Assembly (NCBI GenBank): GCA_021201665.1
Contig: JAJQEO010000065.1
Span: forward strand, 1 to 64,000
From: Lachnospiraceae bacterium
GTDB taxonomy: Bacteria; Bacillota; Clostridia; Lachnospirales; Lachnospiraceae
Length of the DNA: 64,000 bases
Direction: 5' to 3'
Shown here: in pieces, positions 1 through 64,000 of the stretch
Position numbering within the stretch: position 1 is the stretch's first letter
Layout: each line of letters begins with the position of its first letter
The notes under the pieces: model-generated
The model's input: the letters and a program-made list of their open reading frames with translations, nothing else
Databases searched by the model: none
Told to the model about the DNA's origin: nothing
Made by a program: the position numbers and the translations under genes

Positions 1-10
1 CTTTATTTAC

Positions 11-37
11 AATAAAAAAGAGAGGTGAAAACCTCTC
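11..37 (-). terminator. Rho-independent terminator on the minus strand
   Basis: A perfect 7-bp stem (GAGAGGT / ACCTCTC) closes a GAAA tetraloop. Read on the minus strand it is followed by a run of T (A-tract at 14-19 on the plus strand). No minus-strand gene that would use it is visible immediately to the right. Confidence 0.55.
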
Positions 38-410
38 CAAAGTGTTTAAGTGCCGCTCCGGTTTCTGCGCAACAACCGCAGAGTCCGGCATACCTCCACC
101 CTCTCCATATTAAAAGCTGCCGGGAAACGCAGCCGCAGGATGGAAGAGCTGCGGATTTTTGACGAGTAACTGGTAAAAAAATGGTTGATTTTTTTTATGA
201 AACGCAAATAATAAGGGTGTAAGGAGTCTGTTTTGTACAAATACAGATTTTGATGTGGGCTGGTCGTAAGACCCGGGTCCAACCTGTTCGGCGGGGAGAC
301 TCCCCGCCATTTTTGTATTCACTGTATTAAACTGTTTTACAGGTGAAGGAGAAATTGATGAAAGAACTGAGCATGAAAAGTTCACAAAAATGAATGTGAA
401 ATTTTGGTAA
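38..410. other. Intergenic region without a supported gene
   Basis: Apart from the plus-strand terminator at 290-315 I see no convincing coding sequence here. The short open frames on the minus strand have low-complexity composition, no ribosome site and no recognisable motif. Confidence 0.5.
290..315 (+). terminator. Rho-independent terminator
   Basis: The stem GGCGGGG / CCCCGCC (290-308, short AGACT-type loop) is followed by ATTTTTG. It probably ends a transcript entering from the left of the window. Confidence 0.65.
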
Positions 411-429
411 AATTTCGAGCCTCGAAATT
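411..429. promoter_or_regulatory. Perfect 19-bp palindrome, candidate operator
   Basis: AATTTCGAGCCTCGAAATT is a perfect 9+1+9 palindrome ending 12 bp upstream of the -35 box at 442. Its symmetry and position fit a dimeric regulator site controlling the leader-protein operon. The regulator is not identifiable from the sequence. Confidence 0.5.
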
Positions 430-441
430 GCCGAAAATTCC

Positions 442-470
442 TTTACAATCGGCCCAAACTGGCGTATATT
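442..470 (+). promoter_or_regulatory. Sigma-A type promoter of the leader-protein operon
   Basis: TTTACA (442-447), a 17-bp spacer and TATATT (465-470). The implied leader RNA is about 70 nt and contains an imperfect CCTGCC/GGCGGG hairpin before the first gene at 547. Confidence 0.6.
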
Positions 471-546
471 TATAACAAATATTGTAACGTTGGTCTTCCT
501 GCCGGGCGTGAAAAGGCGGGACAGAGAATTAGAAAGGTGAAAAGAG

Positions 547-924
547 ATGAGGGATACATACATAAAACCTCTGATCCTGGCGGAGGATGATTTGGCGGAG
601 GGCGTGTATACCGCGAGCGGAAGCGGGAACACCAGCTATAGTATCTCATCGGCCGGAAGCTGGGGAAATGGCGATTCTACCAGTACAGCTCAGTTCAGCG
701 TGACGATTGATAATTCTGGAGGTAGCGCTACAGATACATGGACGGTTACCTTGAGTGCGTCAGGAGGCAGCCTGCAGAGTATTAGTGGATCGTGGGTATA
801 CAGCAGTTCAGGCCAGGCATCGGTTTCCTGCAGTTCCAGTCAGGTAATTATCAGCGGTACCGGCACGTCGGCATCAGGAGGATTTCAGGTAGTTTATACC
901 GGAGACAGTCTGACGTTGAGCTGA
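547..924 (+). CDS. Small leader-bearing Ser/Gly-rich beta-protein (candidate exported precursor)
   Basis: A 125-residue protein of no family I can name. Residues 1-25 form a conserved polar leader of pattern Y-x-x-P-x-I-L-A-x-D-x-[IL]-x-E-G-V-Y-T-A-S-G, shared almost exactly with the next gene. The rest is extremely rich in Ser, Thr, Gly and Val with alternating hydrophobic residues, as in an extracellular beta-sandwich. There is no hydrophobic core for a Sec signal peptide, yet A-S-G at the leader end has small residues at -3 and -1, as leader or signal peptidases like. The start has a good ribosome site (AAAGGTG). Downstream come a second paralogue, an ABC exporter, a PqqD-domain protein and an S24/S26 peptidase, which suggests leader recognition, cleavage and export. 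That role is inference. Confidence 0.7.
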   Translation: MRDTYIKPLILAEDDLAEGVYTASGSGNTSYSISSAGSWGNGDSTSTAQFSVTIDNSGGSATDTWTVTLSASGGSLQSISGSWVYSSSGQASVSCSSSQVIISGTGTSASGGFQVVYTGDSLTLS

Positions 925-1014
925 TTTGATCGGAGATTGTTGTGGTTTCTGAGAAATAATGGAGAGTTTGTGGGCAATACAATTGAATAAAAGTAAAGGA
1001 AAGAGGGCGTAATG

Positions 1015-1425
1015 ATGAATAAAAGATATGCAAGGCCAGTAATCCTGGCAAATGATGAGATTTCAGAGGGCGTGTATACGGCGAGCGGCACGGACTGCTA
1101 TACGGTGACTTACAATATTCACCAGACCCCGGAGACGGGCAGGGGTGATTACCGGATTCAGATAAATGGGGTACACTCCGCGACACACCACAGCACAGCG
1201 CAGACGCTGGTGATTACCTTTAATCAGGCAGTCACCTATGTATCATCGAACGGATCGCTTGCTTCCGGGGATGGTACAGCTACATTGTCTGTCAACTATG
1301 CTTATCATAACAATGCGACAGACAATATTGGCCTTGGTGATCTGGTTGTTGAAGCAGATCAGGGTCTTGCGGTTACCAATGCATATATTGTATGTAATAT
1401 GACCTGCAGCCAGCATGATTCATGA
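1015..1425 (+). CDS. Second leader-bearing beta-protein, paralogue of the preceding gene
   Basis: A 136-residue protein with the same N-terminal leader (RPVILAND...SEGVYTASG) and a different C-terminal body. The body has patches such as TPETGRGDYRIQINGVH, a beta-strand pattern and three Cys residues. I recall similar uncharacterised proteins from Lachnospiraceae but can give no function. Two ATGs are possible (1012, 1015). The second is chosen because it makes the leader align residue for residue with the paralogue and gives better spacing to AGAGG. It lies 90 bp after the first gene in the same direction, so the two are probably co-transcribed and end at the hairpins at 1441-1510. Confidence 0.68.
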   Translation: MNKRYARPVILANDEISEGVYTASGTDCYTVTYNIHQTPETGRGDYRIQINGVHSATHHSTAQTLVITFNQAVTYVSSNGSLASGDGTATLSVNYAYHNNATDNIGLGDLVVEADQGLAVTNAYIVCNMTCSQHDS

Positions 1426-1440
1426 ATATTACATTTATGT

Positions 1441-1471
1441 TCTGCCCGCTCCACGGAAAGGAGTGGGCAGA
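1441..1471 (+). other. Strong RNA hairpin after the leader-protein genes
   Basis: TCTGCCC-G-CTCC pairs with GGAG-T-GGGCAGA across an ACGGAAA loop. No T-run follows directly, so it may be an mRNA 3' stabiliser placed before the terminator at 1478. Confidence 0.5.
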
Positions 1472-1477
1472 TGAAAA

Positions 1478-1510
1478 AGGAAAGCTTCAGACAGAGGCTT
1501 CCTTTTTTTT
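1478..1510 (+). terminator. Rho-independent terminator of the leader-protein operon
   Basis: An imperfect stem between GGAAAGCTTC and GAGGCTTCC is followed by eight T residues (1503-1510). Confidence 0.6.
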
Positions 1511-1515
1511 ACTCT

Positions 1516-1677
1516 TTACCCCATCAAAATTATCTCATCCATCAAAAACTGGCGGATGCCGATCGTGACGAGTTCGTATTTATCATAGCGCGGCTTTTTC
1601 CCCTCTCTCACATCAATGAATTTTTTACGGAAAAAATACAAGCGTAAATGTGGTATCGCAGGAACATTTATGTTATA
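1516..1677 (-). pseudogene. C-terminal gene remnant, family not recognised
   Basis: The minus strand encodes about 53 residues with natural protein character (for example RLYFFRKKFIDVREGKKPRY then DKYELVTIGIRQFLMDEI) up to a TAA at 1516-1518. No start codon lies in the open frame: a stop lies just upstream at 1678-1680. I read it as the surviving C-terminus of a decayed gene. It sits back to back with another remnant at 1732. An extended -10 (TGTTATACT, 1671-1679) on the plus strand overlaps its 5' edge and could drive the downstream genes. Confidence 0.4.
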
Positions 1678-1731
1678 CTACGATGCATAGAAATGACTGG
1701 CTGTTTATACAGCATTTAGACGGAGGCCTTT

Positions 1732-1905
1732 ATGAAATCTTTCAATACATCAGTTGCCTGTGTCCCGGAAAAGCACTATATGGTAGACATGACTGGCCGG
1801 GTAAACCAGATTATTGATTCACTGATTCGGGAAAATAAATATTTTACGATCGGCAGTCACGATTTGGAAAGTAATGGAAAAAGAATCCGTGAAGTGATTG
1901 TCTGA
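1732..1905 (+). pseudogene. Remnant of an AAA-ATPase-like (AAA-ATPase_like / PD-(D/E)XK nuclease) protein
   Basis: A 57-codon frame with a strong ribosome site (GGAGG 6 bp upstream). Residues 1-40 match my recollection of the N-terminus of the Clostridial AAA-ATPase_like family: ...CxPEKHYMVDxTxRVxQI...KYFTI. In full-length members this is followed at once by a Walker region (NRARQYGKTTT). Here it jumps to an unrelated 17-residue tail and a stop, so the ATPase core has been lost by internal deletion. It lies 31 bp upstream of the ABC exporter and may be translated, so a repurposed small peptide cannot be excluded. Confidence 0.5.
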
Positions 1906-1936
1906 TCAATGACAGGATGAGGCGTGCAGAAAACAA

Positions 1937-3841
1937 ATGAAAGAGCGGCTGGCGTTTTACTGGGGGCGCATCAGGGCGGGGCGCCTGAAAGAATTTATCG
2001 AGCAAACGAAGTGGATTTACTCCTATGCGAGGCGGTACTGGCTGCCAATGGTTTTTTATACGGCACTCGGACTGACGGGGACGGTGGTGTCGCTGCTGTC
2101 CAGTCTGGTGTCGCGCGATCTGGTGGATATTATCACCGGGCACGAGACTGGTCTGGTAGTGCAGACGTTTTGCATGATGATCGGGCTGAATATCGGCAAT
2201 ACGATCGTCAGCATGATCTCGAATTACGCGTCGGAATGGATCAGTATGAAGGTCGACGCGGAGATTAAATCCGAGATTTTTGAAAAGATTCTGGTGACGG
2301 ACTGGGAGAGCCTGACGAATTACCACACGGGCGACCTGCTGACGCGGTGGAGCTCGGACGCGAGCCAGATCTCCAGCGGCGTACTGAGCTTTATCCCGAA
2401 CGCGATCATTTATGTGTTCCGGTTTTTCAGCGCGTTTGCGATGGTTATCTATTATGACTGGACATTTGCAGTATTTGCGTTTCTGGGGATGCCGGTGTCG
2501 CTGCTGCTTTCCCGGAGACTGATGCGGCGCATGGTGAACAACAATAAGCGCAGCGCGGCCATGGGCGCGAAGATGTCCGGTTTCAATCAGGAAGCCTTTT
2601 CGAATATCCAGACGATCAAGGCGTTCGGGCTGATCTCGATGTATGTGCAGCATTTAAAGGATCTGCAAAAGGAATACATAGATATGAAGCTGGATTTCCA
2701 GCGGATGTCCGTCTGGACGTCGCTGCTTCTGACAACAGTTGGGCTGGTGGTTTCTTATGCCAGCTATGGCTGGGGTATTTACCGGGTCTGGAGCGGGGCC
2801 ATCAGCTACGGCACGATGACGATGTTTCTGTCGCTCTCCGGTACGCTGACCGGAGCGCTCAGCAACCTCACCTCACTGGTGCCGAGCGCGATCACCCTGA
2901 CGACCTCCGCCGGCAGGCTGATGGATATCGTCGAGATGCCGCGGGAGGATTACAGCAACGCGCCGGAAGTGCAGGACTTCATGAACCGCAACAGAACGGA
3001 GGGCATCAGCCTGTATGCCGAACATATCCGCTATGCGTATCAGAACGGCACGCTGGTGTTTGAGAACGCGACGTTCTATGCCCGACCGCATGAGATTGTG
3101 GCGCTGGTCGGCCCGTCCGGCGAGGGGAAGACAACGATGCTGCGGCTGGTGCTCGCGCTGATGCCGGTGAAGGAAGGAAGTCTGACACTGTATGGCGGAG
3201 GAGCGGCGGCAGCGGGAACCGAACTTGTCAGCGAAGAGGCGGCAGGGAACAGACCTGTCAGCGAGGGTACGGCGGAGACCGAATCTGTCAGTGCTGAGGG
3301 TCATGTGCTGCAAGACAGTATCGGAAAAATGGACGGAGAAATGCCGGACTGCATCCCCATGACACCGGCCGCGCGGATGATTTTCTCCTATGTGCCGCAG
3401 GGAAATACGATGTTTTCCGGCACGATCGCGGGAAATATGCGCAATGTCAAGGAGGACGCGACGGATGAGGAGATCGTGGAAGCACTGAAAATGGCCTGCG
3501 CATGGGACTTCGTAGAAAAACTGCCGGATGGAATTTACAGTGAGATCAAGGAACGCGGCGGCGGGTTTTCCGAAGGGCAGGCGCAGCGGCTTTCCATTGC
3601 CAGGGCACTTTTGCGGAAATCGCCGATCCTTTTGCTGGACGAGGCGACCTCCGCGCTGGACGTTGCGACTGAACGGAAGCTTCTGCGCAACATCATGAGT
3701 GATGAATATCCGCGTACCTGCATTGTGACGACGCACCGGCCTACCGTGCTTACGATCTGCGACCGCGTGTACGCGATTCGGAACCGGAAGTGTGAGGTGC
3801 TGGGTACGGAGGAAGTAGAGCGGATGATCAAGGACTTCTAA
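1937..3841 (+). CDS. ABC exporter, fused membrane and ATPase domains
   Basis: A 634-residue half-transporter. An ABC_membrane region of about six helices spans residues 30-310. The nucleotide-binding domain begins near 362 with Walker A GPSGEGKTT (about 391), a Q-loop (SYVPQGN), a variant signature FSEGQAQR (about 543) in place of LSGGQ, Walker B ILLLDEAT (about 564) and switch His in TTHR. There is no N-terminal C39 peptidase domain, so any cargo leader must be cut by another enzyme; a candidate is the S24/S26 peptidase at 5173. Between Walker A and the Q-loop (about residues 417-475) lies an unusual insertion with degenerate Val-Ser-Glu-Gly repeats. The stop codon overlaps that of the convergent gene by 4 bp. 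The export role is inferred from the family; the cargo from the neighbourhood. Confidence 0.88.
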   Translation: MKERLAFYWGRIRAGRLKEFIEQTKWIYSYARRYWLPMVFYTALGLTGTVVSLLSSLVSRDLVDIITGHETGLVVQTFCMMIGLNIGNTIVSMISNYASEWISMKVDAEIKSEIFEKILVTDWESLTNYHTGDLLTRWSSDASQISSGVLSFIPNAIIYVFRFFSAFAMVIYYDWTFAVFAFLGMPVSLLLSRRLMRRMVNNNKRSAAMGAKMSGFNQEAFSNIQTIKAFGLISMYVQHLKDLQKEYIDMKLDFQRMSVWTSLLLTTVGLVVSYASYGWGIYRVWSGAISYGTMTMFLSLSGTLTGALSNLTSLVPSAITLTTSAGRLMDIVEMPREDYSNAPEVQDFMNRNRTEGISLYAEHIRYAYQNGTLVFENATFYARPHEIVALVGPSGEGKTTMLRLVLALMPVKEGSLTLYGGGAAAAGTELVSEEAAGNRPVSEGTAETESVSAEGHVLQDSIGKMDGEMPDCIPMTPAARMIFSYVPQGNTMFSGTIAGNMRNVKEDATDEEIVEALKMACAWDFVEKLPDGIYSEIKERGGGFSEGQAQRLSIARALLRKSPILLLDEATSALDVATERKLLRNIMSDEYPRTCIVTTHRPTVLTICDRVYAIRNRKCEVLGTEEVERMIKDF

Positions 3842-5073
3842 GTGTGTGCGGCGTCAATCTGTCCTTTCATATAGATCGCAGCCTCATCCTCCTTTGTGCA
3901 GCTAAGATGCCGGATGGGCACGAGAGATGAGAGAGCATGGGCGAATTGGAGATTGATCTCCAGCTGCCCGCGTGTCCATACTGGCGAGATAAAACGTTGC
4001 GAGAGAAGCAGCACCTGCCGATCCGGTCCCGGGGTCAGGCAGAGGTTGTGCCTGGCCTGCTTTAAAAGAATAATTCCGCCGAGCGGATAGTCTTCTGTTG
4101 TCGAGGTACCGGAGGTTCCGCACCAGGGAAGGCCGCAGACCATGGGCTGTTCATTCTGGATGGTGAGCAGGTTCAGGTCACCATTTAAAATGGGGGTCTC
4201 AAACAGACGATTCCAGATCTCCGTGTGTGTGGATTTTCCGGCGCCGGAATGTCCGGAAAAGAGCCAGGCTTTTCCCTGATACAGGATAGAAGCGGAGTGC
4301 AGGGCAAATATTCCGCGCTTTTGCGCCAGATACAGATACGCCAGGCGAATGGCGTGAAAAAGCTCCGTGACGAGCGGTTCTTCAAAGGGCGGAGTACAGA
4401 AAAACCGCGCCGCTGCCCCGTCTTTGGAAAGATGGACCTCCCGGATCTGCGGTGCCTGCGGAAAATGAAGGAGATATCTGTCCCGGCAGTCCTGCACGGT
4501 CAGCTCTGGATGATGGATGAGAAAAGGAGCGTCCGCTAAACTGTCGCCGGGAAGTGCCGTGGCGATTTCAACCGTCAGATCAGCCTCATTCCGGGGTGGG
4601 CAGAAGAAAGGCTCGAATTCCGGCGCAAAGGCAGAAGCCGGGCCGACAAGACGCACCGAGAGACCGCCGATTTCCGCAAAATGCACCGAGAGTCCGCCAA
4701 TTTCCGCAAAATGCTCTTGCGGTGAGGGGAGGGCATCGGTAATTTCATGGTTTTCTGCCGGGCGATCTGCGGGGGAAACAGGCGGAGCCGCGCAGGCTTC
4801 CGCTGGCAGAATTCCAAGAGCAGTCAGCTGCGCCAGAAATTCGTCCAGGTCCCTCTTAAACTGAGGCAATTCCTGTTCGGCTGCCTGATAGTGCGCCGCG
4901 AACGCTGACAGAAGCTCCTCCCTGGTCGGATCGTTCTGAAGCTGTTCCCAGAGGAAGGCACCAGTTTCATTGACAAGAATGCCTCTTTTGAGGTCAGCGA
5001 CGGCCTGACCGAAGGGCAGGATGTATGGGGTTCCTGCAATGGTCTGCAGTGTCCAGCATTTGTCAGGCTTCAT
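3838..5073 (-). CDS. PqqD-domain / HprK-related kinase-like protein
   Basis: A 411-residue two-domain protein. Residues 1-95 resemble the PqqD fold (RiPP recognition element): CWTLQTIAGTPYILPFG, GILVNETGAFLW and a helical tail. The C-terminal half resembles HPr-kinase-related proteins, with P-loop SGHSGAGKSTHTEIW (about 274), then ILNGDLNLL and the GLPWCG signature typical of HprK-related kinases in peptide gene clusters. Between them is a Pro/Ala-rich linker containing an exact tandem duplication of HFAEIGGLSV (two 30-nt copies, 4653-4712). The start at 5073 is chosen over 5148 because GGGAG precedes it and PqqD homology begins there. PqqD domains bind leader peptides, so this protein may recognise the EGVYTASG leaders of the 547 and 1015 genes. 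The kinase activity is unproven. Confidence 0.78.
   Translation of the reverse strand: MKPDKCWTLQTIAGTPYILPFGQAVADLKRGILVNETGAFLWEQLQNDPTREELLSAFAAHYQAAEQELPQFKRDLDEFLAQLTALGILPAEACAAPPVSPADRPAENHEITDALPSPQEHFAEIGGLSVHFAEIGGLSVRLVGPASAFAPEFEPFFCPPRNEADLTVEIATALPGDSLADAPFLIHHPELTVQDCRDRYLLHFPQAPQIREVHLSKDGAAARFFCTPPFEEPLVTELFHAIRLAYLYLAQKRGIFALHSASILYQGKAWLFSGHSGAGKSTHTEIWNRLFETPILNGDLNLLTIQNEQPMVCGLPWCGTSGTSTTEDYPLGGIILLKQARHNLCLTPGPDRQVLLLSQRFISPVWTRGQLEINLQFAHALSSLVPIRHLSCTKEDEAAIYMKGQIDAAHT
4653..4712 (-). repeat. In-frame 2 x 30-nt tandem duplication
   Basis: Two adjacent 30-nt units (4653-4682, 4683-4712) differ at two positions and encode HFAEIGGLSV twice in the interdomain linker of the PqqD/HprK-like protein. 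Confidence 0.85.
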
Positions 5074-5172
5074 AATAATTTTCTCCCTTGAATAAGATGT
5101 AATTTTATATTTTGTCATTATTTGTTTCTCGATGGTATCATTACGCAAAAAACAGGAGATCGTACGCCGGAT

Positions 5173-5634
5173 ATGGAAAAACAGAAAGCAGATATCGAAC
5201 AGCTTCTTGCCGAAGGGCGGGTCATTCAGTTAAAACCGCGCGGAACCAGCATGTACCCTATGTTTGTGGAGGGGCGTGATGAAGCGGTCATCGATCCAAT
5301 TAAAAAGGTCACTCAGGCAGACGGCAGTCTGCGCCTGCGAAGGGGCGATGTTGTTCTTTACCGGCGCGACGGCGGAATACTGGTGCTTCACCGGATCAGC
5401 CGGTGCGCACAGGAAGGCTATTATCTGGTGGGCGACAATCAAAGCGTGGAGGAGGGGCCGATCCGGGGCGGCCAGATCCTGGGGATTCTGACCGGTTTTA
5501 TCCGAAAGGGACACTACTGCCCGGCCCGTCATCCGGTTTATCAGCTGGCAAGCCGGATCTGGCTGATCCTGCTCCCGGTGCGTCCGAAGATCACACGGAC
5601 TCTGCACCGGATAAAACGATCTGTAAACCCGTAG
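5173..5634 (+). CDS. S24/S26-family peptidase
   Basis: A 153-residue protein with the S24/S26 signature. The nucleophile Ser lies in PRGTSMYPMF (S-x-M-x-P) near residue 30, followed by RRGDVVLYRR and VLHRI, then GDNQ. It lacks a clear catalytic Lys. A His-bearing VLHRI segment sits where SipW-type (ER-type) signal peptidases carry His. A single hydrophobic segment near the C-terminus (LASRIWLILL) may anchor it. The ATG at 5173 is preferred over 5122: it follows AGGAG, although the 14-nt gap is long. It is divergent from the PqqD/HprK-like gene with 100 bp between them. Inferred role: removal of the leader of the small beta-proteins after A-S-G. Confidence 0.75.
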   Translation: MEKQKADIEQLLAEGRVIQLKPRGTSMYPMFVEGRDEAVIDPIKKVTQADGSLRLRRGDVVLYRRDGGILVLHRISRCAQEGYYLVGDNQSVEEGPIRGGQILGILTGFIRKGHYCPARHPVYQLASRIWLILLPVRPKITRTLHRIKRSVNP

Positions 5635-5748
5635 GCCGTTTAATTACGCGTTCATTATATCCGGCCTTACAAAAATGTCAAGCCGTGAAAAACGGTCCGT
5701 GAAAAAACAACGCTGAAAAAACAACCCTGGTAAAAGATTGCTTTTTAC

Positions 5749-5776
5749 TTGCAATCATTTCAGGATGTGTTAGAAT
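5749..5776 (+). promoter_or_regulatory. Promoter for KDPG aldolase transcript
   Basis: TTGCAA (5749-5754), 16-bp spacer, TAGAAT (5771-5776). The untranslated leader would be about 215 nt, unusually long. Confidence 0.55.
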
Positions 5777-5889
5777 AAAGGCACGGTTACCGTCGGCGTT
5801 CGGAGAATTCGCAGAGGAATATTTCAGGGCGTTTACTTATTAACCGGCGGATATTGGTCTTTATCACAACATTCGAGCAACAGAAGGGC

Positions 5890-5963
5890 ATGATACTACG
5901 GTTCCCAAAATCAGGAATAGGAGCGTGAGCGTTCCATTCCTGACCTTGTGTCCCTTGTATCAT
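5890..5963 (+). other. Structured 5' leader RNA upstream of eda
   Basis: Nested complementarity: ATGATAC (5890-5896) pairs with GTATCAT (5957-5963), and inside it CAGGAAT (5912-5918) pairs with ATTCCTG (5936-5942) with further partial pairing around a TGAG loop. It lies within the long 5' leader and ends 34 nt before the start codon. It matches no riboswitch I recognise. Confidence 0.45.
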
Positions 5964-5996
5964 CACATAAAATAACACAGAAAAAGGAGAAAAATC

Positions 5997-6638
5997 ATGG
6001 CGGATGAGATGAGCAGCAAGATTCAGGAAATGGGCGTTGTCCCGGTAGTTGTACTGGAAAACGCGGCGGACGCCGCACCGCTGGCGAAGGCTCTCTGCGA
6101 GGGCGGGCTTCCCTGCGCGGAGGTGACATTCCGCACAGCGGCGGCAGAAGAGAGCATTGGGATTATGGCAAAGGAGTATCCGGACATGCTGGTGGGCGCC
6201 GGCACGGTGCTGACGATTGACCAGGTGGACTGCGCGGTGGCGGCGGGTGCGAAGTTCATCGTGAGCCCGGGATTTGATCCGGAGATCGTAGATTACTGCC
6301 TGTCAAAGCAGATTCCGGTATTTCCGGGCTGTGTGACCCCGTCTGAAGTGGCACAGGCGGTAAAGAGAGGACTGAAGGTCGTGAAGTTTTTCCCGGCAGA
6401 GCAGTTCGGCGGCGTCAATACTGTAAAGGCTTTGTCCGCACCTTATGTAGGACTGAAGTTCATGCCGACCGGCGGCGTAAACGCGGGCAACCTCAAGAAC
6501 TACCTCACCTGCCCGGCGATCATTGCCTGCGGCGGCAGCTGGATGGTAAAGGGCGCGCTGGTGAAGGAAGGCAAATTTGACGAAATCCGCCGCATGACCG
6601 AGGAAGCGGTTGCGCTGGTGAAGGAGATCCGTAGCTGA
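5997..6638 (+). CDS. eda: 2-dehydro-3-deoxyphosphogluconate (KDPG) aldolase / 4-hydroxy-2-oxoglutarate aldolase
   Basis: Cleaves KDPG to pyruvate and glyceraldehyde 3-phosphate in the cytosol, the last step of the Entner-Doudoroff route and of uronate catabolism. The 213 residues show the full class I aldolase barrel: general-acid region EVTFRT (E near 42), GAGTVLT, SPGFD, the Schiff-base Lys in VVKFFPAE, and the phosphate-binding FMPTGGV and GGSWM. The start has AAGGAGA 6-7 bp upstream. The following gene encodes a lactonase of the same part of metabolism. Kdgk or edd partners are not in the window, so uronate use is as likely as a full ED pathway. Confidence 0.92.
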   Translation: MADEMSSKIQEMGVVPVVVLENAADAAPLAKALCEGGLPCAEVTFRTAAAEESIGIMAKEYPDMLVGAGTVLTIDQVDCAVAAGAKFIVSPGFDPEIVDYCLSKQIPVFPGCVTPSEVAQAVKRGLKVVKFFPAEQFGGVNTVKALSAPYVGLKFMPTGGVNAGNLKNYLTCPAIIACGGSWMVKGALVKEGKFDEIRRMTEEAVALVKEIRS

Positions 6639-6869
6639 GAGCTGTTCCCGGCAGAAAACACGGCAGCTATGCGAGGTGGAGTTTTACACAGCTGCTGCAA
6701 AGCACAGCAACTGTGCAGAATATTACTTCACGCCTGCTGTGAAGTGCAGTAACAATCCGCATCATAAGTATTGGAATCATAATCATGTCATTTATCGTAC
6801 AGATCATCTGGCATGTTTGTAAAAAGGCAGATTTGCAGCCCGGCTTGCCCGGAGCAGGAGGAGAACTAC

Positions 6870-7931
6870 ATGGCTGAACAGGAGAAATACGTGGCATACG
6901 TTGGCACATATACACACGGGAGCAGCATCGGCATCCACATTTATGACATCGACGTGGAGGCGGGGCATATGACGGAGCGGGAGGTGATCCCGGTCAACAA
7001 TGCTTCCCATATGACGAAATCCTGCAATGGCAAGTACCTTTATTCCATCGCGGACGAGGGCGTGGAGGTCCTGAAGATCCTGCCGGACGGCGGGCTTTCC
7101 CCGATCAACGAGGTCGGCATCGACGGCATGCGCGGCTGCTATCTTTCCGCTGATCACACGGGACGTTTCCTTTTTGTAGGAGGTTATCACGATGGAAAAG
7201 TGACTGTCGTACACACCCACAAGACGGGACGCCTGGGGTCTGTGATGGACGGCGTATTTCACAAAGGACTGGGACTGGGCAGCGTCGCCGGACGCAATTT
7301 CATGCCACACGTGACCTGCGTAATTCCAACGCCGGACGATAAGTATCTGTGCGCGGTGGATAATGGCATTGACCAGGTGAAGCTTTATCAGGTCAATGAG
7401 AAGACCGGCAAGCTGAAGCTGTTTGACATCCTGCGCTGCAAGCTGGACTCAGGTCCGCGCCTGCTCGCCTTTGGCAAGGATGGCAGGTACGCGTATATCA
7501 ACTGCGATATGACGAATGAGATCTGCGTTTATCGCTACGACGGCTCCGGCAAGTCTCCGGAATTCGAGCTGATACAGACCGTGCCCTGTGTGCGGGATCC
7601 GGACTCGCGCGGCAATGCCTGCTGCGGCATGAAGATATCGCCGAGCGGGAAATACCTGTATGCTTCCGTCGCGGGAGAGAATACAGCTGCCGTCTTTGCA
7701 ATCGACCAGGAGACCGGCATGCTCACGATGCTCTGCTGTCTGCCGATCAGCGGCGAATATCCAAAGGACCTCGATGTCTTCCCGGATGAGCGCACACTGG
7801 TCGTACTGAATCATGAGACAAACGAGATCCGCTTTTTCACGATCGACTATGAGAAAGGGCTGCTGGTGATGAAAGGGCGGCCGCTCAAAATCGATACGCC
7901 GAACTGCATTCTGATTTCGAAAGTGGAGTGA
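6870..7931 (+). CDS. Lactonase family protein (6-phosphogluconolactonase type, 7-bladed propeller)
   Basis: A 353-residue member of the Lactonase family (PF10282, YbhE/Pgl type). These hydrolyse 6-phosphogluconolactone or related sugar lactones. It opens with VAYVGTYTHGSSIGIHIYDID and has the repeating blade motifs: GRFLFVGGYHDGKVTV, MPHVTCVIPTPDDKYLCAVDNGIDQVKLY, GPRLLAFGKDGRYAYINCD and GKYLYASVAGENTAAVF. The start at 6870 is chosen because AGGAGGAG lies 6-7 bp upstream. Upstream (6638-6869) is a 231-bp gap containing an ACTTCAC/GTGAAGT hairpin (6725-6745). The family includes members of unknown substrate; the neighbouring aldolase supports a sugar-acid role. Confidence 0.82.
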   Translation: MAEQEKYVAYVGTYTHGSSIGIHIYDIDVEAGHMTEREVIPVNNASHMTKSCNGKYLYSIADEGVEVLKILPDGGLSPINEVGIDGMRGCYLSADHTGRFLFVGGYHDGKVTVVHTHKTGRLGSVMDGVFHKGLGLGSVAGRNFMPHVTCVIPTPDDKYLCAVDNGIDQVKLYQVNEKTGKLKLFDILRCKLDSGPRLLAFGKDGRYAYINCDMTNEICVYRYDGSGKSPEFELIQTVPCVRDPDSRGNACCGMKISPSGKYLYASVAGENTAAVFAIDQETGMLTMLCCLPISGEYPKDLDVFPDERTLVVLNHETNEIRFFTIDYEKGLLVMKGRPLKIDTPNCILISKVE

Positions 7932-7991
7932 TTTGATATATTGAACTGTACCTGAATTCGAATACAAAACAGAATACAGATAAAATGAATC

Positions 7992-8036
7992 CCCTTCCGC
8001 GGGGCAGCCGGGATGCTGCCATGCGGAAGGGTTTTT
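7992..8036 (+). terminator. Rho-independent terminator
   Basis: CCCTTCCGC (7992-8000) pairs with GCGGAAGGG (8023-8031), followed by TTTTT. It abuts the stop codon of the convergent aroC. Confidence 0.8.
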
Positions 8037-9149
8037 CTATATTTTCTTTTGCCCGAAAATCTTTTTTACATACCCGATCTGTGAGGCCATCGCCAGCAGC
8101 AGATGGTCGGCCAGCGTGACTGCGGTCATTGCCTCAACGACCGGGACTGCCCGTGCGACAATGATGGGGTCATGTCTGCCGTGGATGCTTTCTACATGAC
8201 ATTTGCCGTCCCTGCCGAGCATGCTCTGCGGCTGTGCGATGGAGGGTGTCGGCTTGAACGAGGCGCGAAGGAAAAGTGGTGCGCCGTCACTGATCCCGCC
8301 GAGCATGCCCCCGCTGTGATTGCTGGCCTTGTACGGGACGCCGTCCTCCCCGCAAAGATAAGCGTCGTTATTCTCGGAGCCCTTCGCCTTCTGCACGGCA
8401 GTGCCGTCGCCGATCTCCACGGCCTTGACAGCGCCGATGGACATCAATGCCTTCGCCAGGTTGGCATCCAGCTTCTCAAAGCAAGGCTCGCCAAGGCCTG
8501 CCGGCACCCGGTTTACAATACACTCCACGGCTCCTCCGCTGGAGTCCTTGGACGCAATGCACTGCTCCAGCCAGGCCAGAGCCTCCTTTGTAGCTTCTTT
8601 ATCCGGCATCCGCACCGGACTTTCCTCAGCGTAGCTAAGATCCATCCGCTCCCGGTCAATGCTCACAGGGCCGATGGCGCTGACATAGGCATTTACAGTG
8701 ATTCCGATTTCTGCTAAAAGCTTCAGCGAGACTGCGCCCGCAGCCACCCGGCCAATCGTTTCGCGCCCGGAGGAACGTCCCCCGCCGCGATAATCGCGGA
8801 TGCCATATTTTTCATCGTAGGTATAATCCGCATGGCCGGGGCGGTAAAGCTGCGCAATCGTCCCATAATCCCTGGAACGCTGGTCCTGGTTGCGCACGAG
8901 CAGGGAGATCGGAGTCCCGGTCGTAAGCCCCTCAAAGGTGCCGGAGAGGATCTCCACCTGGTCAGATTCTGCCCGGGCGGTCGTATACCTGTTCTGTCCG
9001 GGCTTCCGCCGGTCGAGCTGCTTCTGAATATCCTCCTCCGAGAGTGGAATTCCGGCCGGACAGCCGTCAATCACGACGCCGATCCCCTTTCCGTGGGATT
9101 CCCCCCAGGTGCTGATTTTAAAAATTGTGCCAAATGTAGAACCTGCCAT
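8037..9149 (-). CDS. aroC: Chorismate synthase
   Basis: Converts 5-enolpyruvylshikimate 3-phosphate to chorismate using reduced FMN; final step of the shikimate pathway. The 370 residues are full length. Motifs: STFGTIFKISTWGESHGKGIGVVIDGCPAG at the N-terminus (described by its GESHG core), the QLDRRKPGQNRYTTAR region, YRGGGRSSGRETIGRVAAGA, and the C-terminal GRHDPIIVARAVPVVEAM. AAGGAGGGG lies upstream of the start. It stands alone on the minus strand, convergent with the lactonase gene. Another shikimate-type enzyme lies at 39291, far away. Confidence 0.97.
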   Translation of the reverse strand: MAGSTFGTIFKISTWGESHGKGIGVVIDGCPAGIPLSEEDIQKQLDRRKPGQNRYTTARAESDQVEILSGTFEGLTTGTPISLLVRNQDQRSRDYGTIAQLYRPGHADYTYDEKYGIRDYRGGGRSSGRETIGRVAAGAVSLKLLAEIGITVNAYVSAIGPVSIDRERMDLSYAEESPVRMPDKEATKEALAWLEQCIASKDSSGGAVECIVNRVPAGLGEPCFEKLDANLAKALMSIGAVKAVEIGDGTAVQKAKGSENNDAYLCGEDGVPYKASNHSGGMLGGISDGAPLFLRASFKPTPSIAQPQSMLGRDGKCHVESIHGRHDPIIVARAVPVVEAMTAVTLADHLLLAMASQIGYVKKIFGQKKI

Positions 9150-9582
9150 AGCGGCTGCCCCTCCTTATATCTTATCAAGCGCTCGTATTATTGGAAACGA
9201 CCTGAGCCGATTCTTTTTGTATGCACAGAACCGTGCAAGGTATATCCCATGCGAAGCGTGGGATGCCACCCGGCTATAAAAAACATTAATGAAAGCGTGA
9301 ATCTTGCATTGTGCGCTAAAAGTCTGTGCATTTACTTTCCCGCAGGGTGAGATACCGTGCCTGAATAAGTATAGTACAAATCAGAAGCAGATGGCAAGCA
9401 GAAAATGGCAAGTATAGCAATTGGAAATATGGAAACATGGAAAAACAATGAAAAATGCTTGTCTAACCGCAACAAAACGCAGTTGACCGGAACGAGAACG
9501 GCTTAAGTGCATATTCTGATAATAAGAAAATCAAGAGAAGCCCGGTGACGGATTACCGGGTTCTTTCGGGGAGAATGACTTT
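9150..9582. other. Intergenic region, no gene seen
   Basis: 433 bp without a supported gene. It holds a hairpin ATCCCATGC-GAA-GCGTGGGAT (9244-9264), an A-rich stretch (9360-9460), and a short CCCGGT/ACCGGG hairpin at 9541-9560 just before the LysM gene. Confidence 0.5.
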
Positions 9583-9765
9583 ATGCAGACAGCCTGCAGC
9601 AAATACGGAATCATCCATACAGTAGAGGAAGGAGAAACTCTGTACCTGATAGGGAAAATGTATCATGTGAAGGTTTCCTCCATCATCTACGCGAATCCGC
9701 ACTTATGCATCTACAATCTGCAGCCGGGGGATCAGATCTGCATCCCGAAGATGTGCGGCGCCTGA
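9583..9765 (+). CDS. LysM-domain mini-protein
   Basis: A 60-residue protein that is little more than one LysM repeat: HTVEEGETLYLIGKMYHVKV then ANPHLCIYNLQPGDQICIP. LysM binds peptidoglycan or chitin N-acetylglucosamine. There is no signal peptide, so export is unclear. Free-standing cytosolic-looking LysM peptides of this size (SafA or YkuD-independent types) do occur in Clostridia, some linked to spore coat. GGGGAG lies 9 bp upstream of the ATG. It has two Cys near the ends. Confidence 0.75.
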   Translation: MQTACSKYGIIHTVEEGETLYLIGKMYHVKVSSIIYANPHLCIYNLQPGDQICIPKMCGA

Positions 9766-9823
9766 CTATTTGTTTTATGTAAAAAGCTTTATGAAAAAAA
9801 TGTTAAGAAACGCAGCCGCCCGA

Positions 9824-9852
9824 TTGACAAAAAGAAGCGTCAATTCTATAAT
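9824..9852 (+). promoter_or_regulatory. Perfect consensus sigma-A promoter
   Basis: TTGACA (9824-9829), exactly 17 bp, TATAAT (9847-9852): both boxes are full consensus. A TTGAC/GTCAA inverted repeat lies across the -35 and spacer. Confidence 0.75.
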
Positions 9853-9873
9853 GGCAACGTTGACAGTTACCTG

Positions 9874-9904
9874 CTGCCGGACTGGGATGAGCCGGTAGTT
9901 TTTT
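9874..9904 (+). terminator. Attenuator-like terminator directly after the promoter
   Basis: CTGCCGG (9874-9880) pairs with CCGGTAG (9892-9898), followed by six T. It begins about 15 nt after the predicted transcription start and precedes the rhomboid-like gene by 72 bp. Most transcripts from the consensus promoter may stop here, giving a tiny RNA, with read-through into 9977. Confidence 0.55.
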
Positions 9905-9976
9905 CGGATACAGGCAACAGGAAGCTGCAGAATTTCATAAGACATCTGATCAGGAGAGAAAGAGAAGAGGAATACT

Positions 9977-10801
9977 ATGAACTTTTTGAATAAATGGGAG
10001 AGAAAATACGGCAAATACGCGATCCGCAATCTGCCGGCCATCATGATTGCCCTGTATGTGGCGGGATACCTGATTGAGTATCTGATGCCCTCGCTGGTTT
10101 CATACCTGTACCTTTCACCGACGATGATTCTGAGAGGGCAGGTCTGGAGGCTGATCACCTGGCTGATCATTCCACCGTACAGCCTGGATGTTTTTACCAT
10201 TATCACGCTGTATTTTTATTTTTCCATCGGCAGGACTCTGGAGCAGACCTGGGGTTCGTTCCAGTTTAATGTCTATATTTTTTCAGGAATTATTTTTACG
10301 ATTCTGGGCGCGTTTTTGCTTTACTTTATCGGAGGCATCGACGGGTTCTACTATTTCAGCACGTATTATATCTGCATGTCCATGTTCCTTGCCTTTGCCG
10401 CGACCTATCCCGACATGCAGGTCCTGCTGATGTTTATCATCCCGATAAAGGTAAAGTGGCTGGGCATTATTTACGGAGCACTGCTCCTGGTTTCCCTGGT
10501 GCAGGGCGGCTGGGCGACAAAGATTGCGATTACGGCGTCCCTGCTGAACTTTGTGATTTATTTCTTTATGACACGGAATCTGCACCGCTACAATCCGCAT
10601 GAGATTCACCGGCGCAACGATTTTAAGCGCAAGGTGAAAAAGGTGCAGCCTGGGAAAGGCGACGCGCGGCACAAATGCGCCATCTGCGGGCGGACAGAGA
10701 AGGATGGGGATGATCTGGTATTTCGTTTCTGTTCCAGATGTGAGGGTAATTATGAATATTGCCAGGATCATCTGTTTACGCACGAGCATAAGAAAAGATA
10801 A
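9977..10801 (+). CDS. Rhomboid-like membrane protein (probable pseudoprotease) with C-terminal zinc-ribbon
   Basis: A 274-residue protein of about six membrane segments (residues 20-195) in the rhomboid/derlin arrangement: loop motif GQVWRLITW (WR motif), then SIGRTLEQTWGSFQFN. The G-x-S-G nucleophile motif of active rhomboids is absent, the corresponding helix reading STYYICMSMFLAF, and I see no catalytic His in the last helix. It is therefore probably a non-proteolytic family member. The soluble C-terminus carries CAICG...CSRC with further Cys and His (YCQDHLFTHEHKK), a likely zinc-binding knuckle. It is served by the consensus promoter at 9824, after the attenuator, and ended by the terminator at 10835. 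Function unknown. Confidence 0.75.
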   Translation: MNFLNKWERKYGKYAIRNLPAIMIALYVAGYLIEYLMPSLVSYLYLSPTMILRGQVWRLITWLIIPPYSLDVFTIITLYFYFSIGRTLEQTWGSFQFNVYIFSGIIFTILGAFLLYFIGGIDGFYYFSTYYICMSMFLAFAATYPDMQVLLMFIIPIKVKWLGIIYGALLLVSLVQGGWATKIAITASLLNFVIYFFMTRNLHRYNPHEIHRRNDFKRKVKKVQPGKGDARHKCAICGRTEKDGDDLVFRFCSRCEGNYEYCQDHLFTHEHKKR

Positions 10802-10834
10802 ATAAGGAAAAGAGTTTCTCTGATATGAGAAAAA

Positions 10835-10869
10835 GAGTCTTTCTTTGATAACAGAAAGGAGACTTTTTT
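10835..10869 (+). terminator. Rho-independent terminator
   Basis: GAGTCTTTC pairs with GAAAGGAGACT (one bulge) followed by TTTTTT ending at 10869. Confidence 0.6.
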
Positions 10870-10991
10870 CCGATAGCAGAAAAAGGATGGACATGGTACG
10901 GCAGCCCGGAAGAGAGCTGCATCTGGCAGCAGCATTTGGCCGGTCATAGATGAGCAACGGACAGAAAACGAAATACAGGAAGTAAAAAGAT

Positions 10992-13493
10992 ATGAGTAAT
11001 AAAAGAAATGCTGGTAAGAAAATAAGTACTGCTAAGAAAGGAAATATGAGCAAAAACAGAAATGTTGAAAATAAGGAAAGCACTGATAATATGAAAACCA
11101 CCGGCCGGGAAGAAAATACCAGCCGAGGCCATACGAAGAGTACTGGTGAAATAAAAAATTTTGGCAAAACGAAGAATTCCGATGAAACGAAGAATTCCGA
11201 TGAAACGAAGAATTCCGGCGAAACGAAAAATATTCTATTTGACCTCAGGCCGAGACGGATCGTATCCGCGGTGATCTCCGCAGCTGTGATTCTGGCAGCG
11301 ATGATCCTGGCTGTCATGGAGGCCGGGGCGGATGCGCCGTATGTAGTCCTTTCCATGTGCTTTTGCGCACTCGCTGTCGTTATTGTCCTGATGAATGTCA
11401 GCTATGGCAGAATTGTCAGCGCGATTATGGGAATCTTGATCCCCATCGCTGCGCTGGTTGCTCTGGAAAATTACACCCATGTGATTTCAGACCTGACGGT
11501 GAAGATTTTTATCCTGAACCTGCTGTTTTTCTACGCTCTGTACGCCCTGCTGACATTTCTTCTCGGCAGCGTGAAAAGGGGCTTTCTGGCGGCTACGCTG
11601 GTGCCGATGATCTTTGGCCTGGCCAACTATTTTGTCGTGAGTTTCCGAGGGACGCCGATCGTTCCCTGGGATTTCCTTTCCGTGGGTACAGCAGTTTCCG
11701 TCGCGGACAATTACTCCTTTACGCTAAGCTGGAAAGGATGCTTTTCCGTCATCGCCTTTGTGTGGATGATTCTGATCGCTTCAAAATCCAGAGTCTGCTT
11801 TAAAAGAAAAACGATCCGTATTCCGCTGACAGCGGTGGCTGCGGCCTGTATGATCCTTTATGTTTCCTGCATTCAGAACAGCGATGTGCAGAGCTTTTTC
11901 GGGATGGATACGACCTTATTTACAATTAATGTTTTCTACCGCAACAATGGGATCGCGGCCGCGTTTCTGGGCAACCTTCGTTTCCTGAATGTGGAAGAAC
12001 CGGATGGTTATTCGGTGAGCGCGGTGGAAGCTATCGCCGAGAAATATGCGTCAGACGATGAGGATTCTGAGGGTGGTTCTGACGATGATTTGGCGGAAGC
12101 TTCCGCTGCCGGTGATACGTCGGATGACGCATCAGTGAGTGATACGTCGGATGACACATCAGTGAGTGATACGGCGGCTGATGCGACAGTGGGCAGCCAG
12201 ACAGACGATTTTTCGATGGATGACACAACAGCAGAGGGTGATGCGTTAGATGACATGGATGCCGACAGCACAGCAGACGACTTTTCAACGGATGACACAA
12301 CAGACAATACAACAGACGATACAACAAACGATACAACAGACGATACAATATCTGCCGCCGCCTCAGATGGCGACGATGTCACGCAGTACCCCAATATCAT
12401 CGTCATTATGAACGAGGCGTTTTCTGACCTCTCGGTCTGGGGTGATTTTGCGACCAGTGAGGAAGTGATGCCATTCTTTAAGTCCCTGCAGGAGGAGGCG
12501 ATCGGCGGAGAGGTCTATGTCTCTGTAAAAGGCGGCAATACCGCGAACACAGAATACGAGTTCCTGACAGGCAATACGATGGGATTTTTGCCGGCCGGCA
12601 GCGTCCCCTACCAGCAGTATATCAAGTCTGAGACGCCGTCCCTGGCTTCCTATCTGGGTTCCCTGGGCTATGACACACTGGCGATTCACCCCTACAATGC
12701 CTCCGGGTGGGACCGTGATGATGTCTATGAATATTTTGGCTTTGATGAGTTTCTGGACAAGACTGATTTTGAGAATCCCACGCTGATGCGCGGCTATATC
12801 AGCGACAGCTCGGCGTTTGACAAGATCATTGAGCAGTACGAGGAAAAGGATGACGACGACCGGCTCTTTGTCTTTGAAGTGACGATGCAGAATCACAGCG
12901 GCTACAGCAAGGATTCTCCGGGATTTGACGCTTACATAGAGCTGACGGATGTGACCAACAAGACGACGCAGGTGCTGGCGACGGAGAAATACCTGACCCT
13001 GATGAACGAATCGGATAAGGCACTGCAGTCTCTGGTGGAATATTTTGAGGAGCAGGACGAGCCGACCGTGATTGTGATGTTCGGCGACCATCAGCCGTCG
13101 GACTATATCACAAACCAGATCCGCCGCATCTGCGGCGTGGACGAGCCGGAGACGGTCGAGGAAATCCAGCAGGGTTATCGCGTGCCGTTTGTAATATGGG
13201 CAAATTATGACCTGGAGTCCGCTTATTACGAGGGGATCAGTGTTAATTACCTGTCCGGCCTGGTACTGGAAGCAGCCGGGGTGCCGCTGACAGACTATCA
13301 GACCTACCTAAGCGAGCTGATGGAGACACTGCCGATCATCAATGCCAATGCATACCGGGACGCGGACGGCACCTTCTACGCGTGGGATACCGACGACACC
13401 TATGACGACATCCTGAATGAATACCAGATGCTGGCTTATAATAATCTGGTGGATGTCAAACACCGGCTGAACTGGTTCTTCGGGCTTTCGTAG
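10992..13493 (+). CDS. LtaS-family membrane sulfatase / phosphoglycerol transferase
   Basis: An 833-residue alkaline-phosphatase-superfamily protein like lipoteichoic acid synthase, which moves glycerol phosphate from phosphatidylglycerol to a polymer outside the membrane. Residues 1-80 are a charged cytosolic tail with three DETKNS-type 18-nt repeats (11171-11224). About five helices follow (85-300). A long Asp/Ser/Thr-rich extracellular spacer (about 355-455) contains three 27-nt repeats (12114-12194) and TDDTTND units. The sulfatase domain then shows the metal Glu in IIVIMNEAFSD, the nucleophile Thr region GGNTANTEYEFLTG (about 513-526) and GDHQPSDY (about 697). The repeat-filled spacer is unusual for the family. 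Substrate (LTA or another anionic polymer) is inferred. Confidence 0.87.
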   Translation: MSNKRNAGKKISTAKKGNMSKNRNVENKESTDNMKTTGREENTSRGHTKSTGEIKNFGKTKNSDETKNSDETKNSGETKNILFDLRPRRIVSAVISAAVILAAMILAVMEAGADAPYVVLSMCFCALAVVIVLMNVSYGRIVSAIMGILIPIAALVALENYTHVISDLTVKIFILNLLFFYALYALLTFLLGSVKRGFLAATLVPMIFGLANYFVVSFRGTPIVPWDFLSVGTAVSVADNYSFTLSWKGCFSVIAFVWMILIASKSRVCFKRKTIRIPLTAVAAACMILYVSCIQNSDVQSFFGMDTTLFTINVFYRNNGIAAAFLGNLRFLNVEEPDGYSVSAVEAIAEKYASDDEDSEGGSDDDLAEASAAGDTSDDASVSDTSDDTSVSDTAADATVGSQTDDFSMDDTTAEGDALDDMDADSTADDFSTDDTTDNTTDDTTNDTTDDTISAAASDGDDVTQYPNIIVIMNEAFSDLSVWGDFATSEEVMPFFKSLQEEAIGGEVYVSVKGGNTANTEYEFLTGNTMGFLPAGSVPYQQYIKSETPSLASYLGSLGYDTLAIHPYNASGWDRDDVYEYFGFDEFLDKTDFENPTLMRGYISDSSAFDKIIEQYEEKDDDDRLFVFEVTMQNHSGYSKDSPGFDAYIELTDVTNKTTQVLATEKYLTLMNESDKALQSLVEYFEEQDEPTVIVMFGDHQPSDYITNQIRRICGVDEPETVEEIQQGYRVPFVIWANYDLESAYYEGISVNYLSGLVLEAAGVPLTDYQTYLSELMETLPIINANAYRDADGTFYAWDTDDTYDDILNEYQMLAYNNLVDVKHRLNWFFGLS
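11171..11224 (+). repeat. 3 x 18-nt in-frame repeat
   Basis: Three units at 11171, 11189 and 11207 (AAGAATTCCGATGAAACG type, last copy with GGC) encode repeated KNSDET in the cytosolic tail of the LtaS-type protein. Confidence 0.85.
12114..12350 (+). repeat. Asp/Ser/Thr-coding tandem repeats
   Basis: 27-nt units start at 12114, 12141 and 12168 (DTSDDxSVS), and 12-15-nt GAT-ACA-ACA units follow near 12290-12350. All keep the reading frame of the LtaS-type spacer. Confidence 0.8.
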
Positions 13494-13701
13494 ATGCAAA
13501 GGAATCATGGGACCAGGATTGAGGCTGTGAAATGAGTTTTGCTGAGAGTGAGCAAAGAAATATACCGGTTACATTTCTGGCGCCGTATGGAACTGCTGTG
13601 ATATGGAACAGTTAAGGAAAACAGGGAAGAAAATGGAAAACACGGAGAGGAGTTTTATCTGCCTGTCCGTCGAAATAAGAGAAAAGTGAGGAGAGGGACT
13701 T

Positions 13702-14970
13702 ATGAAAAAGACATTTGTGACAAAAGAACAGCTTGAGGCAATGACACAGCAGTATCCGACGCCTTTTCACCTCTATGACGAGGCCGGGATCCGGGCAAAT
13801 GTAAAAGAACTCTATGACGCATTTTCCTGGAATAAGGGCTACAAAGAATATTTCGCGGTCAAGGCAACTCCGAACCCATTTCTGATTAATATCCTGCATG
13901 AATATGGCTGCGGCACGGACTGCTCCTCCATGACGGAGCTGATGCTCTCCGAAGCAATCGGCATCAAAGGGCATGACATCATGTTTTCCTCCAACGACAC
14001 GCCGACAGAGGAATTCAAAAAGGCAGCCGAGCTTGGCGGTATCATCAATCTGGACGATATCACACATATTGAAAAGGTGGAGCAGACGCTGGGCAGCCTC
14101 CCGAAGACTATGTCCTGCCGCTATAATCCGGGCGGACTCTTTAAGATCAGCAATGATATCATGGACAATCCCGGAGATGCGAAATACGGCATGACCACAG
14201 AGCAGATTGAAGAGGCCTTCCGTATCATGAAAAGCAAGGGAGTGGAGGAGTTTGGCATCCATGCCTTTCTGGCGAGCAACACCGTGACCAATGATTATTA
14301 TCCGCTGCTCGCGAAGGTGCTTTTTGAGCTGGCTGTAAAGCTCCATAAATCGACTGGCGCAAAAATCACCTTTATCAACCTCTCCGGCGGCATCGGCATC
14401 CCTTACCGCCCGGATCAGGAGAAAAACGACATTTACAAAATTGCCCGCGGCGTAAAGCAGGTCTACGAGGAAGTGCTCGTCCCTGCAGGTATGGGTGATG
14501 TGGCACTCTGCACGGAACTCGGCCGTTACATGCTGGGACCCTATGGCGTTCTCGTGACCCGCGCGATCAATGAAAAACATACCCATAAGGAATACATCGG
14601 CGTAGATGCCTGCGCTGCCAACCTGATGCGCCCGGCCATGTATGGCGCCTACCACCACATCACCGTCGTGGGCAAGGAAAATGAGCCCTGCGACCACGTG
14701 TACGATGTGACCGGTTCCCTGTGCGAGAACAACGACAAATTCGCGATCGACCGCAAGCTTCCCAAAATCGACATGGGCGACCTGCTGGTGATTCACGATG
14801 CTGGAGCCCACGGCTTCTCGATGGGCTACAACTACAACGGACGCCTCCGCTCGGCAGAGGTTCTCTTAAAGACAGACGGCACGACCCAGCTGATCCGCCG
14901 CGCCGAGACACCGCGAGACTACTTCGCGACCTTCGATTTTTGCGATATATTGAAGGATATGGTGTGGTAG
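13702..14970 (+). CDS. lysA: Diaminopimelate decarboxylase
   Basis: A 422-residue PLP-dependent fold-III decarboxylase making L-lysine from meso-diaminopimelate in the cytosol. The PLP Lys lies in YFAVKATPNP (about K54). Downstream are GTDCSSMTEL, the barrel motif HAFLASNTVTNDYY, the phosphate-binding LSGGIGIPY, TELGRYMLGP, and the C-terminal CENNDKFAIDRKLP with the substrate Cys-Glu, ending GAHGFSMGYNYNGR. The family overlaps with other fold-III decarboxylases, but these motifs and length favour lysA. GTGAGGAGAGGG precedes the start. I looked for a lysine riboswitch in the 208 bp upstream and saw none. The membrane gene 14972 follows after 1 bp. Confidence 0.9.
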   Translation: MKKTFVTKEQLEAMTQQYPTPFHLYDEAGIRANVKELYDAFSWNKGYKEYFAVKATPNPFLINILHEYGCGTDCSSMTELMLSEAIGIKGHDIMFSSNDTPTEEFKKAAELGGIINLDDITHIEKVEQTLGSLPKTMSCRYNPGGLFKISNDIMDNPGDAKYGMTTEQIEEAFRIMKSKGVEEFGIHAFLASNTVTNDYYPLLAKVLFELAVKLHKSTGAKITFINLSGGIGIPYRPDQEKNDIYKIARGVKQVYEEVLVPAGMGDVALCTELGRYMLGPYGVLVTRAINEKHTHKEYIGVDACAANLMRPAMYGAYHHITVVGKENEPCDHVYDVTGSLCENNDKFAIDRKLPKIDMGDLLVIHDAGAHGFSMGYNYNGRLRSAEVLLKTDGTTQLIRRAETPRDYFATFDFCDILKDMVW

Positions 14971-14971
14971 G

Positions 14972-15628
14972 ATGCAAAATAAGATCGAAAACTTTCCCAG
15001 AAGACTGCTGATGTGTATTCTTGGTGTGATTATCGCCGCGATCAGCGTCGGATTTTTCAAAAGAGCAACCTTTGGCGTAGACCCCTTTCAGGCACTGATG
15101 TCCGGTCTGAATTCGGTCATCCCACTTTCCTTCGGGACACTTTATGTGCTGGCAAACGCGGTTTTACTGCTTTTCGCGCTCCTGGCAGACCGGCATTATA
15201 TCGGACTGGCCACCGTGATCAATCTGTTCCTGGTCGGCTACATCGCGGATTATTCCCACCAGCTTCTGCTGCAGGTTCTGCCGGATCTTGGCATTCCCGG
15301 CAGAATCGTCTGCCTGATTATCGGGATCGTGATCATGTGCCTGGCCTCGGCCTTTTATTTCACAGCGGATCTGGGAGTCTCGACCTATGACGCAGTTGCT
15401 CTGATCATCACCGGTACCTGGAAAAAAGGCCAGTTCCGGTGGGTGCGCATCGCGACTGACCTCATCTGTGTCGCGGCGGGCCTCGCGCTGTATGCCTTAT
15501 CCGGCGGCAGCCTCTCCGGCATCGGAGCCGTGGCCGGTGTGGGGACGATCATTACGGCATTTTTCATGGGACCGCTGATAGATTTCTTTAACAAAAGGGT
15601 TGCGCAGCCGTTTTTGGAGCGGAGTTAA
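14972..15628 (+). CDS. YczE/YitT-type integral membrane protein
   Basis: A 218-residue membrane protein of about five to six helices. It carries the YczE/YyaS hallmarks GVDPFQALMSGL near the N-terminus and ADLGVSTYDAVALIITG in the repeat half, indicating an internal duplication. The start lies one base after the lysA stop, so translation is probably coupled. Family function is poorly defined. Placement suggests possible involvement in lysine or diaminopimelate transport, but this is only context. Confidence 0.78.
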   Translation: MQNKIENFPRRLLMCILGVIIAAISVGFFKRATFGVDPFQALMSGLNSVIPLSFGTLYVLANAVLLLFALLADRHYIGLATVINLFLVGYIADYSHQLLLQVLPDLGIPGRIVCLIIGIVIMCLASAFYFTADLGVSTYDAVALIITGTWKKGQFRWVRIATDLICVAAGLALYALSGGSLSGIGAVAGVGTIITAFFMGPLIDFFNKRVAQPFLERS

Positions 15629-15638
15629 TTTTTGAATG

Positions 15639-15666
15639 AAAAAAAGTCCTGTATAAACAGGACTTT
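15639..15666 (-). terminator. Terminator of tRNA-Leu (minus strand)
   Basis: AAAGTCCTGT / ACAGGACTTT hairpin (15643-15666). On the minus strand it ends in seven T, directly 3' of the tRNA. It also lies after the YczE gene on the plus strand, where no T-run follows. Confidence 0.75.
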
Positions 15667-15671
15667 CAGAG

Positions 15672-15753
15672 TGCCGCTGGCCGGACTCGAACCGGCACGG
15701 TGTTACCCGCTTGATTTTGAGTCAAGTGCGTCTGCCAATTCCGCCACAGCGGC
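15672..15753 (-). tRNA. tRNA-Leu (anticodon CAA)
   Basis: An 82-nt class II cloverleaf on the minus strand. The acceptor stem GCCGCTG / CAGCGGC has an A discriminator. The anticodon stem CTTGA / TCAAG carries loop CTCAAAA (anticodon CAA, reads UUG). It has a long variable arm and T-arm GGTTCGAGTCC. CCA is not encoded. Confidence 0.95.
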
Positions 15754-15795
15754 AATTCTGTAATGAATGGCAAATGCTTTTTTAGCACATCGGAT

Positions 15796-15824
15796 ATATT
15801 AACATAACCGTTCCTTAAATGCAA
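15796..15824 (-). promoter_or_regulatory. Promoter of tRNA-Leu
   Basis: On the minus strand TTGCAT (15824-15819), a 17-bp spacer and TAATAT (15801-15796), about 43 bp upstream of the tRNA 5' end. Confidence 0.65.
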
Positions 15825-15933
15825 GAATTTTTTGCCGGCTTCCGGTATTTTCGTTTATGAATCAAAAAATGACATTTTAGTACTTTATAGCAGAGAAAGG
15901 CTTCTGTGGAACGAATCAGAATCATAAAGTGCC

Positions 15934-15962
15934 TTGCAGTAAGGGAAAAATTCGCTTATAAT
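15934..15962 (+). promoter_or_regulatory. Promoter of the Septu-like pair
   Basis: TTGCAG (15934-15939), 17 bp, TATAAT (15957-15962). Confidence 0.6.
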
Positions 15963-16048
15963 GCACTTCAGGCACATAAGAAAATCAGTTAGCTGCGCTG
16001 TTAGATGGTTAATGAACTTCCTGCCTGTGGTAAAGTGAGGTGTTTGGA

Positions 16049-17314
16049 ATGAGGATCCAGCATGTAAAAATCAAAAATTTCCGTGGCATTGAGGAACGGG
16101 AGATAGAATTTCAACCTGGCTTTAATCTGGTTATAGGTGAAAATGGAAAAGGAAAAACCTCCATTCTGGAGGCAATTACAGTAGGGCTTGGGGGTTTTAT
16201 AGCGGGGATCGAGGGCGTTTCGACCAGACATTTTTCAATGCAGGAGATACGCCGCGTTTATCCGATGCTGGGAGATGGTTCAGTTGACGAGAAGAAAATT
16301 GTTCCCATTGAAGTTGAAATTGAAGCAATCGTCGATGGAGAAGAATTTTGCTGGACAAGGAGTCGGAGCAGTGTGTCTGCTTCCCGGACAACTGTGCAGC
16401 CAAGAAGCATTTGCAAGAAGGCAGAGCTAATGTCATTGCAGGATGACATGGAACTGCCTGTTATCCTATATGAGAGCGCAGCGCGGGTCTGGTCTCAAAA
16501 AAGAGAAAAGTCAGAAAATGTTTTTCGCAAAAATTATTATCGAACCGTTGGATATACGGATGCGTTGGTCGATGCGTCCAATATAAAGCTTTTGCTCAAT
16601 TGGTGTGCGAAAATGGAGCAGGTTTCCTGGCAAAAAGGGAAAAAAATCGCTGAGTATGAAGCTGTGAAAAAAGCAGTGGCTGTATTCATGCAAAGAATGG
16701 AGAATTCTGATAATTGCAGCATTTTTTATGATAAGCAGACGGAAACCCTGATGCTCCAGAACGGGGAAAACATTTTGCCCGTTGAAGATTTGAGTTCTGG
16801 CTATCAATCTCTTGTCTGGATGGTTTTTGATATTGCGTATCGGATGGCAGTATTAAATCCTGAAAAAAAAGAAACAATTGCGGAGACGTGTGGCGTGGTG
16901 CTGATTGATGAAATTGATATGCATTTACATCCGAAATGGCAGTGGAATATAATAGATGCGCTGCGCGGAGTGTTTCCAAACGTACAGTTTATTGCGGCAA
17001 CTCACGCGCCAATTCTTTTTGCGTCAGCAAAAGATATCTGGATTGCGGATGTTGAGGAAGAGGAGATCAAATACTCCTGGTCTCATTATGGACTGGATGT
17101 TAATCACACTCTAAACAGATATCAGGAAACCCAAAACGTGACTCCGGATGTACAGGAGCGAATGGATCTGTTTTATCAAAAAATTGATGAAAAACAGTAT
17201 AATGAAGCTGAAAGCATCCTGAAGGAATTGGAAAAAGACACTGCTCCAAAACATCCGCTTCTGGTGCAGATGAGAACAACGCTGGAATTGGAAATGATGG
17301 ATCTGGGGGAATAA
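16049..17314 (+). CDS. PtuA-like ATPase of a Septu-type defence system
   Basis: A 421-residue SMC/OLD-like AAA ATPase. N-terminal KIKNFRGIEEREIEF is followed by Walker A GENGKGKTS (about 33-41). The C-terminal half holds an ABC-like signature in DLSSGYQSLVW, Walker B VVLIDEIDMHLHPKWQ and the switch His in AATHAPILFASAK. In Septu systems PtuA binds ATP, assembles into a complex with the HNH nuclease PtuB and senses phage infection. Here the next gene, 1 bp away, is a damaged ptuB, which supports this assignment over a generic AAA protein. The ATG at 16049 is chosen (GAGG 9 bp upstream) over a GTG at 16040. The frame is intact although its partner is broken. Confidence 0.75.
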   Translation: MRIQHVKIKNFRGIEEREIEFQPGFNLVIGENGKGKTSILEAITVGLGGFIAGIEGVSTRHFSMQEIRRVYPMLGDGSVDEKKIVPIEVEIEAIVDGEEFCWTRSRSSVSASRTTVQPRSICKKAELMSLQDDMELPVILYESAARVWSQKREKSENVFRKNYYRTVGYTDALVDASNIKLLLNWCAKMEQVSWQKGKKIAEYEAVKKAVAVFMQRMENSDNCSIFYDKQTETLMLQNGENILPVEDLSSGYQSLVWMVFDIAYRMAVLNPEKKETIAETCGVVLIDEIDMHLHPKWQWNIIDALRGVFPNVQFIAATHAPILFASAKDIWIADVEEEEIKYSWSHYGLDVNHTLNRYQETQNVTPDVQERMDLFYQKIDEKQYNEAESILKELEKDTAPKHPLLVQMRTTLELEMMDLGE

Positions 17315-17315
17315 G

Positions 17316-17793
17316 ATGCTCTATATCAGTAAGGGGAGAGAACCGGAATCTCTGACCATGCATAAAAAACAACCATTTGCAACGTATGATAACTGCAATA
17401 AGGATGACATTCGCACAAGCCTGCTCATTGAGCAGGGATACTTGCGATACACATAAGGGTGATACTATAATTACACTGACACCGATAAATATGGCGCATA
17501 TTAAGAAGATCAAATATAAATCTGCAAACGGAGAGATTTATTCGGAAGATGCCGCTATCAACCACGATTTGAACGAAACATTAAATCTGAACTGTTCAGC
17601 ACAATACCTGAAAGAAAATCGAAAAGCAGCTTTAGAGGCATTAAAAGCCAATTTGCACAGCAGAGGAACACTGGGGAAAAACGCATGGGAGAAGCTTTTA
17701 CAAAAATATTCTTCGGCAAATAACTTAGGGCAAAAACGTGAGTACGCAGGGATTGTGATATGGTACATAAAGAGAAAACTGGGCGATGCTTAA
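17316..17793 (+). pseudogene. ptuB-like HNH nuclease gene with internal deletion and frameshift
   Basis: Frame 1 (17316-17456) encodes 46 residues: MLYISKGREPESLTMHKKQP ... LLIEQGYL, the typical PtuB/TIGR02646 N-terminus, which should continue into a Cys-x-x-Cys HNH core. Instead it shifts and stops. From 17443 another frame resumes with CDTHKGDTIITLTP, then IKKIKYKSANGEIYSEDAAI and LNETLNLNC...LKENRKAALEALK up to 17793, the expected C-terminal half. The intervening HNH core (roughly 50-70 residues) is missing, and the junction at about 17443 is out of frame. The nuclease should be inactive, leaving PtuA without its effector unless a copy exists elsewhere. Family recognition is from recall. 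Confidence 0.72.
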
Positions 17794-17848
17794 GGGTTCC
17801 TTTTGGCGTATGATTTATTACATTGAAACATTCGAAGACAGAAATTTT

Positions 17849-17880
17849 ATCCCCCCACGGGGCTTGCGCAGTGGGGGGAT
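17849..17880 (+). terminator. GC-rich hairpin after the Septu pair
   Basis: A perfect 10-bp stem ATCCCCCCAC / GTGGGGGGAT with a 12-nt loop; only TCGTTTTAT follows, so termination is plausible but not ideal. Confidence 0.55.
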
Positions 17881-18070
17881 TCGTTTTATACTCCCTTCGT
17901 CTGATAAATTTTAGACAATCTATGCGGCTGCGCATGTTGACACAGATTGCGAAAATCATGTGCCGCATCAGTACGTGTGAAATAAGAAACAGTGCATGCT
18001 GGCACAGATGATGCGAATCGTATACCGTGCAAATGCGCGTAAATTTAATAACAGGAGCGACAGAGACGAT

Positions 18071-18847
18071 ATGGGAGCGACATTACTCGATGAGGACCGG
18101 AGCATGTTACCGGAAATAAGGGATTATTGGACAAAGCGTGCCAAAAGCTATTCGGAAAACGTGCGCTTTGAGATGGAGCATGTAAATGAGCATTTATGGA
18201 TGGACGTGCTGGAGCAGTATTTAAAAGGCATTCCGGGAAACAGGGTGCTTGATATTGGCACGGGTCCCGGATTTTTTGCGATTGGTCTGGCGAAAAGAGG
18301 ATATCAGGTGACCGCAGTAGACTATACCGGGAGCATGCTGGAAGAAGCGAAAAAGAATGCCGGAGCTCTGGCTGGAGAAATTACGTTCCTGCAGATGGAT
18401 GCGCAGAATCTGGACTTTGACGACGCGGGCTTTGACGCGATTGTCACCCGCAATCTGACCTGGAATCTGGAGCATCCGGGGAAGGCTTACCGGGAATGGC
18501 ACCGGGTACTGAAAAAGGGCGGCGTCCTGCTGAATTTCGACGCTGGCTGGTACAGCTATCTGTTTGATGAGGAGAAAGCACTTTCCTTTGAGAAAGACCG
18601 CAAACGGGTCAAGGACGCAAAGATCAAGGATTATGAGGATTATTCGGAGAGCGACAAGATGGAGGAAATCTCCCGCGGACTGATCTTAAGCCGCTGCAAA
18701 AGGCCGCAGACAGATATCGAGATGATGCGCCGCGCCGGGTTTAAGCTGATTTACACGGACGAGCGGATCGGAGAGAGGGTCTGGGATGAGGAGGAGAAGG
18801 TGAACTTCGCTTCTCGCCCGATGTTTATGCTGCGGGGTGTGAAATAA
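18071..18847 (+). CDS. Class I SAM-dependent methyltransferase
   Basis: A 258-residue methyltransferase of the UbiE/Methyltransf_11 type. The N-terminal helix IRDYWTKRAKSYSENV is followed by the SAM-binding glycine loop VLDIGTGPGFFAIGLA (about 60), VTAVDYTGSMLEEA, and the post-II motif DAQNLDFDDAGFDAIVTRNLTWNLEHP. The acceptor substrate cannot be told. Start is uncertain: 18071 has AGGAG 13 nt upstream, while 18104 (MLPEIRDYW) has GAGG at better spacing and matches where similar proteins begin. It lies just upstream of a LysR regulator and an ABC importer in the same direction, possibly part of that unit. Confidence 0.78.
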   Translation: MGATLLDEDRSMLPEIRDYWTKRAKSYSENVRFEMEHVNEHLWMDVLEQYLKGIPGNRVLDIGTGPGFFAIGLAKRGYQVTAVDYTGSMLEEAKKNAGALAGEITFLQMDAQNLDFDDAGFDAIVTRNLTWNLEHPGKAYREWHRVLKKGGVLLNFDAGWYSYLFDEEKALSFEKDRKRVKDAKIKDYEDYSESDKMEEISRGLILSRCKRPQTDIEMMRRAGFKLIYTDERIGERVWDEEEKVNFASRPMFMLRGVK

Positions 18848-18909
18848 AGAGAAAAATGGAACTGTGAAGGTACTGAACGGTCACAGAACAAATTCGGAGG
18901 CGCCGGGAA

Positions 18910-19998
18910 GTGAACTACAAGAATCTGACAGATTTCAGGCAAATTGAATGCTTTACGGCCTGCGTTCGGAGCGGCTCTATCAGCGCGGCGGCTGCACAGC
19001 TTCATATGTCGCAGCCAAGTGTGAGCAAAGCGATCCGGTCGATGGAAGACACGCTTGGTGTACAGCTTTTTGAAAGGTGCGCCAGAGGGACGGTTCTGAC
19101 ACCGCAGGGAGAAGCCGTCTATCCTTATGCGAAAGCAATTCTTGATAATCTGAGGGAGATGAGGCTGGCCGGCGAGGAAAGACAAACGGAGACCCTGCGC
19201 ATCTGCGCAAATCCCAGTTCCTGGTTTGCGGATGCCTTTCTGGATTTTTATCTGGCGCACCGGGAGGACGGGCTGCATTATCAGATTTACACGGCAGGGA
19301 CACTCGAAATTGCAGAGCGTCTCAAGAGGCGGACAGACGATATGGGGTTTGCCTATGTAATGAAAAACCAGAGCTCCGCATTTCAATATTACCTGAAGCG
19401 GAATTATCTGGAATTTTTTCCGCTGAAAGAGACCCGGCTGATGCTTTTTTCGGGTAAGGAGCGGATGGAAGAAGGCCGGCATTTCAACAGGGCATCCGGC
19501 AGTGATGAACCTTCCGATCGGGGGCCTTTCGGCCGGGCGGCTGACACCGATTTCGGAGATAACATTTCCAGACTGCGTCTGATTCAGCGTTTCCCGGATG
19601 AATTTTCTTCTGATAATTATCGGGAGCTTATTGATTTGTATGGAAATACTGTTGAGAAAGCAGAGACGGTTGTAACGACGAACAGTGAATATATCATGTC
19701 AAGAATCCTTCGGACCGGTGATCTTTGTAACATCAGCGCGGATTACCTTTCCGTCGGGCACTCCTCTGATATTGCCGGGATCCCGATGGAAGGTCTGCGG
19801 GAAGACCGGATTGTATTTGGCCTTGTTCGACGGCATGGGGAAAATCTTTCGGAAAAGGCAGAGATGTTTGTGGAATTTATCAGGCGGAAGCTGGAGAACC
19901 GGCTGGATCTGATGCCGGACGAGGCGGATGAGAAGCCTGCTTCAACAATATTGCAGAAACATTCATCAGTACTGCGAAACCATGCAAAAAAAGAATAG
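18910..19998 (+). CDS. LysR-family transcriptional regulator
   Basis: A 362-residue regulator with an N-terminal winged HTH: FRQIECFTACVRSGSISAAA then MSQPSVSKAIRSMEDTLGVQLFER (core SQPSVSKAI). A type 2 periplasmic-fold effector domain follows, interrupted by a hydrophilic insertion near residues 185-215 (RASGSDEPSDRG), unusual for the family. It starts at a GTG with CGGAGG 9 bp upstream. It precedes the ABC importer operon (20156-25757) in the same direction and is the natural candidate regulator. The effector is unknown. Confidence 0.85.
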   Translation: MNYKNLTDFRQIECFTACVRSGSISAAAAQLHMSQPSVSKAIRSMEDTLGVQLFERCARGTVLTPQGEAVYPYAKAILDNLREMRLAGEERQTETLRICANPSSWFADAFLDFYLAHREDGLHYQIYTAGTLEIAERLKRRTDDMGFAYVMKNQSSAFQYYLKRNYLEFFPLKETRLMLFSGKERMEEGRHFNRASGSDEPSDRGPFGRAADTDFGDNISRLRLIQRFPDEFSSDNYRELIDLYGNTVEKAETVVTTNSEYIMSRILRTGDLCNISADYLSVGHSSDIAGIPMEGLREDRIVFGLVRRHGENLSEKAEMFVEFIRRKLENRLDLMPDEADEKPASTILQKHSSVLRNHAKKE

Positions 19999-20019
19999 AC
20001 ATCCATGAAGAATTCGAAT

Positions 20020-20048
20020 AGCCCCATATCCCCCCGTGGGGCTTGTTT
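20020..20048 (+). terminator. Terminator after the LysR gene
   Basis: AGCCCCA (20020-20026) pairs with TGGGGCT (20037-20043), then TGTTT. Its tail doubles as the -35 box of the next promoter. Confidence 0.5.
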
Positions 20049-20071
20049 CAACATTTGGAGCGAATTATAAT
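20043..20071 (+). promoter_or_regulatory. Promoter of the ABC importer operon
   Basis: TTGTTT (20043-20048), 17 bp, TATAAT (20066-20071). Confidence 0.55.
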
Positions 20072-20088
20072 TTCCCCTGACAGTTCGA

Positions 20089-20123
20089 AACGATAACTGT
20101 GAAAATAATGAACAGTTATCGTT
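20089..20123. promoter_or_regulatory. Perfect 12-bp inverted repeat in the leader of the importer operon
   Basis: AACGATAACTGT (20089-20100), an 11-nt A/T-rich loop, then ACAGTTATCGTT (20112-20123). It starts about 10 nt after the predicted transcription start. It may be an operator blocking elongation or a 5' mRNA hairpin. Confidence 0.6.
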
Positions 20124-20155
20124 ACAAAACATCGTACAATGGGAGGACGGTTTTT

Positions 20156-21691
20156 ATGAAAAAGATATGGTCTGCAATTTTTACGGCAATTATGACATGC
20201 AGTCTGGTTCTGGGACTGACGAATGCGGCGGCGGTGGCCGCAAAAGCTTCAGAGGAGAAGATCCTTTACGTGGCGGAGGACTTTTCCTATGCGAGTCTGG
20301 ATGCACACAAGGAGTATTATGGATGGATGACGTCCCTTTATGGGCTGACGGAAACGCTGTTCAAGATGGGGGATGATTCTTCGGTGGAGCCGTGGTTGGC
20401 TTCAGACGCATCCGTGAGCGATGATGGTCTGACCTGGACGATCACACTGGCGGATGGAGCGGCATTTTCCAATGGAGAGCCGGTGACGGCAGAGATGGTG
20501 ATCCGCAACCTGCAGCGCGCAGCTGAGGTGAATGCCCGTTTTGCGTATCTGGCGGAATACGAGATGGAAGCAGTGGATGAGCAGACCCTGACGATCACTA
20601 CCCCATCGGTTTATCCGACTATGCAGAACGATCTCGCCAGTCCGGAGCTTGCCATACTGGATCTGGACAATACGACGGATTATGACAGTGCACCGATCGC
20701 GACGGGCCCGTTTGTGGTCGATACATTTGAGCCGGAGGGTACGGTGACGGTGGCAAAAAATGAGAACTACTGGGGCGGCGAGGTAAAGCTGGACGGCGCG
20801 GTGTTCTATTATATGCAGGACGACAATACAAAGCTGGCGGCGATGCAGTCGGGCGAGCTGGACTGTTATACAAGTGTAACCGCGGCGGCGGTTGAGATTT
20901 ATTCGCTGGATCCGGACACCTACCAGCTGACCGTGATCCCGGCCACGCGTCTGCAATTCTACATTCTGAATGAAAATACGCTGAGCGACAATGTGCGGGC
21001 AGCGATCAATCTGACCGTGGATGCAGAGGCGATTGCGGCTTATCTGAACGGCACGGTCAGCGCGACGGATGGCCCGTTTTCGTCCTCGACTGCTTATGGG
21101 CAGGTGGAAAAAGCAGCGGTGGATACGGACGCTGCGATGGCGCTTCTGGAGGAAGACGGCTATGTGCAGAATGAAGATGGCTTTTATGAAAAAGACGGCG
21201 AAGTGCTTTCACTGAATCTGTATTATTACGCCTCCCGCAGTCTGGACACGCTGGCGATTCTGATGCAGGAGCAGCTGAAAAATATCGGCGTAAATGTGGA
21301 ACTCTATGCAGAGGAGGATCCGGACGCGACCTACATTGCCAGCGGGGATTTTGACATAGCGCTGTACTGCATGATTTCGGATAAGGCGGGGGACCCGTAC
21401 TACTTTATCGATTCCACTATGCGCGATGGCGCGGCTTTAAACTGTGGCGGCTTTGAGAGTGAAGAATGTGAAAACCTGATCAACGAGCTGCAATACGAAA
21501 CAGATACCGACCGCCGAGCGGAACTGGCGAATGAGATTGTCCAGATGGCGATTGATGACAATGCCTTTGGCTATGTCGGACTGTTTAACAAGACGACGGT
21601 GATGCGCACCGGCGTGAGCGGATTCGCGGAGACAAGCCCGTTTGATTTTTATGCTATAGATGCGGATACAGACAAAACGGTAACGGAGTAA
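20156..21691 (+). CDS. ABC transporter substrate-binding protein, peptide/nickel family (SBP_bac_5)
   Basis: A 511-residue extracytoplasmic binding protein of the DppA/OppA/NikA family. The signal peptide MKKIWSAIFTAIMTCSLVLG has a cleavage-like AAAVAAKA, but no lipobox Cys at the processing site, which is unexpected in a Gram-positive cell envelope. The family signature is present: TSLYGLTETLFK...WTITLADGAAFSNGEPVTAEMV (described by LADGAAFSNG), then APIATGPFVV. GGGAGG lies upstream of the chosen ATG. Ligand is unknown. It heads an operon with two permeases and a fused ATPase. Confidence 0.88.
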   Translation: MKKIWSAIFTAIMTCSLVLGLTNAAAVAAKASEEKILYVAEDFSYASLDAHKEYYGWMTSLYGLTETLFKMGDDSSVEPWLASDASVSDDGLTWTITLADGAAFSNGEPVTAEMVIRNLQRAAEVNARFAYLAEYEMEAVDEQTLTITTPSVYPTMQNDLASPELAILDLDNTTDYDSAPIATGPFVVDTFEPEGTVTVAKNENYWGGEVKLDGAVFYYMQDDNTKLAAMQSGELDCYTSVTAAAVEIYSLDPDTYQLTVIPATRLQFYILNENTLSDNVRAAINLTVDAEAIAAYLNGTVSATDGPFSSSTAYGQVEKAAVDTDAAMALLEEDGYVQNEDGFYEKDGEVLSLNLYYYASRSLDTLAILMQEQLKNIGVNVELYAEEDPDATYIASGDFDIALYCMISDKAGDPYYFIDSTMRDGAALNCGGFESEECENLINELQYETDTDRRAELANEIVQMAIDDNAFGYVGLFNKTTVMRTGVSGFAETSPFDFYAIDADTDKTVTE

Positions 21692-21740
21692 ATAGATTTT
21701 TTGAATTGTGAAAGTCAGAACTGACTGACGACTGCATGGG

Positions 21741-21955
21741 GCGAAAGAGGAAAGTTGGTATCGTCTGGCGGTGGCATGCGGCGAAAGAGGTAAACTGAAA
21801 TTCTCCGGAGACGGTCCGGGTGCGAAAGAGGAAAGCCAGAATTATCTGGAAAAGGCCAGAGGCAAAAGAAGGAAAGCCGAGATTGCCTCAAAATGGCCTG
21901 GTGGCGAAAGAAAAGCCGGAATCATCTGGCGGCAGTGGGAAGAAGGGGGCGAAAC
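21741..21955 (+). repeat. Degenerate tandem repeat, about 41-nt unit, six copies
   Basis: Units beginning GCGAAAGAGG or close variants lie at 21741, 21781, 21822, 21862, 21904 and 21949 (spacing 40-45). Several copies also share GAATNATCTGG about 17 nt later. They fill the gap between the binding-protein and permease genes and end at the permease ribosome site. Confidence 0.8.
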
Positions 21956-21960
21956 AGACG

Positions 21961-22893
21961 ATGAGAAAATACATCGGAAAACGATTATTACAGATGATAC
22001 CGGTCCTGTTTGGCGTGACCTTTCTGACCTTTCTTTTGCTGTATCTTTCGCCCGGCGATCCGGCAGAGAAAAAACTGAAGGCGCAGGGAATCGCGGTCAG
22101 CGATGAGGTCGTGGAACAGGTGCGCCAGGAGATGGGGCTGGACCGCCCCTTTCTCATCCAGTATGCCGACTGGCTTTTCGATGCTCTGCACGGCGATCTC
22201 GGCACCTCCTATAAAGACGGCCGGTCTGTGACAGAAAAGCTCGCGGAGGGGATGGGCAATACGCTCATCCTGTCCCTGGCGAGCCTTTTCTTTTCTCTGC
22301 TGCTGTCCGTCCCACTGGCACTTTATACTGCGGTACGGAACAATCATTTTTCCGATTACCTGATCCGTTTCCTGACCTTTGTCGGGAATTCCGTGCCGAG
22401 CTTTCTGCTCTCAGTACTTCTGATCTATTTTTTCTGTATACAGCTGAAATGGTTTCCGGTGATCGCAAAAGGAACTCTGCAGGGACTTTTTCTCCCGACG
22501 CTGGCGCTGTCCATTCCGATGATCAGCCGCTTTATCCGGCAGTTCCGCGCGGAATTTCTAGAACAGCTCAGCCAGGAATACGTCACTGGCGCGCGTGTGC
22601 GCCATGTAAAGGAACATCTGATTTTGCTTTGCAATGTACTGCACAATTCCATGATGCCGATCCTGACCATCGTTGGCCTGTCGGTGGGGACGCTGATGGG
22701 CGGAAGCGTGGTGATTGAGACCATTTTTATGTGGCCGGGTCTGGGAAAGCTGGTCATGGATTCCATCACAGCCCGCGATTACCCTGTGATACAGGGATTT
22801 GTGATTTTGATGGCGGTCCTTTATGTCGGGATTAACCTTTTGATAGATATCAGCTACCGGGTGTTTGATCCAAGGACGCAAAGTGTGCAGTAA
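21961..22893 (+). CDS. ABC transporter permease, DppB/NikB type
   Basis: A 310-residue inner permease with N-terminal MRKYIGKRLLQMIPVLFGVT and the LYLSPGDPAE motif typical of DppB/NikB. A periplasmic-facing loop MGLDRPFLIQYADWL and the EAA-type coupling loop LSQEYVTGARVRH follow, then MGGSVVIETIFMWPGLGKL. Six helices. The start follows GGGGGCG within the last copy of the 41-nt repeat. Confidence 0.92.
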   Translation: MRKYIGKRLLQMIPVLFGVTFLTFLLLYLSPGDPAEKKLKAQGIAVSDEVVEQVRQEMGLDRPFLIQYADWLFDALHGDLGTSYKDGRSVTEKLAEGMGNTLILSLASLFFSLLLSVPLALYTAVRNNHFSDYLIRFLTFVGNSVPSFLLSVLLIYFFCIQLKWFPVIAKGTLQGLFLPTLALSIPMISRFIRQFRAEFLEQLSQEYVTGARVRHVKEHLILLCNVLHNSMMPILTIVGLSVGTLMGGSVVIETIFMWPGLGKLVMDSITARDYPVIQGFVILMAVLYVGINLLIDISYRVFDPRTQSVQ

Positions 22894-22934
22894 GGAACTG
22901 CAGGGTGAACAGCGCAAAAAGGAGGCGGAAAGGC

Positions 22935-23753
22935 ATGACATCAAAATCAAAAGCAAAAAAGCGGACGATTTTTTTTGCCATGCTGGCGATGATTCTGATC
23001 GTATGCAGTATCCTCTCTCCGTGGCTGTGTCCGAACGATCCGAATGAGACGAACGCGCTGTATATGAAGGCTGCGCCGTGCCGACAGTTTCCATTTGGCA
23101 CGGACAGTTTGGGGCGCTGTGTATTTTCCAGAGTCTTGATGGGCGCGCGCACTTCGGTATTTTCTGCGCTGTTTCTGGTAGCAATTACCTTTCTGGCCGG
23201 GAGTGTGCTGGGGATGCTCTGCGGATACTATGGCGGATTGCTGGACGCGGTCGTGATGCGCCTGGCAGATACGATGCTTGCTTTTCCGCAGATGGTGCTT
23301 GCCATTGCCGTCGCCGGAATTCTGGGAGGAGGCATGGGAAACGCCATGCTGGCACTTGGGATCACCGGCTGGACATTATATGCAAGGCTGGCGCGCAGCC
23401 AGGTACTGGCGATAAAAAAAGAACCCTATGTCCTTGCAGCCAGGCTGGGAGGGAGCAGTGATGCCCGCATTCTGATCCGGCATATTTTTCCGAACATCCT
23501 GCCGCCGCTGCTCGTAAATGCGGCTACGCAGATCGGCGTCACCATGATGGGCTTTGCCGGATTGTCCTTTCTGGGGATTGGCGTACAGCTTCCGAATGCG
23601 GAGTGGGGCAGTATGATCAACGAAGCGCGCGGATATATGCAGCTCGCGCCGTGGACGGTGCTGGCGCCCGGCGGCGCGATGGTGCTGACGGTTATGATTT
23701 TTAATTATCTGGGCGACTCCGTACAGGAGCTGATGGATGTGAAGGCAAAGTGA
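22935..23753 (+). CDS. ABC transporter permease, DppC/NikC type
   Basis: A 272-residue partner permease: CPNDPNETN...FPFGTDSLGRCVFSRVLMGARTS (core FGTDSLGR), the coupling loop KKEPYVLAARLGGSSDARILIRH (core YVLAARLGG), then GFAGLSFLGIGVQLPNAEWGSM. All are canonical for DppC/NikC. GGAGGCGG lies upstream of the ATG, 41 bp after the preceding permease. Confidence 0.92.
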   Translation: MTSKSKAKKRTIFFAMLAMILIVCSILSPWLCPNDPNETNALYMKAAPCRQFPFGTDSLGRCVFSRVLMGARTSVFSALFLVAITFLAGSVLGMLCGYYGGLLDAVVMRLADTMLAFPQMVLAIAVAGILGGGMGNAMLALGITGWTLYARLARSQVLAIKKEPYVLAARLGGSSDARILIRHIFPNILPPLLVNAATQIGVTMMGFAGLSFLGIGVQLPNAEWGSMINEARGYMQLAPWTVLAPGGAMVLTVMIFNYLGDSVQELMDVKAK

Positions 23754-23819
23754 AACAGAGAATCAGCAGGATTGAGAAAGCAGAAACGGAAATAGCAGAA
23801 AAGAGAAGCGGTGAGAGAT

Positions 23820-25757
23820 ATGCAAGGGAAAGCAGCCGGCAGCAAAACAGAATTTTTAATCCGTACAGAGCATCTTTGCCTGGGCTATGGTCATGCTGCT
23901 CCGGTTGTCTGCGATGTCTCATTAGCCATTGAGCCGGGAGAAATTCTCTGTATTGTTGGAGAAAGCGGAAGCGGAAAAAGTACTCTGCTGAAAGCGATCA
24001 AGAATCCGAAGCTGTTCGGCGTAAAAATACTGGATGGGGATATTCTCGATGGCGGGGGAAATCGTCACATTGCCCGTAATGAAAATAAACAGAATGCCCT
24101 TGTTCACAAACATGCAGACAGACAGATTAAGCCAGAAAACACAGACAGGATCGGCATGATTTTCCAGAATCCGGGTGCTTCGTTTAATCCGATCCGCACA
24201 TATCGCAGGCAGTTTCAGGAAACACTCAAAAGCAATGGCCTGTTCCGCGGCGAGGTGTCCTGGGAAGAGGTTCTTAACATGCTTGATACGCTGGGGCTGC
24301 CGGATGGCGAACGGATTCTGGACAGCTGTCCATACGAGATGAGCGGCGGGATGAACCAGCGGATTGCGATTGCGCTTACCATGCTGCTTTGCCCCCGCCT
24401 GATTTTAGCTGACGAGCCGACCAGCGCACTGGATGTCACACTGCAGGGTCAGGTCCTCGATGAATTGCAAAGAGCCAGAGAGCTTTCCGGCACCGCGATT
24501 ATGCTGGTGACGCACAATCTGGGTGTAGCCGCGAAGATGGCAGACCGGATTGTCGTGATGCACAAGGGACAGATTGTGGAGTGCCGGAGGGCGGAGGAGG
24601 TATTGCGCTCGCCGGAAGATTCTTATACGAAGGAACTGCTTTCCGCAGTGCCGCGTATTTTGCGGGATCCTTCGGTGGCTTCACAGAAATCTCCATATAA
24701 CTGTTCGGAGCCGACTACTGGCAGGCCAAAGAATGCTCTGCTTGATGATGCAAGCCCGTTGACGGCACTACAAAAAGCATGGAATGGAGCAGATGACCTG
24801 TCGGCTAAATCACGGAATGTGATAAAGGATTGTCCGAGCCTGACGACTTTATCACAGAAGGAGAATGACAGACAAACAGTGCCTCCGGTCTTAGAGGTGC
24901 GCCATCTGAGCAAAGCTTACCATCAGGGCCGCCGCGAGATTCAGGCGGTCCAGGATATCAGTTTCACCGTCCGCGAGGGCGAGTTTCTGGGAATTGTCGG
25001 AGAGAGCGGAAGCGGAAAAAGCACACTTCTGCGGCAGATTTCCGGACTGGAAACGCCGGATACAGGTGAAATCCGGCTGTCCGGGAAGCTTCTTTCCCCA
25101 AAACGAACGAAAGAGGATTACCAGGGAATGCAGATGATTTTTCAGGAACCGGTATCTTCCTTTGATCCCCGCATCCGGATTGGCTCCTCCATTCTGGAAA
25201 ATCAAAAGAACCTTTGCCGGAAGCATATGCGGGGCGGACAGCAGGGAGGATTTCCAGAAAAGTTTTTCAGGCAGACAAAGGTCTCGGCAGATCAGGAAAA
25301 GCTGCCTGTGCAAACGGGATTTTTGGCAGATCAGGAGGAGCTGCCTGCACCAATGGGATTTTCGGCAGATCTGGAGAAGCTGCTTGCTCAGACCGGACTT
25401 TCAACAGAACTGAAGGATCGTTACCCATCTGCGTTAAGCGGCGGCCAGTGCCAGAGGGCGGCTATTTCCCGGGCGATTGCTGTTGGGCCAAAGGTATTGC
25501 TCTGCGATGAGATCACAAGCGCTCTGGACGTTTCCGTGCAGGCGCGCATCATTGATCTTCTGGTTCATCTGGCGAAAGAGAGAGGGATGGCAGTCGTGTT
25601 TGTCTCCCACGATCTGGCACTGGTCAGTACTATTTGCAGCCGTGTCATGGTGATGAAGGATGGCGCCTGTGTAGAATATCAGGAGACCGGAGATCTTTTG
25701 AATCATCCGCAGAATGCGTATACAAGGCAACTGCTTGAGGCAGTACTGACGATTTGA
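23820..25757 (+). CDS. Fused dual ATPase of a peptide/nickel-type ABC importer (DppD-DppF fusion)
   Basis: 645 residues containing two complete ATPase domains, usually separate proteins. Domain 1: Walker A GESGSGKST (about 44), signature MSGGMNQR, Walker B LILADEPTSALD. Domain 2 from about 360: Walker A GESGSGKST, signature LSGGQCQR, Walker B VLLCDEITSALD. The linker (about 265-350) is low-complexity. Just before the second signature, three 13-residue tandem repeats (SADQEKLPVQTGF-like; 25286-25402) extend the helical subdomain. The ATG at 23820 is preferred to the GTG at 23811 since GGTGAGA lies at proper spacing. It is the last gene of the importer operon and convergent with the flippase gene. 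Confidence 0.88.
   Translation: MQGKAAGSKTEFLIRTEHLCLGYGHAAPVVCDVSLAIEPGEILCIVGESGSGKSTLLKAIKNPKLFGVKILDGDILDGGGNRHIARNENKQNALVHKHADRQIKPENTDRIGMIFQNPGASFNPIRTYRRQFQETLKSNGLFRGEVSWEEVLNMLDTLGLPDGERILDSCPYEMSGGMNQRIAIALTMLLCPRLILADEPTSALDVTLQGQVLDELQRARELSGTAIMLVTHNLGVAAKMADRIVVMHKGQIVECRRAEEVLRSPEDSYTKELLSAVPRILRDPSVASQKSPYNCSEPTTGRPKNALLDDASPLTALQKAWNGADDLSAKSRNVIKDCPSLTTLSQKENDRQTVPPVLEVRHLSKAYHQGRREIQAVQDISFTVREGEFLGIVGESGSGKSTLLRQISGLETPDTGEIRLSGKLLSPKRTKEDYQGMQMIFQEPVSSFDPRIRIGSSILENQKNLCRKHMRGGQQGGFPEKFFRQTKVSADQEKLPVQTGFLADQEELPAPMGFSADLEKLLAQTGLSTELKDRYPSALSGGQCQRAAISRAIAVGPKVLLCDEITSALDVSVQARIIDLLVHLAKERGMAVVFVSHDLALVSTICSRVMVMKDGACVEYQETGDLLNHPQNAYTRQLLEAVLTI
25286..25402 (+). repeat. 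In-frame 3 x 39-nt tandem repeat
   Basis: Units at 25286, 25325 and 25364 begin GGCAGATC and encode 13-residue repeats in the helical subdomain of the second ATPase domain. The third unit is the most family-like (EKLLAQTGL), so the first two are probably the added copies. Confidence 0.85.
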
Positions 25758-25799
25758 TTCCGCCGGATGAACCTGAAAACAATGTGCTCTTCTTTCAGA

Positions 25800-27635
25800 T
25801 CAGGCCTCTTTTTTACGGTCAGGCCAAAGAAGTGCCCAGCCCACGCCCGAAAATGTCAGACAGTAAATTCCTCCGCTTACGGCGAAAACCGCCATTGGAG
25901 GAATTTTTTGCGCAATTGCAGCGCGAAAAAGGAGAACGGCTCCTCCGCCGGTAATTGCCGGCAGGAGCATTTTTACAAACAGATCAGGCACGGAAACTGT
26001 CAGCCATGAGGCGCGGCGCAGCGTGAAGAGAATGCATACAGATACCAGGAGATCATCGAGCAGCAAGCCCCAAAGATATCCGTTCATTCCAAGGAGGGGG
26101 ACGAGCCTCAGTATACAGAAAAAGCGCAGGGCGAACCCGGCGAGATTCCAGAGCAGGATGGAGGCGGAGCGGTCCAGACCGTGCAGAATGCTCATCATGG
26201 TCGTGTTTATGTAGATCAGCGGACAGATCAGGGCGAGTCTGCGGATATAGATTCCGGCCAGACTGTTTTGAAAGAGAATATAGCCGACGTTGTCTCCAAA
26301 CAGCAAAAACAGCCCCAGACAAAAGCTGCCCAGAATGAGCCCGCCCATAAATGTAGCGTTGACCGTTTGGGTGACCTGCTTTTTCTGCTGAAGCGAGTGA
26401 GCTTCGGAAACCGTGGGGAGCAGGAGCATACCGAGCGCAGATGTGACTGCGGTCGGAAAAAGAATCATCGGCATAGCCATGCCGGTCAGGGTACCATAAT
26501 CAGAGATGGCTTCCATGGAGCTCTGTCCGGCGCGCTGCAGCATCTGTGGGAGAAGAGATGCCTCGATCGCCTGCAGGACGCACATCAGCATGCGGTTCAG
26601 ACCAAGAGGCAGAGAAACGGAGAGCATCTTCTGAGCGGACGAGCGGAAGCGGCGAAAAGCTGCGCCAGGATGGAACGGGATGGAGCGCATTACGGTGCCT
26701 GACTGTCTCAGGGAAGAGCGCAATGTGGTGCCTGACTGTCTCAGGGAAGAGCGCAATGGGATGTTTGACTGCGTTGGCATAGAATGCTTTGCACTGTGTG
26801 ATTGTGCCCGCAGGGGATGTTTTGCTGTACTTGTGCGGCTCAGACATCCCATGCATGCCAGAACAAAAATGGCGCAGGCCGCCTCTCCCAAAAGCTGCCC
26901 GAGGACCATGAGCCGGGCTCCGCCCGCAGTGCCATTTTGTAAGGAAAGACAGTAAGCTGACACGACAAAAAAGATGCGCACCATCTGTTCAATGAACTGG
27001 GAAAATGCCGGAGGCAGTACTTTTTTCGACCCCATAAAATATCCGCAGACGCAGCCGTGTACTGTGGAAAACGGCAGTGAGAAAGCCATTACCTTTAAAA
27101 GTCCTGCGCAGGATTCTTCCAGAAGAAAACGCCTGGCGATAAGGTCTGCGCCAAAGTACAGCAGCACCATGCCCAGAACGGAGGCAGGGACAGACAGCAA
27201 AAGTCCGGTGAGCAGGGCGTGGCTTGCTCTTATGCGAGCTCTTTTTCGGTCCAGCTCTTTTTTTGCCGGCCGGTGATTTCTCTGACCAGATTTGCTCTGC
27301 GTTGGCCGGAGTTCTCCCTGACCAGATTCGTCCTTCGCTGCCTGTGTATTCTCCCGGTGCGGTATATCATCTGGTTTTCGGGCATTCTCACAAGCCACAG
27401 CATTCTCCGCAGCCAGTGCTTCCGCCACAAACCGGGAAACGGCCGTCTGTATGCCTCCGCCGCACAGCGCTGTGCAGAACGAAAAAACCGGAATGGTCAT
27501 CTGATAAAGTCCGATTTCAGCCGCACCAATTGTCCGGGAAAGGAATATTTTATAGAAGAAGCCGGCCACCCTGGTCAGCAGTCCCATGACAGTTAATAGA
27601 AGAGTTCCTTTGATGAGATAGCGTTTCTGATTCAA
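25800..27635 (-). CDS. SpoVB/MurJ-like oligosaccharide flippase
   Basis: A 611-residue MATE/PST-fold membrane protein similar to stage V sporulation protein B and related lipid-linked saccharide flippases. It opens GTLLLTVMGLLTRVAGFFYKIFLSRTIGA (core LTRVAGFFYK), followed by IGLYQMTIPV and about 14 helices. It is longer than usual (about 520-550) because of two hydrophilic insertions, near residues 77-132 and 275-325. Both are made of tandem repeats (36-nt units at 27268/27304; 33-nt units at 26694/26727). The start is a TTG at 27633-27635 preceded by GAGGCGG. Role inferred: translocation of a lipid-linked cell wall or spore precursor. Confidence 0.82.
   Translation of the reverse strand: MNQKRYLIKGTLLLTVMGLLTRVAGFFYKIFLSRTIGAAEIGLYQMTIPVFSFCTALCGGGIQTAVSRFVAEALAAENAVACENARKPDDIPHRENTQAAKDESGQGELRPTQSKSGQRNHRPAKKELDRKRARIRASHALLTGLLLSVPASVLGMVLLYFGADLIARRFLLEESCAGLLKVMAFSLPFSTVHGCVCGYFMGSKKVLPPAFSQFIEQMVRIFFVVSAYCLSLQNGTAGGARLMVLGQLLGEAACAIFVLACMGCLSRTSTAKHPLRAQSHSAKHSMPTQSNIPLRSSLRQSGTTLRSSLRQSGTVMRSIPFHPGAAFRRFRSSAQKMLSVSLPLGLNRMLMCVLQAIEASLLPQMLQRAGQSSMEAISDYGTLTGMAMPMILFPTAVTSALGMLLLPTVSEAHSLQQKKQVTQTVNATFMGGLILGSFCLGLFLLFGDNVGYILFQNSLAGIYIRRLALICPLIYINTTMMSILHGLDRSASILLWNLAGFALRFFCILRLVPLLGMNGYLWGLLLDDLLVSVCILFTLRRASWLTVSVPDLFVKMLLPAITGGGAVLLFRAAIAQKIPPMAVFAVSGGIYCLTFSGVGWALLWPDRKKEA
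26694..26759 (-). repeat. In-frame 2 x 33-nt tandem repeat
   Basis: Two units (26694-26726, 26727-26759) identical at 32 of 33 positions encode LRSSLRQSGTT-like repeats in a cytosolic loop of the flippase. A degenerate third copy precedes them. Confidence 0.88.
27268..27339 (-). repeat. In-frame 2 x 36-nt degenerate repeat
   Basis: Units starting GGCCGG at 27268 and 27304 share the CTGACCAGATT core and encode the first hydrophilic insertion of the flippase. Confidence 0.65.
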
Positions 27636-27720
27636 AGACCGGCCGCCTCGTAAGGATTGCTTGCTTTATCCTATGCGGAAAAACCGGAATGATAGAACAG
27701 AATTGCTTATTAGTTTCCAG

Positions 27721-27749
27721 TTGAAGAATAAGAGAAATTATGTTAGGAT
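27721..27749 (+). promoter_or_regulatory. Promoter of the Rrf2-nifS-mnmA unit
   Basis: TTGAAG (27721-27726), 17 bp, TAGGAT (27744-27749), about 60 bp before the regulator start. Autoregulation by the Rrf2 protein is typical, but I did not identify its site. Confidence 0.5.
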
Positions 27750-27810
27750 GATGCCTGAAAATGATTGCAGCTTATGTCTGACAGAGGTCTTCAGGCATGT
27801 GGGAGGAAAC

Positions 27811-28281
27811 ATGAGATTATCAACGAAAGGCCGCTATGGGCTGCGGGCCATGGTGGATCTGGCTTTGAACAGCGAGGAGGAGGCAGTCTCCATCAGCAGC
27901 ATTGCCCTGCGGCAGGGAATTTCTGAAAGCTACCTGGAACAGCTGATCGCGAAGCTGCGTAAGGCGAGTCTGGTCGTGAGCACCCGCGGCGTATCGGGCG
28001 GATACCGCTTAAGCCGCCCGGCGGATCAGATTACGGCGGGCGACGTACTCCGCGCCCTGGAGGGCGATATGCGGGCAGTAGACTGCGGGGCTTTCAGCGG
28101 CGAGGGCTGCGAGGGCGCGGATCTGTGCGTGACAAAATATGTCTGGCAGCGGATCAATGAGAGCATTGAAGAAGCGATGGATCAGATTTTTATCAGCCAG
28201 CTGGTGGAAGAAAGCAAAAAAATGGCCGAAAAGAGCAGAAAAAGCCCGGAAGAGTTTGTGGGGAAACATTGCAACGGATAA
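27811..28281 (+). CDS. Rrf2-family regulator (IscR-like)
   Basis: A 156-residue DNA-binding regulator: MRLSTKGRYGLRAMVDLA at the N-terminus, HTH around ISSIALRQGISESYLEQLIAKL and wing VVSTRGVSGGYRLSRP. The cluster-ligand cysteines are in VDCGAFSGEGCEGADLC, the IscR spacing, so it probably binds an Fe-S cluster. It precedes a cysteine desulfurase and MnmA, which fits Fe-S or sulfur-transfer control. The ATG at 27811 is preceded by GGGAGG; longer upstream frames lack homology. The 3' end runs into a repeat-rich spacer. Confidence 0.9.
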   Translation: MRLSTKGRYGLRAMVDLALNSEEEAVSISSIALRQGISESYLEQLIAKLRKASLVVSTRGVSGGYRLSRPADQITAGDVLRALEGDMRAVDCGAFSGEGCEGADLCVTKYVWQRINESIEEAMDQIFISQLVEESKKMAEKSRKSPEEFVGKHCNG

Positions 28282-28400
28282 CTGTGCAGCCGATAAAACT
28301 GCAATGGATAGCAGTGCATCGGATAATAGTGTAGCAGATAAAGCTAAAATTGACGGCACTGTAATTGATAAAGCTGCAAAGGATAGTACCGCAGCAGACA
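28270..28400 (+). repeat. Degenerate 15-30-nt repeats between the Rrf2 and nifS genes
   Basis: Recurring GCAGCxGATAAAACTGCAATGGATAG-like motifs (GATAA/GATAG every 12-18 nt). The stretch is open in the nifS frame, but homology of NifS begins only at 28448, so I treat it as expanded spacer. Confidence 0.6.
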
Positions 28401-28447
28401 GCTTCCGGCCCGCCCGGATAAGAATAAAGTTGGCGAGGGGATCCGAG

Positions 28448-29683
28448 ATGGATAAGTTTATATATCTGGACAATGCGGCTACAACGAAAACATCAGCGTC
28501 GGTTGTTGAGGCAATGCTTCCATATTTTACGGAATATTATGGCAATGCGTCCGGCATTTACAGCATTGGAGTAAAAAGCCGGGAGGCAGTGAACGAAAGC
28601 AGGAGGACCATCGCGGCGACCATCGGGGCCAGACCGGAGGAAATCTACTTCACCGCAGGAGGCACCGAGTCCGATAACTGGGCGCTCAGGGCGGCCGCGG
28701 AGATGACGGGAATTACGGTCTTTGAAAATCAGCCTGGAGATCGTGCTGTCACAGCGAATTCCGGGTTTCACCGAAAAAATCATATCATCACAACAAAAAT
28801 CGAACACCACGCGATCCTGCACACCTGCGAATATCTGGAAAAGCGGGGCATCCAGGTCACTTACCTGAATGTCGATGAAAACGGGATCGTGAAACTGGAG
28901 GAGCTGAAAAAGGCAATCCGTCCGGAGACCTTTCTGATATCCGTCATGTTTGCCAATAATGAGATTGGTTCGCTGCAGCCAATCCGCGAGATCGGTGAGA
29001 TCGCGCAGGAGCACGGCATTCTGTTTCATACAGATGCAGTGCAGGCGTATGGGCAGCTGCCCATCGATGTGGAGAAGCTGCATATCGACCTTATGAGTGC
29101 GAGCGCCCATAAGCTGAATGGTCCGAAGGGTGTTGGCTTTTTGTATATCCGCAGAAATCTGCGGCTGGGTTCCTTCATCCATGGAGGCGCACAGGAGCGC
29201 CACAGACGGGCCGGCACGGAAAACGTGCCTGGGATCGTGGGTTTCGGCCAGGCGGCGAAGGAGGCCTGCGAGAGCATGCAAAAAAGAGCAGAGCATGAAC
29301 GAGTGCTGCGGGATTATCTGATTGACCGTGTCCTCCGGGAAATTCCCTATACGAGGCTGAACGGGCACCGAGAAAAGCGGCTTCCAAACAATGCAAATTT
29401 CAGCTTCCAGTTTGTCGAAGGAGAAACCCTGCTGATCATGCTGGATATGGAGGGCATCTGCGGCTCCAGCGGCTCGGCCTGCACGACCGGTTCTCTTGAT
29501 CCGTCCCATGTATTGCTTGCGATCGGATTGCCGGATGACCTTGCGCATGGATCCTTGCGGCTGACATTAAGCGCTGAGACGACTCGGGAAGAGATTGACA
29601 TCACTGTGGACACGATCAAACGAATTGTGGAGCGGCTCAGAAGTATGTCGCCGCAGTATGAGGATTTTTGCAGGAGAGTGTAA
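28448..29683 (+). CDS. Cysteine desulfurase (NifS/IscS-like)
   Basis: A 411-residue PLP enzyme that takes sulfur from cysteine to a catalytic Cys persulfide for Fe-S cluster or tRNA thiolation. FIYLDNAATTKTS at the start; IYFTAGGTESDNWAL; KIEHHAIL; TDAVQAYGQLPID; PLP Lys in SASAHKLNGPKGVGFLYIRR; and the Cys loop GSSGSACTTG. The start at 28448 has GAGGGG 8 bp upstream. It sits 7 bp before mnmA, so the sulfur is probably relayed to MnmA for 2-thiouridine; supply to Fe-S assembly is also possible given the Rrf2 regulator. Confidence 0.93.
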   Translation: MDKFIYLDNAATTKTSASVVEAMLPYFTEYYGNASGIYSIGVKSREAVNESRRTIAATIGARPEEIYFTAGGTESDNWALRAAAEMTGITVFENQPGDRAVTANSGFHRKNHIITTKIEHHAILHTCEYLEKRGIQVTYLNVDENGIVKLEELKKAIRPETFLISVMFANNEIGSLQPIREIGEIAQEHGILFHTDAVQAYGQLPIDVEKLHIDLMSASAHKLNGPKGVGFLYIRRNLRLGSFIHGGAQERHRRAGTENVPGIVGFGQAAKEACESMQKRAEHERVLRDYLIDRVLREIPYTRLNGHREKRLPNNANFSFQFVEGETLLIMLDMEGICGSSGSACTTGSLDPSHVLLAIGLPDDLAHGSLRLTLSAETTREEIDITVDTIKRIVERLRSMSPQYEDFCRRV

Positions 29684-29690
29684 TTTTATT

Positions 29691-30770
29691 ATGAAAAAAC
29701 AGACAGTGGTCGTCGGCATGTCCGGCGGCGTGGATTCTTCAGTGGCCGCGTATCTTCTGAAGGAGGCCGGCTATGAGGTAATCGGAGTGACTATGCAGAT
29801 CTGGCCGAAGGAGGCCGACGAAGAGGCCAGCGCGAACGGAGGCTGCTGCGGATTAAGCGCGGCGGAGGATGCCGCGCGGGTGGCCCAGGTACTGCAGATT
29901 CCGCACTATGTGATGAATTTCCGCGAAGAGTTTCGCGAAAACGTGATTACGTATTTTATAGATGAATATCTGGCCGGGCGCACACCCAATCCCTGCATCG
30001 CCTGCAACCGCTATGTGAAGTGGGAATCTCTTCTGCGGCGGAGCCTGCAGATTGGCGCGGATTACATCGCGACCGGCCATTATGCGCGCGTGGAGCACCT
30101 GACCAATGGACGATACGCGATCCGCACCTCTGTGACGAAGGGAAAGGATCAGACCTACGCCCTTTACAATCTGACCCAGGAACAGCTTTCCCACACTCTG
30201 ATGCCGGTCGGAGCGTACGACAAGCCGCAGATCCGCCGGATAGCCGAGTCGGCGGGACTTCCGGTCGCTCACAAGCCGGACAGCCAGGAAATCTGCTTTG
30301 TGCCGGATGATGATTACGCCGGATTTATTGAGAAAAACAGTCCCTGTCCGGTGCCGCCCCCCGGCAATTTTGTAACCGCGGACGGGGAAATCCTCGGCAC
30401 CCACAGAGGCATCACGCATTATACCATCGGGCAGCGGCGCGGCCTGCGGCTGGCTCTGGGATATCCTGCTTTCGTCACAGAAATCCGACCCGATACCAAT
30501 GAGGTTGTGATCGGTGCGGCGGATGAGGTGTTCCGCGACCGACTGACCTGCAATCGCCTGAACTTTATGAGCGTTCCGGATATTCCGGACGGCACGCGCG
30601 TTCTGGCAAAGATCCGCTACAGTCATCCGGGGGCGGCGGCGACCGTGCACAGACCTTCGGACGATCAGGCTGAGGTGGTCTTTGATGAACCCGTCCGCGC
30701 CGTCACCCCCGGACAGGCTGTTGTTTTCTATGATGGGGAATTTATTCTGGGCGGCGGCACCATCATTTAA
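29691..30770 (+). CDS. mnmA: tRNA-specific 2-thiouridylase
   Basis: A 359-residue enzyme that thiolates U34 of tRNA-Lys, -Glu and -Gln using ATP. The PP-loop GMSGGVDSSVAAYLL is at residues 8-22. The first catalytic Cys lies in TPNPCIACNRYVKW; ATGHYAR follows; the second Cys is in DSQEICFVPD. The C-terminal domain begins GTHRGITHYTIGQRRGL. The nearby cysteine desulfurase supplies sulfur. AGGAG precedes the start. Confidence 0.96.
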   Translation: MKKQTVVVGMSGGVDSSVAAYLLKEAGYEVIGVTMQIWPKEADEEASANGGCCGLSAAEDAARVAQVLQIPHYVMNFREEFRENVITYFIDEYLAGRTPNPCIACNRYVKWESLLRRSLQIGADYIATGHYARVEHLTNGRYAIRTSVTKGKDQTYALYNLTQEQLSHTLMPVGAYDKPQIRRIAESAGLPVAHKPDSQEICFVPDDDYAGFIEKNSPCPVPPPGNFVTADGEILGTHRGITHYTIGQRRGLRLALGYPAFVTEIRPDTNEVVIGAADEVFRDRLTCNRLNFMSVPDIPDGTRVLAKIRYSHPGAAATVHRPSDDQAEVVFDEPVRAVTPGQAVVFYDGEFILGGGTII

Positions 30771-30844
30771 AAAATTGTTCTTAAGTTCCGAAAATAATGC
30801 GTTTTTTCAGCTGATTTTCTACCAGATATTGTGTGACAAAAGGC

Positions 30845-30873
30845 TTGCAATTTTCAGAGAAACACGATAAGAT
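30845..30873 (+). promoter_or_regulatory. Promoter of the decarboxylase operon
   Basis: TTGCAA (30845-30850), 17 bp, TAAGAT (30868-30873). Confidence 0.6.
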
Positions 30874-31011
30874 AAAAAGGATGTATTCGGGGAACCATAT
30901 ATTACCATGCACATGGCGTCAGGGAATCAATGGGTTAGCAGGTTCCTGCGCCAAAGCAAAGGAAACGATGAACGTCGTTTACTATTATTTTTAGCGATGG
31001 AGGGCTGAATC

Positions 31012-32448
31012 ATGAGTTTTACAGAGCAAAACCAGGCAGGCAGACGGATCGCTTCTCTGCTTGACGATAACAGTTTTGTGGAGATCGGCGGACACGTGAC
31101 AGCCAGAAGCACTGATTTCAACCTGCCGCAGACCGAGACGCCCGGAGATGGCGTGATTACCGGTTACGGTGTGATTGACGGGCATCTGGTGTACGTGTAC
31201 AGCCAGGACGCGTCCGTCTTAGGCGGATCAATTGGAGAAATGCACGCGAAAAAGATCGCAGGACTGTATGATATGGCGATCAAGATAGGTGCACCGGTGA
31301 TCGGACTTTTGGACAGTGCAGGACTGAGACTTCAGGAGGCGACGGACGCTTTGAACGCGTTTGGCCTGATTTATCAGAAGCAGGCGCAGGCATCCGGAGT
31401 GATCCCGCAGATCACGGCTGTATTCGGCAGATGCGGCGGCGGCATGGCACTGATCCCGGGACTGGCTGATTTTACATTTATGGAGAGTGAAAAAGCGGAG
31501 CTGTTTGTTAATTCTCCGAATGCGCTTCCGGGCAACACGAAGGAAAAGTGTGATACCTCTGCGGCAAAGTTCCAGAGCGAGGAGACCGGACTGGTTGATT
31601 TCGTCGGATCTGAGGACGAGATCCTTGGCAATATCCGCGCACTGGTATGCATGCTTCCGGCAAATAATGAGGATGATCTTTCCTATGAGGATTGCACCGA
31701 TGACCTGAACCGTGCCTGCGAGGATCTGGCGAACGCTTCAGGAGACACGTCTATTCTCCTTTCCAATATTGCGGACAATAACATTTTTGTCGAAATGAAG
31801 GCTGCTTACGCACCGGATATGGTGACTGGTTTCCTGCGCCTGAACGGCACAACGGTCGGCGCGGTGGCGAACCGCACAGAGATCTACGGCGAGGACGGCG
31901 AGCTCAAAGAATCCTTTGACTGCGTCATCAGCGCACGCGGAGCGGAAAAGGCAGCCGGGTTTGTTTCCTTCTGCGATGCATTTGAGATTCCGGTTCTGAC
32001 TCTGACCAACGCGACCGGTTTCAAGGCATGCAAGTGCTCCGAGAAAAAGATTGCGAAGGCAGCTGCGAAGCTGACCGCCGCATTTGCGAACGCGACCGTG
32101 CCGAAGGTGAACGTAATCATCGGCAAGGCCTTCGGCAGCGCTTACGTGGTGATGAACAGCAAGGCGATCGGCGCGGACATGACCTTTGCGTGGACAGACG
32201 CGCAGATCGGTATGATGGATGCGCAGCTGGCTTCCAAGATCATGTACGCCGGCGAGGACAGCAAGGTGATCAATGAGAAAGCTGCAGAGTATGCTTCTTT
32301 GCAGTCGAGTGCACTTTCTGCGGCGAAGAGAGGCTATGTGGACAATATCATCGATGCCCAGGACACCAGAAAATATGTGATCGGAGCATTTGAAATGCTG
32401 TATACGAAAAGAGAGGACGGCCCGTCCAGAAAACATGGAACAGTATAA
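31012..32448 (+). CDS. Acyl-CoA carboxyltransferase subunit (MmdA / PccB / 12S type)
   Basis: A 478-residue carboxyltransferase with the duplicated crotonase fold. N-terminal half: GDGVITGYGVIDG, VYSQDASVLGGSIGEMHAKKI (core DASVLGGS), GLLDSAGLRLQE, FGRCGGGMALIPGLADF. C-terminal half: MVTGFLRLNGTTVGAVAN, TNATGF, IGKAFGSAYVVMNSKAIGAD. Such subunits carry carboxyl groups between biotin and propionyl-, methylmalonyl- or other acyl-CoA. It heads an operon with an OadG-like protein, a biotin carrier, the OadB pump and an OadA-like subunit. That combines 12S-type and 5S-type transferases. It is slightly short for PccB (about 510). Confidence 0.88.
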   Translation: MSFTEQNQAGRRIASLLDDNSFVEIGGHVTARSTDFNLPQTETPGDGVITGYGVIDGHLVYVYSQDASVLGGSIGEMHAKKIAGLYDMAIKIGAPVIGLLDSAGLRLQEATDALNAFGLIYQKQAQASGVIPQITAVFGRCGGGMALIPGLADFTFMESEKAELFVNSPNALPGNTKEKCDTSAAKFQSEETGLVDFVGSEDEILGNIRALVCMLPANNEDDLSYEDCTDDLNRACEDLANASGDTSILLSNIADNNIFVEMKAAYAPDMVTGFLRLNGTTVGAVANRTEIYGEDGELKESFDCVISARGAEKAAGFVSFCDAFEIPVLTLTNATGFKACKCSEKKIAKAAAKLTAAFANATVPKVNVIIGKAFGSAYVVMNSKAIGADMTFAWTDAQIGMMDAQLASKIMYAGEDSKVINEKAAEYASLQSSALSAAKRGYVDNIIDAQDTRKYVIGAFEMLYTKREDGPSRKHGTV

Positions 32449-32472
32449 ACAGAAGTGAGCGAGGTGATACAG

Positions 32473-33513
32473 ATGAAACTTAGATTAAAAGCTTTGCTGC
32501 TGGCACTTGGGCTTACTGTTTCCAGCCTTTCGGTGGGCGTGTACGCGGAGGAAGAGACGGACGCTTCGACAGAGCAGGTGACGGAAGCTTCCGAGGAAGA
32601 CGCTTCTGCTTCGGATGCAGATGAGGAAAAAACGGATCTGTCTGAGGAAGCGGCTGCTGCCGAAGATGAGACCGCCGGGGCTAACGAAGAAGATTCCTCT
32701 GAGGATGAGACTGCAGAGGCTGACGACGAAGACTCCGCTGAGGCTGAGACAGAAGCCGCCGAAGAAGAGACCGAGACGGAAGAGTCGATGACAGCTGAGG
32801 AATACTATATGCAGCTGATCGACAATTACCTGGTGCAGGTCGGCGCATGGACAGACGACCAGGTGGATTCCTATATGGAGAGCGAGGATGAAGTGACCGC
32901 GCTCATCGCGTATAACTGGAATACCGTAAAGTCTGAGCTTGGCGATTATGTAGAGGTGACGGAGATTACCGGCACGGAGTACACATCGGACGGATACGGC
33001 GGCACGATTACGGCGCTTGCTCATTACGAGGGAGTTGGGACCGGCGGCACGGTTACTGTGACGCTGGATTATGAGTATACCTATTCTTCAACATATGGGC
33101 AGTATCTCATGAGCCTGACCGGCCTTTCGTGGGATGTGGAATATACGATGGGCGTGATGTTGCAGAAGGCCGCAATGAATACGCTCATGGGCATCTGCAT
33201 CGTATTTTGCATGCTGGCGTTCTTAAGCCTCCTGATCAGCAAAATTCATTTTATTCCGGACATGATCGAGGCGAGAAAGAAAGCAAAAGAAGAAGAAGCG
33301 GCACCGGTGCCGAAGCCGGCAGCGCCGAAGGCGGAAGAGCCGGCAGCAGAGCTGGCTGCAGAGGAGGAAGTCATCAATCCGGAGGATGATCTGGAGCTTG
33401 TCGCAGTCATCACGGCTGCGATCGCGGCATTCCGCGAGAGCGAGACTACTGTAAACACAGGCGACGCCTATGTGGTGCGGTCTATTAAAAAAGTAAACAG
33501 CAGAAGGCGCTAA
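32473..33513 (+). CDS. OadG-like membrane subunit with acidic extracellular domain
   Basis: 346 residues. The signal peptide MKLRLKALLLALGLTVSSLS ends at VYAEE. A very acidic low-complexity stretch (about 27-105, Glu/Asp/Ala repeats) and a folded extracellular domain of about 130 residues follow. One membrane helix (about 236-258, LMGICIVFCMLAFLSLLI) leads to a Pro/Ala-rich cytosolic linker and the OadG-type tail LELVAVITAAIAAFRES...YVVRSIKKV. The tail is what gamma subunits use to hold the biotin carrier and transferase at the pump. The ATG at 32473 (AGGTG upstream) is preferred to the GTG at 32455. The large extracellular domain is far beyond a normal OadG (about 80-100 residues). Confidence 0.78.
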   Translation: MKLRLKALLLALGLTVSSLSVGVYAEEETDASTEQVTEASEEDASASDADEEKTDLSEEAAAAEDETAGANEEDSSEDETAEADDEDSAEAETEAAEEETETEESMTAEEYYMQLIDNYLVQVGAWTDDQVDSYMESEDEVTALIAYNWNTVKSELGDYVEVTEITGTEYTSDGYGGTITALAHYEGVGTGGTVTVTLDYEYTYSSTYGQYLMSLTGLSWDVEYTMGVMLQKAAMNTLMGICIVFCMLAFLSLLISKIHFIPDMIEARKKAKEEEAAPVPKPAAPKAEEPAAELAAEEEVINPEDDLELVAVITAAIAAFRESETTVNTGDAYVVRSIKKVNSRRR

Positions 33514-33535
33514 GCCTGATAAAAGGAGGAAAACC

Positions 33536-33928
33536 ATGAAAAACTATACCATTACAGTCAATGGAAACGTATATGATGTGACAGTAGAAGAGGGCGCCGG
33601 CGCAGCCGCACCGGCAGCGACCGCGGCACCGGCTCCGAAGGCAGCACCTGCGGCAGCCCCGAAAGCAGCACCGGCTCCGAAGGCAGCGGCGCCGGCGGCT
33701 GGCGGCTCTGCCGGTTCTGTGAAGGTGACCGCTTCCGTACCGGGCAAGGTATTGAGCCTGGAAGCGAAGGTCGGAGATTCTGTGACCAGGGGTCAGAATA
33801 TTATCATCCTCGAAGCAATGAAGATGGAGATTCCGGTTGTTGCTCCGCAGGACGGCACAGTGGCAAGTATCGACGTAGCGGTAGGACAGGCTGTAGAGAA
33901 CGGCGATGTTCTGGCTTCCCTGAACTAA
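33536..33928 (+). CDS. Biotin carboxyl carrier protein
   Basis: 130 residues. An N-terminal strand segment (YTITVNGNVYDVTVEE) is followed by a flexible Ala-Pro-Lys linker (about 18-58) and a biotinyl domain with the target Lys in ILEAMKMEIPV and the DGTVASIDVAVGQAVENGDVLASL C-terminus. It shuttles CO2 from the transferase subunits to the membrane decarboxylase OadB. AAAGGAGG precedes the start. Confidence 0.93.
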   Translation: MKNYTITVNGNVYDVTVEEGAGAAAPAATAAPAPKAAPAAAPKAAPAPKAAAPAAGGSAGSVKVTASVPGKVLSLEAKVGDSVTRGQNIIILEAMKMEIPVVAPQDGTVASIDVAVGQAVENGDVLASLN

Positions 33929-34007
33929 TGACAGATGGAGAGCCACGCACAAAGCAAAACGGCTTACGTTTTTGCTGCATTTTAATGGCGTGGCCTGCAG
34001 TACCTTT

Positions 34008-34061
34008 CCTGGTTTGCCTGGCAAATCAGGATAAACCCTGCATAGTATAACCATGCAGGGT
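34008..34061 (+). other. Two consecutive hairpins ahead of oadB
   Basis: CCTGGTTTG / CAAATCAGG (34008-34030, one G-T pair), then ACCCTGCAT / ATGCAGGGT (34035-34061, perfect 9 bp, 9-nt loop). They lie inside the operon between the biotin carrier and oadB, ending 12 nt before the ribosome site. They are probably mRNA processing or stability elements. Confidence 0.5.
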
Positions 34062-34080
34062 ATGACTGGGAGGAATTAAA

Positions 34081-35241
34081 ATGACCTATGTTATAAGTAC
34101 ATTGTCAAACTTATGGGAGCAGACCGCTTTTATGAACCTGACCGTCGGCAATTACGCGATGATCATCGTAGCGCTGTTTTTCCTGTATCTGGCAATTGGA
34201 CATGACTTCGAGCCGCTGCTCCTGGTTCCGATCGCGTTTGGTATGCTGCTGGTAAATATCTATCCGGATATCATGGCAGAGCCTTATGTAGACGCGGCGG
34301 GCGTATCCCACGCGGGCGGGCTTCTGTATTATTTCTACACACTGGATGAGTGGAGCATTCTGCCTTCACTGATCTTCATGGGTGTCGGGGCGATGACGGA
34401 CTTCGGCCCGCTGATTGCGAACCCGATCAGCTTCCTTTTGGGCGCGGCCGCACAGATCGGCATTTACGCCGCGTACTTCTTTGCAATCCTTCTCGGCTTT
34501 AATGGAAAAGCGGCTGCGGCGATCTCCATCATCGGCGGCGCGGACGGCCCGACATCCATTTTCCTTGCAGGCAAGCTCGGACAGACGGAACTGATGGGAT
34601 CAATCGCCGTGGCGGCATACACCTACATGTCTCTGGTTCCGATCATTCAGCCGCCGATCATGAAAGCGCTGACGACTGAGGAAGAGCGGAAGATCAAAAT
34701 GGAGCAGCTCCGTCCGGTTTCGAAGCTGGAGAAAACCCTGTTCCCGATTATTATCACGATTGTGGTCTGCCTGCTTCTGCCGACCACCGCTCCGCTGGTC
34801 GGTATGCTGATGCTCGGCAACCTCTTCCGTGAGTGCGGCGTGGTAAAGCAGCTTCAGGAGACCGCTTCCAACGCGATGATGTACATCGTCGTCATCCTGC
34901 TGGGCACCTCTGTAGGCGCGACCACCAGCGCGGCGGCATTCCTGAATATGGATACTATCAAAATTGTTGTTCTTGGTCTGCTCGCGTTCGCGATCGGCAC
35001 GGCTGCCGGTGTTTTACTTGGCAAGCTCATGTGCAGGCTGACGCATGGCAGGATCAACCCGCTGATCGGTTCTGCCGGCGTATCCGCCGTGCCGATGGCG
35101 GCACGTGTGTCCCAGAAGGTCGGCGCGGAGACCGATCCGACCAACTTCCTGCTGATGCACGCGATGGGACCGAACGTGGCAGGCGTCATCGGTACCGCCG
35201 TGGCGGCCGGTACATTTATGGCAATTTACGGCGTGAAATAA
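34081..35241 (+). CDS. oadB: Na+-translocating decarboxylase beta subunit
   Basis: A 386-residue membrane carboxybiotin decarboxylase that couples CO2 release to Na+ export. Hallmarks: FMGVGAMTDFGPLIANP, the re-entrant motif ISIIGGADGPTSIF carrying the Na+-site Asp, AAYTYMSLVPIIQPPIMKAL, and the C-terminal HAMGPNVAGVIGTAVAAG. About nine to eleven helices. Full length for OadB/MmdB/GcdB; substrate specificity comes from the transferase subunits. Confidence 0.93.
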   Translation: MTYVISTLSNLWEQTAFMNLTVGNYAMIIVALFFLYLAIGHDFEPLLLVPIAFGMLLVNIYPDIMAEPYVDAAGVSHAGGLLYYFYTLDEWSILPSLIFMGVGAMTDFGPLIANPISFLLGAAAQIGIYAAYFFAILLGFNGKAAAAISIIGGADGPTSIFLAGKLGQTELMGSIAVAAYTYMSLVPIIQPPIMKALTTEEERKIKMEQLRPVSKLEKTLFPIIITIVVCLLLPTTAPLVGMLMLGNLFRECGVVKQLQETASNAMMYIVVILLGTSVGATTSAAAFLNMDTIKIVVLGLLAFAIGTAAGVLLGKLMCRLTHGRINPLIGSAGVSAVPMAARVSQKVGAETDPTNFLLMHAMGPNVAGVIGTAVAAGTFMAIYGVK

Positions 35242-35303
35242 ACGCTGCATTGTATGCAGCGATGAAGAAAATGCTGTGTTTTAGAGTGGTGAATGAAAGC
35301 CTG

Positions 35304-35344
35304 ATTTCTATATAGCAGGGAATGAAATCCTGCTATATAGAAAT
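35304..35344 (+). other. Perfect 16-bp RNA hairpin between oadB and the OadA-like gene
   Basis: ATTTCTATATAGCAGG (35304-35319), a 9-nt loop, CCTGCTATATAGAAAT (35329-35344). No T-run follows, so not a standard terminator. A smaller hairpin CGCTGCAT/ATGCAGCG (35243-35261) precedes it, and ATGATAT/ATATCAT (about 35432-35456) follows. The 308-bp gap holds no gene. Confidence 0.6.
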
Positions 35345-35549
35345 GAGATAAATACAGCATGAATTAGCAATTTTAGAACTGTATTTGTACAGTGAACAAA
35401 GACCGTGCGCTAATATTTATGATCTTTTATCTATGATATAGGACTTCCATATCATATATCTGCGGCATTTCATGTCAGGCAGACATTTTCCTTTCTCTGG
35501 AGGGAATGGAAAGTCATGGTAGGAAGAAAAGACGAAAAGGAGGACAAAT

Positions 35550-36992
35550 ATGGCTGAAAAAAATATAAAGCCAAACAAATCAGAGCCGGCCGCAAAGCCG
35601 ATCAAGATTACAGAGACGATCCTGCGTGACGCGCATCAGTCTCTGATCGCGACCAGAATGTCGACCGAGCAGATGCTTCCGATTATTGAGAAACTGGACA
35701 AGGTTGGATACCACTCCGTAGAGTGCTGGGGCGGCGCGACCTTCGACGCTTCCTTACGTTTCCTGAAGGAGGATCCGTGGGACAGACTGCGCAAGCTGCG
35801 CGACGGCTTTAAGAACACCAGGCTGCAGATGCTGTTCCGCGGACAGAACATCCTTGGCTATCGTCCGTACGCAGACGATGTGGTGGAGTACTTTGTACAG
35901 AAATCCGCAGCCAACGGCATCGACATTATCCGTATTTTTGACTGCCTGAATGATCTGCGCAACCTGCAGACTGCAGTGACAGCGGCCAATAAGGAAAAGG
36001 TACACGCGCAGGTAGCAATGTCCTATACGCTTGGCGATGCGTACACACTGGAGTACTGGGTAGACCTGGCGAAGAGAATTGAGGACATGGGTGCGGATTC
36101 TATCTGCATCAAGGATATGGCCGGACTGCTGCTGCCGTATCAGGCGACAGAGCTTGTAGGCGCGTTAAAGAGCGCAGTGAAGCTTCCGATCCAGCTGCAT
36201 ACTCATTATACCTCTGGCGTAGCTTCCATGACCTACATGAAAGCAGTCGAGGCGGGCGTAGATGTCATTGATACCGCTATGTCACCGTTCGCACTGGGTA
36301 CCTCTCAGCCGGCGACCGAGGTTATGGTAGAGACCTTCAAGGGGACTCCGTATGACACCGGGTTCGACAGCCAGCTGCTCGACGAGATCGCAGATTACTT
36401 CCGTCCGATGCGCGATGAGGCTCTCGAGACCGGCCTGCTCAACCCGAAGAACATGGGCGTCAACATCAAGACTCTGCTCTATCAGGTACCGGGCGGCATG
36501 CTTTCCAACCTGACCTCACAGTTGAAGGATATGCACGCGGAAGACAAGTATTACGAGGTGCTTGAGGAAGTGCCGAAGGTACGTAAGGATCTTGGCGAGC
36601 CGCCTCTCGTAACCCCGTCGTCCCAGATCGTCGGTACGCAGGCCGTGATGAACATCGTCGGCGGCGAGCGCTACAAGATGGTGACAAAGGAGACAAAGGA
36701 CATCTTAAGCGGCAAGTACGGCGCTACCGTAAAGCCGTTCAATAAGGAAGTGCAGAAGAAGTGCATTGGCGAAGATGCAGAGATAATCACCTGCCGTCCG
36801 GCAGACCTGATTCCGGATGAGCTTGATACGCTGCGCGGAGAGATGGCGCAGTGGTCCGAGCAGGACGAGGACGTGCTCAGCTACGCACTCTTCCCGCAGG
36901 TAGCGGTAGACTTCTTTAAGTACAGACAGGCACAGGAGCAGAAGGTAGATCCGACCATGGCGGATGAGAAGAATAAGGCTTATCCGGCTTAA
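35550..36992 (+). CDS. Oxaloacetate decarboxylase alpha / transcarboxylase 5S-type subunit
   Basis: A 480-residue carboxyltransferase on pyruvate/oxaloacetate. An HMGL-like TIM barrel with ETILRDAHQSLIATRM, the SVECWGGATFDASLRFLKEDPW signature (core ECWGGATFD), LFRGQNILGY, the metal/catalytic KDMAGLL and the histidines in QLHTHYTSG. A conserved carboxylase domain follows (MGVNIKTLLYQVPGGMLSNL core). It lacks the C-terminal biotin domain of classical OadA; the separate carrier at 33536 supplies it. AAAAGGAGG precedes the start. It completes the operon begun at 31012. Confidence 0.9.
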   Translation: MAEKNIKPNKSEPAAKPIKITETILRDAHQSLIATRMSTEQMLPIIEKLDKVGYHSVECWGGATFDASLRFLKEDPWDRLRKLRDGFKNTRLQMLFRGQNILGYRPYADDVVEYFVQKSAANGIDIIRIFDCLNDLRNLQTAVTAANKEKVHAQVAMSYTLGDAYTLEYWVDLAKRIEDMGADSICIKDMAGLLLPYQATELVGALKSAVKLPIQLHTHYTSGVASMTYMKAVEAGVDVIDTAMSPFALGTSQPATEVMVETFKGTPYDTGFDSQLLDEIADYFRPMRDEALETGLLNPKNMGVNIKTLLYQVPGGMLSNLTSQLKDMHAEDKYYEVLEEVPKVRKDLGEPPLVTPSSQIVGTQAVMNIVGGERYKMVTKETKDILSGKYGATVKPFNKEVQKKCIGEDAEIITCRPADLIPDELDTLRGEMAQWSEQDEDVLSYALFPQVAVDFFKYRQAQEQKVDPTMADEKNKAYPA

Positions 36993-37093
36993 GCTTACGT
37001 GTAAGATTATTTCACTGATTTTATTGCAATATTTATTTATGCTCCGATTTTATAATTGCTTATCACACCAGTTCTGGGAGGAGTATGGTTCTC

Positions 37094-37152
37094 CTGAATA
37101 GCTGTCCCGCATGATGTATCAGATGATGCGGAAGATGCAGGACAATATTCAG
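37094..37152 (+). other. Composite RNA stem in the 297-bp gap before the nucleotidyltransferase
   Basis: Three nested helices: CTGAATA (37094-37100) with TATTCAG (37146-37152), GTCC with GGAC, and CCGCAT with ATGCGG. No protein is encoded here. It could be a 5' leader element of 37289 or an operon 3' end. Confidence 0.4.
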
Positions 37153-37288
37153 ATAACTGTATCGGAGGTGTCCGGTCTCACTTGTATTATCCCGGGAACA
37201 CGCTCCGGCTGGTGTGATTTATCGCGTGTATTGATTTTATTCGCTTAAATCAGACGAAAATAGATTTGAAACAGCAAAGGGGAAAGTT

Positions 37289-38215
37289 ATGAGAGATACG
37301 ACACTGGTTATTATGGCAGCAGGGATTGGCAGCCGCTTCGGCGGGGGAGGCGTAAAACAGCTGACATCATTTGGACCGGGCGGCGAGATCATTATGGATT
37401 ATTCCATCTATGACGCGCTTGAGGCAGGATTTACAAAAGTCGTCTTTGTTATCCGTCACTCTATGGAAAAGGACTTCCGCGAAATTATCGGAGACAAGGT
37501 CGCAAAGAAGATTAAAGTAGAATATGCTTATCAGGAGCTTGGAGATCTCCCGGCAGGCTATGCCGCGCCGAAGGGCAGAGAAAAGCCCTGGGGGACCGGC
37601 CAGGCGATCCTGGCCTGCCGGAATGTCGTACACGAGCCTTTTGCCGTGATCAACGCGGATGACTATTATGGAAAAGATGCTTTCCGCAAGGTTCATGGAT
37701 TTCTCACTGAAGCGAAGCCATTCAGTGACGGACACTATCATTTCTGCATGGCAGGCTTTATCCTGAAAAACACACTTTCAGAGCATGGTGGTGTGACCCG
37801 CGGGATCTGCAGGCTGAACGAGGAGGGCACACTCATTGAGATCCTCGAGACAAAGGATATCATAAAAACCTTTGGCGGCGGTCCTGCTGTCTATTCCGCG
37901 AATGCCAGCCTCATCCGTCTGGATTCGGAATCGCTGGTATCCATGAACTTCTGGGGCTTCACGCCGGACTTCATGGACGAGCTGGAAAAAGGCTTCCGGG
38001 GATTCCTCAGTAATCTGGACACGAATGCCCTGAAAGCCGAGTATCTCCTCCCGACCATCGCTGACCGGATGCTGAAGGAGGATAAGGTGGATATCACCGT
38101 ACTTCCGTCAAACGACCGTTGGTTTGGCGTGACCTTCCGCGAGGATGTGCCGATCGTGAAGCAGTCGATCCTGGAGCTGGTCGAAGCGGGACAATATCCG
38201 CGGAGCCTGTACTGA
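37289..38215 (+). CDS. Sugar-phosphate nucleotidyltransferase-like protein
   Basis: A 308-residue NTP_transferase-fold protein. The nucleotide-binding loop MAAGIGSRFGGGGVKQL is at residues 10-26, followed by the Asp pair in VINADDYYGKDAF (about 115), PWGTGQAILA and GFTPDFMDELEKGF. Similar to uncharacterised Clostridial nucleotidyltransferases related to UTP-glucose-1-phosphate uridylyltransferase. The sugar and nucleotide cannot be told. GGGGAAAG lies upstream of the start. Confidence 0.8.
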   Translation: MRDTTLVIMAAGIGSRFGGGGVKQLTSFGPGGEIIMDYSIYDALEAGFTKVVFVIRHSMEKDFREIIGDKVAKKIKVEYAYQELGDLPAGYAAPKGREKPWGTGQAILACRNVVHEPFAVINADDYYGKDAFRKVHGFLTEAKPFSDGHYHFCMAGFILKNTLSEHGGVTRGICRLNEEGTLIEILETKDIIKTFGGGPAVYSANASLIRLDSESLVSMNFWGFTPDFMDELEKGFRGFLSNLDTNALKAEYLLPTIADRMLKEDKVDITVLPSNDRWFGVTFREDVPIVKQSILELVEAGQYPRSLY

Positions 38216-38316
38216 TCAGAAAATAACCATCGGCTTTGACAGGCGACCATCGGAGTTGCAGTTACGAAAAGCAAAATAGCAGGCAAAAAAGCGACTGAAT
38301 ATTGATAATTTTTTCC

Positions 38317-38345
38317 TTTACAAATTTTAGATTGTTTAGTACAAT
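38317..38345 (+). promoter_or_regulatory. Promoter of tRNA-Pro
   Basis: TTTACA (38317-38322), 17 bp, TACAAT (38340-38345), about 38 bp upstream of the mature tRNA. Confidence 0.7.
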
Positions 38346-38389
38346 AGGGAAGTCGCAGACGGGGCAGGAGCTATTCCTGTTCCGGGCAT

Positions 38390-38463
38390 CGGGGTATGGC
38401 GTAGCTTGGTAGCGCGCGCGGCTGGGGGCCGCGAGGTCGCAGGTTCAAATCCTGTTGCCCCGA
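38390..38463 (+). tRNA. tRNA-Pro (anticodon GGG)
   Basis: A 74-nt cloverleaf with acceptor CGGGGTA / TGCCCCG, D-arm with AGCTTGGTAG, anticodon stem CGCGG / CCGCG with loop CTGGGGG (anticodon GGG), and T-arm GGTTCAAATCC. CCA is not encoded. Six T follow immediately (38464-38469). Confidence 0.95.
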
Positions 38464-38514
38464 TTTTTTCTTTAGAATCAAGGGGTTTCGAATTTCAGCT
38501 ATGTGAAGCTTCTA

Positions 38515-38793
38515 TCAGCAATAATAATGTATTTCTTTAAAATAACTGTACCATTTTTTTTCAATCTCTAAATGACGTGCTTCCAGAATATCCATAATGT
38601 TCCGCAGTTTCCTTTGAGGAATATGAGAATTATTGTTGCAGAGCAGGCATTTGCCGCTTTTTGTAATCCATATTTTAGTGGCGCTTTCCGTTGGGAATCC
38701 CTCAGACACATGTACGTGGACAGGTTCCAACGGTTTGTTTTCGTTTGACCAGAAATATATCAGATAAGCGCCGATTTTAAAAATTTGCGGCAT
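38515..38793 (-). CDS. DUF4160-family protein
   Basis: A 92-residue protein: MPQIFKIGAYLIYFWSNENK, EPVHVHVSEG and KIWITKSGKCLLCNN are the conserved DUF4160 features. The start at 38793 has GGAGGC upstream and overlaps the end of the preceding minus-strand gene by 17 bp. DUF4160 genes are often two-gene cassettes with small partner proteins and behave like toxin-antitoxin or other mobile cassettes; activity is not established here. Confidence 0.8.
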   Translation of the reverse strand: MPQIFKIGAYLIYFWSNENKPLEPVHVHVSEGFPTESATKIWITKSGKCLLCNNNSHIPQRKLRNIMDILEARHLEIEKKWYSYFKEIHYYC

Positions 38794-39055
38794 TGTCAAA
38801 GCCTCCTTCTCTCGCAAGACGGATGATAATATGCGCTACAGATTCCAGGTATTCCTGGAAATATTCAATATCTGTCTGCGAAAATCCGTCTATATTTTTC
38901 CATGTATAAGAGGGGAGATAACACTCTGCTGACTGAAATCCACCAAAGACAGGCTTTTCGAAATACACCTTTACGGTTTCAGTACCGTTTTCTTCATAGG
39001 CGTCAGAATGGACAACCTCGGTCTTGTCTGCGAGGGTCATAAATTGATACATCAT
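38777..39055 (-). CDS. Hypothetical partner protein of the DUF4160 gene
   Basis: A 92-residue acidic protein: FMTLADKTEVVHSD...VKVYFEKPVFGGFQSAECYLPSY (core FEKPVFGGF), then WKNIDGFSQTDIEYFQEYL and a helical C-terminus. I do not recognise a named family; similar proteins pair with DUF4160. AAGGAGA precedes the start. A minus-strand promoter lies at 39152-39180. Confidence 0.72.
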   Translation of the reverse strand: MMYQFMTLADKTEVVHSDAYEENGTETVKVYFEKPVFGGFQSAECYLPSYTWKNIDGFSQTDIEYFQEYLESVAHIIIRLAREGGFDNAANF

Positions 39056-39151
39056 AATAAAAATCTCCTTCTTTATTTTTCAGCTTCTCAAAATGCCATC
39101 AGTTCCAGCCACTTCCTCAGGAATTTCGGTAGATTCGCTCATGATGGGCAA

Positions 39152-39180
39152 ATAATAGCACGAATTTTTCACACTGTAAA
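39152..39180 (-). promoter_or_regulatory. Promoter of the DUF4160 cassette
   Basis: Minus strand TTTACA (39180-39175), 17 bp, TATTAT (39157-39152). Confidence 0.6.
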
Positions 39181-39225
39181 TAAAAATCTTAACATGTAAG
39201 AAGCCGTGATGCTTTCAGATAATTC

Positions 39226-39254
39226 TTGAATATTCACGTTACAAATGATATATT
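39226..39254 (+). promoter_or_regulatory. Promoter of the shikimate dehydrogenase-TRAP unit
   Basis: TTGAAT (39226-39231), 17 bp, TATATT (39249-39254), 36 bp before the start codon. Confidence 0.6.
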
Positions 39255-39290
39255 AGACAGGTATGTAAGCTTTTCTGGCAGGAGGGAAGG

Positions 39291-40226
39291 ATGAACCAGC
39301 GCGGATTCGGCCGCCCGGCTGCCTCCGAAAGAAAAATTTGTGAGAGGATTTATCAGAATATGGGAGAGAGAATTACAGGGCATACCGAGCTTCTGACTTT
39401 AATGGCGTATCCGATCCGGCATTCGAGCTCGCCAGCCATGCACAACGAGGCGCTTTCTTATCTTGGGCTGGATTATGCCTACCTCTGTTTTGAGGTTGAC
39501 CAGAGCAATCTGCGTGAGGCGATTGAGTCGATACGGGCGCTGAAGATCCGGGGCGGGAATATTTCCATGCCGAATAAAATCGCTGTAATGCAGTATCTGG
39601 ATAAGCTGACGCCGGAAGCAAAGCTCTGCGGAGCAGTGAATACGATAGTGAATGATGACGGGGTGCTGACCGGGCATATCACGGATGGGATTGGATACAT
39701 ACGCGGGTTATCAGATCACGGTTTTGATATTAAAGGAAAGAAAATGACCATTGTCGGGGCCGGGGGAGCGGCGAAAGCGATTCAGGTGCAGGCGGCCCTT
39801 AGCGGCGTCCGGGAGATGTCTATTTTTAATATTCATGATAAATACTGGGATCGGGTGAAGGAAACGACCCGTCTCCTGAATGAGGAGCTCGGCTGCAGGA
39901 CGACGCTCTACGGGCTGGAGGATCTGGACATGCTGAAAAGAGAGATCCACGACAGCGACCTGCTGGCCAACGCGACGGAGGTCGGCATGACGCCTCAGAA
40001 GGAGTGGACCTACATTCCGGATATCAGCTTTTTCAGGTCGGGCATGCTCGTGACGGATGTGATTTATGCCCCGCCCAAAACAAAATTTCTGAAAATGGCC
40101 GAGGAAGCCGGGTGCGACACGATGAACGGATTCCCGATGATGCTGTTTCAGGGGGCTGAGGCCTTTCGGCTGTGGACCGGTCAGGACATGCCGATTGCTC
40201 ATATGAAGGAATATCTGCATATCTGA
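39291..40226 (+). CDS. Shikimate / quinate dehydrogenase (YdiB-like AroE)
   Basis: 311 residues. NAD(P)-dependent reduction of 3-dehydroshikimate or oxidation of quinate/shikimate. LMAYPIRHSSSPAMHNEAL (shikimate-binding Ser pair), GGNISMPNKIAVM with the catalytic Lys, AVNTIVNDDG, glycine loop IVGAGGAAKAIQVQ, NATEVGM and the C-terminal NGFPMMLFQGAEAF. Two starts fit. 39291 has GGAGG 5 bp upstream; 39360 (MGERITGHTELL) is where close homologues begin. The next three genes form a TRAP transporter, so this may be catabolic, acting on imported quinate/shikimate, rather than biosynthetic. Confidence 0.88.
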   Translation: MNQRGFGRPAASERKICERIYQNMGERITGHTELLTLMAYPIRHSSSPAMHNEALSYLGLDYAYLCFEVDQSNLREAIESIRALKIRGGNISMPNKIAVMQYLDKLTPEAKLCGAVNTIVNDDGVLTGHITDGIGYIRGLSDHGFDIKGKKMTIVGAGGAAKAIQVQAALSGVREMSIFNIHDKYWDRVKETTRLLNEELGCRTTLYGLEDLDMLKREIHDSDLLANATEVGMTPQKEWTYIPDISFFRSGMLVTDVIYAPPKTKFLKMAEEAGCDTMNGFPMMLFQGAEAFRLWTGQDMPIAHMKEYLHI

Positions 40227-40297
40227 GGAAGCCGGCAAAAACTGACTTCGTTTTTTCCAGGTCAGGGAAAAGTTATTATTACAGGGGGAAAGGACAA

Positions 40298-40789
40298 ATG
40301 AAGGTATTAAAATGGCTGGATGAGAACCTTGAGGAGGTCATTCTCATTCTGCTGCTGATCGCCATGGTGTGCATCATGGGGATCCAGGTGGTGGCAAGAT
40401 ATTGTTTTAACCAGTCCTTAAGCTGGTCGGAGGAACTGACACAGTATCTGTTCGTGTGGACGACCTTTATCAGCGTGAGCTATTGTGTGAAGAAACGGAT
40501 CTCCATTAAAATAGAACAGCTGCTGAATATACTGCCCGAGCCGGGGCAGACGGCGCTGCGGCTGTTCCGCCACACGGTTGTGTTTATTTTCTGCATCATC
40601 ATGCTGCCTTACTGTCTGCGCTATCTGCAGCAGTCGATTGAACTGGAGGCGACCAGTGCGGCACTGGGAATCCCGATGTACTATATTCAGTCGGCTCCGC
40701 TTGCCGGATTCCTTCTGCTGACCATTCGCGTGGCGCAGGCCTGGTGGCGTGAGGCGAAAAAGATGAAAGGAGTGTTTACAAAATCATGA
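40298..40789 (+). CDS. TRAP transporter small permease (DctQ)
   Basis: A 163-residue four-helix membrane subunit: VILILLLIAMVCIMGIQVVAR, then FNQSLSWSEELTQYLFVW (the conserved W-x-E-E-L motif of DctQ) and ALGIPMYYIQSAPLAGF. The start at 40298 follows GGGGGAAAGG. It overlaps the large permease by 4 bp (ATGA). Confidence 0.92.
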   Translation: MKVLKWLDENLEEVILILLLIAMVCIMGIQVVARYCFNQSLSWSEELTQYLFVWTTFISVSYCVKKRISIKIEQLLNILPEPGQTALRLFRHTVVFIFCIIMLPYCLRYLQQSIELEATSAALGIPMYYIQSAPLAGFLLLTIRVAQAWWREAKKMKGVFTKS

Positions 40790-42072
40790 CAGCGATTATT
40801 ATGATCATATTTGTACTCCTTCTGATTCTGGCTGTTCCGGTTGGACTGACGGTGGCGATCACGAGTATGCTGCCGAGCCTGTTCTCTGAATCATTTACGG
40901 TGAGCGGAGTATATGTACTGCGGTCGATGCTGGGCGGGGTCAATTCCTACCCGCTTCTGGCAATCCCGATGTTTGTCCTTTCCGGCATCATTATGTCCAG
41001 GGGCGGCGTTTCCAAAAAGCTTTTTGAGGTATTTACTTATTTTGTCGGGAAAAAGACTGCGGGCGTGCCCTGCGCGGTCGTGATTACCTGCCTTTTCTTC
41101 GGTGCGATCTCCGGCTCTGCTCCGGCGACAGTGGCGGCGGTCGGCAGCATGACGATCCCTCTGATGCTGGAGATGGGCTACGACAAAAAATTCTGCGTGG
41201 CGCTTGTCGCGACGGCGGGTGGACTGGGCGTGATCATACCGCCGAGTATTCCTTTTATCCTCTATGCGCAGGCGACCGGAACTTCGGTCAGCGATATGTT
41301 CCTCGCGGGCATTATCCCGGGGCTTCTGATCGGCCTGATTTTGATGTGTTATTCCGTCTTTTACTGCAAAAAGCATGGCGAGGATAAGACAAAAATCAAT
41401 GTGATGGTGGATGAGCTGCATGCGCGCGGTTTCCGGAAGGTCTTTTTCTCCAGCCTCTTTGCGCTGCTGACTCCGGTGATTATCCTTGGATGCATTTACA
41501 CGGGTGTGACCTCTCCGACAGAAGCGGCCGTGATCTCCGTCTTCTATTCTCTCATCATCAGTCTGTTCGTGTATCGGACGCTGAAATTCAGGGACCTCTG
41601 GGGCATCTTCCGCGAGGCGGTGCGGACCTTCTGCCCGATCCTCTTTATCCTGGCGGCCTCGGTGGCTTTTTCCCGCATTCTGACGCTGATGCACGTGCCG
41701 CAGACCGTCTCGGCCTGGATGACCGGCTCCTTTACCAATAAAATTGTCCTGCTGCTCGTGATCAATCTGGTGCTGCTGGTGGTCGGCATGGTGATGGATA
41801 CCAGTCCCGCGATCCTGATCCTTGCGCCGATCCTGCTTCCTGTTGTCGAGACATTTGGGATCGATGCGGTGCACTTTGGCATCATTATGGTCGTGAATCT
41901 GGCTATCGGTTTCGTGACACCGCCGATCGGTGTGAATCTGTTTGTGGCCAGTTCCCTCTCGGATGTGCCGGTGATGGATATTGCGAAAAAAGCGATGCCG
42001 ATGATCATTCTGTTTTTCATCGCGCTGCTGCTGATCACGTATATTCCGCAGATCAGCCTGCTGCTGGTATAA
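40786..42072 (+). CDS. TRAP transporter large permease (DctM)
   Basis: A 428-residue permease with about twelve helices that uses the Na+ gradient to import organic acids. Conserved GGVNSYPLLAIPMFVLSG, FFGAISGSAPATVAAVG, GLGVIIPPSIPFILYA, TSPTEAAVISVFY and FVTPPIGVNLFV. Its translation overlaps dctQ, suggesting fixed stoichiometry. Confidence 0.95.
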   Translation: MTAIIMIIFVLLLILAVPVGLTVAITSMLPSLFSESFTVSGVYVLRSMLGGVNSYPLLAIPMFVLSGIIMSRGGVSKKLFEVFTYFVGKKTAGVPCAVVITCLFFGAISGSAPATVAAVGSMTIPLMLEMGYDKKFCVALVATAGGLGVIIPPSIPFILYAQATGTSVSDMFLAGIIPGLLIGLILMCYSVFYCKKHGEDKTKINVMVDELHARGFRKVFFSSLFALLTPVIILGCIYTGVTSPTEAAVISVFYSLIISLFVYRTLKFRDLWGIFREAVRTFCPILFILAASVAFSRILTLMHVPQTVSAWMTGSFTNKIVLLLVINLVLLVVGMVMDTSPAILILAPILLPVVETFGIDAVHFGIIMVVNLAIGFVTPPIGVNLFVASSLSDVPVMDIAKKAMPMIILFFIALLLITYIPQISLLLV

Positions 42073-42098
42073 CGATCTTTCAGGAAAGAGGATAAAAA

Positions 42099-43103
42099 AT
42101 GAAACGGAATTTGAAAAATTATTTAGCGAAGGCAGTCCTGGGCGCGGTACTGGTACTTTCCTGCGCCAGCTGTGCGCAGGCGAAAACACAGGAGTACGCC
42201 TGGGTGCTGGCTACGGCGAGCCCGGAGGACACCGTCACCCAGATCTATGCGGAGAAATTTGCGGAAGAGGTGGAGAGCCTCTCGAACGGGGAGATGAGGA
42301 TTGAAGTCTATGCAAACAGCTCCCTTGGCGGTGATACGGAGCTGATCGAGTGCTGTATGACCGGAGATATCCCGTTCGTGGTGCAGAATACAGCGCCTCA
42401 GGTGAGCTATCTCCCCAGACTCTGCCTGTTCGACCTGCCCTGCGTGTTTGACTCGATCGAGGAGCTTCACGAGGTGCTGGATAATGAAGAATTTATGGAA
42501 AAAATCAATGAAATTTACGCGGAGAAGGGACTGGAGCTGCTCGGCATGAGTGATCAGGATTTCCGTGTCATGACTTCCAATGTTAAGGCAGAGTCTCTGG
42601 AGGATTTTTCGGGAATTAAGATCCGTACGATGGAGAATTCCTACCATATGGCTTTCTGGAAGGCGATCGGCGCGAATCCGACCCCGATGTCCTTCTCAGA
42701 GGTCTATATCGGGCTGCAGCAGAATACGATCGACGCGCAGGAAAATCCTTATGAGGTCATCGTTTCCAATAATTTTTATGAGCAGCAGGATTATATTATT
42801 CAGACGAACCACCTGCCTCACCTGCTGAGCCTGATTGTGAGCGAGAGCTTCATGGAATCTCTGGAGGAGGACGAACAGGCGATCATCCGTGAAGCCGCTG
42901 CCACAGCCTGCGCTTACGCGAGAGAACAGGCGCAGGAGCGTGTCGCGGACCGGATCGCGATCTGCGAGGCGGGCGGAGCTGAGATTATTGAGATTTCGGA
43001 TGAGCTTCGTGGCCAGATGCGTGAGGCGGCTGCCGACCTGTACGAGGAGATCCGCGCGGTCGTGGCCGATGACGACCTGTACTATACTTATATCGGAGAA
43101 TGA
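42099..43103 (+). CDS. TRAP transporter solute-binding protein (DctP)
   Basis: A 334-residue extracytoplasmic receptor. The lipoprotein-type signal VLVLSCASCAQA (lipobox Cys near 23-26) anchors it. Family features: VLATASPEDT, AEKFAEEVESLSNGEMRIEVY, GGDTELIECCMTGDI, then the carboxylate-clamp region IKIRTMENSYHMAFWKAIGANPTPM (Arg in KIRTM) and YIGLQQNTIDAQENP. The ligand is likely a carboxylate such as shikimate/quinate, given the dehydrogenase upstream. That is inference. Confidence 0.92.
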   Translation: MKRNLKNYLAKAVLGAVLVLSCASCAQAKTQEYAWVLATASPEDTVTQIYAEKFAEEVESLSNGEMRIEVYANSSLGGDTELIECCMTGDIPFVVQNTAPQVSYLPRLCLFDLPCVFDSIEELHEVLDNEEFMEKINEIYAEKGLELLGMSDQDFRVMTSNVKAESLEDFSGIKIRTMENSYHMAFWKAIGANPTPMSFSEVYIGLQQNTIDAQENPYEVIVSNNFYEQQDYIIQTNHLPHLLSLIVSESFMESLEEDEQAIIREAAATACAYAREQAQERVADRIAICEAGGAEIIEISDELRGQMREAAADLYEEIRAVVADDDLYYTYIGE

Positions 43104-43255
43104 TCAAAGTGCTTTCTTTACCATTGATCCTTGTAAAAATTGCTTTGAAAAATTTTGAACCAGCTGGCACGTAACTACGGCGAGGCTTTTAGAACCCGCG
43201 ATTCGCAGATTAGGCGGTGCAAGATGCATGAGTTATTTTCCGACAGATCCGATGC

Positions 43256-43295
43256 TTGACACGGCTGACAATAAGCGTTATAACACGTCTATAAC
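43256..43295 (+). promoter_or_regulatory. Promoter with overlapping operator, first lipid unit
   Basis: TTGACA (43256-43261), 17 bp, TATAAC (43279-43284). Over the -10 lies GTTATAACACGTCTATAAC (43277-43295), a GTTATA-N7-TATAAC inverted repeat. The identical 19-mer overlaps the equivalent promoter at 45444. Confidence 0.7.
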
Positions 43296-43327
43296 AAATT
43301 TGATATCGTTATGTCTGAAAGGATTTC

Positions 43328-43368
43328 TTTATAGTGAATAATAAAAGAATTCTGTCGTTCACTATAAA
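43328..43368 (+). other. 11-bp hairpin in the leader of the first lipid unit
   Basis: TTTATAGTGAA (43328-43338) pairs perfectly with TTCACTATAAA (43358-43368) across a 19-nt loop; probable leader mRNA structure. The rest of the 323-bp gap has no gene. Confidence 0.5.
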
Positions 43369-43425
43369 GCCAAAGGACGGGAAATAAGAAAGCTTAATGG
43401 ACGCAGAAGCGGGAGGGTCGGGCGG

Positions 43426-44238
43426 ATGAGTGCGAAGCGGGGCGGCACAACATATTATTACCGCGATTATACGGATGATTTTGTGGAGAGCGCCCGTCAG
43501 GATGACGCACTGCCGGAGGACTTTCACTGGATACACAGGAATCCGTTTTACCGCCTGATTTCTGCACTGCTTTACGGAGTGGCAGTGGTATTTTCGCTGA
43601 TATATATCAGACTGATCCTGCATGTCCGCGTGGAAAACCGAAAAGTACTGAAGGCTGCCGGAAAGACGGGCTGCTTTCTGTACGGAAATCACACGCAGCC
43701 CATGGGGGATGTTTTTGGCCCGGTGCTGAATTGCTTTCCCGGGCGGATAAGCGCCATTGCCAGTGTGTCGAACCAGGGCATCCCTGTGATCGGGAAGCTT
43801 CTTCCTATGCTGGGCGCCCTGTTTATTCCGGATTCCATGGGCCGGATGAAGGAGTTTATGGAGGCTGTCCGGTATCATGTGGAAAAAAAGCGGTATATTG
43901 TTATTTATCCGGAAGCTCATGTCTGGCCCTGGTGTACCTTTATCCGGCCCTTTCCGGCTACGGCATTCCGCTTTCCTGTGCTATATAATGTACCCGCCTT
44001 TTGCATGACGACAACCTACCAGCAGCGAAAGCATGGAGGGAAGCCCAAAATCGTTGTGTATATAGACGGTCCTTTTTTAGCTGATTCCGGCAAGAGCAAA
44101 CGGGAGCAGCAGATGGAGCTGCATGACAAAATTTTTGCCTGCATGCAGTCACGCAGCCAGGCAAGCGATTGTGAATATATTCATTATCAAAAAAGAGAAC
44201 AAGATGAAATGAAAAATCCGGCAGACGCACGGAGATAA
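43426..44238 (+). CDS. PlsC-like lysophospholipid acyltransferase
   Basis: 270 residues. One or two N-terminal helices (LLYGVAVVFSLIYIRLIL) precede the acyltransferase motif I FLYGNHTQPMGDVF (N-H-x4-D variant), the motif III IVIYPEAHVWPW and a C-terminal lobe. Likely adds an acyl chain to a lysolipid at the membrane. The C-terminal NPADARR is encoded by the first unit of a 32-nt repeat array that continues past the stop. GGGAGG lies 8 bp upstream. It forms a unit with the GT8 gene at 44405. Confidence 0.8.
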   Translation: MSAKRGGTTYYYRDYTDDFVESARQDDALPEDFHWIHRNPFYRLISALLYGVAVVFSLIYIRLILHVRVENRKVLKAAGKTGCFLYGNHTQPMGDVFGPVLNCFPGRISAIASVSNQGIPVIGKLLPMLGALFIPDSMGRMKEFMEAVRYHVEKKRYIVIYPEAHVWPWCTFIRPFPATAFRFPVLYNVPAFCMTTTYQQRKHGGKPKIVVYIDGPFLADSGKSKREQQMELHDKIFACMQSRSQASDCEYIHYQKREQDEMKNPADARR

Positions 44239-44378
44239 AACCGGCTGATCCGGCAGACGCACGGAGACAAAACCGGCCGTTCCGGCTGACGCACGGAGAT
44301 AAATCCAGATGGATCCGGCAGTCGCGCAGAGATTAATCCGGATGAATCCGGCTGAAAATCAGAGATAATTTCTGCTGA
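44217..44378 (+). repeat. 32-33-nt tandem repeat array spanning a stop codon
   Basis: TCCGGC(A/T)GACGC-type units start at 44217, 44249, 44281, 44314 and 44347, with a degraded copy near 44371. Each has a GGAGATAAA-like centre. The first unit encodes the end of the acyltransferase; the others form the spacer to the GT8 gene. Confidence 0.85.
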
Positions 44379-44404
44379 CACGCGGGGATAAAGGAGACCG
44401 ACGT

Positions 44405-45232
44405 ATGAATATCCTGTACTGCGGAGATAAAAATATAGAGGATGGACTGGTGATTTCTGTGCTGTCGCTGCAGAAGCATACTTCGGAGCCTCTGAATGTT
44501 TTTGTGATGACTATGGATCTGACGTGGAAGACGAGGCAGGTTTTGCCGGTTTCCCGGGAGACTGTCAGCTATCTGGACAGCCGTCTCAGAAAGCAGAATG
44601 AGAAAAGCTCTGTCGTCCTGATTGACGCCACGGAGCTGTTTCGCGCCGCGCCGCCTCTGGCGAATATGGAGACGCGTTTCACACCCTGCTGCATGCTGCG
44701 CCTGTATGCGGATCAGGTGCCGGAGCTGCCGGACCGGATTCTGTATCTGGACAATGACGTGGTCTGCAGGAAGGATTTTGGCGATTTTTACCATCAGGAA
44801 TTATCGGGCTGGGAGCTGGCCGGAGCCCTGGACTATTATGGGAAATGGTTTTTCCGGAACAATCTGCTTCATATGGATTATCTGAATTCCGGCGTCCTGC
44901 TGCTGAATCTGGCGCACATCCGCGAAACAGGCCTGTTTGCGCGGTGCCGTACCCTTTGCAGTGAAAAAAAGATGTTTATGCCGGATCAGTCTGCCATCAA
45001 CCAGTTGGCTGCTCAGAAAAAACTCTGCGGCAGGGCTTACAACGAGCAGCGCAGGCTCCATAAGGAAACGGTGTTTCAGCATTTTACCACCAGCTTCCGT
45101 TTTTTCCCGTGGCTGCACACGCTGACGGTGAAACCATGGCAGATAGACCAGGTGCATGAAAAGCTGAATCTGCACGAATACGACGATATTCTGCAGGAGT
45201 ATACTGCTGTTATGGCAGAATTGAGAGGATGA
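44405..45232 (+). CDS. Glycosyltransferase family 8 protein
   Basis: A 275-residue GT-A enzyme (LgtC/galactosyl- or glucosyltransferase class). N-terminal MNILYCGDKNIEDGLVISVLSL; the metal-binding D-x-D in RILYLDNDVVCRKDF; MDYLNSGVLLLNL and DQSAINQL. It transfers a sugar from a nucleotide sugar, here probably to a lipid acceptor given the acyltransferases around it. GGAG 7 bp upstream. Paralogue of the GT8 at 45620. Confidence 0.85.
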   Translation: MNILYCGDKNIEDGLVISVLSLQKHTSEPLNVFVMTMDLTWKTRQVLPVSRETVSYLDSRLRKQNEKSSVVLIDATELFRAAPPLANMETRFTPCCMLRLYADQVPELPDRILYLDNDVVCRKDFGDFYHQELSGWELAGALDYYGKWFFRNNLLHMDYLNSGVLLLNLAHIRETGLFARCRTLCSEKKMFMPDQSAINQLAAQKKLCGRAYNEQRRLHKETVFQHFTTSFRFFPWLHTLTVKPWQIDQVHEKLNLHEYDDILQEYTAVMAELRG

Positions 45233-45375
45233 AAATTCGTGTATGCCACGTCATACCAGGAAACCAGTCTTTTGATATAATCCGCAGAATCGTCTCTCTC
45301 ATCTTTCATTTCGATATTCGCGGCCAGGCCGTCGATATCTAAAAAATATTCGTAAAAAGTATCCCGGTACGGTGG
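45233..45375 (-). pseudogene. Minus-strand coding remnant, family not recognised
   Basis: The minus strand reads YRDTFYEYFLDIDGLAANIE followed by MKDERDDSADYIKRLVSWYD, clearly protein-like, and then runs without a stop into the antisense of the GT8 gene. There is no proper start or end, so it is probably the tail of a gene truncated when this unit was assembled. Confidence 0.35.
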
Positions 45376-45414
45376 TCACAGAAAAAATATGACTTCCGTG
45401 CCGGAGATTTTTTT
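45364..45414 (+). terminator. Rho-independent terminator of the first lipid unit
   Basis: CCGGTACGG (45364-45372) pairs with CCGTGCCGG (45396-45404), additional inner TCAC/GTGA-like pairing, then ATTTTTTT. Ends the acyltransferase-GT8 transcript. Confidence 0.7.
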
Positions 45415-45443
45415 ATATTTCTGTCTGACTGTCTGATTCAGAC

Positions 45444-45483
45444 TTGACACAAACGGAAATAAACGTTATAACACGTCTATAAC
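45444..45483 (+). promoter_or_regulatory. Promoter with overlapping operator, second lipid unit
   Basis: TTGACA (45444-45449), 17 bp, TATAAC (45467-45472), with the 19-bp operator GTTATAACACGTCTATAAC at 45465-45483, exactly as at 43256-43295. Confidence 0.7.
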
Positions 45484-45524
45484 AAAAAAGGAAATAAACG
45501 TTATAATACGTCTATAACAAAAAA
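45455..45524 (+). repeat. 2 x 35-nt tandem duplication of the operator
   Basis: Units 45455-45489 and 45490-45524 differ at one base. Each contains GGAAATAAAC plus a copy of GTTATA-N7-TATAAC (second copy GTTATAATACGTCTATAAC, 45500-45518). This gives the second unit two operator copies. Confidence 0.85.
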
Positions 45525-45619
45525 GGGTTTCTTCTTAAGCTATAGTAAACGATGTAAGCCGTTTAGACAAAATGTTTAGGGAAGGCTGTATTTCAGAATT
45601 TGGAAAGGATGACAATAGT

Positions 45620-46585
45620 ATGGAACAAAATGGTATACCCATTTTTTTTACAGCTGACGAGAGCTATGCGCCCTGGCTGGACTGTGCGGTCCGCTCAATG
45701 GTGGAGAACGCGTCCGAAGCATACCGGTATCAAATCTTTGTCCTGCATCAGGACTTATCGGAGGAGAGCCAGAGAAGAATCGCTTCCGGGGTGCGCGAGC
45801 CATTTGAGATCCGTTTTATTCCTATGGAAAAGGAGCTGGCAGGTATTACCGACCGGACCGAGAATCGGCTGCGGTGCGATTATTTTACACTGACCATTTA
45901 TTTCCGGCTGTTTATCGCTGACCGTTTTCCGGAGTATGATAAGGGCATTTATCTCGACAGTGACATAGTGGTGCCCGGCGATATTTCTGAATTGTACCGG
46001 GTGGAACTGGGAGACAATATCATCGGCGCCTGCCCGGATCATTCGATCAAACCGGTTCCTGAGCTGGTGGAGTATGTAGAAAACGCAGTCGGCGTGCCGA
46101 TTGACCAGTATATCAATTCCGGCATTCTGCTGCTGAATCTGAAAAAGATGCGGGAGGTGGAATTTTGCGATCATTTTCTCCATTTGCTGCATACGTTCCA
46201 TTTTGATTGCCTTGCACCCGACCAGGATTATATCAACGCGATGTGCAGAGACAAAATCGTCTATCTGGACGAGACCTGGGATGCCATGCCGCCGATGGGC
46301 CAAGAAGATGCAAAAGTGCTGCAGAATCCAAAGCTGATTCATTATAATCTGTTTCAGAAGCCCTGGTGCTACGATGATATCCCTTATGAGGAGTATTTCT
46401 GGAGCTGTGCAGAAAAATCTCCATTCTATCCGGATATTCTGCGCTTTAAGGAGAACTACTCGGAGGAGCAGAAGAAATCGGACCAGACCTGTCTTGAAAA
46501 TATGATTGCAAAAGGACCAAGGGTGTGCCGTCAGGACGTTACTTTTCGCAAGATGCTGGAAAGAGGAGAGAAGATACGCGTGTGA
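45620..46585 (+). CDS. Glycosyltransferase family 8 protein
   Basis: A 321-residue GT8 enzyme: IFFTADESYAPWLDCAVRSM at the N-terminus, D-x-D in GIYLDSDIVVPGDI, QYINSGILLLNLKKM, and the C-terminal metal His in LIHYNLFQKPW. Full length for the family, unlike the shorter paralogue at 44405 which lacks an obvious H-x-x-x-x-K-P-W. The start at 45620 follows AAAGGA at a long spacing. First gene of the second lipid unit. Confidence 0.87.
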   Translation: MEQNGIPIFFTADESYAPWLDCAVRSMVENASEAYRYQIFVLHQDLSEESQRRIASGVREPFEIRFIPMEKELAGITDRTENRLRCDYFTLTIYFRLFIADRFPEYDKGIYLDSDIVVPGDISELYRVELGDNIIGACPDHSIKPVPELVEYVENAVGVPIDQYINSGILLLNLKKMREVEFCDHFLHLLHTFHFDCLAPDQDYINAMCRDKIVYLDETWDAMPPMGQEDAKVLQNPKLIHYNLFQKPWCYDDIPYEEYFWSCAEKSPFYPDILRFKENYSEEQKKSDQTCLENMIAKGPRVCRQDVTFRKMLERGEKIRV

Positions 46586-46621
46586 TAATCAGTGAAAACG
46601 AGAAGGAGAGAACATTCACAT

Positions 46622-47503
46622 ATGCTAATCGGCGGGAATAAAGAGAAAGTGATTGCGAACATGCGGTCCGCCACGGAGAAGGGCGAGCTGAACTGTAAGG
46701 TGGAGACTGGCGACCCGGTTTTGTCCGAAGAGGAGCGGGAGAGGATTGTCCGGCATTATCTGGATAATTACAGGACCTTCGGATACCGGTTCTGCAACGT
46801 GTGCGCACGGGCTCTGACAGACACAGCCACCAGATGGCTGAACCGGAGCACCAGAATCGAAGGACTGGAAAATATAAAAGACATACATGGCGGCGCGATT
46901 GTCACCAGCAATCATTTCAGTCCGCTGGATAATACGGCGGTGCGGAAGGCGATGAACCGGGCTGGCTACCGGCGGCTGTTCATCGTCAGCCAGGAGACGA
47001 ATCTTGCCATGAAGGGGTGGATCGGATTTCTGATGAATCATGAGGATATCATTCCTCTGGTGAATCATTCCGAGTATCTGCGCAAAAGCTTCGGCCCCAT
47101 GATCCGGGAACGGCTCAGACATGGGGACGCCATTCTGATCTATCCGGAGCAGGAGATGTGGTTTCATTACCGGAAGCCCCGTCCGCCGAAACGCGGCGCG
47201 TACTATTACGCGGCTGTCAATCATGTTCCGCTCATTTCCTGCTTTGTGGAGATCCGGGATTTGCCAGGCAAGGAAAATGAAGAATTCCACAAGACCCGGT
47301 ATGTGATGCACATCCTCAAGCCCATTTATCCGGATCCGGATAAAAGTGCCAGAGAGAGCAGCCGGGAAATGATGCGGCAGGATTACCAGCAAAAAGTGGC
47401 TGCCTATGAACAGGCCTATGGGAAAAAGCTGACTTATGATTTTGAGGCGGATGATGTAGCGGGATGGATTCCGCCCGAAGAAACACAGAGAGGAAGTCTT
47501 TGA
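46622..47503 (+). CDS. PlsC-like lysophospholipid acyltransferase
   Basis: 293 residues with motif I IVTSNHFSPLDNTAVRKA (N-H-x4-D), IVSQETNLAMKG, and motif III AILIYPEQEMWFHYRKPRPP. Predicted to acylate a lysophospholipid or glycolipid. A start at 46622 follows AAGGAG at 14 nt; an earlier GTG at 46592 has no ribosome site. It ends directly against the GTG of the giant activase gene, indicating coupled translation. Confidence 0.83.
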   Translation: MLIGGNKEKVIANMRSATEKGELNCKVETGDPVLSEEERERIVRHYLDNYRTFGYRFCNVCARALTDTATRWLNRSTRIEGLENIKDIHGGAIVTSNHFSPLDNTAVRKAMNRAGYRRLFIVSQETNLAMKGWIGFLMNHEDIIPLVNHSEYLRKSFGPMIRERLRHGDAILIYPEQEMWFHYRKPRPPKRGAYYYAAVNHVPLISCFVEIRDLPGKENEEFHKTRYVMHILKPIYPDPDKSARESSREMMRQDYQQKVAAYEQAYGKKLTYDFEADDVAGWIPPEETQRGSL

Positions 47504-50500
47504 GTGGAAAGTACGGACAGAGAACTCCGGATTGGGATCGATGTAGGTTCCACGACAGTGAAAGTGGTTATTACGGATGCCGGAACGCAGGATGTGCTTT
47601 ACGCACGATACGTGCGGCATAATGCGAAACAGAAAGAGACGGTTGGCGGTCTGCTTGCGGAGGCGGAAGAGCAATACCCCCATCAGCGATTCCGGGCGGC
47701 GGTCTGCGGCTCCGGAGGCAGGACGATTGCCCAAAGATTAGGCGTCCATTACATACAGGAGGTAGTAGCCAATTCCGCAGCGGTCCGGGCATTGTATCCA
47801 CAGGTAAGGACAGCTATTGAACTTGGCGGGCAGGACGCTAAGGTCGTATTTTTTTACTTTGATAAACAGAAAAATCAACTGCAGACCTCCGATATGCGGA
47901 TGAATGGAAGCTGTGCCGGCGGCACCGGCGCTTTTATCGATGAGGTAGCGGCGCTTCTGAATGTGGAAACGGAGCAGTTTGAAGCTCTGGCGGCGCAGGG
48001 ACGCACCGTCTATGACATTTCCGGGCGCTGCGGCGTGTTTGCAAAGACAGATATCCAGCCTTTGCTGCTTTCCGGGGCGAAAAAGGAGGATATCGCTCTG
48101 TCCACGTTTCACGCCATCGCAAAGCAGACCATCGGCGGTCTGGCACAGGGCCTTGAGCTGGCCCCGCCGATTATTTTCGAGGGAGGACCGCTGACCTTTA
48201 ACCCGACACTGATCAAGACTTTTGCCGGACGGCTTGGACTTAAGGAAAGCGCCAGGGAAACGCCCCCTCCTTTCAGTCGGCGGCAGGTCGCGCCGTCCAT
48301 TGAGAGAAACGCTGCGCGTTTGGACGGCGCTATTGTGCGTCCGGAGCATCCGGAAACGATTGTGGCCTATGGGACAGCGATTGCCATTGACCAGATTTTT
48401 CCAGATAAAGGGGAACATTCAGATACCGTCACCCTGCGGGAGCTGGCAGAACGGCTTGCCGCCCCGGAGGAATCCTCTCATAAGACAGAGGAAAAGGGGA
48501 AGCCTTTTTTTTGCTCGCCGGAGGAAAAGAAGCAGTTTCAGGAAAGACATGGCCGGGAGCTGCAGGAACTTTGTATGCCGAAACCAGAGGCCGGGGAGCT
48601 GCGCGTCTGGCTGGGGATCGACTCCGGCAGTACCACATCGAAGTTCGTTCTGCTGGACGAGGAAGGCCGTGTCGTTGACCGGTTTTATGCTCCAAACAGG
48701 GGAGAAGCCCTGCTGGTGGTACGGGACGGATTGCTTGAAATAAAACGAAAATATGATGCGCAGGGCATCCGGCTGCATGTTCTGGGACTTGGCACGACCG
48801 GATATGGGGAGAACCTGCTGGCGCGGGCATTTGGCGCGGATTATCACACGGTCGAGACGGTGGCTCATGCCATGGGGTGTACCCATTACTATCCGGAGAC
48901 GACCTTTTTGCTGGATATCGGCGGTCAGGATATGAAGGCAATCTGGCTGGAGGACGGCATTATCACAAATATTATGCTGAACGAGGCCTGTTCATCCGGC
49001 TGCGGCTCTTTTCTGGAGAATTTTGCTTCCAGTTTGCGGATACCGGTAGATGAGATTGCAGAGACAGCCTTTCGCTCCGAATCTCCGGCAAAGCTGGGCA
49101 GCCGCTGTACGGTGTTCATGAACAGTACGATCATCACGGAGCAGCGCAATGGAAAAGGCCCGGATGATATTATGGCCGGGCTCTGCCGTTCCGTCATTGA
49201 GAACGTGTTCACAAAAGTCATTCGTATTTCAGACACAACCGATCTGGGAGAGCATGTTGTCGTACAGGGCGGCACCTTCCGCAATCAGGCGGTCCTTCGC
49301 GCTCTGGAGGAATACCTTGGCACCCGGGTAAAGCTGGCGCCTTATCCGGGCGAGATGGGAGCCATCGGCGCGGCTCTGGAGGTAAAACGCCAGATTACAG
49401 AGGCGGGCTATCCGGTCGGGGGGAAATCCAGTTTTATAGGATTTGACGCACTGGAGAAATTCTCCTATGAGACGCAGAGCGGCGTGCAGTGTACCGGCTG
49501 CGGAAACCGGTGCAACCGTACGGTCGTCACTTTTTCTACCGGAAAAACCTGGGTATCCGGCAACCGCTGTGAGAAAGGAGCGGTGGTTAAAGAAAATCGT
49601 CCTCTCGTGACAGGTTATGATAATTTCGGCAGTCAATGGGATTGCGATTGTGCTTCTGAACAGGAGAGTAATAAAAATACAGGTGCCGGATTGGGACAAC
49701 CGACCTACACAGACCACATGGAATCTGCGAAAGGACACAGGAAGGCGTCAGAGAAATCAACAGAAAAGCTAACAGAAAAGCCGACAGAAAAACAGACAGA
49801 AAAGCAAACGGTAAAACAGACAGAAAAACAAACGAAAAAACAGACAGAAAAACAAACGAAAAAACAGACAGAAAAACAAACAGAGAAGCCCGCGGATTTA
49901 TTTGCGGAGCGGGAAGCTCTCCTCTTTGCGGACTACTCGTATCATCAGGCGGCTCCGGACAAAGGAGAGGCGATCGGCCTGCCCAGAGTGCTGGAATTCT
50001 GGGACAGTATGCCGTTCTGGAGTACTTTTTTCCGGGCACTGGGGTATCAGACGAGGTTTTCCCGCAAAAGCTCGCGGAAGCTTTATGAGCAGGGCCTGCA
50101 GTACGTGGCTTCGGACACGGTCTGCTTTCCGGCGAAGCTGGTCCACGGGCATATCATGGATCTGGCTGGGATGGGCGTGGACCGCATCTTCTTTCCCTAT
50201 GTGATGCATATGCCTCCGGAGGGTGTGGATAAGAACAGTCCTTATGTCTGCTCCGTCCTGCAGGGATATCCGATGGTTGTGCGCAATTCGCAGAATCCGG
50301 AGAAAGAGGGAAAGGTGATTTTTGATACGCCGGTGTTCCACTGGTTTGAGGAGAAGGACCGGAAAAAGCAGATCTGCAGCTATGCGGTGGAGACGCTGGG
50401 CGTGACGAAGGCGGAAGCGGCTTCCGCCTTTGCGGACGGGGAACATGCACTTTTATCTTTTCGGGAAACACTGACGCGGCTGAGCAGTGAGATTATTCGT

Positions 50501-52249
50501 CAGGCACATGAATCCGGCACATATGCCGTGGTTCTGGCGGGGCGGCCTTATCATACCGACCCCTTTATCTGTCACGATCTTTCCAGAAAATTCACCGAAC
50601 GCGGCGTTCCCGTGCTGACCGTGGACAGCCTGCCGGACCTTAGTAAGCAGGATCTGAAAAATACCAGGATAGAGATTACCAACGACTTCCATACGAGGAT
50701 GCTGGAAGGGGCAATGGTGGCAGCAAAAGACCCGGCACTGGAATATGTGCAGATCGTCAGCTTCGGCTGCGGCCACGATGCCATTCTGTCCGATGAAATC
50801 AGCCGGATTCTGGCGGAGTGCGGGAATAAATCTCCGCTGATCCTCAAGGTGGATGAGAGCGACGCAAGTGGTTCTCTTGGTATCCGCATCCAGTCTTTCC
50901 TGGAGACGATTGCGATTAAGCGCAGAAACGCCCAGTGCCGCACCGCCCATGCAGACAGCGCCGCTCGTCCGGACGGCACCTTCGAGGGGAAGCTGTCAGA
51001 GCCGAGCCCTGCAAAATTTTATAAAAGTGACCGCAAACGGCGCACGATCCTGGTTCCGAATATCTCCAAAGAGGTGTCCGTGCTGCTTTCTGCCATCATG
51101 GAGAAGGAAAACTACACCGTAAAAACATTGCCCATCGGAGGCCCGGAGCAGATCGCCCTGGGGAAGAAGTATGTCCACAATGATATCTGTTTCCCTTGCC
51201 AGATGGTGATCGGCGAGCTGATCAGTGCCCTGCAGAAGGGAAATTATCGTCAGGACGAGGTGGCCGTGGCGATGGTGAAATTCCAGTGTGACTGCCGGAT
51301 GTCTCATTATGCGGGACTGCTGCGGAAAGGACTGGACCGGGCCGGCTTTACCGACGTCCCCATCGTGACTACGGATGCCGGTGACTCGAAGAATATGCAC
51401 CCGGGCGTGATGATCCTGGGCGTTTCCGCTATCTGGGAAGCAGTATGGGTCTTTATGATGCTGGATATTCTCACGGACATTTGCCGGAAAATCCGCCCTT
51501 ACGAGCTGCATCCAGGCGAGACGGACGAGGTTTACAATGACTGTGTGAATCAGCTGGCGGAGGGAATCCGCAAGGGTGTAAAAAATGCCAGAAAAGTTTT
51601 TGAGACCTGTATTGACCGGATGGGGCATATCCCTTATAATCGAAGTCAGCTAAAGCCGAAGGTGTTCGTTACCGGAGAACTGCTGGTGACCTATCATCCC
51701 GGCTCTAATTTCAACATTGAACGATATCTGGAAGCCAACGGCATGGAGACGGCATTTCCCAGGATTACGGATCAGCTGCGGAAGGATTTCCGTGCGACAG
51801 AATGTGAGATCAAAGACTATCATGCCAGCATTCCGCCTTACCCACAGCTGGTGGAGGGGCTGTTTGACTATGTCCAGAAGCAGCTGGAGAAGGTCGCCGT
51901 CCGCCATGAGCTTTATGAATGCGCGAAGAAGCCGAAAGATCTGTACAGGGAAGTCGGCGCCATCATCCCTGAAACCCTGAGCTGCGGAGAGGGCTGGCTG
52001 ATGGCCGCAGAGATCGCGCACAATGCGAAGGATGGCGTAAAGTCGTTTATCATCCTGCAGCCCTTCGGCTGCCTGCCGAACCATGTCTGCGGACGCGGGG
52101 TCATTAAACGGCTGAAGGAGGAGTACCCGGATATTTCGATTCTGCCGCTCGACCTTGATCCGGACACCAGCTACGCGAATGTGGAAAACCGGCTGCAGAT
52201 GCTGATCATGAACCACAGCCAGGAAGAACCGGGCAGCAAGGCTTCTTAA
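47504..52249 (+). CDS. Fused acyl-CoA dehydratase activase/reductase-like protein, probable plasmalogen synthase (PlsA-PlsR type)
   Basis: A 1581-residue multidomain Fe-S protein. Two BcrAD/BadFG ATPase modules: RIGIDVGSTTVK (about 9) with GGQDAK and the cluster Cys in NGSCAGGTGAF; then WLGIDSGSTTSKF (about 367) with GGQDMK and ACSSGCGSFLENF. A Cys-rich knuckle (VQCTGCGNRC, about 663) follows. After a TEKQ-repeat linker (about 754-795) come DUF2229 and HgdB-like regions with SDTVCFPAKLVHGH, FGCGHDAILSDE, HNDICFPCQM and MVKFQCDC. In Clostridium perfringens the plsA/plsR operon with this architecture is required for anaerobic plasmalogen formation (ester to vinyl ether), and fused versions occur in other anaerobes. 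The flanking acyltransferases and SDR support a lipid role. An alternative is a 2-hydroxyacyl-CoA dehydratase-type activase of unknown target. GTG start, AGGAAG upstream. Needs anoxic conditions by family. Confidence 0.8.
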   Translation: MESTDRELRIGIDVGSTTVKVVITDAGTQDVLYARYVRHNAKQKETVGGLLAEAEEQYPHQRFRAAVCGSGGRTIAQRLGVHYIQEVVANSAAVRALYPQVRTAIELGGQDAKVVFFYFDKQKNQLQTSDMRMNGSCAGGTGAFIDEVAALLNVETEQFEALAAQGRTVYDISGRCGVFAKTDIQPLLLSGAKKEDIALSTFHAIAKQTIGGLAQGLELAPPIIFEGGPLTFNPTLIKTFAGRLGLKESARETPPPFSRRQVAPSIERNAARLDGAIVRPEHPETIVAYGTAIAIDQIFPDKGEHSDTVTLRELAERLAAPEESSHKTEEKGKPFFCSPEEKKQFQERHGRELQELCMPKPEAGELRVWLGIDSGSTTSKFVLLDEEGRVVDRFYAPNRGEALLVVRDGLLEIKRKYDAQGIRLHVLGLGTTGYGENLLARAFGADYHTVETVAHAMGCTHYYPETTFLLDIGGQDMKAIWLEDGIITNIMLNEACSSGCGSFLENFASSLRIPVDEIAETAFRSESPAKLGSRCTVFMNSTIITEQRNGKGPDDIMAGLCRSVIENVFTKVIRISDTTDLGEHVVVQGGTFRNQAVLRALEEYLGTRVKLAPYPGEMGAIGAALEVKRQITEAGYPVGGKSSFIGFDALEKFSYETQSGVQCTGCGNRCNRTVVTFSTGKTWVSGNRCEKGAVVKENRPLVTGYDNFGSQWDCDCASEQESNKNTGAGLGQPTYTDHMESAKGHRKASEKSTEKLTEKPTEKQTEKQTVKQTEKQTKKQTEKQTKKQTEKQTEKPADLFAEREALLFADYSYHQAAPDKGEAIGLPRVLEFWDSMPFWSTFFRALGYQTRFSRKSSRKLYEQGLQYVASDTVCFPAKLVHGHIMDLAGMGVDRIFFPYVMHMPPEGVDKNSPYVCSVLQGYPMVVRNSQNPEKEGKVIFDTPVFHWFEEKDRKKQICSYAVETLGVTKAEAASAFADGEHALLSFRETLTRLSSEIIRQAHESGTYAVVLAGRPYHTDPFICHDLSRKFTERGVPVLTVDSLPDLSKQDLKNTRIEITNDFHTRMLEGAMVAAKDPALEYVQIVSFGCGHDAILSDEISRILAECGNKSPLILKVDESDASGSLGIRIQSFLETIAIKRRNAQCRTAHADSAARPDGTFEGKLSEPSPAKFYKSDRKRRTILVPNISKEVSVLLSAIMEKENYTVKTLPIGGPEQIALGKKYVHNDICFPCQMVIGELISALQKGNYRQDEVAVAMVKFQCDCRMSHYAGLLRKGLDRAGFTDVPIVTTDAGDSKNMHPGVMILGVSAIWEAVWVFMMLDILTDICRKIRPYELHPGETDEVYNDCVNQLAEGIRKGVKNARKVFETCIDRMGHIPYNRSQLKPKVFVTGELLVTYHPGSNFNIERYLEANGMETAFPRITDQLRKDFRATECEIKDYHASIPPYPQLVEGLFDYVQKQLEKVAVRHELYECAKKPKDLYREVGAIIPETLSCGEGWLMAAEIAHNAKDGVKSFIILQPFGCLPNHVCGRGVIKRLKEEYPDISILPLDLDPDTSYANVENRLQMLIMNHSQEEPGSKAS
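49765..49888 (+). repeat. 12/24-nt repeats coding (T-E-K-Q)n linker
   Basis: ACAGAAAAACAA-type 12-nt units; three near-identical 24-nt copies start at 49817, 49841 and 49865. They encode a highly charged TEKQTKKQ linker between the activase and reductase halves of the giant protein. Confidence 0.88.
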
Positions 52250-52276
52250 AAAATCTGGGACACAAATGAGAGAAAA

Positions 52277-53491
52277 ATGAAACCGAATGATAAAAAGGAA
52301 CAGAGATACTTTAAGCTATATCATGCTTTAAAGAAGGCGGCAGGTCCACTCTGCCATCTGATTTTTCGAATGAAAAAGGAAGACGAGATTCCTCTTCCGA
52401 AAGAGCCTTGCCTCGTGGTAGTCAATCATACCTGCTATTTTGATCCTCTGATTGTCGCAATGAGTGTGGATCAGCCGCTTTGCTTTGTGACCGGAGAAAA
52501 CCTGCTTCGCCACAGATTTCCGGCTTTTCTGGCAGTTGATGTTTTCCGCAGCATACCCTGTTCCAAAGGGAAAATGAATATTGGAACCATTCTTGAAATA
52601 TCCAGAAGCCTGAAAACGGGGCATTATGTCTGCATGTTCGCGGAGGGAAACATTACCTATGACGGAGCAACGGCGCCTCTGGCTCCTGTAAATGGGAAGC
52701 TTTTTGGGGCTTTGCGGTGTACGGTTGTGACGGTTGCTGTGACCGGCGCCTATCAGGTTATCCCACGGTGGAGCAGCAGATTAAGCAGAGGCAATGTCTC
52801 GGCGGAGCTAAAAGGCGTTTATACGAAAGAAATGCTGCACAATATGACTCCGGAGGAGATCGTGGCGCGTTTTAATCAGGATCTGTACGTGGAGCAGCCC
52901 GCCGCAGAGGATTCCCCCCTTGCGAAGCGAATCTGCATGGGAAAGCGGCCATCGGGAGATGGCGTGCCCATTGCCCGGAAGACCTGTCATCGCAGCGCGA
53001 AGGGCATTCATTATGTATTGTATGCCTGCCCGGAATGTGGCTCACTGGGAAAAATCAGAGGAAAAGGCAGTAAAATCTGCTGCTCCGGATGCGGGAGGGT
53101 ATGGGAATATAATGGTTTGGGGAAAATAGAAGATGGCCGGTTCCGGACAATCTGGCAGTGGAACCGCTGGCAGATGGGCTTTGTGCGGGAGCTTGTTGAA
53201 AGCGATGTGAACATCAGACTGTCTGACCTGAATGCCAGATTGTTCCGGATCGCCGATGACCATAAACGGCACCTTTGTGAATCAGGAATTCTGCTTTTAA
53301 ACCAGGCAAAATTGTCGGTTGGGAAACATGTGTTTCCTTTAGAAAAAATATCCCGCATGGATACCCGTAATAAGGGAGTACTCCTTTTTTCTGTGAACAA
53401 CGAGGATTATTACGAGGTTTCGGCCCGAAAAGGCTTTTCCGGGCTGATGTATAAGACTTTTTTTGAGGCATTGAAGAATACTGAAAAATAG
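52277..53491 (+). CDS. PlsC-like acyltransferase with C-terminal zinc-ribbon and PH-like domain
   Basis: 404 residues. Acyltransferase domain (about 40-190) with motif I VVNHTCYFDPL (N-H-x4-D), motif II CSKGKMNIGTI and motif III MFAEGNITYDG. Beyond the usual length (about 240), a Cys pair module CPECGSLG...CCSGCG (about 253-275) and a beta-rich C-terminal domain of about 110 residues follow; I cannot assign a role to this extension. The linker (about 205-235) contains a basic insertion. 27 bp after the giant gene. Confidence 0.8.
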   Translation: MKPNDKKEQRYFKLYHALKKAAGPLCHLIFRMKKEDEIPLPKEPCLVVVNHTCYFDPLIVAMSVDQPLCFVTGENLLRHRFPAFLAVDVFRSIPCSKGKMNIGTILEISRSLKTGHYVCMFAEGNITYDGATAPLAPVNGKLFGALRCTVVTVAVTGAYQVIPRWSSRLSRGNVSAELKGVYTKEMLHNMTPEEIVARFNQDLYVEQPAAEDSPLAKRICMGKRPSGDGVPIARKTCHRSAKGIHYVLYACPECGSLGKIRGKGSKICCSGCGRVWEYNGLGKIEDGRFRTIWQWNRWQMGFVRELVESDVNIRLSDLNARLFRIADDHKRHLCESGILLLNQAKLSVGKHVFPLEKISRMDTRNKGVLLFSVNNEDYYEVSARKGFSGLMYKTFFEALKNTEK

Positions 53492-53516
53492 CTCCAGAAA
53501 ATAAATTGAGAAGCTG

Positions 53517-54350
53517 ATGAAAAAGAAAATTGCGATTATTACCGGGGCATCGAGCGGCCTTGGAAGAGAATTTGTCAGGCAGCTGGATAAAAAAACAGAA
53601 AGGCTTCGTGAGAAAGGTGCGGGGACTGAAAATCTGAATGAAAATCCGAATGCAATTCTGGATGAAATTTGGGTCATCGCCCGCAGGGAAGAGCGGCTGA
53701 ATGAACTGCGCGGACAGATTGGTACGCCGCTTCGGGTGATTCCGCTTGACCTGACCCGGAAGGAATCCTTTCAGACGATCCGTGCTCTGCTGGAGGAAGA
53801 ACAGCCCGAAGTGCGCTATCTCATCAATGCGGCCGGTTTTGGGAAAATCGGCTCATGGAAAGATATCTCCATAGAAGACTGCGATGATATGATTGATCTG
53901 AACTGCCGCGCTGCGGTTGATATGACGCAGCTGGTGCTTCCCTTTATGAGCAGGGGATCAAATGTGCTGGAGCTCTGTTCGACCGCGGGATTTCAGCCCT
54001 TTCCGTATCTGAATGTCTATTCCGCCTCCAAAGCATTTTTGTACCGCTACAGCCGCGCCCTTCGCGTGGAACTGCTTGGAGAAGGCATTCATGTGACGGC
54101 GGTCTGCCCTTACTGGGTAAAAGACACGGAATTTATCGGCACAGCCCAAAATACGGAAAACAGCACGTATATTCGGCATTTTCCCCTCGCTTGCCGTGAG
54201 AAGAATGTTGTGCGCCACGCTCTGATTGATGTAAGCCTTGGGCTTCCGGTGTCTACGCCAGGACTGGTCTGCATGGTTCACCGGATTGCGGCAAAATTTA
54301 TTCCGGGTGAGATCATGATGGGAATCTGGGCAATCCTGCGCAGGTTATAA
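53517..54350 (+). CDS. Short-chain dehydrogenase/reductase
   Basis: 277 residues, classical SDR. Cofactor motif IITGASSGLGREF (7-19), NAAGFGK, catalytic Ser in ELCSTAG and Y-x-x-x-K in NVYSASKAFLYRYSRAL, then VTAVCPYWVKDTEF. Between the first helix and second strand is an insertion (about 25-48, KGAGTENLNENPNAIL) made of short Asn-Glu repeats. By position it may act on a lipid precursor (for example dihydroxyacetone-phosphate type or aldehyde intermediates). Last gene of the second lipid unit. Confidence 0.85.
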   Translation: MKKKIAIITGASSGLGREFVRQLDKKTERLREKGAGTENLNENPNAILDEIWVIARREERLNELRGQIGTPLRVIPLDLTRKESFQTIRALLEEEQPEVRYLINAAGFGKIGSWKDISIEDCDDMIDLNCRAAVDMTQLVLPFMSRGSNVLELCSTAGFQPFPYLNVYSASKAFLYRYSRALRVELLGEGIHVTAVCPYWVKDTEFIGTAQNTENSTYIRHFPLACREKNVVRHALIDVSLGLPVSTPGLVCMVHRIAAKFIPGEIMMGIWAILRRL

Positions 54351-54574
54351 TTTCGAACGGGCGTACTCTACACCATTATAAACTACCAGAGATGTAATTC
54401 CCATAAACAGTAAGGCGAACACCACAGGGGAAACCGATCGCGGAATGAGTGAAAGGCTGATTCGGATTCGCGTGATATAAAATAATAACACCTTTCTAAA
54501 AAAACTATACTGAAAAATAGAAAAATTCGTGCAAAAATATAAAATATAAGAATCAGTATCAGATTCGTCCTCCT

Positions 54575-54619
54575 TATAAGGGGAAGATGCGGGATTTGAG
54601 AGCCGCATCTTCCCTTATA
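54575..54619 (+). other. 17-bp hairpin before the response-regulator gene
   Basis: TATAAGGG(G)AAGATGCGG pairs with CCGCATCTTCCCTTATA (one bulged G). Only a short TTT follows. It lies 28 bp upstream of the start codon at 54648, and the rest of the 298-bp gap shows no supported gene. It may terminate the lipid unit or fold in the leader. Confidence 0.5.
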
Positions 54620-54647
54620 TTTAAAGAGAAAGAAAGTGAGGTGCCAT

Positions 54648-55499
54648 ATGAGCGTATACAGGATGGTTATTGCGGATGATGAAAAAATGATCCGGGAGGG
54701 TCTGGCCGGCATGAAATGGGAAGCATGGCAGATTGCTGTGATCGGCGTGGCGAAAAACGGCCTGGAAGCGCAGGAATACATTGACAGCGAAGAGTTTGAC
54801 GTCCTGCTGACGGATATTAAAATGCCCGGCATGGGAGGCGTGGAGCTGGCGAAGAATCTGCAGAAGACGAATCCGTCCGCGAAGACGATCCTGTTGAGCG
54901 GCTATGGGGAATTTTCACTCGCGCAGCAGGCGATCGGCAGCGGCGTGTTTGATTACATTCTGAAGCCTTCCACGCCGGATCAGATCTTAGAGAGTGTGAA
55001 GAGAGCCTGTGACGCAATCGCAGGGGAGCGGCAGTCGAAACAGTATGTCCGCAGTCTGGAAAAGAAGGTAGATGGCTACCGGGAGGTCTTAGGCGTCAGG
55101 GAAGTGCTGGAAAATCCGGAAAAATCAGCGAATATCCATGATATGCTTTCCTATATTTATACCCATTACGCGGAGAATCTCACGCTTTCCGCGCTGGCGG
55201 AGCAGTTCTATTTCAGCCCGGTCTATATGAGCTCTTATATCAAACGGCACACCGGACATACATTTCTGGAAATCCTGACTTCCGTTCGGATGTTCCACAC
55301 GGCGCGGCTGCTTGCGGAGACGACGCTGAAAAACCGCGAGATCGGGATGCGTGTAGGCATTCCGGACGAGCGGTATCTGGGACAGGTGTTTAAGAAAACA
55401 TATGGGATCACGCCGTACGAATACCGCAAAACGGCGTCGGATTCCAAAGAACCGCCCGAGACACTGGATGTCTTTATGAGAAAGAGGGGAGTGGGGTGA
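54648..55499 (+). CDS. YesN-type response regulator with AraC HTH
   Basis: 283 residues. Receiver domain 1-120 with acidic pair IADDEK, phosphoacceptor Asp in VLLTDIKMPG (about D56), Thr/Ser in ILLSGYG and Lys in YILKPST. AraC-type double HTH 165-265: NLTLSALAEQFYFSPVYMSS (core LSALAEQF) and VGIPDERYLGQVFKKTYGITPYEYR (core FKKTYGITPYEYR). Partner of the kinase one base downstream. It probably binds the CTTAAGAAT direct repeats at 57477-57506 and turns on the sugar ABC genes. Confidence 0.93.
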   Translation: MSVYRMVIADDEKMIREGLAGMKWEAWQIAVIGVAKNGLEAQEYIDSEEFDVLLTDIKMPGMGGVELAKNLQKTNPSAKTILLSGYGEFSLAQQAIGSGVFDYILKPSTPDQILESVKRACDAIAGERQSKQYVRSLEKKVDGYREVLGVREVLENPEKSANIHDMLSYIYTHYAENLTLSALAEQFYFSPVYMSSYIKRHTGHTFLEILTSVRMFHTARLLAETTLKNREIGMRVGIPDERYLGQVFKKTYGITPYEYRKTASDSKEPPETLDVFMRKRGVG

Positions 55500-55500
55500 T

Positions 55501-57435
55501 ATGTCTGGAAAGACAGCCGGGCGGTTTGCCGCAATACCCGGCAGGATATTCAGGTTGATCAGGAAAAAGGCAGAGAGCCTCAGCTTCAGCAGAAAACTGA
55601 TCTTCATTTATCTGATTGTGGTTCTGGTTTCTGTCATTGGCAGTTCCGTGCTTTTCTATGTCTTCTCCGCCGGGGTCATGCAGGAAAGGACCTATGATTA
55701 TCTGAAAAATCTTGCCTCCGTGACCATGTCCAAGGCAGAGCTTTCGGTGGAAAATGTGGAGAACACCGCGTTTTATATTTCCGGAAATGAGGATATGCAG
55801 AGCCTGCTTTACCGGAGCTTTGATGAGGACGACCGCATTTCAAGGTATCAGCAGTACGACGAAGTTCGTAATCTTCTTTCTTATTATGTTTTTCTTTCAC
55901 AGGAAATTTCGTCCATCTATATCAAAGCCACGGATGGACAGAGCTACAGCTACACGAAGTTCAACCGGGTTTCCCCGGACGAGGAGCTCTGGGAGGAGGG
56001 ACGGGAGTGGATCTGCACGGACGGGCACATTTATTTCTGCAGAGCCATGTACCGGTTTGAGGATCAGTCGCTGCTTGGAACAATGCTGATTGATGTCCAG
56101 CCGTCTGTTTTTTATGATATTGTAAAGGACATTTCCTATGACGCGGGGAGTATTGTGTATATTATCGATCAGGACGGCTATATTGTATCCGGACATGAGA
56201 CGGAGATGACCGGGCAGCCGCTTTCAGATGTGCTTTCTGGACTGGCTGATTTCGGCGAGGGGGATCAGGCAACCGACGGGACAGGTACGGGCGAATCATT
56301 TGAAACGGTTCTGCTTGACGGAAACCAATACGCGCTCTATACAGGCTGCGAGATCGCGAACGGATGGAAGCTGGTGCTGGCCATTCCGGAATCCTATTTC
56401 CTTGCGGATATTCAAAGACTGCAGATCTTCATGACGGTACTGCTGATCGTGACCTGCCTGCTGGCCATCGGGCTTGTTGTGTTCGTCGGGAAAGGGATTA
56501 CCCGGCCGATCACCAGCCTTTCCGAAGCGATGAAGAAGTTCGGCCAGGGTGATTTTGAGGTGAGTTGTGAGGCGGAAGGAGAGGATGAGATCGCCGTCCT
56601 GACCAAAAGCTTCAATCAGATGGTATCCGATATACGTACCCTGATTGATGAGGCGTATGAGCAGGAAATGATGCAGCAGGAGATTGAGATAAAATCCCTC
56701 CAGATGCAGATCAATCCTCATTTTCTGTACAACACTCTTGATACGATCAACTGGATCGCGCGGCTGAATGGGGTGGATCAGATCGGGGACCTGACGTATT
56801 CCCTCGGTAACCTGATGCGCTATTCCCTTTCGAAGAGGGATTTTGTGACAATCGGGGAGGAACTGAAGAACCTGAAGGATTATGTGGAAATTCAGAATGT
56901 CCGTTACGGAGACCGCATGACCATATCCTATGAGGCGGATCCGGAGCTTCTGGATACCTATGTGCCTAAGCTTCTGCTTCAGCCGATTCTGGAGAACGCG
57001 ATCATCCACGGGGTAGAGGACAAGCTCGAACCCGCGCAGATACAGATCCGCGTATATCATGAGGAGGAAATCCTCTATATGATCGTCGAGGACGATGGCG
57101 TCGGGATGTCGCAGGAGGCGATCGAGCGCCTGCTGGATATGCATCCGGCAAATTCTGTTCGTGATACCGTCCGGTGCGGCGGTGGTGACTCGGTGCAGAC
57201 GGAGCAGGCACAGGATCAGAAACAGGACCGCTTTCCTCTTGACAATCAGGCGGATGCTTCCCGACCACACACATCCATCGGGGTAAACAATGTCAACCGG
57301 AGGATCCAGAAGGTCTATGGAGCGTCCTGCGGTCTGCAGATCCAGAGTCAGCTTGGCTCCGGTACGAAAGTAACGCTGCGGATGCGGATCATGCGCCAGC
57401 CTCCGGATATCCGCCTGGATTACTACAGCAGATGA
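55501..57435 (+). CDS. YesM-type sensor histidine kinase
   Basis: 644 residues. Two membrane helices (about 34-54 and 306-330) bracket an extracellular sensor of about 250 residues (dCache-like). A HAMP domain (330-385) follows, then the His_kinase domain with phosphoacceptor His in QINPHFLYNTLDTINW (about 405), and HATPase_c with N-box ENAIIHGVEDKL (about 498) and EDDGVGMS (about 530). Between the G1 and G2 boxes is an insertion of about 45 residues (about 550-590) rich in Gln/Asp. The kinase probably senses an extracellular glycan or its binding protein. Overlaps the regulator operon (1-bp gap). Confidence 0.93.
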   Translation: MSGKTAGRFAAIPGRIFRLIRKKAESLSFSRKLIFIYLIVVLVSVIGSSVLFYVFSAGVMQERTYDYLKNLASVTMSKAELSVENVENTAFYISGNEDMQSLLYRSFDEDDRISRYQQYDEVRNLLSYYVFLSQEISSIYIKATDGQSYSYTKFNRVSPDEELWEEGREWICTDGHIYFCRAMYRFEDQSLLGTMLIDVQPSVFYDIVKDISYDAGSIVYIIDQDGYIVSGHETEMTGQPLSDVLSGLADFGEGDQATDGTGTGESFETVLLDGNQYALYTGCEIANGWKLVLAIPESYFLADIQRLQIFMTVLLIVTCLLAIGLVVFVGKGITRPITSLSEAMKKFGQGDFEVSCEAEGEDEIAVLTKSFNQMVSDIRTLIDEAYEQEMMQQEIEIKSLQMQINPHFLYNTLDTINWIARLNGVDQIGDLTYSLGNLMRYSLSKRDFVTIGEELKNLKDYVEIQNVRYGDRMTISYEADPELLDTYVPKLLLQPILENAIIHGVEDKLEPAQIQIRVYHEEEILYMIVEDDGVGMSQEAIERLLDMHPANSVRDTVRCGGGDSVQTEQAQDQKQDRFPLDNQADASRPHTSIGVNNVNRRIQKVYGASCGLQIQSQLGSGTKVTLRMRIMRQPPDIRLDYYSR

Positions 57436-57476
57436 TGCTGACGGATTTCCGCGCACTTTGCATTTCCCCGCAGCAT

Positions 57477-57540
57477 CTTAAGAATTTCAACATTTTCCTT
57501 AAGAATCTGTGTACATGAGATTTTTGAAATTTTCTATAAT
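57477..57540 (+). promoter_or_regulatory. Activator-type promoter with 21-bp-spaced direct repeats
   Basis: CTTAAGAAT at 57477-57485 is repeated exactly at 57498-57506, centre spacing 21 bp. Then a poor -35 (TACATG, 57512-57517), 17 bp and a perfect -10 TATAAT (57535-57540). Two-turn direct repeats abutting a weak -35 are the classic AraC-family activator layout, matching the regulator at 54648. Confidence 0.6.
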
Positions 57541-57598
57541 CAGATCATACAAATCAACCGAACGGGCGGCGAAGCCCGGGCAAAAGAAGGAGGTTCCT

Positions 57599-58885
57599 AT
57601 GAAAAGAAAAGCATTAGCCGTTGCGTTGACGGCAGCCATGGCGATGGGACTTGTGTCATCAATTCCGGTGATGGCGGAAGAGGAGCAGGTGACGATCAAA
57701 GTATTTTCCAATCTTCCGGATCGGACAAGCGGACAGGGCCTGATCGAGCAGACACTCTTTGACATGTACATGGAAGAGAACCCGAATGTCACGATCGAGG
57801 TAGAAGCGCTCGATGACGAGAGCTACAAGACCAAATTCAAGGCGTATGCTTCTGGGACAAGCATGCCGGACCTGGTAAACGTATGGGGGCAGCCGGCATT
57901 CATCAGCGAAGTGATCGATGCAGGACTGCTGGCGGAGCTGAACGCGGATGATTACGCAGACTACAATTTCATTGAGGGTTCTCTGGATGGATTTTCAGAT
58001 GACGGGAAGCTGTATGGACTTGCCAGAAATACAGACGTCATGGGTTTCTATTACAACAGAGCGATCTTTGAGGAATGCGGCGTGGATGTGCCGACGACCT
58101 GGGATGAACTGATCGCAGCTGTGCAGACGATCACGGATGCAGGATATATCGCGATCTCCATGGACGGCTCGGATAAATACCCGATCGCGATCCTGATTGA
58201 AGATATTTATCAGAAAGTCGCAGGCGGAGCGGATACATACAGCAACGCGGTGGAAGCAGTAAAATCCGGCAGCTATGATGAGAGCTGGGTACAGGCGGCG
58301 CAGATGGTGCTTGACCTTGTAGAAGCGGGAGGCTTCCAGACCGGTTTTGAGACCACGGATTACGGCACGGCTCTGAACCTTTTCACAAACGGTCAGGCGG
58401 CAATGTACTACATGGGCAGCTGGGAAATGTCCATGGCGACGAATGAGGACATCGATGAAGAAACAAGAAATAACATCAGCGCATTCACAATGCCGCTGGT
58501 AGACGGCGGAACCGGCACGGAGACAGAGATCTGCGCGTGGAACGGCGGCGGATATTCCGTAACAGCGAATTCAGAAGTGAAGGACGAAGCGATCGCTCTT
58601 TTGAACTATATGTTTGAGCCGGATCACTGGTCAAAGCTGGCGTGGGAGAATGGCGTGTGCATGTCCGCACAGAACTTCAGCGACTATTTAACAGGCGAGG
58701 AGACTGCTCTGCAGCTTGAGTGGATCAATATCGTGAGCGGCTCGACCAGCGTTTCCGGTACTCCGATCAACGACCTGGGAACCAGCGAGTTCAAGACTGT
58801 ATGCGAGGATTCCTGCGTTGAACTGGCCATCGGAAGCATCTCTGTTGAGGAATTCTACAGCGCGCTTGCTGAATTTGCACAGTAA
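57599..58885 (+). CDS. Sugar ABC transporter substrate-binding protein (family 1)
   Basis: 428 residues (SBP_bac_1). Signal peptide MKRKALAVALTAAMAMGLVS with cut-like VMAEEE; as in the 20156 protein there is no lipobox Cys. Features: LIEQTLFDMYMEENPNVTIE, YGLARNTDVMGFYYNRAIFEE, PTTWDELIAAVQTI, FTNGQAAMYYMGSWE and GGGYSVTANSEV. Ligand likely an oligosaccharide or glycoside, given the GH30 enzyme downstream. AAGGAGG upstream of the chosen ATG. Followed by an internal terminator that would favour excess binding protein over permease. Confidence 0.92.
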   Translation: MKRKALAVALTAAMAMGLVSSIPVMAEEEQVTIKVFSNLPDRTSGQGLIEQTLFDMYMEENPNVTIEVEALDDESYKTKFKAYASGTSMPDLVNVWGQPAFISEVIDAGLLAELNADDYADYNFIEGSLDGFSDDGKLYGLARNTDVMGFYYNRAIFEECGVDVPTTWDELIAAVQTITDAGYIAISMDGSDKYPIAILIEDIYQKVAGGADTYSNAVEAVKSGSYDESWVQAAQMVLDLVEAGGFQTGFETTDYGTALNLFTNGQAAMYYMGSWEMSMATNEDIDEETRNNISAFTMPLVDGGTGTETEICAWNGGGYSVTANSEVKDEAIALLNYMFEPDHWSKLAWENGVCMSAQNFSDYLTGEETALQLEWINIVSGSTSVSGTPINDLGTSEFKTVCEDSCVELAIGSISVEEFYSALAEFAQ

Positions 58886-58989
58886 GCCATCTGCCCGGAA
58901 AGCCTCGGTAAGGTAAGATTCGGCTGCAGAATCAGATGAAATTACGCAATCGGGCCGGCACTGCATAATCGGGCAGGAGGATAAAAACA

Positions 58990-59019
58990 GGGGGGAGACG
59001 TGCTCCCTCCTGATTTTTT
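58990..59019 (+). terminator. Intra-operon terminator
   Basis: GGGGGGAG / CTCCCTCC (one G-T pair) around ACGTG, followed by TGATTTTTT. It lies between the binding-protein gene and the permeases. Confidence 0.6.
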
Positions 59020-59053
59020 CAGAAAAAATCTGCCGGTTCAGACGGAAGGAGGA

Positions 59054-59953
59054 ATGAAATTGAAGAAATTATACAGCAACAAAGGCATTATTTTCAGCCT
59101 TGTAGCGCCGGGCCTGTTTATGTTTACCGTCGCTATCCTCGCACCGATTCTCTTAAGCGTATACTACAGCTTTACAAATTATTCCGGCCTCGGGGATTAC
59201 TGGTTTATCGGCGCGGAGAATTACATTACACTGATCCACGATTCCGTGTTCTGGACCGCTCTGAAAAATTCTCTGTTTCTGGCGGTCGGATTTATCTGCA
59301 TCCAGCATCCGCTGGCGATCTTTGTGGCCGTGAAGCTGGATAAGCTGCAGGGAAAAGCGGAAGGCATTTACCGGTGCATTTATTTTATTCCGAATGTCAT
59401 TTCGGTAGCGGTCATTGCTTATCTGTGGAAGTTTATTTACAATCCGAATTTCGGTCTCCTGCAGAAGATACTGGAATTCTTCGGGTATCAGGGGAAAGTG
59501 AATCCGCTCGGCTCCGGTACGGCGATCTGGGCGGTGCTGGTCGTCCTGATCTGGCACGGATTCGGGTGGGGAATGCTGATCTATTATACCGGCGTAAAAA
59601 ACATTGACCCGGTTCTGTACGAGGCCGCGTCGATCGACGGCGCGTCCGGGACGGCCACCTTTTTTCGTGTTACGCTGCCGCTGATGAAGCCCGTCATTCA
59701 GGTGAATGTCACAATGGCGCTCATCTCCGCGCTGAAACAGATGGAGACGGTGTATTTGCTGACGGACGGCGGCCCGGGCAATGAGACGCAGTTCCTTGCA
59801 AGCTATCTGTATAAGCAGGCGTTCAGCTCTTATAAATACGGCTATGGAAATGCCATCAGCGTCGTCTTTATCCTGATCTGCCTGCTGGCGAACCTGATCC
59901 TGCAAAAAGCCTTTCAGGAAAAAGAAGAAGTACGGGAGGTGGCAAGAGTATGA
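59054..59953 (+). CDS. Sugar ABC transporter permease (MalF/UgpA type)
   Basis: 299 residues, six helices. Typical N-terminal GIIFSLVAPGLFMFTVAILAPILLSVYYSFTNY (core PILLSVYYSFT), coupling loop DPVLYEAASIDGASGTATFFRVTLPLMKP and LLTDGGPGNET. Start is ambiguous: AGGAGG lies only 1 nt before ATG 59054 but 7 nt before a TTG at 59060, which may be the real start. Confidence 0.92.
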   Translation: MKLKKLYSNKGIIFSLVAPGLFMFTVAILAPILLSVYYSFTNYSGLGDYWFIGAENYITLIHDSVFWTALKNSLFLAVGFICIQHPLAIFVAVKLDKLQGKAEGIYRCIYFIPNVISVAVIAYLWKFIYNPNFGLLQKILEFFGYQGKVNPLGSGTAIWAVLVVLIWHGFGWGMLIYYTGVKNIDPVLYEAASIDGASGTATFFRVTLPLMKPVIQVNVTMALISALKQMETVYLLTDGGPGNETQFLASYLYKQAFSSYKYGYGNAISVVFILICLLANLILQKAFQEKEEVREVARV

Positions 59954-60795
59954 ACAGTGTTATGTCAAAACAGTCCCGGATCAGCAGAAGGATATGGATC
60001 ATCGTGTTCTCTGTGATCGCATTTATCCAGCTGTTTCCCCTGATCTGGCTTGTCGATTTTTCTCTTTGCAAAAGCAATGAACTCTTTACGAGCGGGATTC
60101 TGGTCTGGCCGGAAAAAATCCAGTGGAAGAATTACTTTCTGGCATTCCGGGACGGCCATTTTCTGCATTACCTCGGGAACAGCCTGCTGATTAATACACT
60201 GGCGGTCGTGCTGGTCGTGCTTATCTCGATCATGGCTTCGTTCGCCTGCACGCGCATGCACTGGAAGCTGAAGAATGTGGTAGCGGTGATCATGGTAATG
60301 GGAATGATGATCCCGATCCACGCGACGCTGCTTCCCAACTATGTGATCTACGACCGGCTAAAGCTCACCGATACGATCTGGGCGCTGCTGATCCCCTATG
60401 TCGCATTTTCTCTGCCGCAGGGCTATTTCCTGACGTCGGGATTCATGGCTTCCGTTCCGAAAGAACTGGAGGAGGCGGCCCTGATCGACGGCTGCGGCGT
60501 ATACCGTGTCGTCTTTACAATCATCATGCCGCTGCTGCGGCCCTCCATCTCCACTGTGGTGATTATGACATACCTGAACAACTGGAATGAGTTTATGATG
60601 GCGACGACCTATCTGAGCAGCAACAGGTGGAAAACGCTTCCTTTCTGCATTCTGGAATTTACAGGGCAGTATTCGTCCAACTACGCGGTACAGTTCGCGG
60701 TCATGGCTCTCACAGCGGCCCCCGCGCTGATCGTGTATATATTTCTGAACAAGTACATTACGAAGGGTGTGGCGCTGGGCGCGGTGAAAGGCTGA
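59950..60795 (+). CDS. Sugar ABC transporter permease (MalG/UgpE type)
   Basis: 281 residues. QLFPLIWLVDFSLCKSNELF, ASFACTRMHWKLKN, coupling loop PKELEEAALIDGCGVYRVVFTIIMPLLRPS and LNNWNEFMMATTYL are typical. Overlaps the first permease by 4 bp (ATGA). No ATPase gene is present here, so a shared MsmK-type ATPase elsewhere must power it, as usual for this family in Firmicutes. Confidence 0.93.
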   Translation: MNSVMSKQSRISRRIWIIVFSVIAFIQLFPLIWLVDFSLCKSNELFTSGILVWPEKIQWKNYFLAFRDGHFLHYLGNSLLINTLAVVLVVLISIMASFACTRMHWKLKNVVAVIMVMGMMIPIHATLLPNYVIYDRLKLTDTIWALLIPYVAFSLPQGYFLTSGFMASVPKELEEAALIDGCGVYRVVFTIIMPLLRPSISTVVIMTYLNNWNEFMMATTYLSSNRWKTLPFCILEFTGQYSSNYAVQFAVMALTAAPALIVYIFLNKYITKGVALGAVKG

Positions 60796-60854
60796 TTTCC
60801 GCCCGGTCAGACACCAAAGTGAAATGAGCGATTGTAAAAAAAGAAACCTTACTG

Positions 60855-60887
60855 AAAAAAAGGAACTGAAATAAAAGTTCCTTTTTT
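60855..60887 (+). terminator. Bidirectional-looking terminator
   Basis: AAAAAAAGGAACT and AGTTCCTTTTTT form a stem around GAAATAAA with A and T tails on either side. Confidence 0.75.
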
Positions 60888-60999
60888 GTATAATACGCAG
60901 GAGGCAGAAAGCCGCCGCCTGCTCGATCGCACAGGCGCGTGGAAACAGGAAAACCGCAGGACTTGATTTCAAAAACACATAAAGAAGGAGACAGAATTT

Positions 61000-62352
61000 A
61001 TGAGAGCAGGCTGTTATATCACCAATGAGGCAAAAAAAGAATACTGGAAAGAGGTAAAATTGCGTGCGGGAGAATCCGAAGACCGTATGCATGTGGTGAA
61101 CCTTTACCCGGAATTTCAGCGGCAGACCATAGAAGGGTTTGGAGGCGCGTTTACCGAGGCAGCTGCCGATACGTTCGCAAAGCTTTCCAGAGAGGCACAG
61201 GAGGAGATACTGGAGGCGTATTTCGGGGAAAGCGGTCTTAAGTACAACATGGGGCGCTGCACGATTCACAGCTGTGACTTCGCCAGAGGGAATTACACCT
61301 ATGTGGAGGAAAATGATGAGACACTGGATTCGTTTAGCATCGACCATGACAGAGAACAGATCCTTCCCCTGATAAAGAGAGCGATGGAGAAAGCGTCGGA
61401 GAAGATGCATTTTCTGGCGTCCCCCTGGTCGCCGCCCGCATATATGAAGACGAATGGCGAGATGAACCACGGAGGGAAACTGAAAGAGGAATATCGCGCT
61501 CTCTGGGCTGAGTATGTGACCCGATTCCTCCATTCTTACCGTGACGAGGGCATTGACGTGAAATATATTACCGTACAGAACGAGCCGGAGGCTGTACAGA
61601 CCTGGGATTCCTGCATCTATACGGCAGCAGAAGAGGGCGTGTTTGTCTTGCAGTATCTTGCCCCTGCGCTTCAAAAAGCAGAGCTGTCAGATGTCGGCAT
61701 TTTTATCTGGGATCACAACAAGGAAGCGGCATTTGAAAGAGCGGATGGGACATTGTCTGTTCCGGGCACAAATGATATGGTAGAGGGAGTTGCCGTCCAC
61801 TGGTATACCGGAGACCATTTTGACTCGCTGCGTCTGATCCGGGAAAAATATCCGGACAAAAGGATTTTCTTTACGGAAGGCTGCGTAGAGTATTCGCGCT
61901 TTGCTGATTCCAACGAGGTGCAGAAAGCCGAGATGTACGCGCACGATATGGCCGGCAATTTTAATGCCGGAGTGGAGGCGGAACTGGACTGGAATCTTAT
62001 CCTGGATGAAAACGGAGGTCCCAACCATGTCGGAAATTACTGTGCGGCGCCGATCATGTGCGACACCGGGACAGGCACGGTGGACAGGCGTTTAACTTAT
62101 TATTACATCGGGCATTTCAGCCGTTACATCAGGCGCGGCGCGAGGTCAATCGCCACAACAGCATTTACAGATAAAATTGATGCGGCGGCTTTTGTAAACC
62201 CGAATGGAGAGCGGGTGACTGTTTTATTGAATAAGTCAGACGAGGATCTGGAGATCACCCTTCGCGAGAATGGAAGAGGAACCGCGGTGACGCTTCCTGC
62301 GCACTCCCTGGCGACTGTCATTTTTGAAGAATCATGTAGTACAGAACCGTGA
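61000..62352 (+). CDS. Glycoside hydrolase family 30 (glucosylceramidase-like beta-glycosidase)
   Basis: 450 residues. Retaining (beta/alpha)8 glycosidase: QTIEGFGGAFTEAAADTF near the N-terminus, RCTIHSCDFA, SPWSPPAYMKTN, acid/base Glu in YITVQNEPEAVQTWDSC (about E193) and nucleophile Glu in KRIFFTEGCVEYS (about E292), with a C-terminal beta-domain. There is no signal peptide, so it acts in the cytosol on material taken up by the preceding ABC system: probably glucosides, xylosides or other beta-linked units rather than intact ceramides. AAGGAGAC precedes the start. Confidence 0.9.
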   Translation: MRAGCYITNEAKKEYWKEVKLRAGESEDRMHVVNLYPEFQRQTIEGFGGAFTEAAADTFAKLSREAQEEILEAYFGESGLKYNMGRCTIHSCDFARGNYTYVEENDETLDSFSIDHDREQILPLIKRAMEKASEKMHFLASPWSPPAYMKTNGEMNHGGKLKEEYRALWAEYVTRFLHSYRDEGIDVKYITVQNEPEAVQTWDSCIYTAAEEGVFVLQYLAPALQKAELSDVGIFIWDHNKEAAFERADGTLSVPGTNDMVEGVAVHWYTGDHFDSLRLIREKYPDKRIFFTEGCVEYSRFADSNEVQKAEMYAHDMAGNFNAGVEAELDWNLILDENGGPNHVGNYCAAPIMCDTGTGTVDRRLTYYYIGHFSRYIRRGARSIATTAFTDKIDAAAFVNPNGERVTVLLNKSDEDLEITLRENGRGTAVTLPAHSLATVIFEESCSTEP

Positions 62353-62386
62353 AAGGACTGAACAGTTCGTGCGCCATGCAGACTAT

Positions 62387-62420
62387 AAAACGGGGGCTAT
62401 CTATCACGGCCTCCGTTTTT
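62387..62420 (+). terminator. Rho-independent terminator
   Basis: AAAACGGGGGC (62387-62397) pairs with GCCTCCGTTTTT (62409-62420) with one G-T pair; further T-run at 62424-62430. Confidence 0.7.
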
Positions 62421-62532
62421 GCTGTTTTTTTGAATAGAGGAGTTAAGTATATTTTCAGAAAGAGTGAAGAACAGCTGCCGGAATCAAATGGATTTTACAA
62501 TAATAGCCCAAATCTAAAATAAGTATAAATTA

Positions 62533-62574
62533 TCAGCAGTCACTATTGACGAGTGCTAACAAATGTGCTAAATT
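62533..62574 (+). promoter_or_regulatory. lon promoter with CIRCE-like element
   Basis: TTGACG (62546-62551), 17 bp, TAAATT (62569-62574). Overlapping it is TCAGCAGTC-N9-GAGTGCTAA (62533-62559). The right half is a perfect HrcA/CIRCE half-site, and the left matches 7 of 9 positions with the exact 9-bp spacer. Suggests heat-shock control by HrcA. The remaining 347-bp gap carries no gene. Confidence 0.6.
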
Positions 62575-62698
62575 CCGTATAACAAAAAAACGAACGACAC
62601 CTGAGCGAATCTATACATTACGAAACAATCATACCATGTATTTCGTTTTGCATGGAAGAACCCATAGGCGCCAGCACAAAAAAACGAGGAAGAACTCT

Positions 62699-64000
62699 AT
62701 GATTATTGTTCCTTATTATAATATTGTGATTGTCCCGGAAATAAACCTGTATTTTGCCGGAAAGTATTTTAAGGAGGTTACCCGGGAAAACGGGGAGCAG
62801 GGGCAGACCGTGGTGTTTCTGATGCTGAAAGAGGATAAGCCGCGGGAGGCTATGCAGCCGGATGATTTTTACCCGATTGGCATTACCGGTACGATTGAAA
62901 CTGTCGATCAGGACGGAGACGTAAAAATCAAAACCGGCAGCCGCGTCAACATTGATTCGATCGAAATAGTGGATGGGGCAATTGAGGTGACATTGAGCAA
63001 ACGCCAGGACATCGAGGATCTGAGTCCGGAAGAGGCTGCAAAACGCTTTGATAATGCCCGAACGGCATTTATTCAGAGCTTACAGAATACACAGAATTTG
63101 CAGTTTACCCTGCTTGCACGCAATTATGTACAGCAATGGGAGTCCCTGGGGGAGCTGACCGCGACATTGTCCTATCAGCTTACTATTTCAAACGAAGAGA
63201 AATATCAGATTCTGGCGTCAGACACACTTTCTGAACGGACAGAGCGTATGGAACAGGCGATTTACCAGTATCTGGAAGCGGAAAAAGTAAAGAAAGAAGC
63301 GGCAGCGGCGCAGCAAAGCCAGAACGAAAAGGTTTACCGGGAACAGGCGATCAGGAAACAGATCGAATTTCTGCAAAATGAGCTGGATGAGATGCATCCG
63401 GAAAATATCTCTGATGTGCGGAAGTTTGAAAAGAAAATCGAAGCGTCCGGGATGAACGAGACAGCCCATGACGAGGCTGTGAAAGTCCTCAACCGCATGA
63501 AGCAGGAGGGGAAAGACGGCCATGAGTATGGGATGCTGTATGACTATCTTGATTTTGTGACTTCTCTTTCCTGGAAGAAGGAAGAAATGCATCCGGTGGA
63601 TCTGAAGGAAGCGCGGAAAATCCTCGATGCGGATCATTTTGGCCTTGATAAAGTAAAACGCAGGATCGTGCAGCAGCTGGCGGTCATGACACTGAATCAA
63701 AAACAGTCCGGTTCGATTCTTCTCTTCGTCGGGGCACCGGGCACCGGAAAAACGAGCATCGGCCAGAGCATCGCGAAAGCACTGGGCAGGGAATATGTGC
63801 GCGTGAGTCTGGGCGGCATCCGTGATGAAGCAGAGATCCGCGGACACCGCCGCACCTATGTCGGAGCCATGCCGGGGCGGATCATGGATGGAATCAAAAG
63901 AAGCGGCGTTTCGAATCCGGTGGTGGTGCTGGATGAAGTGGACAAGCTGGCAAAGGATTATGGCGGCGATCCGTCCAGTGCCCTGCTGGAGGTCCTCGAC
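62699..64000 (+). CDS. lon: ATP-dependent protease Lon (partial, cut by window end)
   Basis: 434 codons, no stop before the window edge. N-terminal Lon substrate domain (about 1-200: MIIVPYYNIVIVPEINLYF start, NIDSIEIVDGAIEVTLSKR), a helical bundle with coiled-coil character (VYREQAIRKQIEFLQNELDE), then the AAA+ domain with Walker A FVGAPGTGKTSIGQSIA (about 346), VSLGGIRDEAEIRGHRRTYVGAMPG (core RGHRRTYVGAMPG) and Walker B VVVLDEVDKLAKDY. The missing C-terminus would hold the Ser-Lys dyad. The start has GAGGAAG 7 bp upstream. Degrades damaged or regulatory proteins in the cytosol. Confidence 0.94.
   Translation, partial: MIIVPYYNIVIVPEINLYFAGKYFKEVTRENGEQGQTVVFLMLKEDKPREAMQPDDFYPIGITGTIETVDQDGDVKIKTGSRVNIDSIEIVDGAIEVTLSKRQDIEDLSPEEAAKRFDNARTAFIQSLQNTQNLQFTLLARNYVQQWESLGELTATLSYQLTISNEEKYQILASDTLSERTERMEQAIYQYLEAEKVKKEAAAAQQSQNEKVYREQAIRKQIEFLQNELDEMHPENISDVRKFEKKIEASGMNETAHDEAVKVLNRMKQEGKDGHEYGMLYDYLDFVTSLSWKKEEMHPVDLKEARKILDADHFGLDKVKRRIVQQLAVMTLNQKQSGSILLFVGAPGTGKTSIGQSIAKALGREYVRVSLGGIRDEAEIRGHRRTYVGAMPGRIMDGIKRSGVSNPVVVLDEVDKLAKDYGGDPSSALLEVLD

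Follow-up and report, generated by a model that had tools for sequence, protein, structure and literature searches.

A putative leader-dependent maturation and export system for CBM2-like proteins in Lachnospiraceae, related to the linear polyphosphorylated peptide machinery

What purpose might be served by two small proteins that share a leader but differ in their bodies, encoded next to an ABC exporter, a PqqD-kinase fusion, and a serine peptidase? This arrangement lies near the start of a 64,000-nucleotide stretch of contig JAJQEO010000065.1 from Lachnospiraceae bacterium assembly GCA_021201665.1 (here called the window). The first-pass annotation proposed an undescribed system in which PqqD binds the leader, the peptidase cuts after A-S-G, and the ABC protein exports the cargo. 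The observation as a whole was confirmed, as the two leader proteins, the ABC protein, the PqqD-HprK fusion, and a Ser-His-Asp peptidase were all present, and the interpretation as a whole was supported in part. The system is not undescribed; in a paper published in May 2026, the same machinery is named LPP (linear polyphosphorylated peptides), with lppA-K-B-S-D-N described in Paenibacillus alginolyticus (PMC13381572). We consider it likely that an LPP-type system at the window locus has been adapted to mature and export whole folded proteins. Its features, with predicted functions, are as follows.

56..169, + strand: 3' end of a nucleotidyltransferase gene, LppN type (NTP_transf_5, PF14907); last 37 codons and stop
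547..924, + strand: precursor 1; leader 547-615 (through Ala23), predicted cut before Ser24 (616-618), CBM2-like core
1015..1425 (start 1012/1015), + strand: precursor 2; leader 1015-1083, predicted cut before Ser24 (1084-1086)
1937..3841, + strand: ABC exporter, MsbA-like, LppD type, permease-ATPase, without a C39 peptidase
3838..5073, - strand: PqqD (RRE) domain fused to an HprK-like kinase; PqqD spans residues 1 to about 90
5173..5634, + strand: SipW/LppS-like leader peptidase, Ser-His-Asp, S24/S26-like, without an N-terminal membrane helix

All parts named by the first-pass annotation were found, but the first pass had overlooked the nucleotidyltransferase, which is the fifth part type of LPP, and had placed the start of the locus too late, since the true start lies in the nucleotidyltransferase gene at 56-169. 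The body of this gene corresponded to positions 374-1822 of contig C38 on the minus strand (ORF of 483 aa; PF14907 match at 4.6e-26). C38:485-55 was identical to window 55-485 at 431 of 431 bases, and no other full copy of this overlap was found in the genome. The C38-C74 junction was based on the 431-base overlap, not on reads, and the translation was consistent with a nucleotidyltransferase gene that runs from C38 into window 56-169.

The two window leaders were identical at 15 of 27 aligned columns, all of EGVYTASG among them; the leader is indeed shared, and to call it near-identical was a little strong. When protein 1 was used to search its own genome, protein 2 was the sole other significant match (E 1.8e-5), and the next matches stood at 0.465 and 0.531. 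A leader HMM matched 55 ORFs at E<1e-4 among the 10,552 ORFs of 80 related loci. At that threshold, it matched 0 reversed ORFs, 0 shuffled ORFs, and 0 of 3,013 ORFs in 20 control regions, which were near controls, all from contigs on which a leader gene or related kinase also lies, and a chance resemblance of the leaders was therefore excluded. As noted from the start, the leaders had no Sec hydrophobic core (the best 12-residue Kyte-Doolittle means were just 0.77 and 0.65), which ruled out ordinary Sec secretion. The window leaders kept YxxPx[VI] and read P-x12-[YF]-x-A-S-G. The Tyr-to-Ser spacing was 19 residues in 76/76 HMM-found precursors and the Ser of A-S-G was present in 76/76, figures to be read with the facts that the HMM was biased to the spacing and that the precursor regex demanded the Ser and already contained most of E-G-V-Y-x-A-S-G; the one HMM match excluded from this set also carried SG. 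Three Butyrivibrio leaders recognised by eye had a spacing of 21. A literature search for EGVYAASG, EGVYTASG, EGVFAASG, AEGVYAASG, and EGVYxASG, with preprints and most subscription papers outside its scope, found none of these strings.

Leader genes and fusion genes tended to occur together. Among 299 family genomes, searched with a leader model (A1; two rows, E<=1e-3) and a fusion model (A2; E<1e-100), 15 had both, 1 had the leader alone, 1 had the fusion alone, and 282 had neither (Fisher p 3.5e-23, in a test that was partly circular because all 12 non-window A2 rows were neighbours of leader matches in the same genomes). Leader genes thus did not occur mostly without the other genes, as the fusion was present in 15 of the 16 leader genomes. 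The leader-only genome (G146) was 68% complete, and in the fusion-only genome (G096) an ORF with a divergent leader, AEGIYAGSG, adjoined the fusion. In 13 of the 15 genomes with both, leader and fusion shared a fetched stretch or window. At the level of loci, 43 of 54 fusion-type loci had a leader gene (40 by HMM and the 3 Butyrivibrio cases by eye), and leader, peptidase, and ABC genes were all together in 33 of the 54. No leader gene was seen in the remaining 11; in 5 of these the contig ended no more than 2 kb from the kinase gene, and in 6 (L068, L080, L089, L097, L105, and L108) it did not. Two distant full-length fusions, in G049 (8.6e-62) and G023 (8.3e-58), had no leader, S26, or ABC match within 18-20 kb. 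Leader genes were also located apart from the fusion: with S26 and ABC genes about 36 kb away in G135, with S26 and ABC genes on a different contig in G240, and as additional copies in G022, G029, and G034. Such leaders may be served in trans.

A class-wide spread of the leader family was rejected, as matches at E<=1e-3 among 391 class genomes were confined to G000 and G022, with weak ones in G315, G355, and G445. In the case of G315, peptides of 49-71 aa carried SEDVITTSG, and three of the four places examined had no fusion, S26, or ABC match. Named records with leader and fusion genes included Anaerobutyricum hallii DSM 3353 (L079), Coprococcus catus VPIC661 (L084), Fusicatenibacter saccharivorans (L091), and Eubacterium plexicaudatum ASF492 (L060).

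The cores behind these leaders ran from 53 to 147 residues and fell into at least nine families, and the comparison supported the idea of related precursors that keep one leader and vary in their cargo. The two window bodies, first described as unrelated, had no sequence match to each other (phmmer, up to E 10), but both resembled the CBM2 fold. Specifically, fold searches with the window cores returned CBM2, with a clear match for protein 2 and a weak match for protein 1. By these searches, the core of precursor 2 is clearly predicted to be a beta-sandwich with the CBM2 fold, and the core of precursor 1 weakly resembles it. Integrin, adaptin, cohesin, and complement rows in the fold searches were taken as general sandwich resemblance. 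In sequence searches, protein 1 scored 18.8 bits against CBM2 (PF00553), below the curated cut-off of 24, protein 2 had no match to CBM_2 up to E 0.1, and a PDB profile search with the protein 2 family gave a single chance-level row.

The surroundings of the system pointed to polysaccharides. Polysaccharide genes were enriched near it, a setting that had been overlooked at first and that lies for the most part outside the window. NTP_transf_5 was found in 29 of 54 related loci and also in L111; it was not found in the fetched stretch of the other 25, some of these stretches being short. Among full-size loci, 16/31 carried it, versus 1/20 control regions. One control region (L193), whose end was about 2.5 kb away from the G135 fusion, was the source of most control matches and was retained in the counts. 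We equate the NTP transferase of LPP with PF14907; this equation is ours and not that of the LPP paper, which terms the protein uncharacterised and places LPP clusters in capsular polysaccharide loci (PMC13381572). These neighbours bear on the suggestion that the cores are secreted bacteriocin-like antibacterial proteins that mature by way of the leader system. The same leader did occur with several core families that show no sequence match to one another, Cys-rich ones included (family 2, n = 11; family 3, n = 3), and the LPP authors describe patchy gain and loss typical of conflict genes (PMC13381572), but the main cores look like carbohydrate-binding modules, polysaccharide genes are frequent around them, and no immunity-like gene was noticed incidentally; we regard an antibacterial role as very unlikely.

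The fusion protein (411 aa) had a PqqD domain at its N-terminus (Pfam E 6.4e-11) and an intact kinase P-loop, as the description of a PqqD domain fused to an HprK-related kinase would have it; NCBIfam HprK_rel_B matched at 0.025, under its cut-off. Fusion residues N35, Y62, D75, and F79 aligned with the leader-contact residues N33, Y60, D70, and F74 of LppB, and this comparison supports PqqD as the probable leader-binding RRE. The P-loop, HSAS, NGDxN, and PWCGTS motifs were invariant in 13 fusions. With phmmer, the fusion matched at 5e-28 a kinase that is a discrete protein in the LPP-like locus L111. In a kinase tree without authentic LppK or LppB and with unsettled bootstrap, a branch (99/82; present in 98% of 200 bootstrap trees) separated 56 fused kinases from L111, and the fused kinases appear to form a group of their own, mostly of Lachnospiraceae records.

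The kinase had been suggested to phosphorylate or energise the step. The homologue LppK instead adds phosphate to a Ser close to the cut: in the published account of LPP biochemistry, LppS cleavage is RRE-dependent and falls right after T-1, and LppK phosphorylates Ser3 (PMC13381572). The fused kinase could alternatively be a regulator or allosteric gate in plain leader-dependent secretion of unmodified cargo. Large, foldable core domains may require no modification, and the 25 loci in whose stretches, some of them short, no nucleotidyltransferase was found would agree with this. The presence of the acceptor Ser in every precursor of the regex-defined set and in the excluded match, the invariant kinase motifs, and the Ser modification by the LPP homologue argue against it, and we consider plain secretion unlikely, if somewhat less so than an antibacterial role.

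The S24/S26-like protein had Pfam and NCBIfam matches below curated cut-offs (sigpep_I_arch, 2.9e-5), but the putative catalytic Ser, His, and Asp aligned in 21/21 peptidases, the window protein included, so that the first-pass assignment stood and a dedicated S26-type leader peptidase was supported by sequence comparison. The position of the cut was another matter. In favour of a cut that removes the whole of A-S-G, S and G are constant and A-x-G agrees with the generic signal-peptidase rule. However, an N-terminal membrane helix is missing from the window enzyme, and the LPP motif Px9Fx[T/A], cut right after T-1, has its counterpart here in P-x12-[YF]-x-A, which places the cut before Ser. 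Homology thus predicts Y-x-A^S-G, with Ser retained in the product, and removal of A-S-G appears improbable. Both the cut site and the acceptor Ser are extrapolated from LPP, whose phosphorylated Ser is S3 and whose leader is 3 residues shorter.

For the ABC protein, the matches above Pfam cut-offs were just ABC_membrane (2.6e-36) and ABC_tran (5.1e-20), and the best NCBIfam match, MsbA_rel, was below its cut-off. It was thus an ABC protein without a C39 peptidase, as first described, which ruled out C39 double-glycine export, and comparison supports it as the likely exporter.

By analogy with LPP, the PqqD domain at the N-terminus of the fusion would bind the leader via YxxPxI. The fixed leader length (Tyr to Ser, 19) would offer the A-S-G Ser to the HprK-like domain, which would add at least one phosphate, and the soluble S26 enzyme would then cut after Ala (Y-x-A^S-G), so that the modified N-terminal Ser remains. 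More conjecturally, the nucleotidyltransferase, perhaps with adjoining glycosyltransferases, could attach a further group, and the MsbA-like ABC protein could export the CBM2-like beta-sandwich to act at the cell surface or in exopolysaccharide. The mode by which a beta-sandwich-forming cargo would pass an MsbA-like exporter is unexplained and counts against the proposal.

If the proposal holds, an RRE-kinase-SipW-like peptidase pathway known for a 45-residue peptide core also handles, in gut bacteria, folded domains roughly 100 residues long, and its tie to polysaccharide genes now extends to a second bacterial group. The resemblance of the main cores to carbohydrate-binding domains offers a concrete guess at the purpose of LPPs, a question that the LPP paper does not settle (PMC13381572). 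Gut bacteria appear to use a RiPP-style route to tag, trim, and export sugar-binding-like folded proteins beside capsule genes. A bolder idea, which we hold only tentatively and think rather unlikely, is covalent protein-polysaccharide display: the N-terminal Ser would carry a phosphate or sugar-phosphate handle, and the nucleotidyltransferase and Stealth/glycosyltransferase partners would couple the exported proteins to, or co-export them with, exopolysaccharide from the same locus. Were it true, this would be a protein-scale RiPP branch that builds the cell surface of gut Lachnospiraceae.

Several known systems share parts with this locus. Bacillus SipW/TasA matrix export combines a SipW-type peptidase with beta-rich extracellular proteins, and TasA has a Sec signal peptide; the window system lacks a Sec core but has RRE, kinase, and ABC genes. 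CBM2 modules are part of secreted enzymes, whereas the window proteins are small, stand alone, and carry a RiPP-type leader. Paeninodin-like lasso clusters (RRE B1, HprK-type kinase, nucleotidyltransferase, ABC) have an RRE that also reads [Y/W]xxPx[L/V/I] and an HprK-like kinase that tailors a core Ser, a C-terminal one according to the lasso literature (among PMC12710340, PMC7470986, PMC7533575). Lasso systems employ the cysteine peptidase B2 together with a macrolactam cyclase (PMC13381572), a point on which the window system would differ. Beyond the LPP paper, nothing closer was found in the literature, with preprints and most subscription papers outside the search.

The locus shares with LPP its five kinds of part (an RRE, an HprK-like kinase, a SipW-like Ser-His-Asp peptidase, an NTP transferase, and an MsbA-like ABC), a YxxPx[VI] leader, precursors with a variable core, and a polysaccharide-locus setting. 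Judged by sequence, the peptidase, HprK-like kinase, NTP transferase, and MsbA-like ABC features of an LPP cluster are present here, and the discrete RRE and the Px9Fx[T/A] leader are absent. The RRE is discrete in LPP and is fused to the kinase here, in a protein that would unite the LppB and LppK roles. The LPP leader reads YxxPxVLxHQxIxFETxxS (PMC13381572); the leader here has 3 more residues between Pro and the aromatic, and EGV[YF]xASG replaces FETxxS. LPP precursors are 35-200 aa with a studied core of 45 aa (PMC13381572), whereas the cores here have 53-147 residues, the main ones being CBM2-like. The records here are mostly Lachnospiraceae, with kinases across the 99/82 branch from the LPP-like locus L111.

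The gene set that the first-pass annotation had described, a leader shared by two small proteins with an ABC exporter, a PqqD-HprK fusion, and an S24/S26 peptidase close by, was present in full between positions 547 and 5634 of the window, and its apparent beginning lay on another contig. The features were as follows:

56-169, + strand, C terminus and stop codon of an NTP_transf_5 protein (the end of a 483-aa protein on contig C38; the translation agrees)
547-924, + strand, precursor 1, a small ORF with a leader common to precursor 2
1015-1425, + strand, precursor 2, a small ORF with a leader common to precursor 1
1937-3841, + strand, ABC exporter
3838-5073, minus strand, PqqD-HprK fusion
5173-5634, + strand, S24/S26-like peptidase

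The window corresponds to the initial 64 kb of contig C74 in a 4.71-Mb, 121-contig assembly. In this assembly, the 431 bases at positions 55-485 were identical throughout to the reversed end of C38, and a sequence search of the assembly found no second full copy elsewhere. The 483-aa C38 protein matched NTP_transf_5 (E = 4.6e-26). Further along C38 were genes for a Polysacc_synt flippase, a Stealth protein, two DUF4832/DUF4874 proteins, a family 2 glycosyltransferase, a group 1 glycosyltransferase, and PelG. Thus, we infer that the locus, which resembles that for linear polyphosphorylated peptides (LPP), begins upstream of the window's edge on C38, with the junction between C38 and the window's contig (C74) drawn from the overlap only. 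Positions 1-55 recurred exactly as the first 55 bases of contig C114 and also on C17, so they are probably an assembly tip and not genomic context.

Several other features were observed in this region. A strong match to the Rfam DUF3800-XI RNA (63 bits versus a cut-off of 37.8) lay at 256-305 (+), between the nucleotidyltransferase gene and precursor 1, and C60 carried a partial copy of this stretch (85%). A short ORF at 1732-1905 resembled a decayed gene start; it had no Pfam match, and its first ~41 residues were matched at 23 other places in the genome, 22 of them within ORFs of 513-591 aa, a family that we take to be AAA ATPases. The ATPase domain of the ABC gene contained, at ~3200-3370, a low-complexity insert that splits NCBIfam matches, and the linker of the fusion gene (~4650-4710) had a tandem duplication, HFAEIGGLSV.

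Among 299 genomes of the family, a two-row leader model matched 16 (E ≤ 1e-3) and a fusion model matched 16 (E < 1e-100). Both were found in 15 genomes, the leader only in one (G146), the fusion only in one (G096), and neither in 282 (Fisher p = 3.5e-23), a test that was partly circular because the 12 non-window rows of the fusion model came from neighborhoods of leader matches. Allowing for that circularity, leader genes and machinery occur together, and the presence of the fusion in 15 of the 16 leader genomes did not refute the earlier proposal. In G096, a divergent leader-like ORF adjoined the fusion. The fusion lay inside the stretch fetched around the leader in 12 of the 15 genomes and inside the window in a 13th, the window's own; it was ~36 kb from the leader in G135 and on another contig in G240. 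Two genomes with weaker full-length fusions (G049 and G023) had no leader, S24/S26-like peptidase (S26), or ABC match in the surroundings. A 25-row leader model matched 20 genomes at E ≤ 0.01, a count that was not independent because the model was built from the same genomes; one of them, G213, had a divergent fusion ~4 kb away. Three of the 20 (G047, G101, and G143) were partial matches and were taken as chance.

A profile search of genome contigs with the fusion model yielded at least 562 relatives, of which the best 80 were kept; 54 of these loci (L057-L110) were treated as fusion-type. This set overlapped the 299 genomes (e.g., L057 and G012), and neither count is therefore independent of the other. 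PqqD and kinase domains matched in one ORF in 49 of the 54 loci; L103 and L105 had long ORFs whose N terminus missed the threshold, the fusion was cut by a contig end in L104 and L107, and L109 had two overlapping ORFs and was thus not a fusion. A leader gene was found by HMM in 40 loci and by eye in three Butyrivibrio loci, whose leaders read FE[VA]P...AEGVFxGSG with a spacing of 21. Leader, S26, and ABC genes occurred together in 33 of the 54 loci. No leader gene was found by HMM or by eye in 11 loci: a contig end lay <2 kb from the kinase gene in L061, L075, L092, L098, and L109, and no contig end lay within 2 kb of it in L068, L080, L089, L097, L105, and L108.

The leaders of the two window precursors were identical in 15 of 27 aligned columns, with EGVYTASG exact. 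Loci L037-L110 and the window provided 82 precursors (76 unique), leaving out an HMM match without the motif (L049, ENVFASSG) and the Butyrivibrio precursors. In all 76, the YxxP Tyr (Leu once) and the A-S-G Ser were separated by a distance of 19, position -3 to this Ser was Tyr (65) or Phe (11), and position -1 was Ala (71), Gly (3), Ser (1), or Tyr (1), a conservation that was partly built in because E-[GS]-[VI]-[YF]-x-[AGYS]-S-G was required for selection and the HMM favors the spacing. LPP precursors are described as obeying Px9Fx[T/A], with the cut after T-1 (PMC13381572). The equivalent here was P-x12-[YF]-x-A; therefore, the predicted cut lies before the Ser, between Ala23 and Ser24, and not after A-S-G as the first-pass annotation had it.

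Precursor genes were often paired and differed in core type, as in the window, and L072 had three (loci with several precursors were L041, L053, L057-L059, L065, L067, L071, L072, L076, L086, L087, L093, and L094). It is possible that paired precursors form a two-component assembly. Genome G315 had multicopy peptides of 49-71 aa (L177-L179) with a Y-x-K-P leader, SEDVITTSG, and a Tyr-Ser spacing of 19; no LPP-type machinery was seen beside them in the regions fetched, and they are perhaps another leader family.

Glycosyltransferase or Stealth genes were present in 30 of the 54 fusion-type loci; for full-size loci the figure was 19 of 31, compared with three of the 20 control regions (p = 0.0014). 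A flippase family like that of the C38 protein, as judged from the sequences, was present in 17 loci. Judging from these polysaccharide genes and from the CBM2-like fold, the product may go to the cell surface or into the exopolysaccharide.

The profile of the fused PqqD domain, the putative leader-binding RRE, matched LppB in the PDB (9x8z; E = 3e-4), with TbiB1 scoring better (4.6e-5), and it matched discrete RREs of other loci with an hhalign probability of 99.8. Window residues N35, Y62, D75, and F79 aligned with LppB N33, Y60, D70, and F74 (LppB numbers counted by hand), which are reported to line or fix the bound leader (PMC13381572). Across 18 RRE domains, N35 and F79 were invariant and D75 was nearly so. 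All 21 peptidase sequences compared (15 from fusion-type loci and the window taken together, 6 from discrete loci) shared the aligned Ser, His, and Asp; a hydrophobic stretch before the catalytic Ser was absent from the window peptidase. NTP_transf_5 was present in 29 of the 54 fusion-type loci. It occurred in 16 of 31 full-size loci, compared with one of the 20 control regions (L193; p = 6e-4), and 15 of the 40 leader loci had it ≤400 nt from a leader gene in the same orientation. In L087 (8232-9962), an LppS-like peptidase and NTP_transf_5 formed a single 577-aa ORF. A separate Thermincola locus, L111, had an LPP-type precursor, YVKPMIINETEIQFETLVS, and discrete PqqD, HprK, S26, and ABC genes plus NTP_transf_5; thus, fused and discrete forms were both seen in this analysis.

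In an 87-row kinase tree, the 56 fused rows and the 2 contig-cut rows all fell to the same side of a branch (99/82) recovered in 98% of the 200 bootstrap trees. Among discrete rows, L109, L184, and L185 were nearest, and L111 fell elsewhere. By this tree, in which the bootstrap had not settled and authentic LppK was absent, the fused kinases appear to be a distinct branch.

Short histidine kinases in L046, L078, L085, L089, L095, and L185 started with a leader-like [YF]xxP, e.g., MEKKRYTKPQTI, ~40 residues before the H-box. A motif script flagged 7 of 13 histidine kinases, and in the two from L077 the motif was not N-terminal. The RRE might read these kinases, which would then sense precursor supply.

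The LPP account describes LppB presenting the leader to the peptidase LppS, the kinase LppK putting several phosphates on Ser3, and poor cutting of unphosphorylated precursor in cells (PMC13381572). By homology, the RRE would bind the leader, the fused kinase would phosphorylate Ser24, and the peptidase would cut between Ala23 and Ser24; the nucleotidyltransferase may then modify the product further, and the ABC protein may export it. Given the fusion of RRE and kinase, phosphorylation would be the first committed step, which agrees with the poor cutting of the unphosphorylated LPP precursor.

The system is real, conserved, and interesting. The first-pass annotation had called it possibly undescribed; judged by sequence, however, its machinery matches that of LPP, and it is the same kind of system, one that probably works like LPP. 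Confidence in this reading is fairly high, lowered slightly by the partly circular genome-level test and by the fusions that lack leaders. It was not classed as LPP because neither the discrete RRE nor the LPP leader motif, both tested for, was found. It shares with LPP the RRE contact residues, the HprK-like kinase, the Ser-His-Asp peptidase, the nucleotidyltransferase, and the ABC protein, and it is new in its architecture, its leader grammar, and the class of its cargo.
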